Assembly (NCBI GenBank): GCA_913050115.1
Contig: CAJWZU010000003.1
Span: 1-64,000 of the forward strand
Source of the DNA: an uncultured Cellvibrionales bacterium
GTDB lineage: Bacteria; Pseudomonadota; Gammaproteobacteria; Pseudomonadales; Cellvibrionaceae
Length of the DNA stretch: 64,000 nt
Direction: 5' to 3'
Shown: piece by piece, positions 1-64,000 of the stretch
Numbering within the stretch: the first letter of the stretch is position 1
Layout of the letters: each line of letters opens with the position of its first letter
Program-made: the position numbers and the translations under genes
The notes under the pieces: generated by a model
The model's input: only the letters and a program-made list of their open reading frames with translations
Told to the model about the DNA's origin: nothing
The model's database searches: none

Positions 1-805
1 CTCGCACAAAAACAAAGCTCCGGTATTTGGCGCGTGCTTTGGGCGTTATACGTGCAAGTCACCTACGAAAAGTAGACGCTTTGCATAACTTTGACTGTCC
101 GTTATTGGCACTCAAGGGCCGTTGACGTTGTCATAATATTGCTAAAAGCCTTTCTCAATAGCTGCCGAAACCTTCATGGGAAATAAAAAAAGGAAGGATT
201 AGTCTTGCCTGTTACCTTTTTACATTGATTGTCTATAACGTCAGGGAAGAGGCCAAAGCTACTCTCGTCAAACACGGTACGCCACTAGTTGGTAGCAGAA
301 ATAATGAATGCGCTATCTACGCCAGTGGATTGCGCTCTGCCTAAAAGGTACTGCGCGCAGCGAGGGACGACTGCATTGATGTAGGAGGTAGAGCTACGTA
401 GGAGCGGTTGTCGAGCCTATTACTTTGTGACCATCTACCGGCTCAGTGACATTCGTGTCATCGCCGCACGCTGCTGTTCCTAAATATAAGCACAGCTCCG
501 ATTACGTCAGAGCCGACCGCCGTGGCTGCTCACGAGCTTTCTGTCCTTCCCTGCATTAGTGCTCCTGTACGTCGATAGTGGGAATGCAGATTTTGCATGA
601 AGCAAAAACCTATGAATAAGTCTATTGCCCTAAGTCCTAACTCTTACCTCTTACCTCTGATATTGCCCGCTTAGACTAAGCACTCTCAGTCAGGCATAAT
701 GCGCCACCAGTTTCAGACCCTCAAGGGACTCTGTCTCTGCAACAATCAAATAAGCCGCCGATTTAGGCATCAATTTAACCCCATTGAACGGTTAAGGCAT
801 TTAAT
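1..805. other. Gene-poor stretch upstream of the selenium operon
   Basis: No open reading frame of useful length and no recognisable tRNA, rRNA or terminator was seen on either strand. Base composition is mixed and stop codons are frequent in all frames. It may be the decayed end of a neighbouring locus outside the window. The right-hand end presumably holds the promoter of the operon starting at 806, but I could not pick convincing -35 and -10 boxes. Confidence 0.4.
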
Positions 806-1693
806 ATGATCAAGCTCTTCGCGGGCGTTTGCGCGCTACTGCTCTCTCTTTCACTTTCTTTTTCATTCTCGGCTGTTGCCGCAGATGATGTAAAAACCTT
901 TACCTTTACCGCTATTCCCGACCAAGATGAAACCCAGTTAAAGCTGCGCTTCGATCAAGTGGCGGATTACTTGTCGAAAGAACTGGGCGTTGATGTCAAC
1001 TACGTGCCAGTGAAAAGCTACAGCGCAGCCGTCGCTGCGTTTCGCAACAACCAAGTACAGTTGGCTTGGTTTGGCGGGCTGTCGGGCGTGCAAGCGCGCC
1101 GCCTAGTACCGGGCAGCCAAGCTATTGCTCAGGGTTTTGAGGATCCGTCGTTCAAGAGTTATATCATCGCCAACAGCAATACCGGTCTAAAGGCGGCCGA
1201 TGCACTGCCAGCGGCAGTCTCAGATAAAACCTTTACCTTTGGCTCGAAGGGTTCCACTTCTGGTCGCTTAATGCCGGAGTTTTTCCTGCGTGAGCACTAC
1301 GCTAAATTGCCAGCAGATACCTTTAAGCGAGTTGGCTTTTCTGGGGATCACAGTCGTACCATCGCTCTGGTGCAGTCTGGAGCCTACGATCTTGGCGCCG
1401 TGAACTACAAAGTGTGGGAACGCGCGCTGGCTGAGGGCAAGGTTGACCCAACTAAAGTGGCGGTAATTTGGACCACGCCGGGTTACTCGGATTATCAGTG
1501 GACTCTGCGCGCTGACCTGGATGCTGGCTTTGGTGAAGGCTTTTCTGCCAACGTGCAGCAGGCTTTGCTGGGTATGAAGGACGAAAAGTTGCTGCAAGCA
1601 TTCCCGCGTGCCAGTTTTATTCCCGCCACTAATGCCGATTACGACACTATTGAGATGGTGGGTGAGTCCATCGGTTTATTGGACGCTAAGTAG
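806..1693 (+). CDS. PhnD-type periplasmic binding protein, probable selenium-oxyanion ABC transporter
   Basis: A 295-residue secreted binding protein of the phosphate/phosphite/phosphonate (PhnD-like) class. The N-terminus is a classical signal peptide: positive residue, long Leu/Ser/Phe core and a cleavage site near residues 25-26. The mature part has the PhnD-family layout, with an early FTAIPDQDE segment, a WFGG motif near residue 90 and a GSKGSTSG segment that would line an oxyanion pocket. It is followed by its ATPase and permease and then by a selD fusion. A PhnD-related family described as putative selenate-binding proteins is known to sit beside selD, so selenium is the best substrate guess. 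Phosphonate or phosphite remain alternatives, but no phosphonate-breakdown gene is nearby. Confidence 0.8.
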   Translation: MIKLFAGVCALLLSLSLSFSFSAVAADDVKTFTFTAIPDQDETQLKLRFDQVADYLSKELGVDVNYVPVKSYSAAVAAFRNNQVQLAWFGGLSGVQARRLVPGSQAIAQGFEDPSFKSYIIANSNTGLKAADALPAAVSDKTFTFGSKGSTSGRLMPEFFLREHYAKLPADTFKRVGFSGDHSRTIALVQSGAYDLGAVNYKVWERALAEGKVDPTKVAVIWTTPGYSDYQWTLRADLDAGFGEGFSANVQQALLGMKDEKLLQAFPRASFIPATNADYDTIEMVGESIGLLDAK

Positions 1694-1723
1694 CGTCTAG
1701 ATTCTTAGGCGCGCGAGCTCACT

Positions 1724-2434
1724 ATGTTTTCAGTGTCAGATTTATCTCTGTCCTACTCGGATGCCAAGTCTGGCTCTAAACGTGATCGTGCGCGCGGGCC
1801 CGTCTTTAGCGGGCTCAATTTAGAAATTGCCGCGGGCGAGACAGTCGCGCTGATCGGTGAAAGTGGTGTCGGTAAAACGACATTGCTTTCTCATTTGCGT
1901 TCGCTAAAGCCCAAGCAAGTGGCTTGGTGCCCACAAGACCCAGGTTTGGTTCCTGCGCTCTCCGGTTTTCACAATATCTACGCCGGCACCCTTGACCAGC
2001 ACAGTTTTTTCTACAGCTTGCGCCAGCTTATTAAGCCGAGTTCGCTCGAATGGCAAAAGGTGGCTGCTGTGGCCGAGCCGCTGGGAATAGCTGATCAATT
2101 GTCACGATCACTTGATCAGCTATCGGGTGGCCAGCAGCAGCGGGTAAATATTGCCCGTGCACTGATTCAGAAAAAGTCGATTTTTCTAGCGGATGAGCCG
2201 GTATCGGCGCTGGATGAATTCCAGCGGCCACAGGTGTTAAAACATATTGCCGCGCACGCCCAGACGTGTGTATTTGTGTTGCACGATCTCGATTTGGCAC
2301 TAGAGTGCTGCGATCGAATTATCGGTTTGGGCGACAGTGGTGTGGTGGTGGATAGTGCCGCTTGTGATATTGATGCCCAGCACTTGGCGCAGTTGTTTCG
2401 GCATCATCAATCGCACGCTGTAAATTCACAGTGA
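1724..2434 (+). CDS. ABC transporter ATP-binding protein (PhnC-like, selenium operon)
   Basis: A 236-residue cytoplasmic ATPase that powers import by the neighbouring permease. Visible motifs are Walker A GESGVGKTT at residues 45-53, the signature LSGGQ at 133-137, Walker B FLADEP at 154-159 and a switch histidine in VLHDLD. The protein is shorter than most PhnC proteins between Walker A and the signature, and its Q-loop is WCPQDPG. It lies 30 bp after the binding protein and 7 bp before the permease, so it is almost certainly co-transcribed. Substrate is inferred from the operon, not from this protein. Confidence 0.85.
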   Translation: MFSVSDLSLSYSDAKSGSKRDRARGPVFSGLNLEIAAGETVALIGESGVGKTTLLSHLRSLKPKQVAWCPQDPGLVPALSGFHNIYAGTLDQHSFFYSLRQLIKPSSLEWQKVAAVAEPLGIADQLSRSLDQLSGGQQQRVNIARALIQKKSIFLADEPVSALDEFQRPQVLKHIAAHAQTCVFVLHDLDLALECCDRIIGLGDSGVVVDSAACDIDAQHLAQLFRHHQSHAVNSQ

Positions 2435-2441
2435 TGGCGCG

Positions 2442-3968
2442 GTGAGTTTACCTAAGCTCGATCAAGTCCCTGTATTTTCTACCACCGCCAAACGCCAGTG
2501 GCAGAGTTTTGCTCTGCTGGCATTAACGGCGCTGCTGTGCCTGCCGTGGCTGGATATAGAACTGGCCAATACGGAACCCGGTCTTGAGTTGCGGGCGATG
2601 TTGGCGGGGCTACTGGCCGCGGAGTTTTTGATAGACGGATTATGGTCGGCGCTAGCGCATACCGTGGCGTTTGCGCTGCAGGCGGTGACGATTGCTGCAC
2701 TGCTGGGGTTTGTGTTGGCGCACTGTTATCGCCTGCCCGGAGTGGCGCCATTATTGGCGCTGCTGCGTTCGGTACACGAGTTGTTTTGGGCACTGATTAT
2801 ATTGCAGATCTGTGGCTTGTCGGCTTTGACTGGATTGTTGGCCTTGGCGATTCCCTACAGTGCCACCTTTGCGCGCGTGTATGCCGAAATATTTGAAGAG
2901 ACTTCTACCACTGCCTATGACTCACTATCGGGTTCTCATTTAAGCCGCTTTATATTCAGTACCTTGGTGCAGGCTTGGCCGCACTTGTGCAGTTATTTTC
3001 GCTACCGTTTAGAGTGTGCGCTGCGAGCCAGTGTCGTGCTGGGCTTTGTCGGGTTACCGACGCTGGGTTTTTTATTAGAAAGCTATGTGAAAATGGGGCA
3101 ATACCCCGAAGTTATGGCCATATTGATGATGATTGTTGCGCTGGTGCTGACGATCAAGTGGTGGGCTAAGCCGATTTTATTCTGGCCGCTGTTACTCTTG
3201 TCATTTATTTACTTGCCACCGGTGCCCGCGATAGATTTTCAAATGTCCCTGTTGCTGCAATTAATGCAAGATACCGTTCCGGCTTCAATCGCGGCCGGCC
3301 GCTGGGATCAGTTTGGCGATTGGCTGTTGATGATGTGGCAGCAGCAAATTGCCCAGGGTTTGGCCTACACACTGGTATTGAGTCAGCTGGCGCTGCTCTT
3401 GTCGATGTTAATCGCGCTGGCGGCTTTCCCGCTGATTAGTCGCGCCTTTATGCGCTCCGGTCCGCTGCGAATACCGGGGCACTTTATTTTAGTGGTGCTG
3501 CGCTCTCTGCCCGAAATGCTGTTGGCGTTTTTAGGCTTAATCTTTTTTGGTCCGTCGCTGCTGCCGGGCATATTGGCCATTGGTTTACACAATGGCGCTA
3601 TTCTCGCGCACTTATTGGGCCGTTACAGCAACGAAATTACTCTGCGTGTGGATGTGCAAGAGGGCGGGATGCGGGCATGGCCTGGGCGCTATTGTTATGA
3701 ATTTTTGCCGCGCATTTATGGCCAATTTCTCGCGTTTACTCTCTATCGCTGGGAAGTGATGCTGCGCGAGACTGCGATATTAGGCATGATTGGAATTCCT
3801 ACGCTCGGTTTTTATATCGACTCTGCTTTCGAAGAGTTCCGCTTTGATCGCGCCATGTTATTGATTGTGGTGTCGGCGCTGTTGAATATAATTGCAGAGT
3901 ACTTAGCACGTAGGTTGAGGCGGGGGCTGCGGCAAAATACGTCGACCCGCTTAGTCACTTGCTGTTAG
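2442..3968 (+). CDS. Duplicated PhnE-type ABC permease (two permease domains in one chain)
   Basis: A 508-residue inner-membrane permease starting at GTG. Two permease units are joined head to tail. The cytoplasmic coupling-loop signature occurs twice, once at about residues 194-210 (LRASVVLGFVGLPTLGF) and again at 441-457 (LRETAILGMIGIPTLGF). Most PhnE proteins are half this length and form homodimers, so this chain can supply both halves of the channel alone. It begins 7 bp after the ATPase stop and ends 23 bp before selD. The final residues (QNTSTRLVTCC) carry a Cys pair of unknown meaning. Selenium specificity is inferred from context only. Confidence 0.85.
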   Translation: MSLPKLDQVPVFSTTAKRQWQSFALLALTALLCLPWLDIELANTEPGLELRAMLAGLLAAEFLIDGLWSALAHTVAFALQAVTIAALLGFVLAHCYRLPGVAPLLALLRSVHELFWALIILQICGLSALTGLLALAIPYSATFARVYAEIFEETSTTAYDSLSGSHLSRFIFSTLVQAWPHLCSYFRYRLECALRASVVLGFVGLPTLGFLLESYVKMGQYPEVMAILMMIVALVLTIKWWAKPILFWPLLLLSFIYLPPVPAIDFQMSLLLQLMQDTVPASIAAGRWDQFGDWLLMMWQQQIAQGLAYTLVLSQLALLLSMLIALAAFPLISRAFMRSGPLRIPGHFILVVLRSLPEMLLAFLGLIFFGPSLLPGILAIGLHNGAILAHLLGRYSNEITLRVDVQEGGMRAWPGRYCYEFLPRIYGQFLAFTLYRWEVMLRETAILGMIGIPTLGFYIDSAFEEFRFDRAMLLIVVSALLNIIAEYLARRLRRGLRQNTSTRLVTCC

Positions 3969-3991
3969 GGCACCTCTTAGAGCGTACATAA

Positions 3992-6211
3992 ATGCAAAAT
4001 GCTAACTTCAAACAACTTGTTCTAGTGGGTGGTGGCCACGCCCATGCGCTGTTGATAAAAATGTGGGGTATGAATCCACTCCCTGGGGTGCAGCTTATTT
4101 TAGTCAGTCCCAGTTGGCGCACGCCTTATTCTGGCATGTTGCCGGGGCTATTGGCGGGTCACTATTCAGTGGACGATATACATATTGATCTGCGCAAACT
4201 GTGTTGTTGGGCCGGGGTTAGATTTATTCAGAGCCGAGTGGATTCGATCAATCCGGTTGCGAAAACAGTGTCCTTAATCGATCGCGATGTTGTTAACTAT
4301 GATTTGCTCTCCCTTGATATAGGTTCGACTCCAGATTTGTCGGTGCCGGGTGTGGCTGAGTTTGCCCAAGCGGTAAAACCGATTAGTCTGTTTTATCCGC
4401 GCTTTCAAGCTCTGTTACAACGCTGCCGAGATTCCCATCAACCCTTGGCTATATCAGTAGTGGGTGGCGGTGCTGGCGGTGTTGAGGTGGTGTTAGCCCT
4501 AGCCCAACGCTTGCGTGCAGAATCTCTGTCAGGGGCGATTACTTTACTGTTGCGCAACAGCAAATTATTAGCGGGTTACACCGATGCCGTGAGTCGAATG
4601 GTGAAAACCCAGTTGGCTACTGCGGGTGTTCAGTTATTAGAAAATTTTGATGTTGCGCAGGTGACCTCAGGCTCTATGACTTCTACCACAGGTCAGCAGT
4701 GTGAGTTTGACGAGGTGTTTTTCTGCACCCAGGCGATAGCGGCCAACTGGTTATTCGATGCCGGCTTGGCTTGCGATGAACGCGGTTTTGTTAAAGTGCG
4801 GCGCAGTTTACAGTCGCTTTCCCATACCGATATTTTTGCCGTCGGTGATATTGCCGCGATGGTCGATACGCCCAGAAGCAAGGCGGGTGTGTACGCGGTG
4901 CGTCAGGCGCCAGTGTTGCTAGCGAACTTAAAGCGAGCGCTGTTACAGCAGCCGTTAAAACCTTTTAAACCGCAACAAAATTTTCTTAGCTTACTGTCCC
5001 TTGGCGGTAAAAAAGCTCTGGCCAATCGCGGTAATTTGTCATTAAGCCATCAATCGTGTCAGAGCATGCTGTGGCGCTGGAAGGATAAGATAGATCGCAA
5101 ATTTATGGCGATGCTGTCAGACTTGCCGGTTGTAAAAATGGTCAACTCTGTGGCAGTTGATCGTCGTCTCATTCCCCTTGATGAGCGGGACCAAGAGATT
5201 AATCCCGAAATGCGCTGTGCCGGTTGTGGTGGCAAAGTGGGCACAGATATTTTACAACAGGTGTTAACTGAGGTGACTGGGCAGCGAGAATTTGAGCCGG
5301 AGGATGCGGCTACAGTGATGTTGGGATCTCGCACCCTAATTCAAAGTGTTGATCAAATTAAAGCGCCTATAGACGATCCTTACGTATTTGGTCGTATTGC
5401 CACGCTGCATGCTCTGAGCGATGCCTTCGCTATGAACGCTAACCCTACGAGTAGTCAATTATTATTGAATATGCCCTATGCCGGAGACATGCAGCAGGGG
5501 CGTGAAATGGCAGCGCTGATGCGCGGTGTACTGAAAGAGCTTCAGCGTCATGACTGTAAATTAATTGGTGGCCACACTGCCGAAGGCGCAGATTTGTCGG
5601 TGGGTTTGGTGGTCAACGCAGAGTATATGACGCACCAGGCGGCAACGGCTAAGGGTGGGTTTAGAGTTGGTGATCAGCTGGTGTTAACCAAGCCTTTGGG
5701 GACTGGGGTTATTCTGGCTGCCCATATGCGTAGTGCTGCGGTTCAAGCTCGGGGAGATTGGGTTAACGGCGCCATCGATAATATGTTGCAGAGCAATGCC
5801 CCCGCTGCGGCCGTTTTTAGTGAACTCGATGTGAGCGCCTGTACCGATGTTACCGGGTTTGGCCTAGTTGGCCATTTAAGTGAGATGCTGCGCGCCAGCG
5901 CAGTAACGGCTGATCTTTACCTGGCTGATATCCCCTTACTCGACGGCGCTCTGCAACTGTCGGAGGCGGGGGTGAAAAGTTCGCTCTATCAGCAAAATGC
6001 CAAAGCCTTAAAGGCACTGTCGATTGCGGCAGAGGTAGCTGCAGACCCGCGCTTTGCGTTGTTGTTCGATCCGCAAACGAGTGGCGGGCTATTAGTGGGG
6101 CTACCGCCTAATGAATTAATCGAGTTAGAAAAAAAGGCACTGCCATTTTGGCGGATCGGTGAGGTTGTTAGCGCGGTTGATGATGGCGGTTGGGATATGA
6201 ATATTCTCTAA
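3992..6211 (+). CDS. selD: NADH dehydrogenase-like oxidoreductase fused to selenide, water dikinase
   Basis: A 739-residue fusion. Residues 1 to about 390 are a pyridine-nucleotide-disulfide oxidoreductase: FAD-binding GGGHAH at 13-18, a second dinucleotide fold VVGGGAGG at 156-163 and the FAD-closing IFAVGDIA at 281-288. Residues about 405-739 are SelD, which makes selenophosphate from selenide and ATP for selenocysteine and 2-selenouridine tRNA. The catalytic pair is present as CGGK (Cys412, Lys415), so this is a Cys and not a Sec enzyme. Such fusions are known, and the oxidoreductase half is thought to help deliver reduced selenium. Being last in an ABC-importer operon supports a shared role in selenium acquisition. 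No selA or selB is visible in the window. Confidence 0.93.
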   Translation: MQNANFKQLVLVGGGHAHALLIKMWGMNPLPGVQLILVSPSWRTPYSGMLPGLLAGHYSVDDIHIDLRKLCCWAGVRFIQSRVDSINPVAKTVSLIDRDVVNYDLLSLDIGSTPDLSVPGVAEFAQAVKPISLFYPRFQALLQRCRDSHQPLAISVVGGGAGGVEVVLALAQRLRAESLSGAITLLLRNSKLLAGYTDAVSRMVKTQLATAGVQLLENFDVAQVTSGSMTSTTGQQCEFDEVFFCTQAIAANWLFDAGLACDERGFVKVRRSLQSLSHTDIFAVGDIAAMVDTPRSKAGVYAVRQAPVLLANLKRALLQQPLKPFKPQQNFLSLLSLGGKKALANRGNLSLSHQSCQSMLWRWKDKIDRKFMAMLSDLPVVKMVNSVAVDRRLIPLDERDQEINPEMRCAGCGGKVGTDILQQVLTEVTGQREFEPEDAATVMLGSRTLIQSVDQIKAPIDDPYVFGRIATLHALSDAFAMNANPTSSQLLLNMPYAGDMQQGREMAALMRGVLKELQRHDCKLIGGHTAEGADLSVGLVVNAEYMTHQAATAKGGFRVGDQLVLTKPLGTGVILAAHMRSAAVQARGDWVNGAIDNMLQSNAPAAAVFSELDVSACTDVTGFGLVGHLSEMLRASAVTADLYLADIPLLDGALQLSEAGVKSSLYQQNAKALKALSIAAEVAADPRFALLFDPQTSGGLLVGLPPNELIELEKKALPFWRIGEVVSAVDDGGWDMNIL

Positions 6212-6597
6212 AGGGTATATTTCAAAATATATGGTTTGGTTAGTGTGATAGGGCACCAATATAAATATATTTTGACCCTAGATAGGGCGTTAAAAAATAC
6301 TGCATGTTTTGGTCTTCACAGCACAGATATAAAATTAGATTATTTTAGCAGTGGCGGTTGTGATTATTACAATCAAGTCATTTGTATTTACTATTATTGG
6401 CCTTGGTTTTTTTTGATTAATAGCAACATAATATTATCGCTGTAAAAAAACTTACACTAGGTGGTTTTTTCGACAAACCGCATTGAGATAATGCAGAGAT
6501 AGTTACTCTTATAACGGTTACCCCACACACTAAATCTGATACTGCAAAAAAGTGGCGAGCGATTACTTTATCGAAGCTTCACAAAATAGTTTCTATA
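6212..6597. other. AT-rich non-coding stretch after selD
   Basis: This gap is markedly AT-rich. It carries only a 69-codon open frame with no ribosome-binding site and a Tyr/Ile-rich product of non-coding appearance. Nothing else is supported until the terminator hairpin that follows. Confidence 0.4.
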
Positions 6598-6640
6598 CCG
6601 CATAAAAAACCGAGCGCCAAACGCTCGGTTTTTTATGCGG
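6598..6640. terminator. Perfect 19-bp inverted repeat, bidirectional terminator
   Basis: Two 19-base arms (6598-6616 and 6622-6640) are perfectly complementary around a 5-base loop. The stem has a GC-rich core (CCGAGCG/CGCTCGG) flanked by a run of six A on one side and six T on the other, so it would terminate transcription in either direction. It lies just past the 3' end of the minus-strand doxX gene (6655) and downstream of the selD operon. Confidence 0.9.
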
Positions 6641-6654
6641 TGAGATTAACTTTT

Positions 6655-7278
6655 TCAGCTACTCTGGTTATATCGACGTTGCCGCCATATTTTTATATAG
6701 GAATCTATACTTACATAGCGGCCGCCGCCGAGCACAATTAGCGCCATCAGCATAATTAGGTAGGTAGTCGCGAACTCTATACCGTTATTGAGAATGACAA
6801 AATTACCCGAGGATGACAGCCAGTCGTAGTTGCCATGCTCGCGCAAAATATTGCGGCCTATCTCTCGTTTTTCTTGCGACTCCATCACCCGTTCATTGGC
6901 AAAGGGCGCCGAGGGATCAGAGATCGCCTGCCAGCCGTTATCCCAGTGCACGCTGCCTATGGCAACTAGCATGGTGAAAATTAGTGGGATACTAATCCAG
7001 CGCGTGGCCAAGCCCAGTGTTAGTAATATGGCGCCGCCGAGTTCGGCGGCGGTGGCCAAAAAAGTCATCAGCCACGGCAGTGGCAGTCCCAGACCCCAAT
7101 CAGAATTACCAAACCAAGCAACGGTGTCTTCAAAGCTGTTGAATTTATTTATGCCCGCCATCCAGAACACAGGAATAAGGTAGAGGCGTAAGGCAAGTGC
7201 TGGCAGGCCATCCAAGTGTTTGAGCTTTTGGGTTAAGCCAGAATAGAGTTTGCAGGCCAAAGATGTTGCTGTGCTCAT
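6655..7278 (-). CDS. DoxX-family inner-membrane protein
   Basis: A 207-residue membrane protein of the DoxX family, with four or so hydrophobic segments. The first follows a conserved ALRLYLIPVFWMAGINKF stretch and the second is Ala/Leu/Gly-rich near residues 70-105. Between the third and fourth is a charged loop with EKREIGRNILREHG. Members include subunits of quinone-linked oxidoreductases and HvfX-type proteins tied to copper-binding peptides. No such peptide gene is visible here. The gene is divergent from a CueR-type regulator, which makes a copper link worth considering but unproven. It ends in a strong terminator at 6598-6640. Confidence 0.8.
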   Translation of the reverse strand: MSTATSLACKLYSGLTQKLKHLDGLPALALRLYLIPVFWMAGINKFNSFEDTVAWFGNSDWGLGLPLPWLMTFLATAAELGGAILLTLGLATRWISIPLIFTMLVAIGSVHWDNGWQAISDPSAPFANERVMESQEKREIGRNILREHGNYDWLSSSGNFVILNNGIEFATTYLIMLMALIVLGGGRYVSIDSYIKIWRQRRYNQSS

Positions 7279-7389
7279 ATGTGTCTCGTTTAATTTTTAA
7301 GTTAATCAGTAGAGTGTTTATGCCGTTGATTGTTACGTAATTGACTGTATAAGAGATTAATTAGAGCTAATAATAGTTGTACGTTACTG

Positions 7390-7420
7390 TTGACTTGGCC
7401 TTAGGGTAAGGTTTTATAGT
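7390..7420 (+). promoter_or_regulatory. MerR-family promoter with 19-bp spacer and CueR-type operator
   Basis: A -35 box TTGACT (7390-7395) and a -10 box TATAGT (7415-7420) are separated by 19 bp, the overlong spacer typical of promoters activated by MerR-family regulators. The dyad CCTTA-GGG-TAAGG (7399-7411) is centred at 7405, exactly the middle of the spacer. The regulator gene begins 35 bp downstream, so it would control itself and the efflux permease behind it. Confidence 0.85.
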
Positions 7421-7454
7421 GACAGCATAAAGTCATTTAGCTGGGGTTCATATT

Positions 7455-7877
7455 GTGAATATTAGTCAGGCTGCCAAGGTGGTGGGCTTAACCGCCAAAG
7501 CGTTGCGCCATTACGAGAGTATTGGGCTGCTACAGCCGGCACAGCGGGCCCATAATGGCTATAGGGAATATGGCGAGCTTGAAATTACTCAACTGCGTTT
7601 TGTACAACGCGCCCGCAGCAATGGCTTTAGTTTGGATGAGTGTCGAGAATTGCTGGCGCATTTTCATGACCCCGAGCGTCAGAGCGCCCATGTAAAAATC
7701 TTGGTGATGCATAGGGTTGAGGCCGTGGATGAAGAGATCACCCGCTTGCAGGTGGAGCGGAAAAATCTGCTGGCCATGGCTCAGCTCTGTGCCGGTGACG
7801 AGAGCCCGCACTGTGCAATTATCGACACTTTGGCAGGGACTAATAAGGAAAATAAACCAGATGGAGACCGACTGTGA
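7455..7877 (+). CDS. cueR: CueR-type copper-responsive MerR regulator
   Basis: A 140-residue regulator starting at GTG. It has the MerR helix-turn-helix at residues 1-40 (ISQAAKVVGLTAKALRHYE), a long dimer helix and a C-terminal metal loop. The metal ligands Cys112 and Cys120 fall at the same numbering as in E. coli CueR, with seven residues between them. Ser77, which marks sensors of monovalent Cu/Ag/Au, is also present. It should sense cytosolic Cu(I) and activate its own promoter, which has the expected 19-bp spacer. Its stop overlaps the start of the following permease by 4 bp (GTGA), so the two are translationally coupled. The usual CueR partner copA is absent here. Confidence 0.88.
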   Translation: MNISQAAKVVGLTAKALRHYESIGLLQPAQRAHNGYREYGELEITQLRFVQRARSNGFSLDECRELLAHFHDPERQSAHVKILVMHRVEAVDEEITRLQVERKNLLAMAQLCAGDESPHCAIIDTLAGTNKENKPDGDRL

Positions 7878-8965
7878 GTGATTGTTGTTCGCCCAAGCTG
7901 AAACCCGATCCTAAGGCGATTGATTCAAGCACAAGTTGCTGCGGTACGAAGCAGTCTTTGGATAAATTACTCTGGGGCAGTTTAACCGGTGTTGCGCTGC
8001 TCTATGCTTTGTATTTTCTGGCACCTGCGGTGAATTGGGCGCCGCCGGAGTGGCTTGCGACTATGTCGCTTGCCACCGTCGAGTTGTTCAACACTATGTG
8101 GTGGAGCGTGGTATTGGCGGCCTTGTTTGTCGGTTTGATTGGACGCATACCGCAACATTTTATTGTTGCTATTCTTGGGCGCGGTGGCAGCTTTAAGGGC
8201 ATTGTACGAGCGACAGCAGCCGGTGTACTGATGGACTTGTGCAGTCATGGTATTTTGATGGTAGGGATGAAACTCTATCAAAAAGGGGCCAGTCTCGGTC
8301 AGGTCATGGCTTTTTTGATCGCCAGCCCATGGAATTCGCTGTCACTGACACTCATTATGTGTGCTTTGATTGGCCTGCCTTGGACGCTGGCGTTTATTGC
8401 ACTGTCGATGGTTATTGGTGTTATCTCAGGTTTGATTTTTGATCGTCTGGTAGCGCGAAATATTTTGCCGGGAGGGATCGAACATCAAGGGCTGCCCGAG
8501 GGCTTCAAATTTTGGCCTGAGGCGAAAGCGGCATGGGCGGCAACAACAGTGAATAAGACTTGGGTCAAAGGCGTGTTGTGGGAAGGTGTGCAGGGTTCGC
8601 GCATAGTAGTGCGCTGGTTGCTGTTCGGAATTTTGTTGGCGGCGGCTATTCGCGGGTTTGTTTCGCTGGATAATTTTCAGGATTACTTTGGCCCCACCGT
8701 AATAGGTTTGGCACTAACATTGCTGGCGGCGACGATTATCGAAGTCTGTTCCGAGGGTTCGACACCGATAGCGGCGGACTTAATGACTCGGGCTAAGGCG
8801 CCCGGCAATAGCTTTGCCTTTTTGATGACGGGTGTTGCCACCGATTACACCGAGGTAATGGTGATAAAAGACACTATGAAAAGCTGGAAAGTCGCATTGT
8901 TTTTGCCTCTGGTTACGGTGCCGCAGGTTGTTGCCATTGCCTTGATATTAAACACTATGGGCTGA
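7874..8965 (+). CDS. DUF318/ArsP-type permease, probable copper or zinc efflux
   Basis: A 363-residue inner-membrane permease with about eight hydrophobic segments in two repeated halves. The halves carry GVLMDLCSHG (after about residue 115) and IEVCSEGSTPIAADL (about 289-303), as in the DUF318/ArsP superfamily. The cytoplasmic N-terminus has two Cys pairs, Cys4-Cys5 and Cys22-Cys23, a plausible soft-metal docking site. Family members export organoarsenicals or, in the SO_0444 group, copper and zinc. The CueR gene overlapping it argues for Cu(I) efflux. The start is GTG, overlapping the regulator stop. Confidence 0.82.
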   Translation: MSDCCSPKLKPDPKAIDSSTSCCGTKQSLDKLLWGSLTGVALLYALYFLAPAVNWAPPEWLATMSLATVELFNTMWWSVVLAALFVGLIGRIPQHFIVAILGRGGSFKGIVRATAAGVLMDLCSHGILMVGMKLYQKGASLGQVMAFLIASPWNSLSLTLIMCALIGLPWTLAFIALSMVIGVISGLIFDRLVARNILPGGIEHQGLPEGFKFWPEAKAAWAATTVNKTWVKGVLWEGVQGSRIVVRWLLFGILLAAAIRGFVSLDNFQDYFGPTVIGLALTLLAATIIEVCSEGSTPIAADLMTRAKAPGNSFAFLMTGVATDYTEVMVIKDTMKSWKVALFLPLVTVPQVVAIALILNTMG

Positions 8966-9196
8966 GTCTTTCGGTGGCCGAGGTGGTTGTATTGTTTGAG
9001 TTACGAACATTATGGCGAGTTACAATATTGCTCTTTTTTCTTTTTGGCGAGGGTGTCTTGAGTGGCTGTGTTTGCACTAACTTTTGAATAATCGGGCTGA
9101 TGCAGAACCTTGCTAACATCTAGAAAGCAAGCGCTTATTGAGGTAGAATCGCGACCTGCTTTTACCCCGACATTTTTACACAGGCACACCCGCTCA

Positions 9197-10291
9197 ATGG
9201 AAATCAATCCGCTACTTAATAGCCTCAAAGATTTGTATGCGCGCACTGATACTTTGCGCAACTACCTCGACTACGATGCCAAGAAAGAGCGTCTTACCGA
9301 AGTTGAGTTAGAATTGGCTGAGCCCTCTGTATGGGATGATCCTAATCGCGCGCAGGAGTTGGGTCGGGAGCGCTCAAGCTTAGAGGCGGTTGTTAAGACT
9401 ATTGATGACTTAGATTCTGGTGTCGTCGATTGCCGCGATCTTCTCGACATGGCAGTTGATGAAGACGATGAAGATACCGTGGCTGAGGTTGAAGCTGAAG
9501 TTGTTGAACTCGATGCGCATTTAGCGAAATTGGAATTCCGTCGCATGTTTTCACACGAGATGGACCCCAATAACGCCTTTTTGGAGATTCAGTCGGGTTC
9601 CGGCGGCACCGAGGCGCAGGACTGGGCCGAAATGACCTTACGTATGTATTTGCGTTGGGGTGATTCGAAGGGCTTTAAAACAACACTGGAAGAGGCTTCT
9701 TCTGGGGATGTGGCCGGTATCAAGAGCGCTACTATTCGTTTTGAAGGTGAATATGCTTTTGGTTGGCTGCGCACCGAAACCGGTGTTCATCGCCTGGTAC
9801 GAAAGTCCCCGTTTGACTCCGGCGGCCGTCGTCATACGTCATTTAGTTCGGTGTTTGTATCCCCTGAGATCGATGACAATATCGAGATTGATATTAATCC
9901 TAGTGATGTTCGTACCGATACCTACCGCGCCTCCGGAGCCGGTGGTCAGCACGTCAACAAAACCGATTCGGCTGTGCGTTTAACACATGTACCTACGGGT
10001 ATCGTGGCGGAGTGTCAGAGCCAGCGCTCGCAGCATAAAAACCGCGATCAAGCTTGGAAGATGCTGCGCGCTCGTATTTATGAGCAAGAGATGATGAAGC
10101 GTAATGCCGATAAGCAGGAGATGGAAGATAACAAAGCTGACATCGGCTGGGGCAGTCAAATTCGCTCTTATGTATTGGATGATCAGCGTATTAAAGATTT
10201 AAGAACGAATGTTCAAACCAGTAACTGTGGTGCCGTACTTGACGGTGATTTGGACCAGTTTATTGTGGCTAGCCTAAAAGCAGGTCTATAA
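9197..10291 (+). CDS. prfB: Peptide chain release factor 2, without programmed frameshift
   Basis: RF2 recognises UGA and UAA stop codons and releases the finished peptide. The 364-residue protein is full length from the ATG at 9197. The open frame extends upstream to 9110, but that extension has no family counterpart. The UGA-reading tripeptide SPF is at residues 204-206 and the catalytic GGQ at 249-251, preceded by Ala at the position where E. coli K-12 has Thr246. Where most bacteria have CTT TGA C and a +1 frameshift, this gene reads CTC GAC (9266-9271) straight through, with no internal Shine-Dalgarno. The autoregulatory frameshift is therefore absent. lysS follows 66 bp downstream, as in E. 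coli. Confidence 0.97.
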
Positions 10292-10357
10292 AATTGTGTG
10301 GTGCTGCTTGATTAAGCGGCACACGCCAGCAACGATATTTAACATTTAAGCGTGTAG

Positions 10358-11887
10358 ATGATTATGACTAACGACAAGCAGCCGGTACAACAAGACGAAA
10401 ATAAACTCATCGCGGAGCGCCGAGCCAAGCTGGCCGGTCTGCGTGAGAAAGCGCGTGAAGAGGAGGGCACTGCCTTTCCAAACAATTTTCGCCCCGAGCA
10501 CAAAAGCCAAGAACTGAAAGACCTACATGGCGATAAAGAAAAGCCGGCATTAGAAGAAGAAAACAACATAGTCAGCGTTGCCGGCCGAGTCATTCGCAAT
10601 CGCGGTGCTTTTCTGGCTATTCAAGATGTCGCCGGTACCATTCAGTTATATGTAACCAAAGCTGCGCGTCCTTTCGCGAAAAGTCTGGACTTGGGTGATA
10701 TCGTCGGTGTTAAAGGCGAGCTGCACAAATCGGGTAAAGGCGACCTTTACGTGCAGCTAGATGACTACGTACTGCTGACTAAGTCGTTGCGTCCGCTGCC
10801 GGATAAATTCCACGGCTTAAACGATCAGGAAATGCGTTACCGCCAGCGTTATGTAGACCTGATTGCTAATCCAGAAGTACGCGATACTTTTGTGATGCGC
10901 ACAAAAATAGTGCAGTTTATTCGCAATTACTTAAATGGTAACGACTTTCTCGAAGTTGAAACCCCTATGCTGCAGGCGATTCCCGGTGGGGCTACTGCGC
11001 GTCCGTTCGTCACTCACCATAATGCGCTGGATATAGACATGTATTTGCGTATAGCTCCCGAGCTGTATTTGAAGCGTTTAGTCGTCGGTGGTTTCGATCG
11101 CGTGTATGAGATTAACCGCAATTTTCGTAACGAGGGTTTGTCGACTCGTCACAACCCTGAGTTCACTATGCTCGAGTTTTATCAAGCCTATGCCGATTAC
11201 AATGACTTGATGAATCTGACTGAAGATATGCTGCGCAAGATTTGCGAAGAAGTGATCGGCAACACTCTTATCAAAGCTACAGAAAAGAACGCCGAAGGTG
11301 AGGTGATCAGCGAGGTCACCTACGATTTTACTAAGCCATTTGTGCGCCTGTCTGTGTTTGATTCTATTCTGCAGTATAACCCTGACGTTAAAGCTTCTGA
11401 CATCGACAACATCGACAGCGCTCGTGCTCTGGCTGAGAAACTCGACGTACGTCTAAAGGATTCCTATGGTCTCGGTAAGATTCAGATAGAAATTTTCGAT
11501 AAGACCGTCGAGCATCGTTTGATCGATCCGACCTTTATTACCCAGTATCCAACAGAAGTTTCCCCATTGGCGCGTCGCAATGATGACAACCCTTTTGTGA
11601 CCGACCGTTTCGAGTTTTTTGTCGGTGGCCGCGAAATTGCCAATGGTTTCTCCGAGCTCAACGATGCCGAAGATCAGGCAGAGCGATTTGCTGCTCAGGT
11701 GGAAGAAAAAGATGCCGGTGATAACGAAGCCATGCATTACGATGCTGACTATATTCGTGCTTTAGAATACGGTATGCCGCCAACAGCGGGGCAGGGTATT
11801 GGTATTGATCGCTTAGTGATGATGTTGACTGATCAACCTTCAATACGCGATGTGCTCTTATTCCCAGCTATGCGCCCAGAGGTTTAA
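10358..11887 (+). CDS. lysS: Lysyl-tRNA synthetase, class II
   Basis: This cytoplasmic enzyme charges tRNA-Lys with lysine. At 509 residues it matches class II LysRS. It has an N-terminal OB-fold anticodon-binding domain (about residues 60-150, containing [17 protein letters not shown]), then the catalytic core with motif 2 ([18 protein letters not shown]) and motif 3 ([12 protein letters not shown]) near the end. Two ATG codons are possible, 10358 and 10364. It is the second gene of a prfB-lysS pair and is followed by a hairpin terminator. Confidence 0.97.
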
Positions 11888-11943
11888 TACTCGGACGGTT
11901 TTTTTGACTACTATATAATTTAATTTATGCGGTTATATGTCAC

Positions 11944-11971
11944 ACAAAGGCACCTACAAGGGTGCCTTTGT
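11944..11971 (+). terminator. Hairpin terminator after lysS
   Basis: An 11-base inverted repeat (11944-11954 and 11961-11971) with a 6-base loop and GC-rich centre (GGCACC/GGTGCC). The following T-tract is weak. It lies 56 bp after the lysS stop and is the only hairpin in the gap. The rest of 11888-12221 shows nothing else clear apart from a weak Shine-Dalgarno before the next gene. Confidence 0.7.
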
Positions 11972-12221
11972 TGCATCTATTGGTAGAATTAAATTTATAA
12001 GGTATAACTAGTAACCAACGCGGCTGAGGCTGTTAGTCTTAAATTGGGTAAACTGGATGAATATGTTGAGCGGCACCAGTAGTTATCGCTGAATGATTAC
12101 AGTTGTTAATGGGTTTGTGGTTTGTCATCTTATGGATTTTTTGAACGTATATTCATAGAATTCGCCCGCCAGTTGATTAATGGAATCAATCTTCAATCAA
12201 ATCTTTTTAGTAGGTAGTGTT

Positions 12222-12596
12222 ATGAAATCTATATTTAATGCGAGTTTACTAGTTGTCGCGCTGCTTTTGTCTTCTTCAGTGCAGGCTGTTGGTCTGGGCG
12301 ATGCTCATTTATTGTCGTCATTGGGACAGCCGCTGAAGGCCGAAATTGTGATTGTCGATGCTGGAGACCTGACACCGGATGATATACAGGTGAAACAGTT
12401 GCGGCAGTTGGCTATTGATAGTATTGAGAATAATGTCCGCTACCTTTTTGAAGCGCAATACAACGCAAAGGGACAGCTGGTGGTATTGGTGACGACGGAA
12501 AATAATCTTGCAGAGCCTTATGTGGCGTTTACTTTATCTCTGCAGTTGAGCCAAGGTGAGGTGTCTCGACAGTATACTTTGATGCTAGATTTTTAA
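12222..12596 (+). CDS. Stand-alone FimV N-terminal-domain protein (secreted, 124 residues)
   Basis: A 124-residue protein starting at the ATG at 12222, preceded by AGGTAG. A signal peptide ends near SVQAVG and is followed at once by GLGDAHLLSSLGQPLKAEI, the signature start of the FimV N-terminal domain. The remainder (ENNVRYLFEAQYNAKGQL, then AEPYVAFTLSLQL) covers that one domain and stops. There is no LysM, transmembrane or TPR part, unlike FimV proteins of 600-900 residues. It resembles the N-domain of the FimV-like protein at 13590-15545, so it may be a partial duplicate or a free partner. It converges with the next gene, overlapping it by 4 bp. Confidence 0.72.
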   Translation: MKSIFNASLLVVALLLSSSVQAVGLGDAHLLSSLGQPLKAEIVIVDAGDLTPDDIQVKQLRQLAIDSIENNVRYLFEAQYNAKGQLVVLVTTENNLAEPYVAFTLSLQLSQGEVSRQYTLMLDF

Positions 12597-13510
12597 TCCT
12601 GACTGAAACTAGTGTTAGCGCTTATAGGGTCAATTGTCGGTTTGTACCAAAGTTCCGGCCGGTTTATTGGTGTTCTAGGCGGCAGTAATGTGTTTTTAAG
12701 TACGATTAACTTTCGTTTGTCTAATTTTGCCGCTTCAATATACTCTTCATGATAGCGCATAAATAACTCGTCGAAGCGACCATCATTAATCATAGTTTCC
12801 AGGCCACTTTCAATGGCACGAGCCAAATCGGGTCGATTTTTATTGACGAAATAATAAAATGCGGTCGGGTAATAGATCAGTATGTTTTCGTCGACTTTGA
12901 TCTGCATACTTTTGTTGGCCTCATACTCGCGCCAAACCTCGATGACTGAGCGCGGAAAGTAGTCTATACGCTCCATAGCCAGCATTTTGAAAAGTCCTGC
13001 GTAGCTGCTAGAGCGAAACATAGTCATACCGTTCCATTCCAATATACGGGTGTCTGGCCAGTCGTGCATTTGCCCCGCTTTTAATGTTCGTATGTCTTTC
13101 TTTGACCGGCTGTTTAAAAAGAGATCACCAGAATTGGAGTGAACCAGTGGTATGCGCCAGCCGATTAAGCCCTTAAAAATGGGTATACGAATGGGCAACA
13201 GCATGGATTCGCGATCAATGGAGGTCATGCTCCAGCTGACATCAAGAAACTTATTCGAAGCCAGATCTGTCAGCGCGCGCTTTTGCTCATAATCATTGGC
13301 GCTGGGAGTGAGGACATAAGTTTTACCGCTGGCACGCAGGGCTAAGTCTAATAGCAATATGGGATAACTTTGGCGCTGTTTGTTGGGATAGTTAAGATGT
13401 TCAAAATCAAGTTCGACAGCCTGAACCGCTGTGGAGAAAGTGCTGACCAAAAATAATTTGAGCAGTACTTTTGACGAATATCTTGTCAGAGCATTTTTCA
13501 ACTGGCCCAT
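12593..13510 (-). CDS. Periplasmic substrate-binding-like protein (SBP family 3 fold)
   Basis: A 305-residue protein with an N-terminal hydrophobic signal (LKLFLVSTFSTAVQA) and a body resembling solute-binding proteins of the amino-acid (bacterial SBP_3) class. Recognisable parts are a SYPILLLDLALRASG opening, a TMFRSSSYAGLFKMLAMERIDYFPRS stretch in the second lobe (shown here only as the run after residue 185) and a closing ETMINDGRFDELF. No transporter permease or ATPase is adjacent, so it may be an orphan sensor or binding protein instead of an importer component. It lies directly downstream of the FimV-like gene on the same strand (79 bp), suggesting co-transcription. Confidence 0.7.
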   Translation of the reverse strand: MGQLKNALTRYSSKVLLKLFLVSTFSTAVQAVELDFEHLNYPNKQRQSYPILLLDLALRASGKTYVLTPSANDYEQKRALTDLASNKFLDVSWSMTSIDRESMLLPIRIPIFKGLIGWRIPLVHSNSGDLFLNSRSKKDIRTLKAGQMHDWPDTRILEWNGMTMFRSSSYAGLFKMLAMERIDYFPRSVIEVWREYEANKSMQIKVDENILIYYPTAFYYFVNKNRPDLARAIESGLETMINDGRFDELFMRYHEEYIEAAKLDKRKLIVLKNTLLPPRTPINRPELWYKPTIDPISANTSFSQD

Positions 13511-13589
13511 TTTAGCTACTCGCTAATAAAGATTGGCAAACTATTATTTAAGCATTGACGCAATTAATTATTTTGAGAAGAACACTATC

Positions 13590-15545
13590 TTAAACATCAG
13601 GGGATTTTGGTCCAATGTTGAACTGTTTACGCCACTCAGCAATAGAGTTACGAGTACTATCCTCATCTTGTGGAATATTTTTACACAGCAATTCAAATTG
13701 ATCATGCTGACTACTGCGAGCATAGATATCGAGTAGTGCCAGCTTTAAGGCAACACTGTCGGGTGATTCTGAGAGCCCTTGGTTGAGTAATTTTTCTGCC
13801 CTGTCGTGCTGCCCGTATGCGGCGTAAATATTGGCCTGCCAAATGGTATCGCTGTCGGCGTCATTATGGCTATTCTCGGAGGCATTGAGCGATTCCAGTT
13901 CCTCGGGTTGGTATGATTCCTCCAGCATAATATGGCCGCTATCGATATCACTGGGCGTGAAAGTAGGGTGATCATTATTGATCTCTAATTTACGCTCTGC
14001 CAACTTCTTATGTAATTCTTTATCCTTTAAATTTTGTTCTGACTCAGCTGCTTGCCCCAAGCTTTGTTGTTGGCGTGAATTTTTATCGCGGCCGTGGCTA
14101 TTATCGGTGTTGATATTGAGGGCGTCGTCGGATGTTGAGTCGAGATCATAAATTTCTGATGATTCTCGGGTCATATCAGTGGTGAGATCAATACTTTTAG
14201 GCTTCTGGCTATTAACCGAGACATCTGAACCCGCGTCCATTAATAGTGCATCATCTATGGCAGATTTAGTTGGCACGGTATTTTCAATATCTAAGCCAAA
14301 ATCCAACGAGCTGATGTCTGAGCCATCTAAAAGTGAATCATTTAACTCGTCGATATCAAAGTCTTCTAGCAATGGCTCGTTTAACCACGACTCTTCGGTG
14401 GGGGCGACTAAGACTGTATTTTCGCTATTAAGAACCGGGGCATGTAGATTTATAATCTCATGTTCATTCTGGATACCACCAGCGCTGTTGATAGCGGTAT
14501 TTTCACTGCTGCTGGTTTTTAGCCTTTCTGTAGTATCTGTGGCCGGTGTTTGTTTTTCACTGCGGCGATATAATTGTGGCCAGTATACTTTAGCCAATAG
14601 CGCAGAGGCTAACAGCAACAGAGCTGCGACTAAAAAATACAAATAGTTGGTGCTGTCTTGATCTGTGTTAGTGGTTACGGTTTGTTGTGCCTGTGTTGCA
14701 GCGGGTATTAATTCTGCTGGTTCTTCTAGCACTGTAGTAGCGGTGACTTCTTGCTGTATGGCAGTGTTCGCAGCTTTAATAGACTGCTCTTCTGCCGAGT
14801 TTGGCATTATCCTTTTAGTATCATCATGCTCAACAGCGATGTCATCACTGTGCAGCAGTGGTTTAACATTGGCTAGTATCTCAGCCACCGGGACTTTCTG
14901 TTCAACTATGGCTTTCTTCTCTAACGTTACAACACTGCGTATGGCGTTGTTCTTAACTTGCGCTGTGTTTCCATCGACGCTTTTATTGGTTGATACCACT
15001 GGCGCTTGGGTGGCGGCACTCAATGGCGGGGTGTGGTTAGAGATGCGGGAAAACTTGGCGCTTAGACCATTATCAATTGGGAATACAGGTGCAAGTGGAT
15101 CAGATTTTAATGGCTGAGTGTAGTTAGAGTTGCGAGCGGTATCGTCACTGGGTGGCATGTCCATGAGCAAGGTGTATTCGCGGTTTACAGTGCCGCCTTG
15201 CCTTTCGACTTGCAGTACAAAACTAATATATGGATCAGTAACCGAGTGTCGGGTGTTTGCTTTAACCCATAACTGGCCCTTGTCATCGGTCTTAGTGGAG
15301 ATGATATAGCGAGGGCTGTTAATGGCGTCTTCAAAATTTAATTTGCGTGCACTCTGGCCATAAATCTGGCGTACCAGAACATCCTGCTCACTGATACCCA
15401 CGGTGTCAGTGAGCGGAATTAAAACATCGAGGGGTTGGCCAAGCCAAGAATTTAGACTGGCATCACCCAACCCAATGGCGCTAGAGTGACCGCTCAGGGA
15501 CAGTGAGGCTAGAAATACTGCCTTGAGTAAAAATGTCCGTTTCAT
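13590..15545 (-). CDS. FimV-like inner-membrane protein without LysM domain
   Basis: A 651-residue protein. The start at 15545 is chosen over 15563 because AGG lies about eight bases before it. The order is: a signal peptide, a FimV N-domain opening GLGDASLNSWLGQPLDV, a long low-complexity periplasmic linker, one transmembrane helix near residue 300 (FLVAALLLLASALLAKVYW), an acidic cytoplasmic linker, and a C-terminal TPR-like FimV domain (WQANIYAAYGQHDRAEKLL and onward). Pseudomonas FimV, which organises polar and type IV pilus machinery, has a peptidoglycan-binding LysM in the periplasmic part. I see none here. It follows gspM by 136 bp on the same strand. Confidence 0.82.
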   Translation of the reverse strand: MKRTFLLKAVFLASLSLSGHSSAIGLGDASLNSWLGQPLDVLIPLTDTVGISEQDVLVRQIYGQSARKLNFEDAINSPRYIISTKTDDKGQLWVKANTRHSVTDPYISFVLQVERQGGTVNREYTLLMDMPPSDDTARNSNYTQPLKSDPLAPVFPIDNGLSAKFSRISNHTPPLSAATQAPVVSTNKSVDGNTAQVKNNAIRSVVTLEKKAIVEQKVPVAEILANVKPLLHSDDIAVEHDDTKRIMPNSAEEQSIKAANTAIQQEVTATTVLEEPAELIPAATQAQQTVTTNTDQDSTNYLYFLVAALLLLASALLAKVYWPQLYRRSEKQTPATDTTERLKTSSSENTAINSAGGIQNEHEIINLHAPVLNSENTVLVAPTEESWLNEPLLEDFDIDELNDSLLDGSDISSLDFGLDIENTVPTKSAIDDALLMDAGSDVSVNSQKPKSIDLTTDMTRESSEIYDLDSTSDDALNINTDNSHGRDKNSRQQQSLGQAAESEQNLKDKELHKKLAERKLEINNDHPTFTPSDIDSGHIMLEESYQPEELESLNASENSHNDADSDTIWQANIYAAYGQHDRAEKLLNQGLSESPDSVALKLALLDIYARSSQHDQFELLCKNIPQDEDSTRNSIAEWRKQFNIGPKSPDV

Positions 15546-15681
15546 AAAAACCTGCAAATACAAAAATTATTTAAAGTATGTCTTTTTTATAGGAGAAAGT
15601 CATATAAAGCCACACTTTAGTTAGAGCTGAGTCACATCCCTGTTGCCTTTGCACTGTTATGGGGCTAAATAATTGAAATTA

Positions 15682-16191
15682 TTAACGGCTTATCGTCGCT
15701 CGGGCATCGACCTTGCCGGAATCTTTACGGTCCATCGATAATTCATCAATTTTTAAATTGTGCAGACTCTGCAGTTTGTCTATGGCTATTATAACTTGGT
15801 TAAACGGTGCAGCTTCAAGCCATAAACGAATACGGTCACTGCCCTCAGGTTGAACCCGCTTGAGGCTGAGCCCATTGGCTTTGGCTGTTTCGGTGACTAA
15901 TGTTAACAGGGATTGATTGCTGCTTTTTCCTTGTTTTTTGGGGCTAGTTGACTTGGCCTGTAGCTCTTTGGACTCAAGCCATTGATAAAGTTCTTGACCG
16001 CTTTGCGCATTTTGTCGGGCTCGGTCGTGATAGCTTTCAGCTGGTAGATATATAGCAAAGATAAAAATTAGCAATGCTGCAAAAATCGATAATAGCAGTA
16101 GTGCTTGTCGGTCTTTGTCTGGTAGTTGCTGCAGTTTGTCATTAATCTGCTTTATTTGAGGCTCTAATGCCTTTGAGAGTTTAGTCATCAT
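15682..16191 (-). CDS. gspM: Type II secretion protein GspM
   Basis: Inner-membrane assembly-platform protein that partners GspL. The start is set at 16191, giving 169 residues, because AAGGA lies seven bases upstream. A longer frame reaches into gspL. One transmembrane helix at about residues 28-48 (ALLLLSIFAALLIFIFAIYL) is followed by a coiled segment and a small ferredoxin-like periplasmic domain (LVTETAKANGLSLKRVQPEG onward). It is the last gsp gene. No gspN is present and the prepilin peptidase gene must lie elsewhere. Confidence 0.88.
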   Translation of the reverse strand: MMTKLSKALEPQIKQINDKLQQLPDKDRQALLLLSIFAALLIFIFAIYLPAESYHDRARQNAQSGQELYQWLESKELQAKSTSPKKQGKSSNQSLLTLVTETAKANGLSLKRVQPEGSDRIRLWLEAAPFNQVIIAIDKLQSLHNLKIDELSMDRKDSGKVDARATISR

Positions 16192-16201
16192 AATTGAGTC
16201 C

Positions 16202-17476
16202 TTATGTACCCAGCTGCAGACGACCGAGGACGCCGGTTTCTGATTCATTGGCTGACATTAGTTCAGCTTTAATGCCTTTCTTAGTTATCTCGCGCTGTAA
16301 TGAATCGAGCTGATCGATAGATTTGGCTCGTACCTCTATGGTCATTTGGCTGCGTTTTGCGTTATAGCGTATCTGCTCAATTTTTATAGAATTATGGGCG
16401 TTACTTTTCCAACTGTTAGCGAAAGCGCCTAATAAGGCCACAAAGCTACTGTTATCCTCACTGCTAGCACCACGAAAATGCGCTTGAGCCTGCCTTTTAA
16501 TGTCTATTATGCGCCGATCTTCGGGGAAATACTGACGATAAAGTTTTTCGGTATCAGTCGCAAAAACTTCAGCTTGTTTGTTAAAGTAGAAACCACTAGC
16601 GATGAAATAGCTGAGTTGTAACGTTAACAAAACGACTGCGGCAAGTGCGAAAACCTGCCATTTAACTTGGTTCTGGGCGTTTTTCTTTTTAGCTGTAAAT
16701 GTACCCTGCAACAGATTGATGAACCTGCCAGCAGCAATACGATCTAATAGTACAGTGGTGAGCGCTATGGGGTCTGCGCTAATGTTAACTTGAGCGCTTT
16801 GAGCGCTGTCGAGTGCTTGTAATTGCAGTTCTATTTCGCTGTTCAATTGCGATTCATAGTTAACAGTTAACGCCGGTCTCTCGGTCGATTCGAGGTCATC
16901 AGTATTATTAAAAGCGCTGTTCAGAAGAAGTTCTAAATTATCACTTTCGACGGCAATAATTTCACCGCTATTGAGGCTTAGCAACGCCCTGGAATTTCCG
17001 ACAAAAAGCTCATCAGGTTCAAGAAGCTGCGCATCACCAAGGGCGACACTAGGCTCTATATGGATGCCTTTCAAAAATGTTAAAAGTAGCTGCAGCTGTT
17101 CGCGCTCAATGGCGACGACGTTATAGCTGTTGTCACCAATCCGCGGTCCGGTTGACAAATGCATACTTTCAATATCGACGGTGAGTTTTTCCTCCACTAA
17201 AAAGGGCAGCGCTTGTTTAAAATGCTTAGCTTGCTTGCCTGGCAGAGTGACTTGAGTACAAAGTAAGTTTTCAACAGCCAGTATTAAGGTGCAATTAAAA
17301 GTGCTGATAGGCTCTTCATACCGCTCGGCAACAGTTTCGCCGAGCTGTGCCAAAATACACGTGTTCCAATTGGGTTGTTCGCTGTCTTGCTGTAAACACC
17401 ATTGAATAGGGCTTTTGCTGCCGAGAGTCTGTAGCGAGTCGGTGTAGTAAAGATATAGTGTCTGGCTCATGGTCAC
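16202..17476 (-). CDS. gspL: Type II secretion protein GspL
   Basis: A 424-residue bitopic protein linking the ATPase GspE to the membrane platform. A cytoplasmic actin-like domain spans residues 1 to about 265, a single helix (VFALAAVVLLTLQLSYFIAS) lies near 275-295, and the rest is a periplasmic ferredoxin-like domain. The frame starts at GTG 17476, overlapping the gspK stop (GTGA). An ATG two codons later is equally possible. Confidence 0.9.
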   Translation of the reverse strand: MTMSQTLYLYYTDSLQTLGSKSPIQWCLQQDSEQPNWNTCILAQLGETVAERYEEPISTFNCTLILAVENLLCTQVTLPGKQAKHFKQALPFLVEEKLTVDIESMHLSTGPRIGDNSYNVVAIEREQLQLLLTFLKGIHIEPSVALGDAQLLEPDELFVGNSRALLSLNSGEIIAVESDNLELLLNSAFNNTDDLESTERPALTVNYESQLNSEIELQLQALDSAQSAQVNISADPIALTTVLLDRIAAGRFINLLQGTFTAKKKNAQNQVKWQVFALAAVVLLTLQLSYFIASGFYFNKQAEVFATDTEKLYRQYFPEDRRIIDIKRQAQAHFRGASSEDNSSFVALLGAFANSWKSNAHNSIKIEQIRYNAKRSQMTIEVRAKSIDQLDSLQREITKKGIKAELMSANESETGVLGRLQLGT

Positions 17477-18546
17477 AGGCTTTGTTGGTTGTCAGAAGAG
17501 TCGGCTTTGATATCGTTTTTAATATCGACCGAACTGGCTTGAGTAAATGGGTTGTGTAGCGCTGAATCCAGTGGGCGGCTGAAAGTACGCCCTAGCAGTA
17601 CTATACGCCCATCACGACTGTCTCGATAAAAGACGCTGTGCAGATAGGCATATTGTTGCTGGAATTGAGATTTTATCCAGACTTCAAAATATTCACTGTT
17701 AACAGAAATTCTTTGTTCATCTATTCCAGCGCCCGAAGCCATCTCTGACTCTAAAAACTCTTGGGTACTGGTAAAGCCATCAGGCAGTAATTCGCGGGCA
17801 GTAACGATCTTTTCAGGGTCAAGTTTACCACTTATCATAGCTAACACCGATATTGGCGCAGTATTAATGTTGATTTGAGTCATGCTTGGAAGCGTTGCCA
17901 CCAGAGGCGACAGTATCCTATAAGCTTCGAAGTCAATTTCAGCTACGGACAGTAGCTCTGAACTGTTAACGATGGACTGATTAGCTGCGCGATAACCTGG
18001 CGTTTTGTTTAAATAGCTGGTGTCCTCGCTGTAGTAGCCAATGGGGGTTGTATCGTTATCCAGCCAGTCAGCGATATTATTAGCTGCATTGCTTGCTAGG
18101 GATAACTTGCTCAGCAGGGCATTGAAGTCAATTAACTCGTCGGGATTAATCTTGCCGTCTTCATCGAGTAAGTTATTTAAATTATAGCGTGACTGTAAAT
18201 CCCTAATAACTATTTCAAATTCGCCGCCGTTATATTCTACGGGAATAATAACGCTATTCCATAATTCAGTTAAATGGTCATTAGCACTTGTCTTTGCATC
18301 TTCCTCGAAGTCATCAAAAAGTATTTGCCGAGCTAGAGACTCTGCGCCAAGAGCGTATTCATTGGCCTGTGCATTGTGTAGATAAAAACCAGTCTTGCGG
18401 ATATCCAGACCCATACGTTCAGTACTGTCCGCTGTCATAATAGTAATAATGGCAAAAATCATCAACATAGTGATGAGCGCGACACCGGTTTGACGATGTT
18501 GAGAGTGCTTTAGTAAGCGTTGCTGTAGGCGTGCATTGGATGTCAT
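17473..18546 (-). CDS. gspK: Type II secretion minor pseudopilin GspK
   Basis: A 357-residue minor pseudopilin, the large member of the pseudopilus tip with GspI and GspJ. The prepilin-like helix (QTGVALITMLMIFAIITI, residues about 19-36) lacks the Glu5 found in other pseudopilins, as is normal for GspK. The helix-hairpin-helix-type domain contains LNNLLDEDGKINPDEL and ININTAPISVLAMIS. The start overlaps the gspJ stop by 4 bp (ATGA). Confidence 0.93.
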   Translation of the reverse strand: MTSNARLQQRLLKHSQHRQTGVALITMLMIFAIITIMTADSTERMGLDIRKTGFYLHNAQANEYALGAESLARQILFDDFEEDAKTSANDHLTELWNSVIIPVEYNGGEFEIVIRDLQSRYNLNNLLDEDGKINPDELIDFNALLSKLSLASNAANNIADWLDNDTTPIGYYSEDTSYLNKTPGYRAANQSIVNSSELLSVAEIDFEAYRILSPLVATLPSMTQININTAPISVLAMISGKLDPEKIVTARELLPDGFTSTQEFLESEMASGAGIDEQRISVNSEYFEVWIKSQFQQQYAYLHSVFYRDSRDGRIVLLGRTFSRPLDSALHNPFTQASSVDIKNDIKADSSDNQQSL

Positions 18547-19340
18547 GGCCTTGATGTCTCTTCCTGTTCAGAAGCGCGGTCGCGGGACGTCTCGGTCTCG
18601 GTCCCGCTCTCGTTCTCATTGTCGCTCTCGCTCTCGCTTTGATCTTGATCTTGATCTTCTTGTTCTTGTTCTTGTTCTTCGGGTTTAGGTTTAGGTTGCA
18701 CTCTATTAATATTAATTATTCGAGTGAATTCACCCAGAGTTAAACTATTAAAATTAAATTCAACCATTACCGGTAAATCCCGATCTTTAGTTTCACTGAG
18801 TGAACTGGTGGGGGGCCACTTGTCAAACCATTTGCCAGTGATGTCGCGATAGCGAAAACGAATCTCTTCGAGGTCGCGCATAATGATTTGCTCTCGTGCC
18901 TCGCTATCTTGGCCACGGTCGAGCACCTGCCAGTAGCGCCGTACTAGATAGCTATTGCCATCATCGTCGCTGTCCAACTCATACTGTACTCGTTGTTGCG
19001 CGCTGCGAGGGTGCTGAAAAGGGTTGGCCCAACCTGATCGGGTGAAACTGACGCTGTCGCTTAGCCCTTTCATAGCACTTTCTTTATCGCCATATTCTCC
19101 GCGAATTGGGCGCGCAGCGGCTTGCTGAAAATCACTCAGAATAAGCCTCATGGAACGCTGCCAGTTGTACAGCTGCGACGAGTGAGCTTTGAGGCGACCC
19201 TGTGCACTAATTTCACTACTGAGTAACTGATAACTGCCGATCGCCAAAAAGGAAAAAATGCTGATAGCAATCATTACTTCCAGCAGGGTGAAGCCTATTT
19301 GGTAAGACTCTGAGAACTTGCGACTGTCACGGCTCATCAA
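18543..19340 (-). CDS. gspJ: Type II secretion minor pseudopilin GspJ with acidic repeat tail
   Basis: A 265-residue minor pseudopilin. The prepilin cleavage motif IGFTLLEVMIAISIF is at about residues 16-30, and the globular domain follows the family to about residue 220 (NFNSLTLGEFTRIININRV). The last 45 residues are extraordinary: alternating Glu/Gln, then Asp/Gln, then Ser/Glu, encoded by 6-bp tandem repeats (18588-18699). Typical GspJ proteins of about 190-220 residues lack this. The tail would lie in the periplasm at the pseudopilus tip. The gene overlaps gspI and gspK by 4 bp each. Confidence 0.92.
   Translation of the reverse strand: MMSRDSRKFSESYQIGFTLLEVMIAISIFSFLAIGSYQLLSSEISAQGRLKAHSSQLYNWQRSMRLILSDFQQAAARPIRGEYGDKESAMKGLSDSVSFTRSGWANPFQHPRSAQQRVQYELDSDDDGNSYLVRRYWQVLDRGQDSEAREQIIMRDLEEIRFRYRDITGKWFDKWPPTSSLSETKDRDLPVMVEFNFNSLTLGEFTRIININRVQPKPKPEEQEQEQEDQDQDQSESESDNENESGTETETSRDRASEQEETSRP
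18588..18699. repeat. Hexanucleotide repeat array in the 3' end of gspJ
   Basis: A run of related 6-bp units on the plus strand (CTCGCT/GTCTCG types, then GATCTT, then GTTCTT, then GGTTTA) that reads in frame on the minus strand as acidic dipeptides. Units are homogenised in blocks, as expected from replication slippage. Because the unit is a multiple of three, copy changes would lengthen or shorten the tail without a frameshift. Confidence 0.8.
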
Positions 19341-19720
19341 TGTTTGCCTAGATAACTGCTCAAGGTGAAATTTTGCGTTTTTTCGTTAGGAATGTACTCA
19401 GATACAGAGACATCAACTTGGCGTAAATATTGATGAGATGTTTCTTTAATTTCGGTGATAACTTGCCACTCGCGACTGCCAAGATCCAGCCGTTTACTTT
19501 TTTTGCCCGGCTCCGGCCATTCGAGTTGACTCCGCAATTGATGCAGCTCGTTTTCGGCTAACCAAGTCGAGAGGGTACGAGTTTGTAAGTAGTGTGATTG
19601 GCGCGCGCTGCGGCTGCTCTGCTGGATTAATACCATGGCGCAGACCGAGAATATAGTCAGTGCCACCATAATTTCTAGTAGAGTAAAACCACAGCTTTTG
19701 CGCAACTTAACGACCGTCAT
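19337..19720 (-). CDS. gspI: Type II secretion minor pseudopilin GspI
   Basis: A 127-residue minor pseudopilin that nucleates the pseudopilus tip with GspJ and GspK. The prepilin motif CGFTLLEIMVALTIFSV is at residues 10-26, with Gly before the cleavage point and Glu at position 5 of the mature form. It starts inside the end of gspH (14-bp overlap) and its stop overlaps the gspJ start by 4 bp. Confidence 0.92.
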   Translation of the reverse strand: MTVVKLRKSCGFTLLEIMVALTIFSVCAMVLIQQSSRSARQSHYLQTRTLSTWLAENELHQLRSQLEWPEPGKKSKRLDLGSREWQVITEIKETSHQYLRQVDVSVSEYIPNEKTQNFTLSSYLGKH

Positions 19721-20303
19721 TATGTGTCTCTATAGTCACCGCAGAGAAACCATCAGTGGATATTAGTACCGAGAGCAATGAGTCGTTACTGAGTGTAAGC
19801 TCAATTTCAAAGGGCGAAACCTCGCCACTGGCCAACATCAATATTTGTGGCAATAGACGTTCTTCAATATCAAAATCCTTATCGTCTTCCCAACCTTCTT
19901 GCACTGACTCCGGTATAGGTAATTGCTGTATTTCCCCATCGACTAGAATATCTATATCTATTCCATCGGGAAGCGGATATGCCTGAAATGCCTCTTCTTC
20001 ACTAATAACCCAAAGATGGACTTGAGGATCAAACGTAAGCAGCGAATATTCGTTGCTGCTGCTCAGATAGAGGCCAAAATTTTTCTGACGAAAAATAGCT
20101 TCGTCTTGCGTCAAGGTAATAAACTGTTGCAGGCGGTTGGCCTCACTTTGCAGGCGCCGCATATCATTGCCGCCCACAGACATCGTAGATAGTGCGGCCA
20201 TGACACCAATTATCACAACAACGACCATTAATTCGATCAGAGTAAACCCTTGCTGGCTCTCTGACCGAATATTGAACTTTTGCACAGCGTTACGAGCTTG
20301 CAT
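19707..20303 (-). CDS. gspH: Type II secretion minor pseudopilin GspH
   Basis: A 198-residue minor pseudopilin. The prepilin motif QGFTLIELMVVVVIIGV begins near residue 18 after a basic leader, followed by the family sequence (SVGGNDMRRLQSEANRLQQF) and a beta-rich globular domain. It connects the pseudopilus body (GspG) to the tip complex. It starts 20 bp after gspG and overlaps gspI. Confidence 0.92.
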   Translation of the reverse strand: MQARNAVQKFNIRSESQQGFTLIELMVVVVIIGVMAALSTMSVGGNDMRRLQSEANRLQQFITLTQDEAIFRQKNFGLYLSSSNEYSLLTFDPQVHLWVISEEEAFQAYPLPDGIDIDILVDGEIQQLPIPESVQEGWEDDKDFDIEERLLPQILMLASGEVSPFEIELTLSNDSLLSVLISTDGFSAVTIETHNDGR

Positions 20304-20323
20304 GGTGATTGAAGGGGGCTAGT

Positions 20324-20779
20324 TTACAGCTCCCAGCTGTTTACATCCGCAGCTTCACCTTCACCGCCTTCACGTCCATCGGCACCTAAAGTGTATAGAT
20401 CGTACTTGCCGCCGTTCACGCCTGGGCTCATGTATATGTACTCTGTACCCCAAGGATCATTAGGTACTTTGGGCAAATAACCATCTGGGTTCCAATTGCG
20501 CGCTTCTGGCTCGCCTGAAGGCTCAGTGACCAGTGCTTGGAGACCTTGGTCGGTGTTGGGATAGCTGTAATTATCGAGCTTATATATGTCTAGGGCGCGG
20601 CCGAGATTGCTGATATCACTTTTAGCGGCGGTCATTCGAGCATCACCGGCGCGACCTAGAACTTTCGGTCCTATCAGACCAACCAATAGTCCGATTATGA
20701 CTACAACTACCATGATCTCGATCAGAGTAAAGCCTGTTTGGCGAAAATTTTTAGCAGGTACGTTCATAACAGCTCGCAT
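20324..20779 (-). CDS. gspG: Type II secretion major pseudopilin GspG
   Basis: The main subunit of the pseudopilus that pushes substrates through the secretin. The prepilin motif TGFTLIEIMVVVVIIGLL lies after a short basic leader. The conserved domain has LDIYKLDNYSYP, the NDPWG segment and the calcium-loop region near the C-terminus (LGADGREGGEGEAADVNSW). Two starts are possible: ATG 20779 (151 residues) or ATG 20767 (147 residues). Neither has a strong Shine-Dalgarno. Confidence 0.96.
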   Translation of the reverse strand: MRAVMNVPAKNFRQTGFTLIEIMVVVVIIGLLVGLIGPKVLGRAGDARMTAAKSDISNLGRALDIYKLDNYSYPNTDQGLQALVTEPSGEPEARNWNPDGYLPKVPNDPWGTEYIYMSPGVNGGKYDLYTLGADGREGGEGEAADVNSWEL

Positions 20780-20826
20780 AGGAGGTTCCAGAGAAATTTA
20801 ATATTTAAAGTTTAAGTGCTAGAAGG

Positions 20827-22047
20827 CTACATAACCAAGTCATTCATATCAATAATAGGCATTAGAATAGCCATCACAATCATCAGTACGGATACGCCCA
20901 TAAATACCAACATAAACGGCTCAAACAGACCGACGATCATAGTTATTAATGATTTTAAATCGCGTTCTTGGTGTTTAGCCGTTCGCTCCAACATGCTGTC
21001 GAGCTGGCCAGATGCTTCGCCCGAGGCAATCATGTGTAGCATCATCGGGGGAAAATAGCGGCTCTCGGCCAGTGCTTTGTTCAGGCTGGTGCCTTCACTG
21101 ACTCGCGTTGTCGCTTCATTAAGTTTCAGACGCATAAAGTCATTCGACAATACTTGGCTGGCAATTTTCATGCCTTCCACTAAGGGGACGCCACTTGAAC
21201 TGAGGATGCTAAGCGTGCTGGCGTAGCGGGCAGCGTTAAAACCGCGAACCAGTTTCTTGAAAAAAGGCATGTGCAACATGCGCTTGTGTACGCGCATACG
21301 AAAGGCTTTTTGCTGCATAGCGTAGATAAAGGCGGCTGTAGCGGCGCTTAGTAGTATTACCACTAAAAAACCATAGCTACCAATAAACTCACTGGCCGAG
21401 ACCAGTGCCCGAGTTAAAAAAGGCAACTCTTGCCCGGAACCGGCAAAAACCTTGATTATTTTAGGTACCACAAAGGTCATTAGACCAACAACTACACCGA
21501 CAGCCATCAGCAGCAAGATGATTGGGTATATCATCGCCATTTTAACCGTTTGGCTAAACTCTTGACTGCTTTCAGTGTGATCGGCGAGGCGCTCCATCAC
21601 TAAATCGAGGTGACCAGAGTGCTCGCCTGCAGAAATTGTGGCGCGGTAGAGTTGGTCAAAAGCGCGCGGGAATTCTGCCATAGCACTGGCCAGTGGATGG
21701 CCTTCTAAAACTTTGGAGCGTACCGCGGACATTATAGAGCTAACTTTTGGGTCTTCACTTTGCTGTGCGACAGTGGTTAATGCCTCTTCTATAGGCAATG
21801 AAGATTGAATTAGAGTCGATAGTTGGCGCGTGATTAAGGCTAAATCTGAGGTGCTGAGTGATGGTGAAAAAAAGCTAATACTACTTTTGCTTTTATTCTT
21901 GAGACTCTTGGCGCTTTCATCCATGGACAGCGGCATCAAGCCCATATCCCGCAAAAGTTGCCTAGCTTGGCGTGAGCTGTCGGCTTCTAGCGTGCCTTTT
22001 TTCTGGCCACCTTTGGCGTCAAGAGCGACGTAGTCAAATGCAGCCAC
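20827..22047 (-). CDS. gspF: Type II secretion inner-membrane platform protein GspF
   Basis: A 406-residue polytopic protein at the core of the assembly platform. It has two T2SSF cytoplasmic domains (about residues 70-195 and 272-395), the first with LTRQLSTLIQSSLPIEEAL and the second with YASTLSILSSSGVPLVEGM. Three transmembrane helices include IYPIILLLMAVGVVVGLMTF. It lies 30 bp after gspE and 47 bp before gspG. Confidence 0.96.
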   Translation of the reverse strand: MAAFDYVALDAKGGQKKGTLEADSSRQARQLLRDMGLMPLSMDESAKSLKNKSKSSISFFSPSLSTSDLALITRQLSTLIQSSLPIEEALTTVAQQSEDPKVSSIMSAVRSKVLEGHPLASAMAEFPRAFDQLYRATISAGEHSGHLDLVMERLADHTESSQEFSQTVKMAMIYPIILLLMAVGVVVGLMTFVVPKIIKVFAGSGQELPFLTRALVSASEFIGSYGFLVVILLSAATAAFIYAMQQKAFRMRVHKRMLHMPFFKKLVRGFNAARYASTLSILSSSGVPLVEGMKIASQVLSNDFMRLKLNEATTRVSEGTSLNKALAESRYFPPMMLHMIASGEASGQLDSMLERTAKHQERDLKSLITMIVGLFEPFMLVFMGVSVLMIVMAILMPIIDMNDLVM

Positions 22048-22077
22048 GTTTAATTACCGCTCGCTATCGAAATTTGA

Positions 22078-23901
22078 TTAGTCATTGTGTGTTACCCGTA
22101 AAACTTCTTCGACCGAGGTTTCACCTGCAAGGATACGGGCGATGCCATCGCCTCGAATCCCAGAACTTTTAGCTCGTGCACAGGCGGTGAGTTCGGCCTC
22201 AGAAGCGCGATTATGAATCAGACTACGCAGTTCTTCGTCGATATCGATTAATTCGTAGATGCCAGTACGACCGCTGTAGCCGTGCTGATTGCATTTTTCG
22301 CAGCCGTGCGGCCGGTATATAGTTGGCGGCTTAGTAATATCCAGTTGCAACATTTCGCATTCGGCTTTATCAGCTACATGGGTTTCTTTACAGTGTGGGC
22401 ATAAGGTGCGCACTAAGCGTTGTGCTAACACACCGATCAAGCTCGACGAGAGCAGGAACGGTTCAATACCCATATCTACCATCCGAGTGATCGAACCAAT
22501 GGCCGTGTTAGTGTGCAGCGTGGACAGCACCAGATGGCCGGTTAAACTGGCTTGAATAGCTATTTCGGCAGTTTCCAGATCTCGGATTTCGCCAATCATG
22601 ACTATGTCAGGATCTTGTCTAAGCATTGCGCGCAGGCTGCGAGCAAAGGTCATATCTGCCTTGGTGTTGACTTGTGTCTGGCCGATCCCTTCTAGGTTGT
22701 ATTCGATCGGGTCTTCGACGGTAAGAATGTTTTTAGCTTTGTCGTTAATGTGCGACAGACCGGCGTAAAGAGTGGTGGTTTTACCCGATCCTGTCGGGCC
22801 TGTTACTAGCATAATCCCGTGTGGTTTATGCAGCAGATTACTGAGGCGTTTTTCTTCCTCTGGCAGCATACCCATATTTGCCAGGTTTAAGCGGCCGGCT
22901 TGCTTGTCGAGTAGACGCATTACGATGCGTTCGCCATAGTTAGCAGGCATGGTTGAGACGCGTACATCGATTTCGCGACCACCGACTTTCAGTGACATGC
23001 GTCCATCCTGTGGTACACGTTTTTCAGCGATGTCGAGTTTGGACATAACTTTAATGCGTGAAATCAGTAACGGTGCCAGGGCACGTTTGGGTTGCACTGC
23101 TTCGCGCAATACACCGTCGATACGAAAACGTACAATTAAACGTTTTTCAAAGGTTTCGATATGTATATCTGAGGCACCCTGTTTAATGGCTTCGCTGAGC
23201 AGGGCATTGATTAAACGAATAATCGGGGCATCATCTTCTTGTTCGAGTAGGTCTTCGGTTTCTGGTACCGACTCTGCTAGGCTGGCAAGATCCATGTCAT
23301 CGCCTAACCCCTCCACCATTTGCATGGTGGCAGAGGAGTCTTTCTCATAAACACTGGTAAGTGCACGATCAAAATCGACCTCATCGACTCTTTCAAATGA
23401 CACAGGAAGTGCGCTTGCACGTCTAATCTCAGCCATGGCTTCTAGCGTTGGCGCTTTAGTGTAAATCGCGGTGGCGCGCAGTTCTTCACTGGATGCCGGT
23501 AGTAGCAAGACGCTAAAGCGTTTTACAAAAGCGAAGGGCAGCAGCGGTTGAGGTCCTCTGCTGTCGATCTCACCATCGGCTGAATCTTCTTGAATCTGAT
23601 CTGTGGTGTCGCTCTCGTGATCGAGCTCGCCATTGGCTGAATCTTCTTGAATCTGATCCGTGGTATCGCTCTCGTGATCGAGCTCACCATCGGCTGAATC
23701 TTCTTGAATCTGATCCGGGGTGTCGCTCTCGTGATCGAGCTCGCCATTGGCTGAATCTTCTTGAATCTGATCTGTGGTGTCGCTCTCGTGATCGAACTCT
23801 CCATTGGCTGAATCTTCTTGAATCTGACCTGTGGTGTCGCTCACGTCATCGAACTCGCCATCGGCTGAACCTTCTTGAATCTGATCTGTGGTGTCGCTCA
23901 T
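22078..23901 (-). CDS. gspE: Type II secretion ATPase GspE with repeat-extended N-terminus
   Basis: The cytoplasmic ATPase that powers pseudopilus assembly. It is 607 residues against about 500 usually. Residues 2-115 are six tandem acidic 19-residue repeats, and the normal N1 domain follows from about residue 118. The catalytic core has Walker A GPTGSGKTT (368-376), the Asp box around EDPIEY (396-401), Walker B (430-440, DPDIVMIGEIRD) and a zinc site of four Cys (501, 504, 534, 537). The core looks intact, so the ATPase should work. The extension would lie on the side that contacts GspL. Confidence 0.95.
   Translation of the reverse strand: MSDTTDQIQEGSADGEFDDVSDTTGQIQEDSANGEFDHESDTTDQIQEDSANGELDHESDTPDQIQEDSADGELDHESDTTDQIQEDSANGELDHESDTTDQIQEDSADGEIDSRGPQPLLPFAFVKRFSVLLLPASSEELRATAIYTKAPTLEAMAEIRRASALPVSFERVDEVDFDRALTSVYEKDSSATMQMVEGLGDDMDLASLAESVPETEDLLEQEDDAPIIRLINALLSEAIKQGASDIHIETFEKRLIVRFRIDGVLREAVQPKRALAPLLISRIKVMSKLDIAEKRVPQDGRMSLKVGGREIDVRVSTMPANYGERIVMRLLDKQAGRLNLANMGMLPEEEKRLSNLLHKPHGIMLVTGPTGSGKTTTLYAGLSHINDKAKNILTVEDPIEYNLEGIGQTQVNTKADMTFARSLRAMLRQDPDIVMIGEIRDLETAEIAIQASLTGHLVLSTLHTNTAIGSITRMVDMGIEPFLLSSSLIGVLAQRLVRTLCPHCKETHVADKAECEMLQLDITKPPTIYRPHGCEKCNQHGYSGRTGIYELIDIDEELRSLIHNRASEAELTACARAKSSGIRGDGIARILAGETSVEEVLRVTHND
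23557..23898. repeat. Six 57-bp tandem repeats encoding the GspE N-terminal extension
   Basis: Six consecutive 57-bp units fill codons 2-115 of gspE. Each codes for a 19-residue unit of the form SDTTDQIQEDSANGELDHE, with a few substitutions (T/P, N/D, L/F/I). The two outermost copies have diverged most, as usual in variable-number tandem repeats. The unit length is a multiple of three, so copy number can change without breaking the ATPase frame. Confidence 0.95.
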
Positions 23902-23915
23902 GGCATCGTCCTCGC

Positions 23916-25841
23916 TTATTCTTGCTCAGACGTGGTTGGCGCTTCTAATTGAAAGCGATCCTTTATCGGCAGCGCCGGCAATTCCTGCCCCAGAAACAAA
24001 GTATCAACTTTTCCGCGGAAATCCTTTTGATTTTCGCGCATGTACTTATAACGACTGAGCGATAATTCTCGGCTAGTCTCTTTGCTGCGAATTATTTTAG
24101 GGTGTATAAACAACATTAAGTTATTTTTAACCGTGACGTTCTTAGATGACTTGAACAGGTGGCCCAGCACAGGGATATCGCCTAGTAGCGGAACTTTATT
24201 TTCCGACTGGGTGATAGTGTCCTTAATCAGGCCACCTAAAACGAGAACCTGATCGTCTTCAACTAATACGCGAGTATTAAATTCGCGCTTACTAAAACGA
24301 GTATCCTCAGGGGTAGCACCTTCGCTAATATCGTTAACTTCTTGCTCAATAGCGAGTGTTAACGAGCCATCGTTGTTAATACGGGGGGTAATAGTAAGGC
24401 CTATGCCTATATCTTTACGCTCGAAGGTTTGGAACGGCGTATTGTTATTGGTTCCCTGACTAGAACCCGTTACTACACTGACGTTGTCGCCGACAAAGAT
24501 ACGGGCTTCTTCGTTGTCGAGGGCCATAATGGTGGGTGTAGACAGAATGTTGGCATTTTTATCACCGGCCAGTAAATTGATAACGGCGGTTATACCTTGA
24601 GAACCATTTAAATAGCCGAGTGAAAGGCCTCGAGCAACAGATGTAATCGGGTTGGTTGTAGGGTTGCTTCCTAACAATCCGGTTGGATTGCCGCCGGGGT
24701 AACCGGCTGTGCCGAGAACTTGATTGTTGTTGCCTAGAGTAGCCCATTCCACACCAACTTCAGTGCCAGAGCCTTCATTAACTTCAACAATGAGCGCTTC
24801 CACTAATACTTGAGCACGACGAACATCCATCGTTGCGATAACGCCTTTGATGGTGCTTTGAAGGGAGGGAGGAGCAGTGACGACGATGGCGTTTAGTTCT
24901 TCATTAGCTTGAATACTGAACTCTTCAGCTTCTGCCTGTGTGTTTTTATCACTGCGTTGTACGCTGCCGCTCATGCTCTCTAAAATTGGTGCAATGGTCG
25001 AGGCAGTGGCGTAGTTCAGAAAGTACACTTGAGTATTGCCATTACCCGCTAGTGGTTGGTCCAAACGTTGTGCGAGTTGACGAATTTGTGCGCGCATGGC
25101 AGGGTCGCCGCTGAGCAACAAACTGTTAGAGCGCTCGTCGGCAGCAATTGTGATACCTAATGAAGTACTAACTTTAGATGATGCGCTTGGAATCAGCTTT
25201 TGAATTACTTCCAATACGTCCTTAGCGCCGGCAAACTCTAGGCTTATCATCTCAATTTCAGCGCCGCCAGTCTGATCTATTTCCTTGATGATTCGCGCAA
25301 TCTTTTCGATATTACTGGCTCGATCGGCGATGATCAGTGAGTTGGTGGCGGGGTAGGCCGCCAAGTGCCCAACTTGCGGAACTAGTGGCCGTAGGATGTT
25401 AATTAGTTGAGTGGCGGCGACGTTTTCAACCTTGATAATCTGTACCACCATTTCTTCCGCACTGGCGCCGTTTTCACTAAGTAAAGGAATGGCTGACTGT
25501 TTGGCGAGTGCGTCGGGGATAATTTTAATCGATGTGGCCGTTTCAACCACAGAAAATCCATGTACCTGTAGAGTCGACAAAAATACCTGATATGCCTCAC
25601 CCTCAGTCATAGGGTCGCCGGCTATTACAGTGACCTTACCTTTTACATTAGGATGGATAATGATTGTTTTATCGGTGACATCCTGAGCCCAGCGAATTAG
25701 CTCCCTAACATCGGCGTTGTCCAACGTTAGCGATACTTTGCCCTGTTGTGCTAAGGCATCGCCAGACGTTAGCGCTATAGTTAAGGCCAGTACGCCATAA
25801 CGGATACATCTTGAAGTGGAGAGCTTTAATTTTTTTATCAT
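23916..25841 (-). CDS. gspD: Type II secretion outer-membrane secretin GspD
   Basis: A 641-residue protein that forms the outer-membrane channel. A signal peptide ends near residue 31 (SGDALA). The N0 domain follows (VSLTLDNADVRELIRWAQ), then N1-N3 domains with LINILRPLVPQ and LRSLS-type secretin repeats, and a C-terminal secretin domain (VEALIVEVNEGSGTEVGVEW to VPLLGDIPVLGHLF). It lies between gspC and gspE in the canonical order. Confidence 0.97.
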   Translation of the reverse strand: MIKKLKLSTSRCIRYGVLALTIALTSGDALAQQGKVSLTLDNADVRELIRWAQDVTDKTIIIHPNVKGKVTVIAGDPMTEGEAYQVFLSTLQVHGFSVVETATSIKIIPDALAKQSAIPLLSENGASAEEMVVQIIKVENVAATQLINILRPLVPQVGHLAAYPATNSLIIADRASNIEKIARIIKEIDQTGGAEIEMISLEFAGAKDVLEVIQKLIPSASSKVSTSLGITIAADERSNSLLLSGDPAMRAQIRQLAQRLDQPLAGNGNTQVYFLNYATASTIAPILESMSGSVQRSDKNTQAEAEEFSIQANEELNAIVVTAPPSLQSTIKGVIATMDVRRAQVLVEALIVEVNEGSGTEVGVEWATLGNNNQVLGTAGYPGGNPTGLLGSNPTTNPITSVARGLSLGYLNGSQGITAVINLLAGDKNANILSTPTIMALDNEEARIFVGDNVSVVTGSSQGTNNNTPFQTFERKDIGIGLTITPRINNDGSLTLAIEQEVNDISEGATPEDTRFSKREFNTRVLVEDDQVLVLGGLIKDTITQSENKVPLLGDIPVLGHLFKSSKNVTVKNNLMLFIHPKIIRSKETSRELSLSRYKYMRENQKDFRGKVDTLFLGQELPALPIKDRFQLEAPTTSEQE

Positions 25842-25913
25842 TATTTTGTTTCTTTTGTCGTTATTTGGGCAGGTCAGGAAATAATGTACATGTTAGATCA
25901 GTAATCTTTAATT

Positions 25914-26537
25914 TTAACGAAGTCTGCTGTTTTGTGAACTTGAATTTATAGATTTTTTAGAATTCTGACCACCGCGCAAAGTGGTCCGTGCACGGGATTG
26001 ACTGGTGCGAGAGGACGTTCTTCCTGAACTTATACTCTTAGCTTTGGGGAAGCTCAATACTTCAAGATTACCGCCGCGATCAAGCGTAACAGAATCAGCC
26101 GAAACTGAATGTAGTTTGGCACCCCCGGGAAGTGTATCGCCAACTCTATATCGCTTGCTGGGTTTACCCTTGGAACCGGCGATAAGGGCGCTGGCCTCGT
26201 CAGTATCGGTATTGGTGAATGCGCCTTTTAGCTCGAACTGTAGGCGAGTTTGAGGCAGGTTGCGATTGATTTTAACGAGGGTTGGGGATTCGCCTAATTT
26301 GCCCAATAAATTGAACGATGAAAGTAAGGAAGCATTCATTGTGGAACCATTCTTGGCGGCGTTTATACTTTGCGCCGGTGCTGAATGGCTACGTGCCGAT
26401 AGCGCCGATATATCGTTGTAGACGCTCAAGCCTAACAGACACGCAAGTGCCAGGGGTATTAACCACAGGATTAATCTTATTAAGATTGTCATTTGCGCTG
26501 GTGAAACACCTGCGCTAAAGGGAATTGATGTTGCCAA
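25914..26537 (-). CDS. gspC: Short GspC without PDZ domain, basic C-terminal tail
   Basis: A 207-residue bitopic protein linking the inner-membrane platform to the secretin. A short cytoplasmic N-terminus and a transmembrane helix (ILIRLILWLIPLALACLLGL, residues 19-38) precede the HR homology domain (about 80-165, with LKGAF and RYRVGDTLPGGAKL) that binds the GspD N0 domain. The PDZ or coiled-coil domain found in longer GspC (about 270-300 residues) is missing. The last 40 residues are rich in Ser, Arg and Lys instead. This is the first gene of the operon. The upstream gap to ung (26538-26740) should hold its promoter, but I could not assign boxes. Confidence 0.87.
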   Translation of the reverse strand: MATSIPFSAGVSPAQMTILIRLILWLIPLALACLLGLSVYNDISALSARSHSAPAQSINAAKNGSTMNASLLSSFNLLGKLGESPTLVKINRNLPQTRLQFELKGAFTNTDTDEASALIAGSKGKPSKRYRVGDTLPGGAKLHSVSADSVTLDRGGNLEVLSFPKAKSISSGRTSSRTSQSRARTTLRGGQNSKKSINSSSQNSRLR

Positions 26538-26740
26538 AGTTTCACCCCAGAGCTTGTTGTTATTCTGTTTTTCCCTGCTATCACTACTATTTATTATCTA
26601 TGTATATAAGCAGTCTGGGCAAGATAGCATGAAAAACTCATCTTTGCCTATCTGTCTGATTAAATCTGTTAGCGTATGGGAGTGTTTAAAATGTTGAATG
26701 TCCGACAGTACTTATGACTATAGATGGAAAAGGTGTGGCG

Positions 26741-27433
26741 ATGTTTACTGGTGGTGTTTTTCCTAAATTGAGCAGTGCTTGGCTGCAGGCTTTGGGTGCT
26801 GAGTTTAAGAATCCGTATATGAAGGGTTTGGAGAGTTTTTTAACCCGGGAGGTTGAGCTGGATAAAGTTTTATATCCGCCGCTGCATCAGGTGTTTAGTG
26901 CTTTTGATGCGGCGCCTTTAAAGGAAGTTAAAGTCGTAGTGTTGGGGCAGGACCCTTATCATGGTGTTGGGTTGGCGCATGGCTTATCTTTTTCGGTCGC
27001 TAAAGGTGTACGTATTCCCCCCTCCTTAATAAATATTTACAAAGAGGTTGTAGAAGATGTGTCTGTTAACACGCCCAGCCATGGGTGTCTGCAATCGTGG
27101 GCTAGGCAGGGCGTGTTACTGCTTAATGCGGTGCTAACGGTGGAGCAGGGCGTGGCGGGTTCTCATCAAGGGCGAGGCTGGGAGTTGTTTACCGACGCTG
27201 TTATTAATTTGTTGAATGCTCAATCTGAGGGGCTGGTGTTTATGTTGTGGGGTGCTTATGCGCAAAAAAAGGGTCGGCTGATCGATGAGTCGCGCCATCT
27301 GGTATTACGTGCACCACATCCGTCGCCGCTATCAGCTTATCGCGGGTTTTTTGGGTGTCGACATTTTTCGCAGGCTAATAATTATTTGTTAAAACGAGGT
27401 TGCGCAGCCATTGATTGGAGCGTGCCTGACTGA
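26741..27433 (+). CDS. ung: Uracil-DNA glycosylase, family 1
   Basis: Removes uracil from DNA as the first step of base excision repair. The catalytic motif GQDPYHG and the DNA-intercalating HPSPLSAYRGFFGC motif are intact, as are the family stretches VLLLNAVLTVE and FMLWGAYAQKK. The frame opens at 26714, but the ATG at 26741 has AAGG seven bases upstream and gives the usual length of 230 residues. It is divergent from the gsp operon. Confidence 0.97.
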   Translation: MFTGGVFPKLSSAWLQALGAEFKNPYMKGLESFLTREVELDKVLYPPLHQVFSAFDAAPLKEVKVVVLGQDPYHGVGLAHGLSFSVAKGVRIPPSLINIYKEVVEDVSVNTPSHGCLQSWARQGVLLLNAVLTVEQGVAGSHQGRGWELFTDAVINLLNAQSEGLVFMLWGAYAQKKGRLIDESRHLVLRAPHPSPLSAYRGFFGCRHFSQANNYLLKRGCAAIDWSVPD

Positions 27434-27750
27434 TGGTGAGGGTCTCTATTGTTTTTTCGATGCGGCCCGTTATTGCGATGCGTGATCAGCATAGAGTTGC
27501 GAGATTTTTAAGCGTGGCTTCTGGTCTTAGCCTCTCGTCTGTTTAGCTCGTAAGAGGCGATAAATCGCTGCAATTCTATAGTCTCAATATGGTTGTATGT
27601 CGTGGCGTGTTGTTGGTGTCTTAAGTGTTTCATGCATTAAAAGATAGATGTTTTTTAGTAACAGGGCTGCGCTAAGAGTTGTTGGCGCCGATGATGGCCT
27701 GCGTTCCAGCTCGATGGTGTTATTTTTAAGTGAGGCTGCTATTAGTGTTG
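27434..27750. other. Non-coding gap between convergent ung and ygfZ
   Basis: No gene, convincing terminator hairpin or repeat was seen in this stretch. It separates the 3' ends of two convergent genes. Confidence 0.4.
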
Positions 27751-28704
27751 CTACGCCTCATTCGTAACATAAGGCAGCTCAAGTAGGGTGAGCTTTTGCT
27801 GTTGTTGCGTGTCGAGAAACAAAGCCTGTGTTTTGACGCTGGCAGCTGTGGCAACTAATAATGCTTCAAAGTTATTGTCGATTTGGCTGGCGATAACTAT
27901 GCTGCCTACGCTTCGCTCGCTACTGGCGGTGTAAACCGGGGCTCCAGGTAGCGGTGGATTGAAGGTGTCGCCTCTAACGCGGTACATCTCGCGTTTGATT
28001 TTGCCATGGTATTTCATGCGGGCAACGATTTCTTGGCCGGTATAACAGCCTTTATTAAAGCTAATAGCTCCGAGTGCTTGGTAGTTCAGCATTTGCGGAA
28101 TGAATTGTTCGGTGTTGGGTGCGTATACATGGCCGATACCGCTCTGAATATCAATAAGCTGCCAGTGCTCATATTTGCTCGGCGCTGCGTTTTGCTGGAG
28201 TTTGACCAGTGTGTTGCTGTTATCGGTCGTATTGCTGGAGTGAAGCCAGCACTCGAAGCGTGATTCCTCGAGCTGAATAACGGTGTGCAGATCGGTTTGG
28301 ATGAATTCAGCATTGTTGACTGGGCAGTGTCCGAGAATCGAGGTTATTACACTGCGAGCATCGGGTCCCCATAGGCCTAGCTGCAAACAGTCGATAGAGA
28401 TTTTTTCAGCTTTAGCTTTGGAGAAAATTATGTATTTATTAAGTGCGGCTAAAGCGCTGTGAGCCTGCTCTTTGGGCAGGCGCAAATAAATATTTTCTGG
28501 ATTTGAAGCTAGCGCTAAAAAGCTAAAAAGCATGCGGCCCTTGTGCGTGCAGTGGGCACCCAGTGATGACTCATGGATAATGGTGCGAATGTCACAGGTA
28601 ACCTGTCCCTGCAGGAATTTACTGGCATCCGGACCCTTTATCGTCAGTATTGTCTCGTGTTGAAGATCTGCGATAAAAGTGCGATTCTGATGTGCGGAGG
28701 TCAT
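27751..28704 (-). CDS. ygfZ: YgfZ folate-binding Fe-S cluster and tRNA-modification factor
   Basis: A 317-residue homologue of the aminomethyltransferase GcvT fold, used for assembly or repair of certain Fe-S enzymes such as MiaB, with folate as cofactor. The signature KGCYTGQEIVARMKYHGK is intact and contains the essential Cys. The N-terminus has the expected GPDASKFLQGQVTCDI. It is divergent from sdhE-ygfX, the same neighbours as in E. coli. Confidence 0.95.
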   Translation of the reverse strand: MTSAHQNRTFIADLQHETILTIKGPDASKFLQGQVTCDIRTIIHESSLGAHCTHKGRMLFSFLALASNPENIYLRLPKEQAHSALAALNKYIIFSKAKAEKISIDCLQLGLWGPDARSVITSILGHCPVNNAEFIQTDLHTVIQLEESRFECWLHSSNTTDNSNTLVKLQQNAAPSKYEHWQLIDIQSGIGHVYAPNTEQFIPQMLNYQALGAISFNKGCYTGQEIVARMKYHGKIKREMYRVRGDTFNPPLPGAPVYTASSERSVGSIVIASQIDNNFEALLVATAASVKTQALFLDTQQQQKLTLLELPYVTNEA

Positions 28705-28838
28705 TATAGGTACCGTCTCAAATGTTGTCCCATCATAATCATTGCAGCAACTCTCGGCCAGTGTGTTGATGGGTGTTTCAGTTTATAATCATCTTTTGTA
28801 ATTATTGCTTCTATAATTCATAAGAAGGCTAGGCCGTT

Positions 28839-29090
28839 ATGGAAATAAATCGACTGTTTTGGGGTAGCCGTCGCGGCATGCTCGAGCTGGACTTGGTGCT
28901 GCAGCCATTTTTATCAAACATCTATGAGACGCTAGCTCAGCAAGATAAAGAGCGTTACTGGAAATTGTTGGATTGCGAAGATCAGGATATATATTCATGG
29001 CTGTTAAGTCGTAATGATCCAGAAGATCCTGAATTATTAAGGATAGTGACTATTGTCCGAGAAAATACAGGTATGCAAGCAAAAGTTTGA
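28839..29090 (+). CDS. sdhE: SdhE flavinylation factor (FAD assembly factor)
   Basis: An 83-residue cytoplasmic protein that promotes covalent attachment of FAD to succinate dehydrogenase and fumarate reductase. The RGxxE motif is present as RGMLE at residues 12-16, with the family ending DPEDPELLRIV. AAGAAGG lies in front of the start. It is followed by ygfX in the classical sdhE-ygfX order. Confidence 0.95.
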   Translation: MEINRLFWGSRRGMLELDLVLQPFLSNIYETLAQQDKERYWKLLDCEDQDIYSWLLSRNDPEDPELLRIVTIVRENTGMQAKV

Positions 29091-29121
29091 TGGCGCTACA
29101 TTGAATGAGTCGTGCTGTGGG

Positions 29122-29529
29122 ATGTCGTTTCGGTCGATAACTCTGGGGCCCTCTGGTTGTTTATTGTCCTTGCTATGGTTGGTTCATGGTGCGGTTTTGC
29201 TGTCATTTTTTTATTTGTATTACATTGTTGACCTTTCTATCGCTCTCTTGCTTGTGCTGCAATCGTTATCCATAGTGTCGTTTTATTGCGGGATCTGTGG
29301 GTACAGGCGCTCCATAGGGGGGCGATTATATTTCGAAGACGCGCGGTGGATCTGGGCTGATCGTCTGGGGCAGTGTTCCACGTTAGAGTTCAATAGTGCG
29401 TTGCTGTGGCCGAACTTAGTTATTCTTTATTTTCGAACATTGAACGGTGCTGGGTGCACGGTGGTTATTTTTTCTGACGCTGTCGATACCGATGAATTGC
29501 GTCGCCTGCGGGTTCGGTTGCGTTTATAA
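29122..29529 (+). CDS. ygfX: YgfX-like inner-membrane protein (CptA family)
   Basis: A 135-residue protein with two adjacent hydrophobic segments near residues 11-50 and a cytoplasmic C-terminal domain (EDARWIWADRLGQ and DTDELRRLRVRLR). Position right after sdhE and the overall layout identify it as YgfX, described in E. coli as the membrane partner of SdhE (CptAB) and once proposed as a toxin acting on the cytoskeleton. The open frame begins inside sdhE, but the ATG at 29122 matches the family start. Sequence identity to E. coli is low. Confidence 0.75.
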   Translation: MSFRSITLGPSGCLLSLLWLVHGAVLLSFFYLYYIVDLSIALLLVLQSLSIVSFYCGICGYRRSIGGRLYFEDARWIWADRLGQCSTLEFNSALLWPNLVILYFRTLNGAGCTVVIFSDAVDTDELRRLRVRLRL

Positions 29530-29531
29530 GT

Positions 29532-31169
29532 CTAAAATTTACTGACAATAATATCTTGTGCCGCATAGTTAGTGGGCATCAATATAGTGTCGCGTGCGGT
29601 ATCGGATTGTTCTGGGTAGTCGAGTGAGTAGTGAAGGCCGCGGCTTTCTTTGCGGTCGATGGCTGAATTAATGATAAGTTCCGCCACATTGGCGAGGTTA
29701 CGCAGCTCGATTAAGTCGCTACTGATCTTGTAGTTGCTGTAATATTCGGCAATTTCTTTTTGCAGTAGGCTGATGCGGTGGGAGGCTCTTTGCAAGCGCT
29801 TTTTGGTGCGCACAATGCCTACATAGTCCCACATGAAACGTCGTAATTCGTCCCAGTTATGAGAAATTACTACATCTTCGTCGGAGTTAGTGACGCGTGA
29901 GTCATCCCAGTTGGGAGATTGCTCAGGATTCTTAATGCGGGGCAAGTCAAGGCGAATTTTGTCCGCTGCCGATTGCGCGTAAACAATGCATTCTAATAGT
30001 GAATTGCTGGCCATGCGGTTAGCGCCGTGCAAGCCGGTGAAGGATGTCTCACCAATGGCGTAAAGATTGTTAAGGTCGGTTTGACCGTTGTGATCGACCA
30101 TAACGCCACCGCAAGTATAGTGCGCGGCCGGTACTACTGGAATAGCTTCGCGGGTGATGTCTATGCCAAATTCTAGGCAGCGCGCTTTAACTGTGGGGAA
30201 GTGGCTGGCAATAAACTCAGCCGATTTATGGCTAATATCGAGCAGCAAGTGGTCGCAACCGAGACGCTTCATCTCGTGGTCGATGGCGCGCGCAACGATA
30301 TCGCGCGGGGCGAGTTCGCATCGCTCGTCAAAGCGCTGCATAAAGCGTTCGCCGTCGGGGAGTTTTAAGTGAGCGCCTTCGCCACGCAAGGCTTCAGTGA
30401 TTAAAAATGATTTTGCCTGCGGGTGGTAGAGGCAGGTCGGATGGAATTGATTGAACTCCATGTTGGCGACTCGGCAGCCTGCGCGCCAAGCCATGGCGAT
30501 GCCGTCGCCGCTGGCTCCGTCGGGATTACTGGTGTAAAGGTAGACTTTGCTGGCGCCGCCGGTTGCAAGTACAACTACTTTGGCTTGAAAAAGTGCTACT
30601 TGGTCAGCTTGGCAGTCGAGCACATAGGCGCCGCTGCAGCGTAATTTTTTTGAGCCCGAATCCGCTTGTGTGATTAGATTGACTGCAGCGTGGCGTTCAA
30701 AAACTTCAATGTTATCGCGGCTTCTCGCTTGCTCTAATAGCGTATTATGGACAGCAAATCCGGTGGCGTCGGCGCTGTGAATTATTCGCCTATGGCTGTG
30801 GCCACCTTCTTGGGTGAGGTGGTAGCCATCACTACTTTGGTTGGTGCTATTATCGTCGCGGGTAAAACCTACGCCTTGCTCAATTAGCCAAGTAATAGCT
30901 GCCCGTGAGCGCTCAACAGTAAAGCGCACGGCGTCCTCATGGCACAAGCCGGAGCCGGCTTTAAGGGTGTCGCTGACGTGGGCGTCGATTGAGTCTTGGC
31001 TGTCGAGTACAGCGGCAATGCCACCTTGGGCATAGCGGGTCGAGCCCAGTTCGGCTTCGTTTTTGCTAATGACAGCAACGCGGGCGGTGTCGGCTAGTTG
31101 CAGGGCGAGGGTTAATCCCGCTGCGCCGCTGCCGATTACAAGTACATCGTGGTTATAATAGTTGCTCAT
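29532..31169 (-). CDS. nadB: L-aspartate oxidase
   Basis: A 545-residue flavoprotein that oxidises L-aspartate to iminoaspartate, the first step of NAD synthesis. FAD binding is shown by [12 protein letters not shown] near the N-terminus, and the family motifs [35 protein letters not shown] and [15 protein letters not shown] are all present. It is divergent from rpoE, as in E. coli and Pseudomonas, and converges with ygfX with a 2-bp gap. Confidence 0.97.
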
Positions 31170-31240
31170 AATTTTTTGTTTGCACGCTTGCCGATGAATG
31201 AGTGCATTATACCTAGGTTTTTAATAAATGATTTTTTGTT

Positions 31241-31267
31241 GAACTTTATCGCAGCTTAGTAATCTAC
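31241..31267 (+). promoter_or_regulatory. Sigma-E (AlgU)-type autoregulatory promoter
   Basis: GAACTT (31241-31246) is followed after 16 bp by TCTAC (31263-31267), matching the sigma-E/AlgU promoter pattern (GAACTT-N16/17-TCTnA) apart from the last base. It lies 28 bp before the rpoE start codon, the place where rpoE normally controls its own operon. Confidence 0.8.
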
Positions 31268-31294
31268 TTAGCAGCTTGTTTTGGGGTTAATATA

Positions 31295-31891
31295 ATGACA
31301 GCGCAGTTTCAGGCGCGAGAGACGGATCAGCAATTAGTGGTTCGGGTGCAAAAGGGCGATAAGCGCGCTTTTGATCTCTTGGTTTTAAAATATCAGCATA
31401 AAATTAAGGCGATTGTCGGTCGTTATATACGCGATCATGCCGAAGTTGACGATGTTACGCAGGAGGCTTTTATCAAGGCTTACCGCGCATTAGCTAATTT
31501 CCGTGGTGACAGTGCCTTTTATACGTGGATGTATCGGATTGGTATTAATACGGCCAAAAATCATTTGGTATCGCGGGGACGCCGGCCGCCAGCTCGGGAT
31601 GTCGATATCGATGATGTCGAGTTTCACGCCGGTAGCGAGCCCTTACGAGACCTTGATACTCCGGAAAACAACTTGTTTCGGGATGAATTGCAGGCTGCAG
31701 TGAATCGTTCGATTCGTGATTTGCCCGAAGACTTGCGTACGGCGGTAACGTTGCGAGAGCTCGAAGGGCTTAGCTATGAAGACATTGCCGATATTATGGA
31801 GTGCCCTGTGGGTACTGTACGTTCGCGCATATTTCGAGCGAGAGAGGCGATTGATAAGCAGATTCGCCCTCTCATGGATGGGATTGAATAA
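31295..31891 (+). CDS. rpoE: RNA polymerase sigma factor RpoE (AlgU)
   Basis: A 198-residue ECF sigma factor for envelope stress. Region 2 (FDLLVLKYQHKIKAIVGRYI and DVTQEAFIKAYRAL) recognises the -10 box. Region 4 (LEGLSYEDIADIMECPVGTV) recognises the -35 box. It is held at the membrane by the anti-sigma factor encoded next and is released by proteolysis when outer-membrane proteins misfold. Order rpoE-rseA-rseB-rseC is canonical. Confidence 0.97.
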   Translation: MTAQFQARETDQQLVVRVQKGDKRAFDLLVLKYQHKIKAIVGRYIRDHAEVDDVTQEAFIKAYRALANFRGDSAFYTWMYRIGINTAKNHLVSRGRRPPARDVDIDDVEFHAGSEPLRDLDTPENNLFRDELQAAVNRSIRDLPEDLRTAVTLRELEGLSYEDIADIMECPVGTVRSRIFRAREAIDKQIRPLMDGIE

Positions 31892-32045
31892 GTGATAGCG
31901 GTCTTTATACACGTGTGATCATTCTCACCGTTGAACCATTTTGTAATGCTGAGGTCGATACACTAGCTGATGTATATTATTGTTGAGCACGCCCTTGTTG
32001 CGGCGGGTTTAATGCCAACTGATTTAAGATAGAGGTCGAACAAGA

Positions 32046-32780
32046 ATGCCTAAAGCTATAATTTCTTTATCGCAGAGCGAAGCTTTATCAGCACTGGTCG
32101 ATGATGAGGCGTCTGAATTTGAGCTTCGCCGTATTTTAAAGGCGTCGGAGGATGACCTCCAATTAAAGCAAGAATGGCAGCGTTATCAGTTAATTGGTGC
32201 GGCTATACGCAAGGATCTTCCTGCAGTTAGTTACACTGATTTGTCAGCCTCTATATCTGCTGCTATTGCCGCTGATTCCGAGTTTGATATACGCGACGAG
32301 AGTATTGTTTCTAAGAGTGCGGGTAAGATTGCGGCGCTTTGGTCGACCCTAGGTCGAGTGGCTGTGGCGGCATCGGTTGCTGGGGCTGTAGTTTTTGGGG
32401 TGCAGAGTTATCAGTCGCCACTACAAACAGCGGGTGAGAACATTACTGCAGCGGTTTCATCTTCGACCCCAAGTGGGCTGCCTATCGGCTATGGTGCACC
32501 CGAGATGGCTGCGCGCACAGTGAGTGCGGCTGGTTATAGGCCGGCGACTTTAGGGCGTCAGGTCGACTTTGTGCCTCGTCAGAGTGCGCCTGCTCAGCCT
32601 AAATCTAATGCTTACAATGCTGAGTTGCAGGCATATTTGAACCACTTGATGTTAGAGCATGCCGAGCACGCCGCACTCAATGCTAGTCGTGGCATGATGC
32701 CATTTGCACGTGTGGCCGAACTTGATACACAAGAGCGGTTTGGCGAGCCTGCGGGCTCGGTTGCGCCAATAACTAAGTAA
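32046..32780 (+). CDS. rseA: Anti-sigma-E factor RseA (MucA)
   Basis: A 244-residue single-pass membrane protein. The cytoplasmic N-domain (SEALSALVDDEASEFELRRI) binds RpoE, one helix near residues 105-121 (VAVAASVAGAVVFGVQS) spans the membrane, and the periplasmic part ends with a helical segment (LQAYLNHLMLEHAEHAALNA), the region that binds RseB in MucA. A 154-bp gap separates it from rpoE. Confidence 0.93.
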   Translation: MPKAIISLSQSEALSALVDDEASEFELRRILKASEDDLQLKQEWQRYQLIGAAIRKDLPAVSYTDLSASISAAIAADSEFDIRDESIVSKSAGKIAALWSTLGRVAVAASVAGAVVFGVQSYQSPLQTAGENITAAVSSSTPSGLPIGYGAPEMAARTVSAAGYRPATLGRQVDFVPRQSAPAQPKSNAYNAELQAYLNHLMLEHAEHAALNASRGMMPFARVAELDTQERFGEPAGSVAPITK

Positions 32781-32794
32781 GGGGTGTCGCCTCA

Positions 32795-33802
32795 ATGAAA
32801 TTTTTTTGGTGGGCGGGCCTTATTCGAATTTTATGTCTTGGTGTGCTGTTGTCACCTTCATCTGTGCATGCGGTATCGCCCCCTGCAGAGATTGAGAGCC
32901 TATTAGCGCGCATGTCAGAATCGACGCGTCAATTAGATTATCGCGGTTTATTTACTTACGAATATGGCGGCTCACAGGAAACTTTGCGGGTGTCGCATTC
33001 GGTCGTTAATGGCGTTGAATACGAGCGGCTTGAGCATCTGACCGGGCCGGCTCGAGAAATATTTCGTACTGGACGCAAGGTTGACTGCGATTATATTGGC
33101 GATCAGTTGTTGTCCGGGCGTTTGCAGGGCCTGTCTTCTAATTACTCCAGTCTTGAGCATTTTTATCTTTTTTATCTTCGCGGTTCGGAACGTGTGGCAG
33201 GTCGTGAAGCCTGGGTATTAGATGTCGTGCCGCGCGACCAGTTTCGTTATGGCTACAGTTTAAGTGTTGATAGAGAGACGGGCATATTGCTTAAGTCGCT
33301 ATTAATCGGCCGTAATAAAAAAGTCCTCGAGCGCTTTCAGTTTGTCGAATTAGATCTGGGGCCGGTTGCTTCGGCGGGCCCGGCGGTACCAACATTGGCG
33401 AGCAGTAGTCATCGCATGGCTGATCATGCCTTGTCGGAATGCAATTTATTACAGCCGCCAACGGCTGAGATATGGCAGGCTAATTGGTTGCCCGCGGGTT
33501 TTTTGTTTACTGGGCAGGAACGCAAGCAGCTTGAGGGTGACTCGGTTTGGCGCGATGTCTTAATGTTCACCGATGGGTTAACCAGCTTTTCAGTCTTTAT
33601 TGAGCCGGTAGCTGAAGTAGCTGCGCTTGAGGGGCGGGCTCAGCGCGGAGCCACAGCGGTATATTTGTCTCGTTTACAAGTAGGTGATGAATATTTTCGT
33701 GTCACAGTAGTAGGTGAAATCCCGTTACAAACCATACAGCGGGTAGCGGCTTCTATCGTGCCGTTAATGGCCGCTACTCAAGGAGGCGTTGGTGTTGATT
33801 GA
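32795..33802 (+). CDS. rseB: Sigma-E regulatory protein RseB (MucB)
   Basis: A 335-residue periplasmic protein that protects RseA from cleavage and senses lipopolysaccharide or mislocalised lipoproteins. It has a signal peptide (residues 1-27) and a LolA-like N-terminal domain beginning LLARMSESTRQLDYRGLFTYEYG. The smaller C-terminal domain includes WLPAGFLFTG. AAGGGG lies before the start. Its end overlaps the start of rseC. Confidence 0.95.
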   Translation: MKFFWWAGLIRILCLGVLLSPSSVHAVSPPAEIESLLARMSESTRQLDYRGLFTYEYGGSQETLRVSHSVVNGVEYERLEHLTGPAREIFRTGRKVDCDYIGDQLLSGRLQGLSSNYSSLEHFYLFYLRGSERVAGREAWVLDVVPRDQFRYGYSLSVDRETGILLKSLLIGRNKKVLERFQFVELDLGPVASAGPAVPTLASSSHRMADHALSECNLLQPPTAEIWQANWLPAGFLFTGQERKQLEGDSVWRDVLMFTDGLTSFSVFIEPVAEVAALEGRAQRGATAVYLSRLQVGDEYFRVTVVGEIPLQTIQRVAASIVPLMAATQGGVGVD

Positions 33803-34247
33803 AAGTGGCCAAGTAGTGTCGGTAGAGGTTGATTGTCTGTGGGTCCAGACAGTACAGCGCTCAACCTGTGGCAGTTGTGTTGCACAAAAGGGTTGTGGGC
33901 AAAGCTTGTTGGCAAAGTGGGCGGGCCGTCCACATTATCTACGTGTGTTACTACAAGGGCGCAAAGCCTCTTCGTTTGAAGTGGGTGCTACTATTGATGT
34001 CGGTATCCCAGAGGATATTGTAGCTCTGGGAGCCATGTTTGTTTATATATTGCCTCTGTTGACATTGTTGCTGGGGGCGAGCTTGGGTCACTTTCTTTTT
34101 GTCGGAGAATTGCCTGCGGTGTTGGGCGCTGTGTTCGGTACTGCCACAGGCGCCTTCGCGGTGCGCTGTCATGCTGCTCATTATCGAAACGACTCACGTT
34201 TTCAGCCAGTTGTAGTGGAGCGCTTGCGCCCAGTTAGCGGTATCTGA
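33792..34247 (+). CDS. rseC: RseC (MucC) family membrane protein
   Basis: A membrane protein of about 151 residues. An N-terminal cytoplasmic domain carries the Cys cluster CGSCVAQKGCGQ, and two transmembrane helices follow (FVYILPLLTLLLGASLGHFLF and VLGAVFGTATGAFAV). The start is uncertain: AGGAGG at 33781-33786 is followed by TTG 33789, GTG 33792 and TTG 33795 in the same frame. GTG 33792 has acceptable spacing. Family roles include SoxR reduction and tuning of sigma-E activity. Confidence 0.88.
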   Translation: MLIESGQVVSVEVDCLWVQTVQRSTCGSCVAQKGCGQSLLAKWAGRPHYLRVLLQGRKASSFEVGATIDVGIPEDIVALGAMFVYILPLLTLLLGASLGHFLFVGELPAVLGAVFGTATGAFAVRCHAAHYRNDSRFQPVVVERLRPVSGI

Positions 34248-34326
34248 CCGTTCGAATATGTTACAACGACCTGATTAAGCTCGCATAGCTTAAATGCTTG
34301 AAATACAGTAAACTTGATCCATTCAG

Positions 34327-34350
34327 AGGCCCTCTTAAGGGCCTTTTCTT
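34327..34350 (+). terminator. Hairpin terminator between rseC and lepA
   Basis: A 7-bp perfect stem AGGCCCT/AGGGCCT (34327-34333, 34338-34344) with a 4-base loop is followed by TTTTCTT. It would end the rpoE-rseABC transcript 80 bp past rseC, so lepA probably has its own promoter or depends on read-through. Confidence 0.75.
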
Positions 34351-34414
34351 ATTCAGCCAATGGGCTATGCCAAAGCACTATCCACGGCAAGCAATATCAA
34401 CTTACAGGTATCCA

Positions 34415-36214
34415 GTGTCCGATTTAAGCCATATTCGTAACTTCAGTATTATCGCCCACATTGACCACGGTAAATCGACAATCGCTGACCGTTTTATCCA
34501 GCATTGCGGCGGTCTTAGCGCACGGGAGATGGATGCCCAAGTACTCGATTCAATGGACATTGAACGTGAACGCGGTATCACCATTAAAGCGCAGAGCGTA
34601 ACGCTCGATTATAATGCTCAAGACGGCAAAACCTATCAGTTGAACTTTATTGATACGCCTGGTCATGTCGACTTCTCTTATGAGGTGTCCCGTTCTCTGT
34701 CAGCTTGTGAAAGTGCGCTGTTAGTTGTGGATGCCGCCCAGGGCGTCGAGGCCCAGTCCGTCGCTAATTGTTACACCGCTTTAGAACAAGGGCTAGAAGT
34801 TATCCCGGTGCTTAATAAAATGGACTTACCACAGGCTGAACCTGAGCGAGTCGCGGAAGAAATTGAAGATATTATTGGCATTGATGCTACCGATGCAGTG
34901 CAGTGCAGCGCTAAGTCGGGCTTGGGTATCGAGGCCGTACTTGAAGATCTAGTGGCTAAAACACCTCCGCCCAAGGGAGATGTAAACGCGCCTTTGCAGG
35001 CACTTATCATTGACTCTTGGTTTGATAATTATTTGGGTGTGGTGTCTCTAGTGCGAGTAATGGAGGGGACTTTACGGGTCAAAGACAAAATTATCACCAA
35101 ATCTATTGGTCGTGCACAACTTGTCGATAGCGTCGGTATATTCACTCCCAAGCGCAAAGAATGTAAAGAGCTTAAAGCGGGTGAGGTAGGTTTTATTGTC
35201 GCCGGTATTAAAGATATTCATGGCGCACCTGTGGGCGACACCATCACTTTGGCGCAGACGCCAGATGTCGATTCACTGCCGGGTTTTGAGAAGGTTAAGC
35301 CGCAGGTTTACGCAGGACTTTTCCCTGTCTCCTCCGAAGATTACGAATCCTTTCGGGATGCCTTGGGTAAATTGACTCTCAACGATGCTTCGCTGTTCTA
35401 TGAGCCAGAAAGCTCCGATGCATTGGGATTCGGTTTTCGCTGTGGTTTCCTTGGCATGTTGCATATGGAAATCATTCAGGAGCGGCTTGAACGCGAATAC
35501 GATTTAGATTTAATTACCACGGCGCCGACAGTAGTGTTTGAGGTGGTCAAAAATAACGGCGATGTTATTCATATTGATAGCCCGTCAAAGCTACCTGATA
35601 TTGGTGCAATTGAAGAGATGCGCGAGCCTATTGTTGAGGCCAATATATTGGTACCCGATGAATATATAGGCGCGGTTATCAAACTGTGCATTGAAAAACG
35701 CGGTATGCAAAAAAACCTGCAGTACGTTGGTGGGCAGGTATCACTGAGTTATGACTTACCAATGAACGAAGTAGTCATGGATTTCTTTGATCGCCTGAAA
35801 TCGGTTAGTCGTGGTTTCGCCTCGCTGGATTATAATTTTGATCGTTTTCAGGAGGCTAAACTGGTTCGTTTGGATGTCTTGATCAATGGTGATCGAGTGG
35901 ACGCTTTAGCGCTCATTGTACACCGTGATAATGCGCATCGTATTGGTCGCCAGTTGGCTGATAAAATGAAAGAGTTGGTTCCTCGGCAAATGTTCGATGT
36001 CGCGATTCAAGCGGCTATTGGCGGCAATGTCGTCGCTCGTACCACGGTTAAAGCGCTGCGTAAAAATGTAACAGCAAAATGTTATGGCGGCGACATCAGC
36101 CGTAAGAAAAAACTACTGCAGAAACAAAAAGCCGGTAAAAAACGTATGAAACAAGTCGGTAATGTAGAAATTCCTCAGGAAGCTTTTCTTGCTGTATTAA
36201 AACTCGACAGCTAA
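34415..36214 (+). CDS. lepA: Elongation factor 4 (LepA)
   Basis: A 599-residue GTPase, the same length as in E. coli, that back-translocates or remodels stalled ribosomes. The start is GTG 34415 with AGGT five bases upstream. The frame runs further back to 34298, but that part crosses the terminator and has no family match. Motifs are AHIDHGKST (G1), a DTPGHVDF G3 motif and NKMD (G4). The LepA-specific C-terminal domain closes the protein. It heads the lepA-lepB-rnc-era-recO cluster. Confidence 0.97.
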
Positions 36215-36247
36215 ACCGATCAATCAAATAACTTGGATGTGAATTGA

Positions 36248-37093
36248 ATGGATATTAATTTTCCTCTACTGCTGGTTATCGCTGTCTTCGTTAGTGCGGC
36301 AGTGTGGCTATTCGATCTGATTTTTTTAGCTAAAAAACGCCAATTAGCGGTGACTGCGGTCAATCAGCAGTTTAGTAACTTGGATCTAGAAAAAGGTGTC
36401 GACGACAAAGTTTTTCTTTTAGCGCGCAGCAATGCTGAGCAGGAGCCAATCGTTGTTGAGTACGCCAAGTCTTTTTTTCCAGTGTTATTTGTGGTTCTGG
36501 TGTTACGCTCATTTCTATTTGAGCCCTTTCAGATTCCATCGGGCTCAATGATTCCAACGCTCAAAATTGGTGACTTTATACTGGTGAATAAGTTTACCTA
36601 CGGTATACGCTTGCCGGTAACTCGCACTAAAATTATCGATATCAATCAGCCTGAACGCGGCGAAGTTATGGTTTTTTTCCCGCCGCACAAACCGGATACC
36701 TATTATATTAAGCGTGTAGTCGGTCTACCTGGCGATGACATTAGTTATATTAATAACGTCTTGTTTATTAATGGCGCGCGTATGGAACAGACACTGGTTA
36801 AAGCATTGCCACCGGGTAATCCCGAATATATATGGACTACAGAAAATTTAATCGGCGTTGAGCATCAGATGCGCAAGGCGGCTATTCCTGGTCGTTTAAG
36901 TCGCAAAGGCCATTGGATTGTTCCCGAAGGTCACTACTTCATGATGGGCGACAATCGCGATAATAGTTCTGATAGCCGCGATTGGGGACCAGTCCCTGAA
37001 GCTGCCATTGTCGGTAAGGCATTTGCTGTCTGGATGCATTGGCCAAGGCTGCTCAGTCTGCCAAAATTTAATTCTGTGGGTCCTATTCAGTAA
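36248..37093 (+). CDS. lepB: Signal peptidase I
   Basis: A 281-residue inner-membrane protease that removes signal peptides from exported proteins. Two N-terminal membrane segments (about residues 5-27 and 76-92) are followed by the catalytic periplasmic domain. The catalytic Ser100 is in PSGSM and the Lys155 general base in YYIKRVVGLPGD. The box near the end (MMGDNRDNSSDSRDWG) is intact. It lies 33 bp after lepA. Confidence 0.97.
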   Translation: MDINFPLLLVIAVFVSAAVWLFDLIFLAKKRQLAVTAVNQQFSNLDLEKGVDDKVFLLARSNAEQEPIVVEYAKSFFPVLFVVLVLRSFLFEPFQIPSGSMIPTLKIGDFILVNKFTYGIRLPVTRTKIIDINQPERGEVMVFFPPHKPDTYYIKRVVGLPGDDISYINNVLFINGARMEQTLVKALPPGNPEYIWTTENLIGVEHQMRKAAIPGRLSRKGHWIVPEGHYFMMGDNRDNSSDSRDWGPVPEAAIVGKAFAVWMHWPRLLSLPKFNSVGPIQ

Positions 37094-37126
37094 AATATAT
37101 TAAACTAATTAAGAGGCGTATTTATT

Positions 37127-37564
37127 ATGAAACAAAAAACAATAAGCAGCTGTTCGCAGCGCGGTATGTCAGTTTTTAATTTTCTGATAGTAATGATGGT
37201 GGCGGGTTTCTTTATGATGTTTGCCTTTAAAGTGGTGCCTTATTACGCGGAGAACATGTACGTGGTAGAGGCATTGAAAGCTGTCGGCGAAAGCGCCAAG
37301 CCGGTCAGCGAGATGAATAAGAGAGAAATTAAAACAATCATACAGCGTCACTATATGCTCAATAATGTGCGCGCCGAGGGCCCGAATAATATTGATGTTG
37401 ATCGTAGTCGCGATGGTCTATTGGTAAATATCAATTATGAGGTGCGAGTTCCTTTTCTCGAAGTGCTGAATCTAGATTTGGTCATGAGCTTTGAAAACCA
37501 GTTGGACTCAAGTGATGTTGAGGCTTGCTGTAAACCCACCAAGCCGGTTGTTAAGAAAAAATGA
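37127..37564 (+). CDS. DUF4845 single-pass membrane protein
   Basis: A 145-residue protein with an N-terminal prepilin-like hydrophobic helix (SVFNFLIVMMVAGFFMMFAF, residues 15-34) and a small periplasmic domain. It ends in a Cys pair and Lys-rich tail. DUF4845 genes sit between lepB and rnc in many gammaproteobacteria, but their function is not established. The stop overlaps the rnc start (ATGA). Confidence 0.85.
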   Translation: MKQKTISSCSQRGMSVFNFLIVMMVAGFFMMFAFKVVPYYAENMYVVEALKAVGESAKPVSEMNKREIKTIIQRHYMLNNVRAEGPNNIDVDRSRDGLLVNINYEVRVPFLEVLNLDLVMSFENQLDSSDVEACCKPTKPVVKKK

Positions 37565-38262
37565 TGAGTCTTAAACGACAGCGATTAATTAAGCGTTTGG
37601 GTTATACCTTTACCGATGAGTCACTGCTAGATCTGGCTTTAACGCACCGCAGTTGCGGCGCGCGCAATAACGAACGGTTGGAGTTTTTGGGAGATTCAAT
37701 TTTAAATTTCACTATGGGCGAGGCATTGTTTAATAAGTTTCCCGCCGCTCGTGAAGGGGATTTGAGTCGTCTGCGTGCTCAACTGGTTAAAGGTGAAACC
37801 TTGGCTGAGGTGGCGCGTGAGTTTGAACTGGGCGAACAGCTCAATTTAGGTGAAGGTGAAATTAAAAGCGGCGGTTTTCGTCGCGACTCTATTCTTGCAG
37901 ATACGGTTGAAGCCATTATTGGTGCTATTTATTTAGAAGCTGGCATGGATGTCTGTCAGCGGCATTTGCTGGACTGGTACGCCAAACGCGTGAGAAACAT
38001 TAGTCTGGATGAAACCCCAAAAGACAGTAAAACTCAGCTACAAGAGTATCTGCAGTCGTGTCGTGCGCCGGTACCAGAATATAAAATTATTGCCACCAGC
38101 GGCGAGTCTCACGCTCAGCAATTTACTGTTGAGTGTCGAGTGAAGCTGTTGCCAAAGCCTACTGTGGCGACGGCGAGTAATCGAAAATTGGCCGAGAAAG
38201 AAAGCGCCGCTGAGGCCTTGAATTTACTGCAAGCCCAAGCGGTAAAGCTCGGTAAAAAATGA
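37561..38262 (+). CDS. rnc: Ribonuclease III
   Basis: A 233-residue endonuclease that cuts double-stranded RNA, including rRNA precursors. The signature [12 protein letters not shown] is present, with metal-binding Glu41 and Asp45 and a second acidic patch ([15 protein letters not shown]). The C-terminal double-stranded-RNA-binding domain begins near residue 158 ([11 protein letters not shown]). The start overlaps the upstream stop by 4 bp, and its own stop overlaps era. Confidence 0.97.
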
Positions 38263-39182
38263 GTGTAAATATGACTGTTGTTGTGAGTGAAAAAAAGAGT
38301 CGCTGTGGCTACGCTGCTATTATTGGCCGGCCTAATGTGGGTAAATCTACTCTGCTTAATCATGTGTTGGGACAGAAAATTAGCATAACGTCGCGTAAGC
38401 CTCAAACTACGCGCCATAATATGCTCGGTATTAAGACCGAAGAAAATCATCAAATTATTTTTGTTGACACCCCTGGTATGCACTTGGGCCAAGACAAGGC
38501 TATAAATCGTTACATGAACCGCTCCGCTTCCACGGCTATTCGTGACGTTGATGTTGTGGTGTTTGTTGTTGATCGCTGCGCCTGGACTGAGGAAGACGAA
38601 GCGGTGGCTCGCCGCTTGGAAAACTGTGAAATTCCGGTGCTTATTGCTCTCAATAAAGTTGATCAACTCGATGATAAAGAGTCGCTTCTGCCTCAAATTG
38701 AGCAGTTGCTAGAGCGTGTCGGTGCCAGTGAGATAATTCCTATTTCCGCTTTACGCGGCAATAACCTCGACGCCTTAGAGCGTGAAATTGTCAAACGCTT
38801 GCCTGTGGGTGAGCATTTCTTTCCGGAAGATCAGATTACCGATCGTAGTTCGCGATTTATCGCCGCTGAAATGGTGCGTGAAAAAATCACTCGCCAACTC
38901 GGTGACGAACTCCCTTACCAAATGAATGTAGAGATTGAAGAGTTTTCTCAACAGGGTGAGGTGCTCCACATTGGCGCCTTGATTTTGGTTGAGCGCGACG
39001 GCCAGAAACGTATATTGATCGGCAATAAAGGTGACCGTATTAAGCAAATTGGCACCGATGCCCGAGGTGACATGGAAGCGTTGTTCGGCTGCAAGGTAAT
39101 GCTGAGACTCTGGGTAAAAGTGAAATCGGGCTGGTCTGATGATGAGCGTGCTCTAAGAAGCTTGGGTTACGATAACCTCTAG
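38259..39182 (+). CDS. era: GTPase Era
   Basis: A 307-residue GTPase that matures the 30S ribosomal subunit by binding the 3' end of 16S rRNA. Motifs are GRPNVGKS (residues 23-30), the DTPG G3 motif and NKVD (G4). A KH RNA-binding domain near the C-terminus contains [18 protein letters not shown]. The N-terminus is about eight residues longer than E. coli Era, and the Met at residue 5 is an alternative start. Overlaps with rnc and recO indicate one operon. Confidence 0.97.
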
Positions 39183-39874
39183 TGCGCATTGAACTGCAGC
39201 CAGCCTATATACTGCATTCTCGTAACTACCGTGACACCAGTGTTATTGCCGACCTTTGGACGCCAGAATATGGGCGTTTGTCAGTGTTGGCGAAGGGTGC
39301 TCGTCGCCGCAAGGGTGGCAACAAGCATTTACTGGTTCCCTTTACGCCGCTACTTATTTCTTGCCGGGGTAGAAGTGAGTTAAAGACATTGACCCATATC
39401 GAACTGGCGGGCCGAAGTGTGTCGTTGCAACAAACAATGTTGTTCAGCGGCTTTTATCTAAATGAACTATTACTGCGATTGCTACCCATAGCAGACCCGC
39501 ATACACTCTTATTTTCCCGCTATGGGCAGATAATTGAGTCACTCCAACAAGACATAGAACTTGAGCCCTGCCTAAGACAATTTGAATGGTTTTTATTGCA
39601 ACAACTCGGGTACGGATTGAGCTTTTCAGTGGATGCCGATCTGCAGCAGCCTGTTATCGCCAGCTATTACTATCAGTTGGATGTGAGCAGGGGATTTGTG
39701 GCTTGTGGCGATGGCTGCTATCAAGGGACTCACTTACTTGCGATTGCCGCTGCAGATTACAGTTTGGCGACCACTCGTCAGGTGGCTAAGCAGGTCGCCC
39801 GGCGGGCTTTACAAGCGTTGCTCGGATCTAAACCACTGAATAGTCGCGAGATGTATCGACAGATGCATGTCTAA
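39182..39874 (+). CDS. recO: DNA repair protein RecO
   Basis: A 230-residue recombination mediator that loads RecA on SSB-coated DNA. It starts at GTG with a 1-bp overlap with the era stop. The N-terminal OB fold is recognisable (ILHSRNYRDTSVIADLWTPEYG, seen here from residue 10), followed by the FLLQQLGYG segment. The zinc-type Cys cluster found in some RecO proteins is reduced (only CGDGCY remains). Confidence 0.93.
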   Translation: MRIELQPAYILHSRNYRDTSVIADLWTPEYGRLSVLAKGARRRKGGNKHLLVPFTPLLISCRGRSELKTLTHIELAGRSVSLQQTMLFSGFYLNELLLRLLPIADPHTLLFSRYGQIIESLQQDIELEPCLRQFEWFLLQQLGYGLSFSVDADLQQPVIASYYYQLDVSRGFVACGDGCYQGTHLLAIAAADYSLATTRQVAKQVARRALQALLGSKPLNSREMYRQMHV

Positions 39875-42702
39875 TTTTCAAAGCCAAATAAGACGTCAAC
39901 ATCAAACTCTTGATTCCAATTCAGTAGTGCAGCAATCGCGTTGCCGAGTTCTATAAATTCCTGTTCTATGTTTACATATTGTTTTTGCTGTAGTAATTTG
40001 TCTAGTCTGCCGCTTATCTCCTTAAGTGCCGGAACACCGCTGTAGCAACAGCTGCCGTAGAGTTTGTGGATTCGCTCGGACAGCTCGTCAAATTTTTGCT
40101 CACTGTACAGATGTGGTAATCGCTTAATGTCTTGCTTGGCGGAGTCGATCAACATACTGAGCATGTCTCGGGCTAAATCAGGTTTATAGTTCGCAAGTAC
40201 TAGGCATTTTTCTCGGTCAACCACGACATTACTGTTGGCTTGATCGGATTTTTCTTGCGCGACGGCTGCAACCACTGTGGTTTTGCCAACACCGCTGCCA
40301 ATGTTGGGTTGGTTCCAGCGATGCAGGGTATGTTGCAGTTGAGATTCACTCACTGGCTTGTGTAAATAATCATCCATGCCTGCCAACAGCAAGTCTGTTT
40401 TTTGATCGCTCATAGCGTGCGCTGTGAGCGCAATTATAGGCGTACGTCTTTTGGAACCTTCGCGCTTACGTAATTCTCGTGTGGTATCCATGCCGTCGAG
40501 TATCGGCATTTGTACGTCCATAAATATCAGGTCGTAATCTTGTTGTGCACATAGTTGCAGTGCTTCGCTGCCATTGTTGGCAGTGGTTACTTTTGCGCCA
40601 ATACCTTTTAATAATTCGCTGGCCAACTGTAAATTAGCCGGGTTGTCATCGACCACCAACACCTTTTCCGACCGAGCTTTAGGCACCTCTTCATAGGGCG
40701 GTTTTTTTAGTGGCGAGGCAGTGATTACAGCGACGCTGTTTTGGGCTTTGCTGTTTCTTTGTTCAACATGTACTTGTAGGTCTTGGCACATTAACGGCTT
40801 TAGGCAGTTACGGATCAGTTTATGTAAAGTCGTATCGACAATTAGCGACAGCTGTTCACTGCTAGCGATAGTGACTATGCGGCATTGGTACCTCTGGCTG
40901 GCCCGCCAGATCACTTTCTTTAATTGCTGGTAGTCGTCGCCGTTAAAATCAAAACTGCTATCAAGTAATAATAGATCATAAGGTTTGCCCGATTGGTTGG
41001 CCTCACTAATTCTGGGGAGTAACTGCTCGATACTACTCTGCTGATCGCAGCTTACATCCCAGTTTTCTAGTAGATCCTGCAGCTGCAGCGTGGCCATCGA
41101 ATTGCGGCTAAATATTAGAGCGCGCTGCCCAGCCAAAGACAGCTTGTTTTGGTTGTTGTTTTGGTTGTTGCTTCGATCAATACCCAATTTTAGCTGAAAC
41201 CAGAATGTGGAACCTTGACCGACCTTGCTGTCGACGCCAATTTGCCCGTCCATACGCTCAATCAGGCCTTTTGATATGCTCAGGCCGAGGCCGGCGCCGC
41301 CATGTTCTCGGGCATTAGATGTATCCGCTTGAGAGAAGGGGCTGAAGAGCTCTTGTTGCTGCTCAAGAGTAAGGCCGATGCCTGTATCGCTGATACTGAT
41401 CTTGATTTCGACCTGTGTATCTAGAGTCTGTAGCTGTTGTACGCGAATGATAATGTTGCCACGCTCAGAAAATTTGATGCCATTACCGATAAGGTTACTG
41501 AGTATTTGTTTTAATCGCAGAGGGTCGCCCAGCAGTTGTTGCGGTAGTTCGGGGTCGAAAAGAGTGATTAACTCCAGTTTTTTCTGCTGAGCTTCGAGGG
41601 CTAATATTTTTAAAGTTTCTTCAATGCAGTTACGGGGATTTAGTGGCATATAGTCGAGTGTTAATTGCCCAGTTTCTAGCTTGGAGAAATCGAGAATGTC
41701 GTTGATACTGGTGAGTAGATTCTGTGACGACTCTAAAATAGTGCGCAGATAATTTTGTTGTTGCTCGCTCAGTTCGGTACGCAAAGCTAGTTGGGCGAAG
41801 CCAATAATGCCATTCAGGGGGGTTCGAAACTCATGACTGGTGTTGGCGAGAAACTCTGATTTTATTCGGCTGGCCTCCAACGCCTCTTTGCGGGCGATAT
41901 TCAACTCAATGTTTTGCACTTCGATGGTGTCGAGAGTTTCACGTAAGTCATTGGTCGACTGGTCGGTATGGTATTGATTGTCTTGTTGCGTTTGTAGCAA
42001 TGAACATCGCATTTGTTCGATACTTTGCATTATTTCACTCAGTTCTCGATTGTGTTGTTGGTCGGTGCTGTTGTCGCTGTTGGTACTTAAAATGCCGGCC
42101 GAGATTTGATTGATATTGGCGCAAATTTGGCGCAGAGCATTGACCAAGCTACGGCTACAATGTGTTGTTAGAGCCGCGGCAATGGCTGTGCAGAGGAGCC
42201 ATAAAAGCATACCGCTTAAAAGTGTTTGGTAGTCGAGCAATAAGTAGGGCAGTTTACTGAGCTCGAGGTAGAGGCTGGAACCATCATTAAAAGCGGCTTT
42301 GAACAGTAGTGTCTGGCCACTTTGGCTTTGGCTAAACTGGGTGGCTTGCCTTTTATCGATTAGAGCTAGGCTTTGTGTAGCGATGCGAGGAATATGGGTC
42401 TCAAAAACTGGCCCTAAATGAAGGTGTTCTTTATTGTTGTTTGAGTATATGGCTAGAGCCCGAATAGAAGGTTCTACTCTAGCGGCATCAAACAAATTAC
42501 TAATCTGTTCTTTATTGTCGATACCGATCTGTTCGACCATCAGAGCCCACTGTTTAATTTGTGCGTTGCCATACTGCTGAACGAACTTATCCGTGTAGCT
42601 AATATTGAGATAGATGAGGCTCGCGCAGAGGGCAAAGCTGAGTCCGGTGAGAGGAAGTAAAATGACTTTGAGAGCTTGACTGTGAATGCTGGGTAGTTTC
42701 AT
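39871..42702 (-). CDS. barA: BarA-type hybrid sensor histidine kinase
   Basis: A 943-residue membrane kinase with an architecture like BarA/GacS, which feeds the UvrY/GacA response regulator and the carbon-storage system. Two transmembrane helices (about 11-31 and 161-180) flank a short periplasmic domain. The DHp domain has His290 in SHEFRTP. The ATPase domain has NGIKFSE, DTGIGL and GGAGLGLSI. A degenerate receiver lies near residues 520-640. An intact receiver has VLVVDDNPAN and MDVQMP, and a terminal Hpt domain contains HKLYGSC. It converges with recO, overlapping by 4 bp. Confidence 0.92.
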   Translation of the reverse strand: MKLPSIHSQALKVILLPLTGLSFALCASLIYLNISYTDKFVQQYGNAQIKQWALMVEQIGIDNKEQISNLFDAARVEPSIRALAIYSNNNKEHLHLGPVFETHIPRIATQSLALIDKRQATQFSQSQSGQTLLFKAAFNDGSSLYLELSKLPYLLLDYQTLLSGMLLWLLCTAIAAALTTHCSRSLVNALRQICANINQISAGILSTNSDNSTDQQHNRELSEIMQSIEQMRCSLLQTQQDNQYHTDQSTNDLRETLDTIEVQNIELNIARKEALEASRIKSEFLANTSHEFRTPLNGIIGFAQLALRTELSEQQQNYLRTILESSQNLLTSINDILDFSKLETGQLTLDYMPLNPRNCIEETLKILALEAQQKKLELITLFDPELPQQLLGDPLRLKQILSNLIGNGIKFSERGNIIIRVQQLQTLDTQVEIKISISDTGIGLTLEQQQELFSPFSQADTSNAREHGGAGLGLSISKGLIERMDGQIGVDSKVGQGSTFWFQLKLGIDRSNNQNNNQNKLSLAGQRALIFSRNSMATLQLQDLLENWDVSCDQQSSIEQLLPRISEANQSGKPYDLLLLDSSFDFNGDDYQQLKKVIWRASQRYQCRIVTIASSEQLSLIVDTTLHKLIRNCLKPLMCQDLQVHVEQRNSKAQNSVAVITASPLKKPPYEEVPKARSEKVLVVDDNPANLQLASELLKGIGAKVTTANNGSEALQLCAQQDYDLIFMDVQMPILDGMDTTRELRKREGSKRRTPIIALTAHAMSDQKTDLLLAGMDDYLHKPVSESQLQHTLHRWNQPNIGSGVGKTTVVAAVAQEKSDQANSNVVVDREKCLVLANYKPDLARDMLSMLIDSAKQDIKRLPHLYSEQKFDELSERIHKLYGSCCYSGVPALKEISGRLDKLLQQKQYVNIEQEFIELGNAIAALLNWNQEFDVDVLFGFEN

Positions 42703-42865
42703 AGTATTTAATGGCCTATTCGCAATTTTCTAACTTTATCACAGGCATCACAGTGGGTGAAAATCGGAGTTTACTTGCCTATTTAATAGCCTGTGAAATC
42801 CGCATCGAATTTGAACTCGCTTAGGGTTAAAATAGGTGGCTATATTGTTACTGGATTTTCTATAG

Positions 42866-43765
42866 ATGTCATACCCGACGATCGAAGCCTGTATTGGCAA
42901 GACTCCTTTGGTGCGTTTACAGCGTTTGCCTATTTCTGGGCGTAATACTGTATTAGTGAAGTTGGAAGGTAATAATCCCGCCGGATCGGTTAAAGACCGC
43001 CCGGCGTTGTCGATGATTTTACAGGCTGAGGCGCGCGGCGATATTGCCCCTGGCGACACGCTTATTGAGGCGACCAGTGGTAATACGGGCATAGCTCTGG
43101 CAATGGTAGCGGCAATTAAAGGCTATGCCATGACGCTCATCATGCCAGACAATATGACCGCCGAGCGCAAGGCGGCTATGAGCGCTTATGGTGCCAATTT
43201 GATTTTGGTGACTAAAGAGCAGAGCATGGAAGGTGCCCGTGATCTTGCCAAACAAATGGAAGCCGACGGTAAAGGCGTGGTACTCAATCAGTTCGACAAC
43301 GCCGATAACCCGCTGGCGCACTACCAAACCACAGGGCCTGAGTTATGGCAGCAGACCGATGGCACTATTACTCATTTTATTAGTTCTATGGGCACTACTG
43401 GTACGATTATGGGCACCTCGGCCTATTTAAAAGAGCGCGATAGCGACATTCAAATTGTTGGGCTGGAACCGGCCGAAAGCGCTTCAATTCCGGGTATTCG
43501 GCGCTGGCCGGAAGAGTATTTACCGTCCTTTTTTGATCGTAGCCGTGTAGATCGAGTTGTCAGCATGCCGCAGGTCGATGCTGAACAGACAATGATTGAT
43601 TTAGCTCAGCGCGAGGGCATTTTCTGTGGTGTTTCTTCTGGTGGCTCGGTAGCTGCTGCATTACAGTTGGATCGAGAACTTGAGGGCGCGGTAATAGTGG
43701 CGATCATTTGTGATCGTGGCGATCGTTATTTATCTTCAGGTGTTTTTTCGAAGGGTAGAACGTGA
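42866..43765 (+). CDS. cysM: Cysteine synthase B
   Basis: A 299-residue PLP enzyme that makes cysteine from O-acetylserine and sulfide or thiosulfate. The PLP lysine is in NPAGSVKDRPA, the substrate loop is ATSGNTGIAL and the phosphate-binding loop is SSMGTTGTIMG. Length and the IRRWPEEYLP segment fit CysM better than CysK. It is divergent from barA, and its stop overlaps the rlmD start. Confidence 0.95.
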   Translation: MSYPTIEACIGKTPLVRLQRLPISGRNTVLVKLEGNNPAGSVKDRPALSMILQAEARGDIAPGDTLIEATSGNTGIALAMVAAIKGYAMTLIMPDNMTAERKAAMSAYGANLILVTKEQSMEGARDLAKQMEADGKGVVLNQFDNADNPLAHYQTTGPELWQQTDGTITHFISSMGTTGTIMGTSAYLKERDSDIQIVGLEPAESASIPGIRRWPEEYLPSFFDRSRVDRVVSMPQVDAEQTMIDLAQREGIFCGVSSGGSVAAALQLDRELEGAVIVAIICDRGDRYLSSGVFSKGRT

Positions 43766-45147
43766 GTCGCAGAATATTTAAAAAGCCTGCTGGGCAACAG
43801 AAATCTCGCACTGGCCGTCGTCAGGCGCCTAACAACAGCGTTCAGCTAAGTGCTAACAAAGAAGTCTTAATTAGCGATTTTTCCCACGATGGCCGCGGTA
43901 TTTCTCGTACCGAGGGGAAAACGCTATTCGTAGAGGGAGCACTGCCTGGTGAGCGCGTATTGGCGCAGGTGTATTCCGAACACAGCCGCTATAGTGAGGC
44001 CCGCACACTTGACGTATTAGAGCCTAGTGCCACACGCGGTGAGCCTGCCTGTATCCACTACGCTTCTTGCGGAGGCTGTAACTTGCAACATGTAGCCAGT
44101 GCTGAGCAGTTGGCGCTGAAAGAAACGGCTGTACTGGATCAATTTCAACGCTGGTCAGGTTTAACGCCTAAGCGAATATTGCCCGCTCTGAGTTCACCGC
44201 AAAGTGGCTACCGTCAGCGCGCCAGAATGGCGGTGTGGTATCGCGACGATGGCACCGTTGAGTTAGGTTTTCGCCGCGCTCACAGTAAGGCTTTAGTCGA
44301 TGTTAATGTGTGCTCGGTACTGGACTTGCGCCTTAACGTTTTGTTAACGCCGTTAAGAGAGTGGCTGTTGCATGTGCACGGCAGCCGCGCGGTTACCCAC
44401 ATTGAACTTATCGCTACCGATTCTGAAGTGGGTGTGGTTGTTCGTCATACCAAACGCTTGCATGCTGCGGCATTAACCGAGCTAATACTATTGGCTGGCG
44501 CTGACAACGTTCGTATTTGGTTAAAACCGGGCAGTGACGCGCAGTTGTTTGACCTCGATGGCGAGGCTTGTAATCCGCGTATGAGTTATCAGTTAACAGA
44601 CCAAGTGCTGCAACTGCAATTTCATCCCTGTGATTTTACTCAGGTTAATGCTGGCGTTAACCGCGACATGATCAATCAGGCGTTGGCGTTGCTACGGCTG
44701 CAAAAAGATGAGCGGGTGCTGGATTTGTTTTGTGGCGTCGGTAATTTCACCTTGCCAATGGCGCGTTCAGCTCTGGAGGTTATCGGGGTTGAAGGTGCAG
44801 AGAGCATGGTGCAGCGCGGGCGTGAAAATGCTGAACTTAATGGTATCGATAACTGCAGCTATTTTAGCGCTAACCTCGAGGCCGAGGTATCAAAACTGGG
44901 TTGGGCTAAAAAGCCTGTTGATGCCATATTGCTCGATCCACCGCGCGCAGGAGCGAAGGGAGCCATGAATTGGCTGCAGCAACTTTCGGCGAGTCGCGTG
45001 GTCTATGTCTCCTGTAACCCAGCCACTTTAGCTCGCGATGCTAAGTTACTGGCCGCTATGGGATATCAATTGGAGGCTTTGGGGGTTATGGATATGTTTC
45101 CGCAAACCGCTCATATTGAGTCGATGGCGCTGTTTACAAAGCAGTAG
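43762..45147 (+). CDS. rlmD: 23S rRNA (uracil-1939-C5)-methyltransferase
   Basis: A 461-residue SAM-dependent enzyme methylating U1939 of 23S rRNA. A TRAM domain lies near residues 25-85. The 4Fe-4S Cys cluster includes YASCGGCNLQHV. The SAM motif DLFCGVGNFTLP and the catalytic-Cys motif VSCNPATLARD are near the end, with the DPPRAG motif between. The start is GTG 43762, overlapping the cysM stop (GTGA). Confidence 0.96.
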   Translation: MSRRIFKKPAGQQKSRTGRRQAPNNSVQLSANKEVLISDFSHDGRGISRTEGKTLFVEGALPGERVLAQVYSEHSRYSEARTLDVLEPSATRGEPACIHYASCGGCNLQHVASAEQLALKETAVLDQFQRWSGLTPKRILPALSSPQSGYRQRARMAVWYRDDGTVELGFRRAHSKALVDVNVCSVLDLRLNVLLTPLREWLLHVHGSRAVTHIELIATDSEVGVVVRHTKRLHAAALTELILLAGADNVRIWLKPGSDAQLFDLDGEACNPRMSYQLTDQVLQLQFHPCDFTQVNAGVNRDMINQALALLRLQKDERVLDLFCGVGNFTLPMARSALEVIGVEGAESMVQRGRENAELNGIDNCSYFSANLEAEVSKLGWAKKPVDAILLDPPRAGAKGAMNWLQQLSASRVVYVSCNPATLARDAKLLAAMGYQLEALGVMDMFPQTAHIESMALFTKQ

Positions 45148-45207
45148 ATTAAAATCAAATACTCTCTTTTCACTTTTAAATACAGCACGCCCACAGGGCC
45201 CTAGCGA

Positions 45208-47451
45208 ATGGTAAAAGTTAGACAAGACCACCCCAAAAAAGCCGATGGGCGAGTGGATATAGATCTCTGGCTCAACCGTTTGACGGCTGTATTGCCGCTT
45301 AGCTCAGCAGATTATGTATTGTTGTCTCGCGCTTGTGAATTGAGTTTGGATGCCGAAGAGAAAGCCATTGCAGCAGAGAACATCTGGGCTGAGGGCGCCA
45401 GCAGTTTTCGCACTGGGCTTGAGATGGCAGAAATCCTGGCGGATCTCCAACTCGATAGCGATACCTTGATTGCAGCGGTGTTATATCGCGCAGTCCGCGA
45501 AGGTCGTCTTGCGCCTGCGCGGGTTGAAAGCGAATTTGGTAGCACTATCTGTAAATTGGTACAGGGCGTTCAAAAAATGGCCGCCATCAGCACTCGGCGC
45601 AATGATAGTGAAGTATCGGTGCTGGGTCAGGAGTCGGATGAGCAGGCGGAACAAGTGCGCAAAATGCTTGTTGCAATGGTTGATGATGTTCGCGTGGCAT
45701 TGATCAAATTGGCAGAACGCACCTGTGCGATTCGAGCGGTTAAAGATGTCGACATTAGTAAGCGTACCCGGGTGGCGCGTGAGGTAGCTGATGTCTATGC
45801 GCCACTGGCCCATCGTCTCGGTATTGGCCATATTAAGTGGGAGTTGGAAGACTTATCTTTTCGTTATTTACAGCCCAATGACTATAAAAAAATTGCCACC
45901 TTACTAGATGAGAAACGTCTCGACAGACAAGGCTTTATAGATCGCGTGGTCGCTCAATTGCACGACCGCTTAGGTGATATTAATATCGAGGCCGATATCA
46001 GCGGTCGCGCCAAGCACATTTACAGTATTTGGCGGAAGATGTCTCGCAAGGGCATAAACTTTTCTCAGGTTTACGATATCCGCGCGGTGCGAATATTAGT
46101 GCCGGATGAGCGTGATTGTTACAGCGTGTTGGGAGTAGTGCATCATCAGTGGCGCAATATTTCGCACGAATTTGACGATTACATCGCCACCCCCAAAGAA
46201 AATGGCTATCGCTCTCTTCACACTGCGGTGGTTGGGCCCGAAAATAAAGTGTTGGAAGTGCAGATCCGCACCCAAGCTATGCACGATGAGGCCGAATATG
46301 GTGTTTGCGCACACTGGCGCTATAAGGGAACTGACAGCGACGAAGCCGAAGATAGTTACGAACAAAAAATCGCCTGGCTCAGACAGGTTCTCGCCTGGCA
46401 CGAAGAACTCGGTGGGGATCCACTGCAAGATGACTTAAATTCTGGCATAGATCAAAATCGTGTCTATGTGTTTACTCCCGATGGTCACATCATTGATTTG
46501 CCCAAGGGCTCAACCCCACTGGATTTTGCCTACCGAGTGCACACCGATATTGGCCATTGCTGTCGTGGGGCCAAGGTAAATCAGCGCATAGTGCCGTTAA
46601 ATCATCAGTTAGAGAGCTCTGATCAGGTTGAAATTTTAACCGGTAAACGCGAATCCCCCAGTCGTGATTGGTTGACACCGGCGCTTGCCTATCTGGCCAC
46701 AAGCAAGGCTCGGGCGAGTGTTCAGCACTGGTTTAAAATGCAGGCTCGGGATAAAAATATTGCCGAGGGCCAAGCTTTACTTGATCGCGAGTTTAAGCGT
46801 TTGGCATTGATGCAACTGGACTTTGAAAAATTGGCCAACAACTTAAGCTTAAGTTGTTTAGACAATCTTTATGCCGCAGTAGGTGCAAGTGATATAGGTG
46901 TGGGCACTGTTCTTAATGCTGCTCAAAAAATGCTACCGTGCGATGAACGTGATGACTTAATCGTACCCTTCAGAAGTAAGGCACCGGTTAAACCGCAAAT
47001 TGGCGCCGATGTCTATATCGACGGCATCGGTAATTTAATGACCGATATTTCTAGCTGCTGTAATCCATTGCCAGGTGATGCCATTAGCGGCTATATCACC
47101 ATGGGTCGAGGTGTGTCGATACATCGCCAAGACTGTGCCAATGTATTACAGCTAGAAAGCGAACAGCCCGAGCGTATTATTCAGGTGGCGTGGGGCGATG
47201 CGCCCAAGAGTTTTTATTCGGTTGAGGTGATTGTCGAGGCATTTGACCGTCAGGGTTTGTTGCGTGACATAACCGACTTACTCGATCGTGAAAAAGTTAA
47301 TATTACAGCCATGCAAACTCTGTCTAATCGCGGCAAACACACTGTCGATATGTCGATAATCGTTGAAGTAAAAGGCTTTAATGAATTGAGCCGATTATTA
47401 GCCCGATTGAATCAGTTGTCGAATGTCGCTTCTGCAAGAAGAAAACACTAA
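45208..47451 (+). CDS. relA: (p)ppGpp synthetase RelA
   Basis: A 747-residue ribosome-associated alarmone synthetase activated by uncharged tRNA. The N-terminal HD domain is degenerate (no HD pair where SpoT has one), so hydrolase activity is unlikely. The synthetase domain has YDIRAVRILV and the acidic EFDDYIA motif typical of RelA in contrast to the FKDYIA-type SpoT. TGS (VYVFTPDGHIIDLPKGSTPL), zinc-finger and ACT domains follow. The stop overlaps the mazG start by one base, as in E. coli relA-mazG neighbours. Confidence 0.97.
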   Translation: MVKVRQDHPKKADGRVDIDLWLNRLTAVLPLSSADYVLLSRACELSLDAEEKAIAAENIWAEGASSFRTGLEMAEILADLQLDSDTLIAAVLYRAVREGRLAPARVESEFGSTICKLVQGVQKMAAISTRRNDSEVSVLGQESDEQAEQVRKMLVAMVDDVRVALIKLAERTCAIRAVKDVDISKRTRVAREVADVYAPLAHRLGIGHIKWELEDLSFRYLQPNDYKKIATLLDEKRLDRQGFIDRVVAQLHDRLGDINIEADISGRAKHIYSIWRKMSRKGINFSQVYDIRAVRILVPDERDCYSVLGVVHHQWRNISHEFDDYIATPKENGYRSLHTAVVGPENKVLEVQIRTQAMHDEAEYGVCAHWRYKGTDSDEAEDSYEQKIAWLRQVLAWHEELGGDPLQDDLNSGIDQNRVYVFTPDGHIIDLPKGSTPLDFAYRVHTDIGHCCRGAKVNQRIVPLNHQLESSDQVEILTGKRESPSRDWLTPALAYLATSKARASVQHWFKMQARDKNIAEGQALLDREFKRLALMQLDFEKLANNLSLSCLDNLYAAVGASDIGVGTVLNAAQKMLPCDERDDLIVPFRSKAPVKPQIGADVYIDGIGNLMTDISSCCNPLPGDAISGYITMGRGVSIHRQDCANVLQLESEQPERIIQVAWGDAPKSFYSVEVIVEAFDRQGLLRDITDLLDREKVNITAMQTLSNRGKHTVDMSIIVEVKGFNELSRLLARLNQLSNVASARRKH

Positions 47452-48284
47452 TGACGCAACCTAAACACTCAGTTGATGATCTAGTGACATTGATGCAGCG
47501 CCTGCGTGAACCGGAAACCGGCTGCCCATGGGATTTAAAACAAACCTACACCAGCATTACCCCATCTACCCTAGAAGAAGCCTATGAGGTGGTTGATGCG
47601 ATTGAAACCGGCGATTTTGACCATCTAAAGGAGGAGCTGGGTGATTTACTGTTTCAGGTGATATTTTATGCCCAGCTCGGGGCCGAGGAGGCGCGTTTCG
47701 ACTTTGCCACTATTGCCTCCGATTTAGTCGCTAAATTAATTAGGCGTCACCCCCATGTATTCCCCGCAGGTACACTCGAAAGTCGGGTCTCTGACGCAAG
47801 CGCTCGCAATGAGACTGATATTAGAGCGCGCTGGGAACAGTTGAAACAACAAGAGCGTGTCAGCAAAGGTAAGGAGCGAGCGCTGGCCGACATCCCGATG
47901 AATTTAGCGGCCTTGAGTCGCGCGCAAAAATTGCAGAAACGCGCTGCCAACATGGGTTTCGATTGGCCTGATATTCATGGACCACTGGCAAAGGTTGAAG
48001 AGGCGTTGGCTGAGGTACGTGCAGCGTTGGTCTCCGGTGACATTGACGAGGTGGCAGAAGTAATAGGTGACTTGATATTTGCTGCCGTCAATGTGAGTCG
48101 CCACGCAAAGGTCGATGCCGAGTCCGCTCTGCGTCGGGGCAGTCATAAATTTGAGCAGCGCTTTAATTATGTTGAGTCGCGGCTGCAGGAGGCTGGTTCT
48201 AGTCTGGAACTGGCCACCCTAGAACAGATGGATCTACTTTGGGATGCAGCCAAAAAAAATGAAAAAAAGCTAACTAAGGAATAG
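47451..48284 (+). CDS. mazG: Nucleoside triphosphate pyrophosphohydrolase MazG
   Basis: A 277-residue enzyme that hydrolyses NTPs and dNTPs to monophosphates, clearing abnormal nucleotides and modulating ppGpp signalling. Two MazG domains: the N-terminal one has EEAYEVVDAIETGD and EELGDLLFQV, the second has KVEEALAEVRAAL and EVIGDLIFAAVNV with the acidic metal ligands. It directly follows relA. Confidence 0.95.
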   Translation: MTQPKHSVDDLVTLMQRLREPETGCPWDLKQTYTSITPSTLEEAYEVVDAIETGDFDHLKEELGDLLFQVIFYAQLGAEEARFDFATIASDLVAKLIRRHPHVFPAGTLESRVSDASARNETDIRARWEQLKQQERVSKGKERALADIPMNLAALSRAQKLQKRAANMGFDWPDIHGPLAKVEEALAEVRAALVSGDIDEVAEVIGDLIFAAVNVSRHAKVDAESALRRGSHKFEQRFNYVESRLQEAGSSLELATLEQMDLLWDAAKKNEKKLTKE

Positions 48285-48720
48285 ATACGGCGAAGGCGTG
48301 CCGGCGAGCGAGGCTGTGCAAATCGATGTGTAATTAAGGTGGTCATGGCGGTATCTAGTTTTTTTAGAGCGGCCAATTTGCTATGAGGTGGTGCTAACGA
48401 TTATTGCGGAGCGCCAATGGCCACTGCGGCTCTTCGTTATACGTAATCGTTTCTGTAGTTATTTGTGTTGCCTAGATCTGAGACTCAGGCTGTGTTGATC
48501 GGGTTTTTGGGTTTTGCCGGAGCCCACGCGGCTATACTAGAAGGCTGATCAATATTTACCGCTCTCACGCAGCATTTGGGTCTCATTGAGTGTTACCTGC
48601 CCCTTGTCTATCTACTCTTCGCACTGTCTTGTTATATTCTGAGTTTACCGGTCATACAGGGCGGGCCTATAGCCTTTAAAATTAGGATGTTTGTGGTTTT
48701 TTGAACAAATACTGATGAAC
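48285..48720. other. Non-coding gap after mazG
   Basis: This 436-bp stretch between convergent genes has no open frame of coding quality, no strong terminator and no repeat that I could recognise. Confidence 0.4.
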
Positions 48721-49089
48721 CTAAGAGCCGTAATAACAAAAAACCTGCTCTGTGGCGGCATCGGGTTTTGGCTGCATTTTTTTTAAATGTTGTCGTGCCA
48801 GTTTTAAGTAGCGCGGAGTCGGGCCTATATCTTCATACATAGGGTCGCCCATCTCGTCTCGAGCGATAACGCGACTACCTTTTATATAGGGTAAGCTGCC
48901 TTCAAACTCGCTGAGGGCTGCGTTGAGCAGTTCTCGTATTAATGTTTCTGGGGTGCGCTTGGGATACATATCGATTAGCGCAGCGATTTTAGCGGCATCT
49001 TCAACCTGCAGTTGAATCTGGTATTGAGTATCTGATATCTGCCCACCGGCATGGGCTTCCCACTGTTGGGTGAGTTCTTGTACTCTCAT
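48721..49089 (-). CDS. Conserved small protein, pilin-assembly-like family of Pseudomonas
   Basis: A cytoplasmic protein of 122 residues from the ATG at 49089 (126 from 49101). It resembles a conserved gene annotated in Pseudomonas as pilin assembly or type 1 pili tip component, names with no experimental basis that I know of. Recognisable features are MRVQELTQQWEAHA at the start, VEDAAKIAALIDMYP, ELLNAALSEFEGSLPYI and the closing DEMGDPMYEDIGPTPRYL. The middle helices resemble ribbon-helix-helix-type packing. No membrane segment or signal is present. Neighbours (mazG, adk) give no hint of function. Confidence 0.75.
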   Translation of the reverse strand: MRVQELTQQWEAHAGGQISDTQYQIQLQVEDAAKIAALIDMYPKRTPETLIRELLNAALSEFEGSLPYIKGSRVIARDEMGDPMYEDIGPTPRYLKLARQHLKKMQPKPDAATEQVFCYYGS

Positions 49090-49318
49090 AGTGTTCACCA
49101 TCTTTGAGTGTCAAAATTTTATATTCCCTCCTCTATATATAGAACACTTTTCGTGCTTGTGCAGGGCTAGCTCTGCGTGTATCGTTACGCGCCTTTCGAT
49201 GGCCGTGTAGTGATACTGGCAGTTGCTTGAATTTTTCGAGAGTAAAATGTCTGGCTATCACCACAAACATTGACGATCTATCCATAACTACTTATTACAA
49301 CTACAGGAGCGAGGCTAA

Positions 49319-49954
<636 letters not shown>

Positions 49955-49976
49955 CCTCTGCGCTGAGTGCTTTAAC

Positions 49977-50006
49977 AACCCGTCCTCGCAAGTGGGCGGG
50001 TTTTTT
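49977..50006 (+). terminator. Rho-independent terminator after adk
   Basis: A 9-bp stem (49977-49985 with 49994-50002, one G-U pair) and an 8-base loop are followed by six T. It lies 22 bp after the adk stop. Confidence 0.88.
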
Positions 50007-50346
50007 ATGTTTGGGCTTTGCGGTCGCTTTGCTCTTCTCGGCAACAGCTCTTATAAGCTACTTCCTCGTAGCGGCTACACACAAGCAATCACCTGTGCTG
50101 CAATGATCTGAGGTTCCTGCCACTGTTGCGCTAGGTGTACCTCACAGGTGATTTATCAGAAGCCACTTTAGTATTATCGCCATTGATGCATGGCAATATA
50201 AGTTGGGCACTGAGCTTAACGCCACTGTCGCCATCAATGTGCATTAACGCCAATAGAAGCTACTAATTATGTGTTGCTCTGGTTGTTAGCTAGTGAATCT
50301 GAGAAAATAACGCTTTTAATGCTTTCCAATTTTCGTAGTTGAAACC
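50007..50346. other. Non-coding gap before tsaB
   Basis: About 340 bp with no gene and no strong hairpin. It should contain the tsaB-uppP promoter near its right end, but the boxes are unclear. Confidence 0.4.
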
Positions 50347-51081
50347 ATGACTTCTATTCTTGCTATTGACGCCTCCTCCGAAGCTTGCTCTGTTGCTCTT
50401 TGGCGTGACGGTGTGGTCGACGAATCTTTTGAATTTTCACCGCGCAGTCACACCAAACGTTTGCTGCCGATGATTGATGCGCTATTCAACAAACATGAGA
50501 TCACAGGTGCGGCTCTCGATGCTATTGCCTTTGCGGCGGGACCGGGTTCATTCACCGGTCTGCGTATTTGTTTGGGGGTGGTGCAGGGTTTGGCATTTGG
50601 TTGGCGTTGCCCTGTTATACCCATTTCAACCCTGCAGGCGATGGCGTTAACAGCGCAGCGGACGTTATCGTTGGGGGCGGGGGAGTCGATTTTAGTGGCT
50701 CTAGACGCCCGTATGAGCGAGGTCTATGCAGGCTTCTATCAAGTTACAAGTGATACTGTAGTTGCTCTCTCTGATGACGCTGTACTGACGCCTAGTTTGG
50801 TGGCGGCAACGTTTCTTGCCTCGAAGCCGGCAGCGACTGTGCACGCCATTGGTCCCGGGTGGCACTACCCCGATATGCCAGTACTCAATGGTGCTGACGC
50901 CAGACTTGAATGGTATCCACATGCACAAGATGTTGCCGTATTAGCGGCCTCAGCCTTTGCTAAGGGTAATGCGATCGACGCTATGAGCGCCGAACCTATT
51001 TATTTGCGCAATACCGTTTCTTGGAAGAAACGCAAAAAGAAGCGGATTGTTCCCACCGAGCCATGTCGGGATAGCGAATAG
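50347..51081 (+). CDS. tsaB: tRNA threonylcarbamoyladenosine biosynthesis protein TsaB
   Basis: A 244-residue ASKHA-fold protein that acts with TsaC, TsaD and TsaE to form t6A37 on ANN-decoding tRNAs. TsaB stabilises TsaD. Family marks are ILAIDASSEACSVAL at the start and the GPGSFTGLRICLGVVQGLA segment, with STLQAMA after it. The C-terminus ends in a basic KKRKKKR stretch. uppP starts 1 bp after the stop, so the pair is likely co-transcribed. Confidence 0.95.
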   Translation: MTSILAIDASSEACSVALWRDGVVDESFEFSPRSHTKRLLPMIDALFNKHEITGAALDAIAFAAGPGSFTGLRICLGVVQGLAFGWRCPVIPISTLQAMALTAQRTLSLGAGESILVALDARMSEVYAGFYQVTSDTVVALSDDAVLTPSLVAATFLASKPAATVHAIGPGWHYPDMPVLNGADARLEWYPHAQDVAVLAASAFAKGNAIDAMSAEPIYLRNTVSWKKRKKKRIVPTEPCRDSE

Positions 51082-51082
51082 T

Positions 51083-51880
51083 ATGGATATTTTTCAGATA
51101 GTTTTTTTGGCATTGATCCAAGGCCTAACAGAATTTTTGCCGATTTCCAGTTCGGCCCACTTAATTCTACCCGCCCAGTTACTGGGCTGGGATGATCAGG
51201 GTTTGGCCTTTGATGTCGCTGTGCACGTTGGCTCGCTCATGGCGGTGGTCCTGTACTTTCGCCAAGATATTCATCAGTTGCTTTTTGCTTGGGGGCGCTG
51301 CTTGGCTACTCGCGAGCAGACTCAAGACAGTCGCATTGCTTGGTATGTTATTTGGGCGACCATTCCAGCAGGATTGTTTGGCTTGTTTTTCGATGATTTT
51401 ATTGAGACTAATCTGCGCTCGACGCTGGTGATCGCTATATCCACTATCGTTTTCGGAGTGGTGCTGCTGTGGTCGGACAAAAGTGGCTCGCGCTCAAAAA
51501 CACTATTGCAGATGAGCCTAAAAATGGCATTGGTCATCGGCTTGGCTCAGGCTATTGCTTTAATTCCCGGTACCTCGCGCTCAGGCATCACCATTTCGGC
51601 GGCGCTGTTATTGGGCATGACCCGTGATGATGCTGCGCGCTTTTCTTTTCTGTTGTCGATTCCTCTGATTGCTATGGGGGGGGGGTATAAAGCGCTGGGC
51701 CTGATCGGGAGCGATAGCCTTATTTGGATTGATATGTTGATGGGTATAGCGGTCTCGGCGCTTAGTGCTTACGCTTGTATTCACTTCTTTTTAAAGTTTA
51801 TCAACAGCATTGGTATGCTGCCCTTTGTGATTTATCGCCTGCTTTTGGGCACGCTACTGTTAGTGTTAGTTTTTCTGTAA
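51083..51880 (+). CDS. uppP: Undecaprenyl-diphosphatase UppP (BacA) with internal ten-G run
   Basis: A 265-residue inner-membrane phosphatase that recycles undecaprenyl pyrophosphate for peptidoglycan and O-antigen synthesis. It has eight or so membrane helices, the EFLPISSSAHL motif near residues 18-28 and the second catalytic loop PGTSRSGITISAALLLG. The start is ATG 51083, since the upstream part of the frame overlaps tsaB. Codons 199-201 are three Gly within a ten-G run (51676-51685), a likely slippage site. The frame is intact as given. Confidence 0.95.
   Translation: MDIFQIVFLALIQGLTEFLPISSSAHLILPAQLLGWDDQGLAFDVAVHVGSLMAVVLYFRQDIHQLLFAWGRCLATREQTQDSRIAWYVIWATIPAGLFGLFFDDFIETNLRSTLVIAISTIVFGVVLLWSDKSGSRSKTLLQMSLKMALVIGLAQAIALIPGTSRSGITISAALLLGMTRDDAARFSFLLSIPLIAMGGGYKALGLIGSDSLIWIDMLMGIAVSALSAYACIHFFLKFINSIGMLPFVIYRLLLGTLLLVLVFL
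51676..51685 (+). repeat. Homopolymer of ten G inside uppP
   Basis: Ten consecutive G follow an ATG codon in the middle of uppP and encode a Gly-Gly-Gly turn. Gain or loss of one base would truncate the protein shortly after residue 201. Confidence 0.97.
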
Positions 51881-51902
51881 TCCCTCTTTTTAGGTATTGG
51901 CT

Positions 51903-53219
51903 ATGTCTACTTCAAAGCTGTTAGAAACTGATTTTTTGGCGGATTTACTCATATTTTTACAGCAAGCCCCCACGCCTTTTCACGCCGTTACCGTTATGTC
52001 GCAGCGGTTAGCTGCGGCTGGGTTTATCGAGCTTAAAGAAGGCGATAGCTGGACGCTAACCGCTGGCAAGGCCTATTTCAGCACTCGCAATGGTTCCTCC
52101 ATTGTGGCCTTTGTTTATGGTCATGATGCGCTGCTTGACAGTGGTATACACATGGTAGGAGCACACACCGATAGTCCATGCTTAAAAGTAAAGCCGCAGC
52201 CGGAGTTAGTGCGCAAAGGCTATTTTCAGCTGGGCGTCGAAGTTTATGGTGGGGCTCTGTTAAACCCATGGTTTGATCGCGATTTGTCACTGGCGGGGCG
52301 CGTGAGTTATCGCACAGCCAGCGGTAGCCTTGGCAATATTTTAATCGATTACGAACGTGCTATTGCTTGCGTTCCGAGCTTGGCGATTCACCTCGATCGC
52401 GACGCTAATAAAAACCGCACTATTAATGCTCAGAAAGATATTCCACCGATTTTGATGCAAGTCGATGCAGCCGCTCGACCCGATTTTAGAGCGCTGCTGC
52501 AGCAGCAGGTACAGGCTCAATACCCAGGCTTGGATATTGATGCCGTGCTCGATTTTGAATTGAGTTTTTACGATGTCCAACCGCCCGCATTGATCGGCTT
52601 TAACAACGATTTTCTCGCCTCGGCTAGGCTCGATAACTTGCTTAGCTGCTATATTGAATTACAGGCGTTAATAGCCTCAGATAGACAATTTAGCAGTTTG
52701 ATGATTTGTAATGACCATGAGGAGGTGGGCAGCGCTTCCGCCTGCGGTGCTCAGGGTCCAATGCTGAAGGACTTCTTGCTGCGCTTGCTGCCCGATGCCG
52801 AGTTGCGCGCTCGTGTCATCGACCGCTCATTGATGATTTCGGTCGACAACGCCCACGGTATACACCCTAATTTTAGCGATAAACACGATGCCAATCATGG
52901 CCCCGAGCTCAATCGTGGCCCAGTGATCAAAATCAATGCTAACCAACGCTATGCCAGTAACAGTGAAACTAGCGCGCACTTTCGGTATCTGTGTGAATTG
53001 GAATCGGTACCGGTACAGGCCTTTGTCACTCGTACAGACCTCGGCTGCGGCAGTACCATTGGGCCCATTACCGCAACAGAAGTAGGGGTGGCTAGCCTCG
53101 ATATTGGCGTGCCGACCTTTGCCATGCACTCCACTCGTGAATTGGCCGGTGCACGCGATCCGCACTATCTTTACAGAGTTTTATGCCGTTTCGTAAATAG
53201 CCGTATACCGAAAAGTTAA
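51903..53219 (+). CDS. apeB: M18 family aminopeptidase
   Basis: A 438-residue zinc aminopeptidase of the aspartyl-aminopeptidase family, acting on peptides with acidic or other N-terminal residues. Metal and catalytic motifs are [27 protein letters not shown] and [18 protein letters not shown] 51903, preceded at seven bases by TAGGT, is preferred over TTG 51897. It lies 22 bp after uppP and may be part of the same transcript. Confidence 0.95.
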
Positions 53220-53431
53220 GCTCAATGTTTACTCGGCTTTACCGTGCACCTACAAAGATCGTAGAACTGTCAGTTACACGCTGCTCATACCCTTTAAACT
53301 GAGTGTTAAGTTACTGTTTTATCTAAAATGCACAGCGGCTTTAAAGATGTTGTTACAGCTCACAATTTGAACCTATAGCAGTGTGGTTTTTGGCAGCAGA
53401 GCATTAATATGGCTACCCATTGAGTCGGTAA

Positions 53432-54472
53432 ATGAGTAGCTATATGACTGTAACACGCGAATTACTGCAAACTTTCGTGCCTTTTAATAGCCTCAGTGTT
53501 GAGTATCTCGATAAGGCTTTTGCTAAAGTATCGACCCGAGAGTTCCTCAAGGGTGCACAGATATTTAAACAGGGTGAGCGGATCGAGGAGAGCTTCTTTT
53601 TACTCAAGGGCAAGGTCGAACTAGCTGGCAACAACCATGTCACTAAGCTTATCGACGTAAACTCCGAAGCCTGTCAATACGCCCTTAATCAAACCTCTCC
53701 TGCCACAGGCAATGCCATCGCTAAGAGCCGGGTGCAGGTATTTTCGATTGAGCGTGAGTTGCTCGATCTACTGCTTACCTGGAACCAAAGCGGTGAATTC
53801 TCTTTGACCGATCTGCAACATCATCATATTGACGTTAATGATCATGAGGATGAAGTTGATTGGATGTCCAGTTTGTTGCAGTCACCACTGTTGCAGAAAG
53901 TGCCACCTGCCAACATTCAGCAACTGTTTGCCCATTTTGAAAGTGTTCAGGTCGATGCTGGCAGAGCCGTTGTGCGCGAGGGTGAAAGCGGCGATTACTT
54001 TTATGTGATCGAAGCGGGAAAAGCGCAAGTGAGTTCTAAAGGGAGCAACAGCTCAGTAATGCTGCAGCCGGGACAGTATTTTGGCGAAGAAGCATTGGTG
54101 GGTAACACACCGCGTAATGCCACTGTTTCCATGAAAACTCCAGGTCACTTGATGCGTATTAATAAAGCTGCGTTTACTAAGTTACTGCAAGAACCGGTTA
54201 TCCGCTCTATTAACTTTGATGACATCGAGGCCGTTGTCGGCAGTCAGGTAGTCGATGTGCGCTTGCCCATTGAACATCGCCACAGCTCGGTAGCGGGCAG
54301 TATGAATATTCCCTTGGGCCGTTTGCGCAAGCAGTTTGAACATTTTACAAAGGGTCAGCGCTTAGTGGTTACCGACGATGGCGGTCATCGTTCGCAAGTG
54401 GCGGTCCATCTATTATGTCAGGCGGGATTCGATAGCTGTATTTTGCAAGATGCTGATCAGCACTACGTTTAA
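53432..54472 (+). CDS. Two cyclic-nucleotide-binding domains plus rhodanese-like domain lacking the active Cys
   Basis: A 346-residue cytoplasmic protein. Residues 1 to about 120 are a degenerate CRP-type beta-barrel domain (GAQIFKQGERIEESFFLLKG). Residues about 145-260 are a well-formed one (AVVREGESGDYFYVIEAGKA, FGEEALVGNTPRNATV). There is no DNA-binding domain. The last 90 residues are rhodanese-like (VVDVRLPIEHRHSSVAGSMN), but the active loop reads VTDDGGHRS with Asp where the catalytic Cys should be. It is probably a ligand-sensing regulator, not a sulfurtransferase. The ligand, whether cAMP or another, is unknown. Confidence 0.82.
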   Translation: MSSYMTVTRELLQTFVPFNSLSVEYLDKAFAKVSTREFLKGAQIFKQGERIEESFFLLKGKVELAGNNHVTKLIDVNSEACQYALNQTSPATGNAIAKSRVQVFSIERELLDLLLTWNQSGEFSLTDLQHHHIDVNDHEDEVDWMSSLLQSPLLQKVPPANIQQLFAHFESVQVDAGRAVVREGESGDYFYVIEAGKAQVSSKGSNSSVMLQPGQYFGEEALVGNTPRNATVSMKTPGHLMRINKAAFTKLLQEPVIRSINFDDIEAVVGSQVVDVRLPIEHRHSSVAGSMNIPLGRLRKQFEHFTKGQRLVVTDDGGHRSQVAVHLLCQAGFDSCILQDADQHYV

Positions 54473-54623
54473 ATAAGATCTCTCGCTAGAGACGGTATAC
54501 ATGCTATTTAATATTTATAGATAGCCGAGTAAAGTCGGTGCCACAACCGCGGGGCGTGTATCCGCTATCGGATTCCCTGTATCATTGCGGTTAATTAAAT
54601 ACAGTAGCGATAAGATAATCATT

Positions 54624-55631
54624 ATGAGTAAAGAGCGCATTTTAACGGGTATTACTACCACTGGCACCCCGCATTTGGGCAACTATGTTGGTGCCATTCG
54701 CCCGGCCATCGAAGCCTCCAAGCGCGATGATGTCCAGTCATTTTATTTTCTGGCTGATTTTCACGCATTAATTAAATGCCATGACCCAGAAATGGTGCAC
54801 CAGTCGAGTCGTGAAATTGCCGCTACTTGGTTGGCTTTGGGGCTCGATACCGATAAAGCTGTTTTTTACCGTCAGTCCGATGTGCCTGAGATTCCACAGC
54901 TCTGCTGGATGCTCGACTGCATGGCGGCTAAAGGTTTAATGAATCGCTCTCATGCTTACAAGGCCGCTGTCGATGCCAACGTTGCAGCCGATAAAGACCC
55001 CGATTTAGGGGTCACTATGGGGTTATATGGTTACCCTGTACTGATGGCGGCCGATATCTTAATGTTTAAGGCCAACAAGGTACCGGTGGGCAAAGATCAA
55101 ATTCAGCATGTGGAAATGGCTCGTGATATTGCTGGCCGTTTTAACCACCACTATGGCGAGCGCTTCGTGTTGCCAGAAGCCGTAGTCGATGACAATGTTG
55201 CCGTGTTACAGGGACTTGACGGTCGCAAGATGAGTAAAAGCTACGGCAACACTATCCCGCTATTTTTAACAGAAAAGCAGCTTAAAAAGCATATCAACAA
55301 GATTAAAACTAATTTGCTTGAACCTGGTGAACCCAAAGATCCGGATACCTCTACCGTCTTCCAGATTTGGCAGGCCTTTGCTACACCTGCACAAACCGCT
55401 GACATGCGCCGCGAATTTGAAAATGGTATCGCCTGGGGCGAAGCTAAAAAGCGCTTGTTTGAGCTGGTTAACGAAGAGGTGTTTGAGGCACGCGTGCGCT
55501 ACAACGAGCTGCTGCTGGATCCCGATTTTATTGAATCAGAATTGTTAAAGGGCGCTGAGAAAGCGCGTCGTTATAGCGTACCTCTGCTGGAAAAGTTGCG
55601 CAAAGCGGTAGGCATACGCCCGATAAAGTAA
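54624..55631 (+). CDS. trpS: Tryptophanyl-tRNA synthetase
   Basis: A 335-residue class I aminoacyl-tRNA synthetase charging tRNA-Trp, one residue longer than E. coli. The HIGH-type motif is PHLGN and the KMSKS motif is intact ([10 protein letters not shown]). ATG 54624 matches the family start. The frame opens 13 codons earlier without support. A strong terminator follows. Confidence 0.97.
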
Positions 55632-55648
55632 TAAATGAGTTGCATGTC

Positions 55649-55684
55649 AAAAGGCCCGATTTTGTGATCGGGCCTTTTTTTTCT
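55649..55684 (+). terminator. Rho-independent terminator after trpS
   Basis: A 12-bp perfect stem (55649-55660 with 55667-55678) with loop TTTGTG and GC core GGCCCGAT/ATCGGGCC is followed by a T run. It lies 17 bp after the trpS stop. Confidence 0.93.
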
Positions 55685-55823
55685 TTAGTTTTCACTCTTT
55701 ATGGCACTTTTTTCACACTGTGACTAATCTCTAACATAGACAGGCGTTATTTGTGACTGTCGCTGCCTTGTGACCAGAATACGAATGGCCGATACATAAG
55801 AACAATGTTGGTGGGACCTGTGC

Positions 55824-56336
55824 ATGGAGCCAATTAAATTAAAATCTTCAACCCCACGACTAACAAGGGATCTTGTTTTAGTCGGGTTATTTCTCTGTCA
55901 TACTCTAGATTCACTGGCGCTCTCTATAGTATTTTTGGCTGCCTATAGCTGTTCTGTTGTGTTGAAATATTTTGATGTGATTGCCTCCATTAACGCGACT
56001 AATAGCGACTCATTAGCGTGGAAATTATTCGCCCTTAATCAGCAAATGTTGAAAATAAGTCGTCTTTTAGACACTGTTTTCAAAGTATCTATCGAGCAGC
56101 TTCGGGCGGTGTTTAAGGGTAGAATCAGTAGGCTTAATAGGGTTTTCTCATATCGTCAATCAGTAGGTTGGCCATATACAGATTTTTTGCAGCAGTTTCA
56201 TCGACGTGCCGATATCGCTCATGTTGTACGTGAAGAGATATCTATCGAGCGTTTTTTGGAAGCACTACAGCAGCGATTTTATTCCTTTTCTATTGCGTCG
56301 GATGCTCTTGCGGTGTCTAAATATATTGGTGTGTGA
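55824..56336 (+). CDS. Unrecognised 170-residue protein heading a partner-switching locus
   Basis: I do not recognise this protein. Residues about 15-50 are strongly hydrophobic (DLVLVGLFLCHTLDSLALSI and FLAAYSCSVVLKYF), giving one or two membrane segments. The rest is helical, with basic patches (FKGRISRLNRVFSYRQ) and a C-terminal EEISIERFLEALQQRFYSF. There are two Cys, both in the hydrophobic part. It is followed after 45 bp by a STAS protein and then by the regulator-phosphatase, so it is likely part of the same operon and could be its membrane input or target. Coding character is supported by context and length, not by homology. Confidence 0.6.
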   Translation: MEPIKLKSSTPRLTRDLVLVGLFLCHTLDSLALSIVFLAAYSCSVVLKYFDVIASINATNSDSLAWKLFALNQQMLKISRLLDTVFKVSIEQLRAVFKGRISRLNRVFSYRQSVGWPYTDFLQQFHRRADIAHVVREEISIERFLEALQQRFYSFSIASDALAVSKYIGV

Positions 56337-56381
56337 AGCGGGTTAATTTAACTGAATAATTGGAATGCTAGGGAAATATTT

Positions 56382-56690
56382 ATGAGTATAGCGGTGATCA
56401 GTAACGCTAGTAGTACAGAGGCAACTCTTTCGATGGATAAAAATTTCGATTTTAATTGTGTTAATGAGTTTCTCTGTGCCTATGAGGGAGCAGGTATCGT
56501 CAGTGGCGGGCATTTTATAGTCGACCTGCGACGTACCCATTATATGGATAGCTCGGCTTTAGGGATGTTGATTAATATGCACAAATTCCTCATCGACAAA
56601 AATATCGGTATTCGCATTATTAATTCCAGTGCGCAAATACGTAAAATATTCACTATCTCTCGCTTCGATAAAAAGTTCCAAATTGATTAA
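56382..56690 (+). CDS. STAS-domain anti-sigma-factor antagonist
   Basis: A 102-residue single STAS domain of the SpoIIAA/RsbV type. The switch loop DLRRTHYMDSSALGMLI carries the Ser that is phosphorylated by a partner kinase and dephosphorylated by a PP2C phosphatase. The next gene encodes both a phosphatase and a kinase-like ATPase domain in one chain, which makes this its likely substrate. In Pseudomonas the comparable HsbA protein links a phosphatase to flagellar or c-di-GMP outputs. Confidence 0.88.
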   Translation: MSIAVISNASSTEATLSMDKNFDFNCVNEFLCAYEGAGIVSGGHFIVDLRRTHYMDSSALGMLINMHKFLIDKNIGIRIINSSAQIRKIFTISRFDKKFQID

Positions 56691-56732
56691 AACGATTGTT
56701 TGGTCTTTTGAGTGTTGCTGAGGGAGCAATGT

Positions 56733-58427
56733 GTGAAAGTTTTGGTAGTTGATGATCACCGTTTCAATCGTGAAATAATCGGTTTTATTCTGGCCGATCA
56801 TGGCTATGAATATACCGAGGCTGAGTGCGGGCGAAGTGCCTGCGATGCTGTCGTAGCCGATCAAAGTATCGATCTGGTGTTGATGGATATTAATATGCCG
56901 TTTATGGATGGGTACCAAGCCACTGAAGAAATTAAAGCGCATTGCGGCGACCGCTTTATACCGATTATTTTCATTACGGCACTCGATGATGACGAGACGC
57001 TGGCCAGATGCCTATCGGTAGGTGGTGATGATTTTCTTGGTAAACCGGTGAATGAAAACGTGTTAGTGGCCAAATTGAAGGCGCACGAACGCACAGTTTG
57101 CTACCACAGACAGCTGCGACAAACCAATACTCAGCTGCACCATCATCAAATGCAAGTGGAACGTGAACACGTAATTGTTGAGCGTATTCTACAAAGTGGG
57201 ATTCAGCGAAGCGACAATCACTGCAGCAATGTTACTTTTCGCTTTTTGCCTATGACCATGTTTAATGGCGATATAGTGCTAGTTGCGCCTAGCCCTAGTG
57301 GTGGTGTCTACATTATTTTGGGCGATTTCACTGGCCATGGTTTGTCGGCCGCTATTGGTTGTTTACCGGTGGCGGATATTTTTTATGCTATGACCTCTAA
57401 GCAAGCGAGTGTCGGAGATATTGCCTCCGAGGTGAATAAGCGATTGCACATTCTTCTGCCCAGCAATATGTTTTTTTGTGCCGTCATCATTGAGCTCAAC
57501 CACAGTGGTGATCGCCTTTCTATATGGTCTGGCGGTATCAACGATATTCTTTTGGTCACCCCTGAGGGTAAACTTTATGATCGTCTCGGCGGTCAGCATA
57601 TGCCTATGGGCATACTCGGTGAGGATGACTTCGACAATACCGTCCGAGTGATTAAACCGCCGCTCGGAACTCGGCTTTATGCCTATTCTGATGGCGTCAT
57701 AGAAACTCACTCACCGACTTCTGAACTCTACGGTGAGGAGCGTCTGGAAGCCTTGTTTGACTTGCCATGCGATGACCGCATAGCACAGATATTTGATGCT
57801 ATAGAGGCCTTCCGTGCTGGTGAGCCGCAAGATGACGATATCTCGCTAGTCGAGTTGCTCTGTCAACCGGTGGTACACAGCCATAGTGATAGCTTGATAT
57901 TAGCCCCTTTGGATTCGTCGCGATTAATGTCACTGCCTTGGCATATATCTCTTCAGCTCGATGCTAATCACCTGCGTGAATACGAAGTGGTGCCGCAATT
58001 ATTGCAGGTGATTGTAAATATTCATGGCCTCAGCGTGCACCAAGATCTGATCTACACTATTTTGACTGAGCTATACAATAACGCCGTAGAGCATGGTATT
58101 TTGCGTCTAAACAGTGCAACTAAAATGAGTGTAGATGGTTTTTCTGAGTATTATCAGGAGCGGGCCGTGCGCCTTAAAAGTCTTAATAGTGGGCAGTTGA
58201 AATTTGAATTGGCGGTAAAGCCTGGTGCTGATGGCGAAGTGAATCGTCTGGTGTTTAGTTTTACCGATGACGGCCCAGGTTTTGACTACCAAAAATTTCA
58301 GCAGGCTAACAAAGATGTCGATGACCTCTGTTTTGGCCGGGGCCTGACACTAGCCTCCTCGCTATGCGATAAGTTGCAATACTCTAAATCTGGCCGCCGT
58401 GTCGAAGTGGTGTATTCTTTGGATTAA
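56733..58427 (+). CDS. Response regulator fused to PP2C phosphatase and HATPase domain
   Basis: A 564-residue signalling protein. GTG 56733, with AGGGAG six bases upstream, is chosen as start. The N-terminal receiver domain ([13 protein letters not shown], phospho-acceptor in [10 protein letters not shown]) is followed by a coiled linker, a SpoIIE/RsbU-type PP2C phosphatase ([15 protein letters not shown]) and a C-terminal GHKL ATPase with LYNNAVEHG and TDDGPGFDY. It thus combines input, phosphatase and anti-sigma-type kinase, like HsbR-type partner-switch regulators, and should act on the STAS protein before it. It converges on bioA with a 4-bp overlap. No cognate sensor kinase is next to it. 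Confidence 0.9.
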
Positions 58428-59716
58428 GAGGCCGATAAAATATCGACCATAGCGGAGGTAAGCTGCTGTAATTCCTCGCTGGCAATAATAAACGGTGGCA
58501 TTACATATACAAGTTTACCAAAAGGCCGAATCCAGACGCCGCGATTGACAAAGGCTTGCTGGATGTTTGCCATGTCTACCGGCTCCTTCATCTCCACCAC
58601 CCCAATAGCGCCGAGCACACGTACCTCAGAGACTTTAGCTGAGTATTGTAATGGGGCGAGCTCTTGCAGTAACTGCTGCTCTATTTCACTGACACGCTTC
58701 TGCCAGGGACTGCCCAGTAGTAGATCAATGCTGGCGCAGGCCACGGCGCAGGCCAGAGGGTTGCCCATAAAAGTGGGTCCATGCATAAACACTCCGGCTT
58801 CGCCCTGACAAATAGTGTCGCTAACTTCGGCGGTGCAGAGTGAGGCTGCCAAGGTCATATAGCCACCGGTAAGCGCTTTGCCGAGGCAGAGTATATCGGG
58901 GCTAATACCAGCGTGCTCGCAGGCAAAAAGCTTGCCGCTGCGACCAAAGCCAGTGGCAATTTCATCGACTATCAACAGCAGGTCGTATTGATCGCAAAGT
59001 ACGCGCACGGCTTTTAAATAATCGGGTGAATAAAAGCGCATGCCCCCTGCGCCTTGAACTATTGGCTCCAAAATTACGGCAGCCAAGCTAGCGTGATGCT
59101 TAATAATATTAGCGCGGATATCGGCGATAGCGCTGGTATCCACAGTATAGAAATTGCCCCCCGGCGCGGCGGCAAATATATTCTGTGCAAGGTTGTTGGC
59201 AAACAGGTGGTGCATACCGTTGACCGGATCGCATACTGACATAGCACCAAAAGTGTCGCCGTGGTAGCCGCCCCTAAGTGCCAGTAGTCTGTTTTTCTGC
59301 GGTTTTTCTTTAGCGTGCCAGTATTGCAAGGCCATTTTCATAGCGACTTCAACCGCGACCGAACCCGAATCAGCGAGAAAGACTTTATCGAGTTTATCTG
59401 GCGTTATATTGACAAGTTTACGGCACAAGTCGACAGCGGGTTGATGGGTTAGACCACCAAACATCACATGGGACATTTTATCGATCTGGGCGTGCGCAGC
59501 GCGATTGAGATCAGGATGATTGTAACCGTGCAGCGCGCTCCACCAAGACGACATTCCATCCACTAATGTGCGCCCATCACTCAAATGTAGATGCACCCCT
59601 GAAGCGGATGCCACCGGGAAAACTGGTTGCGGTGCCAGCAGTGAAGAGTAAGGGTGCCAAATGTGTTCGCGATCAAAATCGAGCATGCTGGAAGACTGCG
59701 CTGAGAGAGTGGACAT
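58424..59716 (-). CDS. bioA: Adenosylmethionine-8-amino-7-oxononanoate aminotransferase
   Basis: A 430-residue PLP aminotransferase in biotin synthesis that converts KAPA to DAPA using S-adenosylmethionine. Family marks are HIWHPYSS near the start, [15 protein letters not shown], a [11 protein letters not shown] segment and [15 protein letters not shown] with the PLP-bound Lys. It stands alone, with no bioBFCD nearby. No clear BirA operator was seen upstream. Confidence 0.96.
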
Positions 59717-60240
59717 AAGCCGCCTTAGGTATGTGGGGCCGCTATTATAGCGGATAAATTACCGCTTAAACCGCAATAGATAGGCCGCTTAAAGTGTTAG
59801 TTAATGGCAACAGTTGCCCAGCGGCACGCCGATAAAACTCAAGCTAACTTAAGTTTGGCTATGGGTGTGTTGGACAGACGAAAATACAGGCTTAGCAGCG
59901 AATATCTAAATTGCGGCTGAATTAAAACGCATACTGACGTAATAAACTGTCGTATTTTAGTTGATCGTTAATATTGCCGACAGGCACTTATGTGAATCAC
60001 GCTAGTGTTACTCGATATCGGCTTCAGTGAGCTTTGCAATAAGCTTTGCAAAATAGTCATTACTGTTCAGCGCGAAAGACTTTGGCGCAGACTGCCACGA
60101 AAATCAGCATGGCTTGCAAGGCTTTGTTGTGCAGTTAACAACCGTGATACTCGGTTGAAGTAGCAAAACAGACTTTTTCCTTTAACCGAAATCTGTACAA
60201 TAGCGGACCTCTGTTATTGCTCGCTACAAAGATACTCATT
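59717..60240. other. Long non-coding gap between bioA and ttcA
   Basis: A 524-bp gap between divergently transcribed genes, longer than its neighbours. It has no convincing ORF. A 10-bp unit, AGCTTTGCAA, occurs twice in direct order within 60031-60052. A possible -10 box TACAAT for ttcA lies at 60196-60201 without a good -35 box. No RNA gene was recognised. Confidence 0.4.
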
Positions 60241-61197
60241 ATGACCGCTACCCAAGCCTTTAATGCTGATACGACTACTTCCGCAGCCGATTACGACAAG
60301 CAGGGGCGCGAGCAGAAAGCTGATCTGAGTAAGTTGCATAAGCGCCTGCGCCGCAATGTCGGTAATGCTATAGCCGATTACAATATGATTGAGGCGGGCG
60401 ATAAAATTATGGTTTGCCTGTCGGGCGGCAAAGACTCTTATGCGATGCTCGATATATTAATGCGCATGCAAAAATCTGCGCCGATAGATTTTGAAATTAT
60501 TGCGGTCAACATGGATCAAAAACAGCCAGGCTTTCCCGAACATGTTCTACCGCAATATCTTGAGTCGGTTGGAGTGCCTTTTCATATAATCGAAAAAGAC
60601 ACTTATAGCGTGGTGAAATCGGTACTGCCTGAAGGTGCAAAAACTTGCGGACTCTGCTCGCGATTGCGCCGCGGCACACTTTATGGCTATGCGGAGAAAA
60701 TAGGCGCGACCAAAATCGCTCTGGGTCACCATCGCGACGATATCATTGAGACATTGTTTTTGAACATGTTTTACGGTGGCAAGCTCAAATCTATGCCACC
60801 AAAATTGTTGTCAGATGACAAGCGTAATATTGTTATTCGGCCGCTGGCTTACTGCAAAGAGGTTGATCTGATTAGCTATGCCGAGCACAAGAAATTTCCG
60901 ATTATTCCCTGCAATTTGTGTGGTTCTCAAGAGAACTTACAGCGACAGATGGTGAAGCAAATGCTGTTGGATTGGGAGCTTAAAACTCCGGGTCGCAGCG
61001 ATGTGATTTTCTCAGCCATTAAGAATGTAGCGCCGTCGCAGTTAGCTGATCAGAATTTATTTGATTTTAAAAGTTTAACCTTAGGTGATCGCAGTGAGCC
61101 CAGACCACATCGTTTCGATGATGGCGCCGATGCGTTTGTTACTGAGTTAGACTCGGCAAGTGCGGGCGCACAAGTAATCGATGCGTTGAATGTTTAG
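60241..61197 (+). CDS. ttcA: tRNA 2-thiocytidine(32) synthetase TtcA
   Basis: A 318-residue enzyme that thiolates C32 of certain tRNAs, using ATP and a 4Fe-4S cluster. The PP-loop SGGKDSY and two CxxC motifs ([10 protein letters not shown] and [12 protein letters not shown]) are intact. ATG 60241 is chosen. The preceding eight codons of the open frame start at TTG and have no family match. Confidence 0.96.
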
Positions 61198-61238
61198 TGC
61201 CACTCGGTAATCTTCGTCGGTGATGCTGTGCCGCAACG

Positions 61239-61751
61239 TTAAGCTGCAACTAGTGCGCGTCGGCGGCCGAAAAATTTGCGGTAGTTACTTATAAACTCTT
61301 CTTTTCTGACACAGCGAAAGCGGCGATTTTCGGGCTTCCCCCAATGCTTTGCCCAGTATTTGGCCATGCCTTCAATATCAGAAGCTTCAGGCAGCGGTTC
61401 TGAGCAACGCTGATAGACCATCCAGGCCATGGCTGTGGCATAACTTAAATTGGTGGCGAGTTCGGCGTGAGGGTGGCTGAGAAATTCGTGCTGACTGGCT
61501 AAGCCTCGTATGCTGGAGGCTAAGTCTGGGTCCTGTACTAAATATTGATCCCAAATATTCAAATGGCAACTACTGCTAATTTGAAATATGCCAAAACTGT
61601 GGCCGCGCTTGTTTAACAGATGAAAACCAAGTCCTGAGGCTTGTGCGGCGGTGGCCATGAGTAAATTTTCAGCCCCTTCCGACCAAGCCCCTAAATGTTG
61701 CAGGGTGGGCTCTATCACGTATTCGCGTAGCTCTTCGGCACAAATACCCAT
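61239..61751 (-). CDS. Phage-like transglycosylase-type small protein
   Basis: A 170-residue cytoplasmic-looking protein. The start at 61751 has AGGAG eight bases upstream, and the longer open frame to 61904 is unsupported. The core resembles phage-encoded proteins of lysozyme or transglycosylase fold (LLMATAAQASGLGFHLLNK, GHSFGIFQISSSCHLNIWD), where an Ala-Ala-Glu-type segment precedes a GIFQI motif. The usual catalytic Glu after TAAQ is Ala here, so enzymatic activity is doubtful. There is no signal peptide and no other phage gene near. It may be a domesticated prophage remnant. Confidence 0.55.
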   Translation of the reverse strand: MGICAEELREYVIEPTLQHLGAWSEGAENLLMATAAQASGLGFHLLNKRGHSFGIFQISSSCHLNIWDQYLVQDPDLASSIRGLASQHEFLSHPHAELATNLSYATAMAWMVYQRCSEPLPEASDIEGMAKYWAKHWGKPENRRFRCVRKEEFISNYRKFFGRRRALVAA

Positions 61752-62088
61752 AATGCAAACTCCTGGTTCGCTTACTAAAAAGCGATAACTACACAGTGTG
61801 AAGTGATACTGATGGTTATTAACCATAAATAACTGCGATCTTAATAACTTGACTCTATTACAGTTATTTAAATTATCAGTTAAAGTTGTAGCTCGATTTA
61901 TCAATACTTACCAGTTTTCCTTTAGTTTTTTGACACTTAGCGAAACTTCTTAAGGTAAAACATAAAGAAATAGCAAGTAAAAGCTGTTTACGGCAATCAG
62001 TGTTGGTAAATCGAACTCTACCATTCTAAGTAAGCAGGAATTGTGCCTCTTTTATTACTAATAACTTCTTGTTGTGTTGTTATTCTTT

Positions 62089-62622
62089 TTACAAAGTGCA
62101 TAGTGAAAATACAGCGATGTTGGCATTATTTAAAGTCTCTCGTCCATTGAGGTCTTCTAGATCAACAATTGCAGCTACCTCCTCAATTTTTGCCCCCTGT
62201 TGCTGCAGTAACTGACTGGCGGCCATCGCGGTGCCAGCGGTGGCTATTACATCATCGATTATGAGTACTCGGGCGTTAGAGTTGACACTGTTTTTAATGA
62301 TCTCCAGCCGTCCTTTGGCGTATTCATAGTTGTATTCGATACTATCGACGGGACCTGGCAGTTTTCCCGTTTTGCGAATAAGTATTAGAGGCTTATTGAG
62401 AACATAGGCTAGGTTTGAGCCGAGTAAAAAGCCTCGCGCTTCCACAGCGGCAATATGCGTGATGGGGCTGTCGATATAGCGTTGGGCAAAGGTGTCGGTC
62501 ACCAAACGCGCGGCTTTTGGGTCTTGAAACAGCGGGCTTAAATCGCGAAACGCTATACCGGGCCTGGGCCAGTCCAATATGGTGCGTATTTTAGATTTTA
62601 TAGTGTATTTATCATAAATCAT
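62089..62622 (-). CDS. apt: Adenine phosphoribosyltransferase
   Basis: A 177-residue purine salvage enzyme joining adenine to PRPP to give AMP. The PRPP-binding motif VLIIDDVIATAGTAMAA is intact, and the N-terminal RPGIAFRDLSPLFQDP and VEARGFLLGSNLA segments are diagnostic. The C-terminus ends shortly after AVFSL, as usual. Confidence 0.96.
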   Translation of the reverse strand: MIYDKYTIKSKIRTILDWPRPGIAFRDLSPLFQDPKAARLVTDTFAQRYIDSPITHIAAVEARGFLLGSNLAYVLNKPLILIRKTGKLPGPVDSIEYNYEYAKGRLEIIKNSVNSNARVLIIDDVIATAGTAMAASQLLQQQGAKIEEVAAIVDLEDLNGRETLNNANIAVFSLCTL

Positions 62623-62678
62623 TTCTGTCTGCCTCTGACTATACTAACTTCATTGATATTGTAGGGGCTGGCAGCGCT

Positions 62679-63832
62679 ATGCGTATAGGTGTAGTGAAAG
62701 AAATTAAAGCTCAGGAATACCGTGTAGCTATGACGCCCAGCGGCGCGCGCACTGGTAGCAAGTGGTCATCAGGTTTTAGTCGAGTCGCAAACTGGCACTG
62801 ACAGTGGTTTTGTTGATGCGGCCTACATCATTGCAGGGGCAGAAATAATGCTCTCGGCGAAGTAGGTGTTTGCGCGCGCTAATTTGATCGTGAAGGTGAA
62901 AGAGCCGCAGGCGAGTGAATGCAAAATGCTGCGCCTTGGACAGGTATTATTTACCTATTTACCTATTTACCTATTTACCAATTTACATCTGGCCGCATAG
63001 CCTCAGTTAACTCAGCTTTTGCGGGTATCAGGCGCCACCTGCATTGCCTACGAAATGGTTACCGATAGTCGTGGCGGCCTGCCTTTGCTAGCGCCTATGT
63101 CTGAAGTGGCTGGGCGTTTGGCGCTGCAGGCAGGGGCTTACCATTTACAAAAAGAAGTAGGGCGGCAAAGGAGTTCTACTGGTCGGTGTGCCTGGGGTAG
63201 CTCCGGCCTTTGTAGTGGTTATTGGCGCTGGAATAGTCGGCACTCAAGCTGCGCGTATGGCGCTAGGCTTGGGTGGGGATGTCACTGTTATAGATATATC
63301 GTTGCCGCGCTTAAGGGCGTTGGATAACGAGATCTCAGGTCGACTCCGAGCTCTTTATTTCACCAGTGCCTGCATTGAAGGGTGTGTGTTAAATGCAGAT
63401 TTAGTGATTGGCGCGGTATTGATTCCTGGTGCAACGGCGCCCAACTTGGTCAGTCGCCATTTAATCGCACGTATGTCAGCCTGCAGTGTGGTGGTCGATG
63501 TTGGTATAGACCAAGGCGGTTGCTTCGAGACATCTCGGCCCATAACACATTAAAACCCTACCTATACTGAAAACGGCGTGATTCATTACTGTGTCGCTAA
63601 TATGCCTAGCGGTGCTTCCCATACCGCCACTGTGTCACCTACAAATGCCAATTTACCTTTTGTGCTTGAAATGGCCAACATAGGAGTTAAAGAGGCGCTG
63701 CAGCAGCAGGATGATTCATTGGCGGCGGGGGTAAAGGTGTGTGCAGGGTCAATCGTCCATCCCGATGTTGCCGCTAGTTGAAAGGTTGCGGGTGAAACGT
63801 TGGACGAGGTGATTACTAAAGTTCTCATTTGA
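62679..63832 (+). pseudogene. ald: Alanine dehydrogenase pseudogene
   Basis: Pieces of alanine dehydrogenase (NAD-dependent alanine to pyruvate) lie in order but in three frames. MRIGVVKEIKAQEYRVAMTP starts at 62679. A frameshift near 62743 moves to a frame reading LVASGHQVLVESQTGTDSGF, which is interrupted by TAG at 62863 and TAG at 62998. A second shift near 63163 leads to the NAD-binding part (GVPGVAPAFVVVIGAGIVGT), followed by in-frame TAA at 63551 and TGA at 63779. The end reads DEVITKVLI and a stop at 63830. A 24-bp slippage insertion is also present. The gene cannot make a working enzyme. Confidence 0.93.
62951..62982 (+). repeat. Four 8-bp tandem units inside the ald pseudogene
   Basis: Three perfect copies and one variant of TTACCTAT. 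Compared with the family sequence LFTYLHLAA, exactly 24 bp (three units) have been added between the Tyr and Leu codons, which keeps the frame but inserts eight residues. Confidence 0.88.
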
Positions 63833-63889
63833 CTCTGTTCGCGTTTTCACTGATGCTATTCAGCTAACATTACATTTAAGAGATATATT

Positions 63890-64000
63890 GTGCAGGCATA
63901 TTTTCACGGCATATCCTTTCGTCTAGCCAAGGTTGGCGTTTTACTCGCGTTTAGCATCGGCTTAACGATGAGCAGTATTCAGCTATATTTTGATTTCCTC
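63890..64000 (+). CDS. Start of a membrane protein, cut by the window end
   Basis: An open frame from GTG 63890 to the window edge encodes 37 residues with a basic start and a hydrophobic segment (VGVLLAFSIGLTMSSIQLYF). This is the type of N-terminus seen in membrane-anchored sensors such as diguanylate cyclases or kinases. The family cannot be stated from so little sequence. A weak AAGAGA lies nine bases upstream. Confidence 0.45.
   Translation, partial: MQAYFHGISFRLAKVGVLLAFSIGLTMSSIQLYFDFL

Follow-up and report, generated by a model that had tools for sequence, protein, structure and literature searches.

The window, as we call the whole stretch of 64,000 nucleotides analyzed here from contig CAJWZU010000003.1 of an uncultured Cellvibrionales bacterium, carries on its minus strand a cluster of ORFs in the order of a gsp operon for type II secretion (T2SS), namely C, D, E, F, G, H, I, J, K, L, M. 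With the exception of gspE, the genes of this cluster were named by reading rather than by family search. The gspE gene (22078..23901, minus strand) encodes a type II secretion ATPase of 607 aa including its repeat tail, and its ATG lies 14 nt beyond the stop codon of a gspD-like secretin ORF (23916..25841, minus strand). The product has an N1E domain followed by a T2SSE domain: PF22341 (N1E) matches residues 121-185 (E 6e-13; 49.2 bits, cut-off 27) and PF00437 (T2SSE) residues 220-602 (E 2.6e-157; 523.7 bits, cut-off 24.9). Its best solved chain is 4pht_A, over residues 118-605, and 2bh1_X aligned to residues 120-200. Residues G368 to K374 and the cysteines C501, C504, C534, and C537, which we take to be the Walker A motif and the tetracysteine zinc motif of GspE, are invariant in an alignment of 25 sequences. 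The product resembles GspE/EpsE/PulE proteins in domain order, in Walker A, in its four invariant cysteines, and in a gene position that follows a gspD-like ORF within a gsp-like cluster.

Directly after the start codon, codons 2-115 of gspE form an array of six 57-bp units of 19 codons each, without indel or stop (23557..23898, minus strand). A GPQPL linker joins it to the N1E domain (23347..23541, minus strand), which binds GspL, so that the first-pass annotation was right to describe six in-frame units placed in front of the GspL-binding domain. Tandem Repeats Finder (TRF) reports the array at 23564-23899 with period 57, 5.9 copies, 92% matches, and a score of 553, the five remaining rows for the window scoring 50-71. 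Self-identity at an offset of 57 is 0.90, a level that none of 2000 shuffles approached (at most 0.35), and the units are 81-97% identical in pairs. The array, which occurs once in its own genome at the DNA level, consists of head-to-tail units within the 10-100 bp range, in frame and well above chance, and is an intragenic tandem repeat (minisatellite); with 57 bp equal to 19 codons, it lacks the unit length, not a multiple of 3, of a phase-variable switch turned on and off by frameshift.

All six units lie on the minus strand: unit 1 (SDTTDQIQEGSADGEFDDV; 23842..23898), unit 2 (SDTTGQIQEDSANGEFDHE; 23785..23841), unit 3 (SDTTDQIQEDSANGELDHE; 23728..23784), unit 4 (SDTPDQIQEDSADGELDHE; 23671..23727), unit 5 (23614..23670), whose peptide is identical to that of unit 3 with two synonymous differences in the DNA, and unit 6 (SDTTDQIQEDSADGEIDSR; 23557..23613). 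The outer ends of units 1 and 6 are diverged, a usual feature of terminal units in tandem arrays. All six units share QIQE, SA, and G14 without change, and position 16 is hydrophobic throughout (F/L/I). The closest pair of dimers is 3-4 and 5-6, with 5 differences in 105, which is only suggestive, at the level of sequence, of a history of multi-unit duplication. The array had been credited with 114 acidic residues; D and E in fact account for 42 of the 114, alongside 1 R, 0 K, and 4 H, so that acidic-rich is the appropriate description, and residues 1-115 carry a net charge of -41.

The ATG at 23901 is preceded by GAGG at 8 nt spacing. Between it and core residue ten, the only other in-frame ATG, GTG, or TTG is a GTG at codon 20, and nearly all of the array is therefore needed to make a GspE with an intact N1E start, barring a non-standard start codon. 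On this reading of the sequence the array is very probably translated. In an AlphaFold2 model of the gspE product, built from the window protein and 24 relatives (mean pLDDT 70.7, pTM 0.57), residues 1-116 have pLDDT below 50 and no secondary structure, with block means of 30-35 over residues 1-110, compared with 83-92 over N1E residues 121-180. The charge-hydropathy rule also classes the tail as disordered; the segment is long and polyanionic, and its disorder is predicted. Tandem repeats have been linked with protein disorder (PMC7230257, partial text). The array shares with intragenic minisatellites in disordered regions a unit that is a multiple of 3, a predicted disordered product, and diverged end units, but differs from them in that it sits in a core secretion ATPase. 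A limited literature search, short of most subscription papers, met no earlier report of an N-terminal array in GspE.

To place this tail among those of relatives, we surveyed GspE N-termini at 318 loci, of which 313 had the N1E start (the other five, L114-L118, being paralogues from the window's own genome); these gave 276 distinct cores and 274 assigned starts. The survey took in part of the many GspE matches listed; an automatic rule picked the starts, the 313 include at least one paralogue (L113, from the window's own genome), and long or repeated tails are over-represented because 80 loci were chosen for longer open frames. The tail before LPFxFAKR has a median length of 20 aa (quartiles 13.75-30, n=274); 12 of the 274 tails reach at least 60 aa and three at least 100 aa, namely the window (120), L219, and L334. 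We judged the long tails of L219, L334, L012, L069, and L121 to be artefacts of open frames or start choice, which in our judgement leaves the tail in the window as the longest trustworthy complete one among the 274. It is in these 120 residues ahead of the LPFxF start of N1E that the window protein departs from other GspE/EpsE/PulE proteins, and the extension is indeed as unusual as the first-pass annotation had held.

The comparison with relatives that the same annotation had proposed yields short, variable tails on the one hand and, on the other, a repeat restricted to one genome. The repeat peptide was found in only one of 390 genomes of the order, the window's own, which was the sole member of its genus available for comparison, and was absent from the 389 others searched. 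Outside its own genome the best match, 74% identical among 58 genomes searched (own included), is G013, whose GspE tail is 25 aa long (MPDAIEVTDELLAPVEVDAPQSPLK) and without the repeat. A methionine, one 19-aa unit, and GPQPL likewise make 25 aa, an ordinary tail length. Six relatives (L006, L051, L053, L060, L188, and L192) have in common the GspE N-terminal sequence [LM]ESYINSLLG, with TTG as its candidate start, and after it an acidic linker that varies in length and then RPLLPFPFAKR; judged from these sequences, [LM]ESYINSLLG is possibly a conserved N-terminal peptide motif that tips a variable arm.

Three GspE tails of the survey are clearly tandem: that of the window and those of L039 and L228, with L323 as a weak fourth case. 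In L039, from the Gammaproteobacteria MAG SZUA-228, 6-aa units of the LLPSAT type lead into LLPFAF (TRF period 18, 5.3 copies, score 129), with TTG start candidates within the repeats. In L228, from genome G607, 16 residues are exactly repeated at a distance of 61 in a frame that runs open over 104 codons as far as the contig edge; the contig starts within the repeat, and there are start candidates nearer the core, e.g., at 37 and 24. The start codons and the translated extent of these two arrays are uncertain. They resemble the window in having in-frame tandem repeats just before N1E and differ from it in their 6- and 61-codon units, in their sequences, in their uncertain starts, and, for L228, in being cut by a contig end. 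Since the unit sequences of the three are unrelated, they represent separate events at one place. Another genome of the same genus as G607, G727 (L252), has a tail of about 18 aa (two genomes of the family compared).

The genome itself is rich in tandem repeats. We compared 464 kb of it, made up of the window and 400 kb from 14 other contigs, with 694 kb of four relatives (G013, G034, G052, and G048), some stretches of which are short contigs. At thresholds that were fixed after the data were seen (period at least 30, score at least 150), there are nine arrays in the own-genome sample versus three in the relatives, and at a score of at least 300 seven versus one, the latter with 1.9 copies. 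Leaving out the window gives eight versus three arrays (binomial p = 0.016), six versus one at a score of at least 300, and six versus zero (p = 0.0024) once at least 2.5 copies are also required. Around gspE at 80 other loci (513 kb), TRF gives 29 rows, all with periods below 30. G013 nevertheless has a 66-bp array in frame inside an ORF (L340), so the propensity for repeats is not unique to the window's genome.

Three of the nine arrays lie within ORFs and have periods divisible by 3: that of gspE, one in the C-terminal part of an ORF that is presumably RNase E-like (L288 17088-17391), and one in D/H/E-rich segments of an ORF that we take to be receptor-like (L279 5516-6150). The other six, outside or at the edges of ORFs (L271 7133-7399 and 10361-10886; L272 5096-5429 and 6560-6833; L282 19238-19473; L285 12959-13286), have periods of 73-164 bp and 2.5-3.6 copies, with period mod 3 of 2, 2, 2, 0, 1, and 2; at E 1e-4 they have no cross-match among themselves or elsewhere in the 400-kb sample. 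A general process of duplication, with the reading frame acting as a filter, would leave just such a contrast in periods.

Perfect 7-8-bp repeats of at least four copies occur at four sites in the 464 kb and at none in the 694 kb. Three of the sites (62948-62986 of the window; L279 755-808; L285 16281-16332) are outside the larger nearby ORFs, and the fourth (L283 1-63) is at a contig start. The heptamer AGATGCT has two sites in the whole genome and is found in one of 57 other genomes (G008, at a contig start). Within the gsp cluster, short repeats also make up a charged, low-complexity stretch at the end of the GspJ-like ORF (18543-18690, minus strand; EEQEQEQEDQDQDQSESESDNENESGTETETSRDRASEQEETSRP), the last 50 residues having a net charge of -14. 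With two repeat-built tails in one cluster, a common cause other than chance might be suspected.

We consider it probable that the array is a tolerated in-frame duplication of a disordered GspE tail in a repeat-prone genome. An ancestral short, poorly conserved, and disordered tail of about 25 aa, containing one unit, would have been amplified to six copies in tandem, through slippage during replication or through unequal recombination, with the high array load of the genome as the setting. As methionine, unit, and GPQPL amount to an ordinary tail, duplication of the whole ancestral tail is the simplest history. The duplication would have been tolerated because 57 bp keep the frame, no fold is broken, and the tail precedes N1E at a place where length varies anyway. 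The product would be one long polyanionic disordered tail per GspE subunit around the ATPase-GspL hub, with a probably small effect through excluded volume and charge and no dedicated switch. As a counterpoint, the invariant QIQE, SA, and G14, the hydrophobic position 16, and a pN/pS of 0.44 pooled over 15 pairs of units could reflect selection on the peptide; likeness of the units would also be expected of a young array, and the pairs being non-independent, the pooled ratio does not establish strong purifying selection on the unit. We rejected a mobile or horizontally acquired repeat on the grounds that the array occurs once in its genome and its peptide in no other of the 390 genomes. The array had no plasmid match at E 1e-3, and a 24-base piece of its unit had no exact match in viral contigs.

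It has also to be considered that the six-unit tail is a functional acidic arm, which modulates the GspE-GspL-GspF hub by spacing, by repulsion, or by capturing a basic partner, for instance GspF, and whose copy number tunes secretion, the latter being the proposal of the first-pass annotation. Such a role would fit the exceptional length of the tail, by our own judgement of which tails to trust, and the composition and hydrophobic position 16 kept among the units, as well as the prevalence of net acidic tails in the survey (148 of the 227 of at least 10 aa) and the recurrence of long acidic ones, e.g., in L183, L184, L192, and L228. Of the partners considered, the GspF-like ORF as a whole is basic (net +4, pI 9.1), but its first 170 residues are net -3, and the cytoplasmic part of GspL is net -18 with a pI of 4.4. 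Attraction to GspL or to this part of GspF is therefore not suggested, and we disfavor electrostatic docking of the tail on GspL; repulsion or spacing is possible, six tails adding about -246 charges per hub by simple arithmetic from -41 each. N1E and GspL form one-to-one pairs in the core complex of Klebsiella, where they were modelled as decorating the ATPase hexamer (PMC6882859, partial text). Retention of XpsL by GST-XpsE in a pull-down suggests that binding of GspL can survive a bulky addition, presumably at the N-terminus (PMC11981180, partial text). With a 25-aa tail sufficient in G013, we regard a functional arm as rather unlikely.

On a broader scale, the tail before N1E may be an evolvable site where in-frame arrays are repeatedly gained and lost by separate lineages; the length and charge of a polyanionic brush around the T2SS ATPase hub would be set in this way, and secretion output thereby adjusted. 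This proposal is compatible with the three unrelated arrays, and with the pair of genomes from one genus of which only one has an array, but we hold it to be quite unlikely.

There is a small chance that the array is real but that its copy number, or part of it, is a product of draft assembly. Tandem repeats are a known source of assembly errors (PMC6868369, partial text), the source genome is in 100 contigs, one of which (L283) begins within an 8-bp repeat, and the L228 contig of another genome begins within its gspE repeat. The first-pass annotation had named a short-read artefact as one outcome that would undo its proposal. An artefact is not favored for the existence of the array, since its units differ from one another, save for the shared peptide of 3 and 5, and it has other sequence on both sides in a single contig, with the frame intact; the copy number of six is uncertain in a draft assembly and could be wrong.

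Translation from a non-standard CTG just ahead of LPF would place the array outside the working protein. An SD-like AGAGGA, read by eye, stands 9 nt before this CTG, but CTG starts are rare, the 114 codons of the array are open in frame, and ATG 23901 has its own GAGG at 8 nt, which makes such a start very improbable. We reject as scarcely credible the idea that the repeat is a ligand-binding or folded element, e.g., EF-hand-like loops around DSADGELD, for although the D-x-S-x-D/N-G-x-hydrophobic spacing of the units presumably resembles part of a calcium loop, EF loop position 12 would be Ser in the inner units, residues 1-116 have no Pfam match at E up to 1, the tail is disordered in the model, and GspE is cytoplasmic.

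Under the preferred explanation, that of a duplication tolerated in a repeat-prone genome, a core secretion motor has in one lineage come to carry an N-terminal tail about six times as long, with its ATPase core still whole, and the tail is thereby identified as a place where tags or linkers can be accommodated. On the same explanation, the general repeat proneness of a genome can be mistaken for gene-specific regulation. Were copy number to tune secretion, the T2SS would have in the array a simple rheostat open to evolution.
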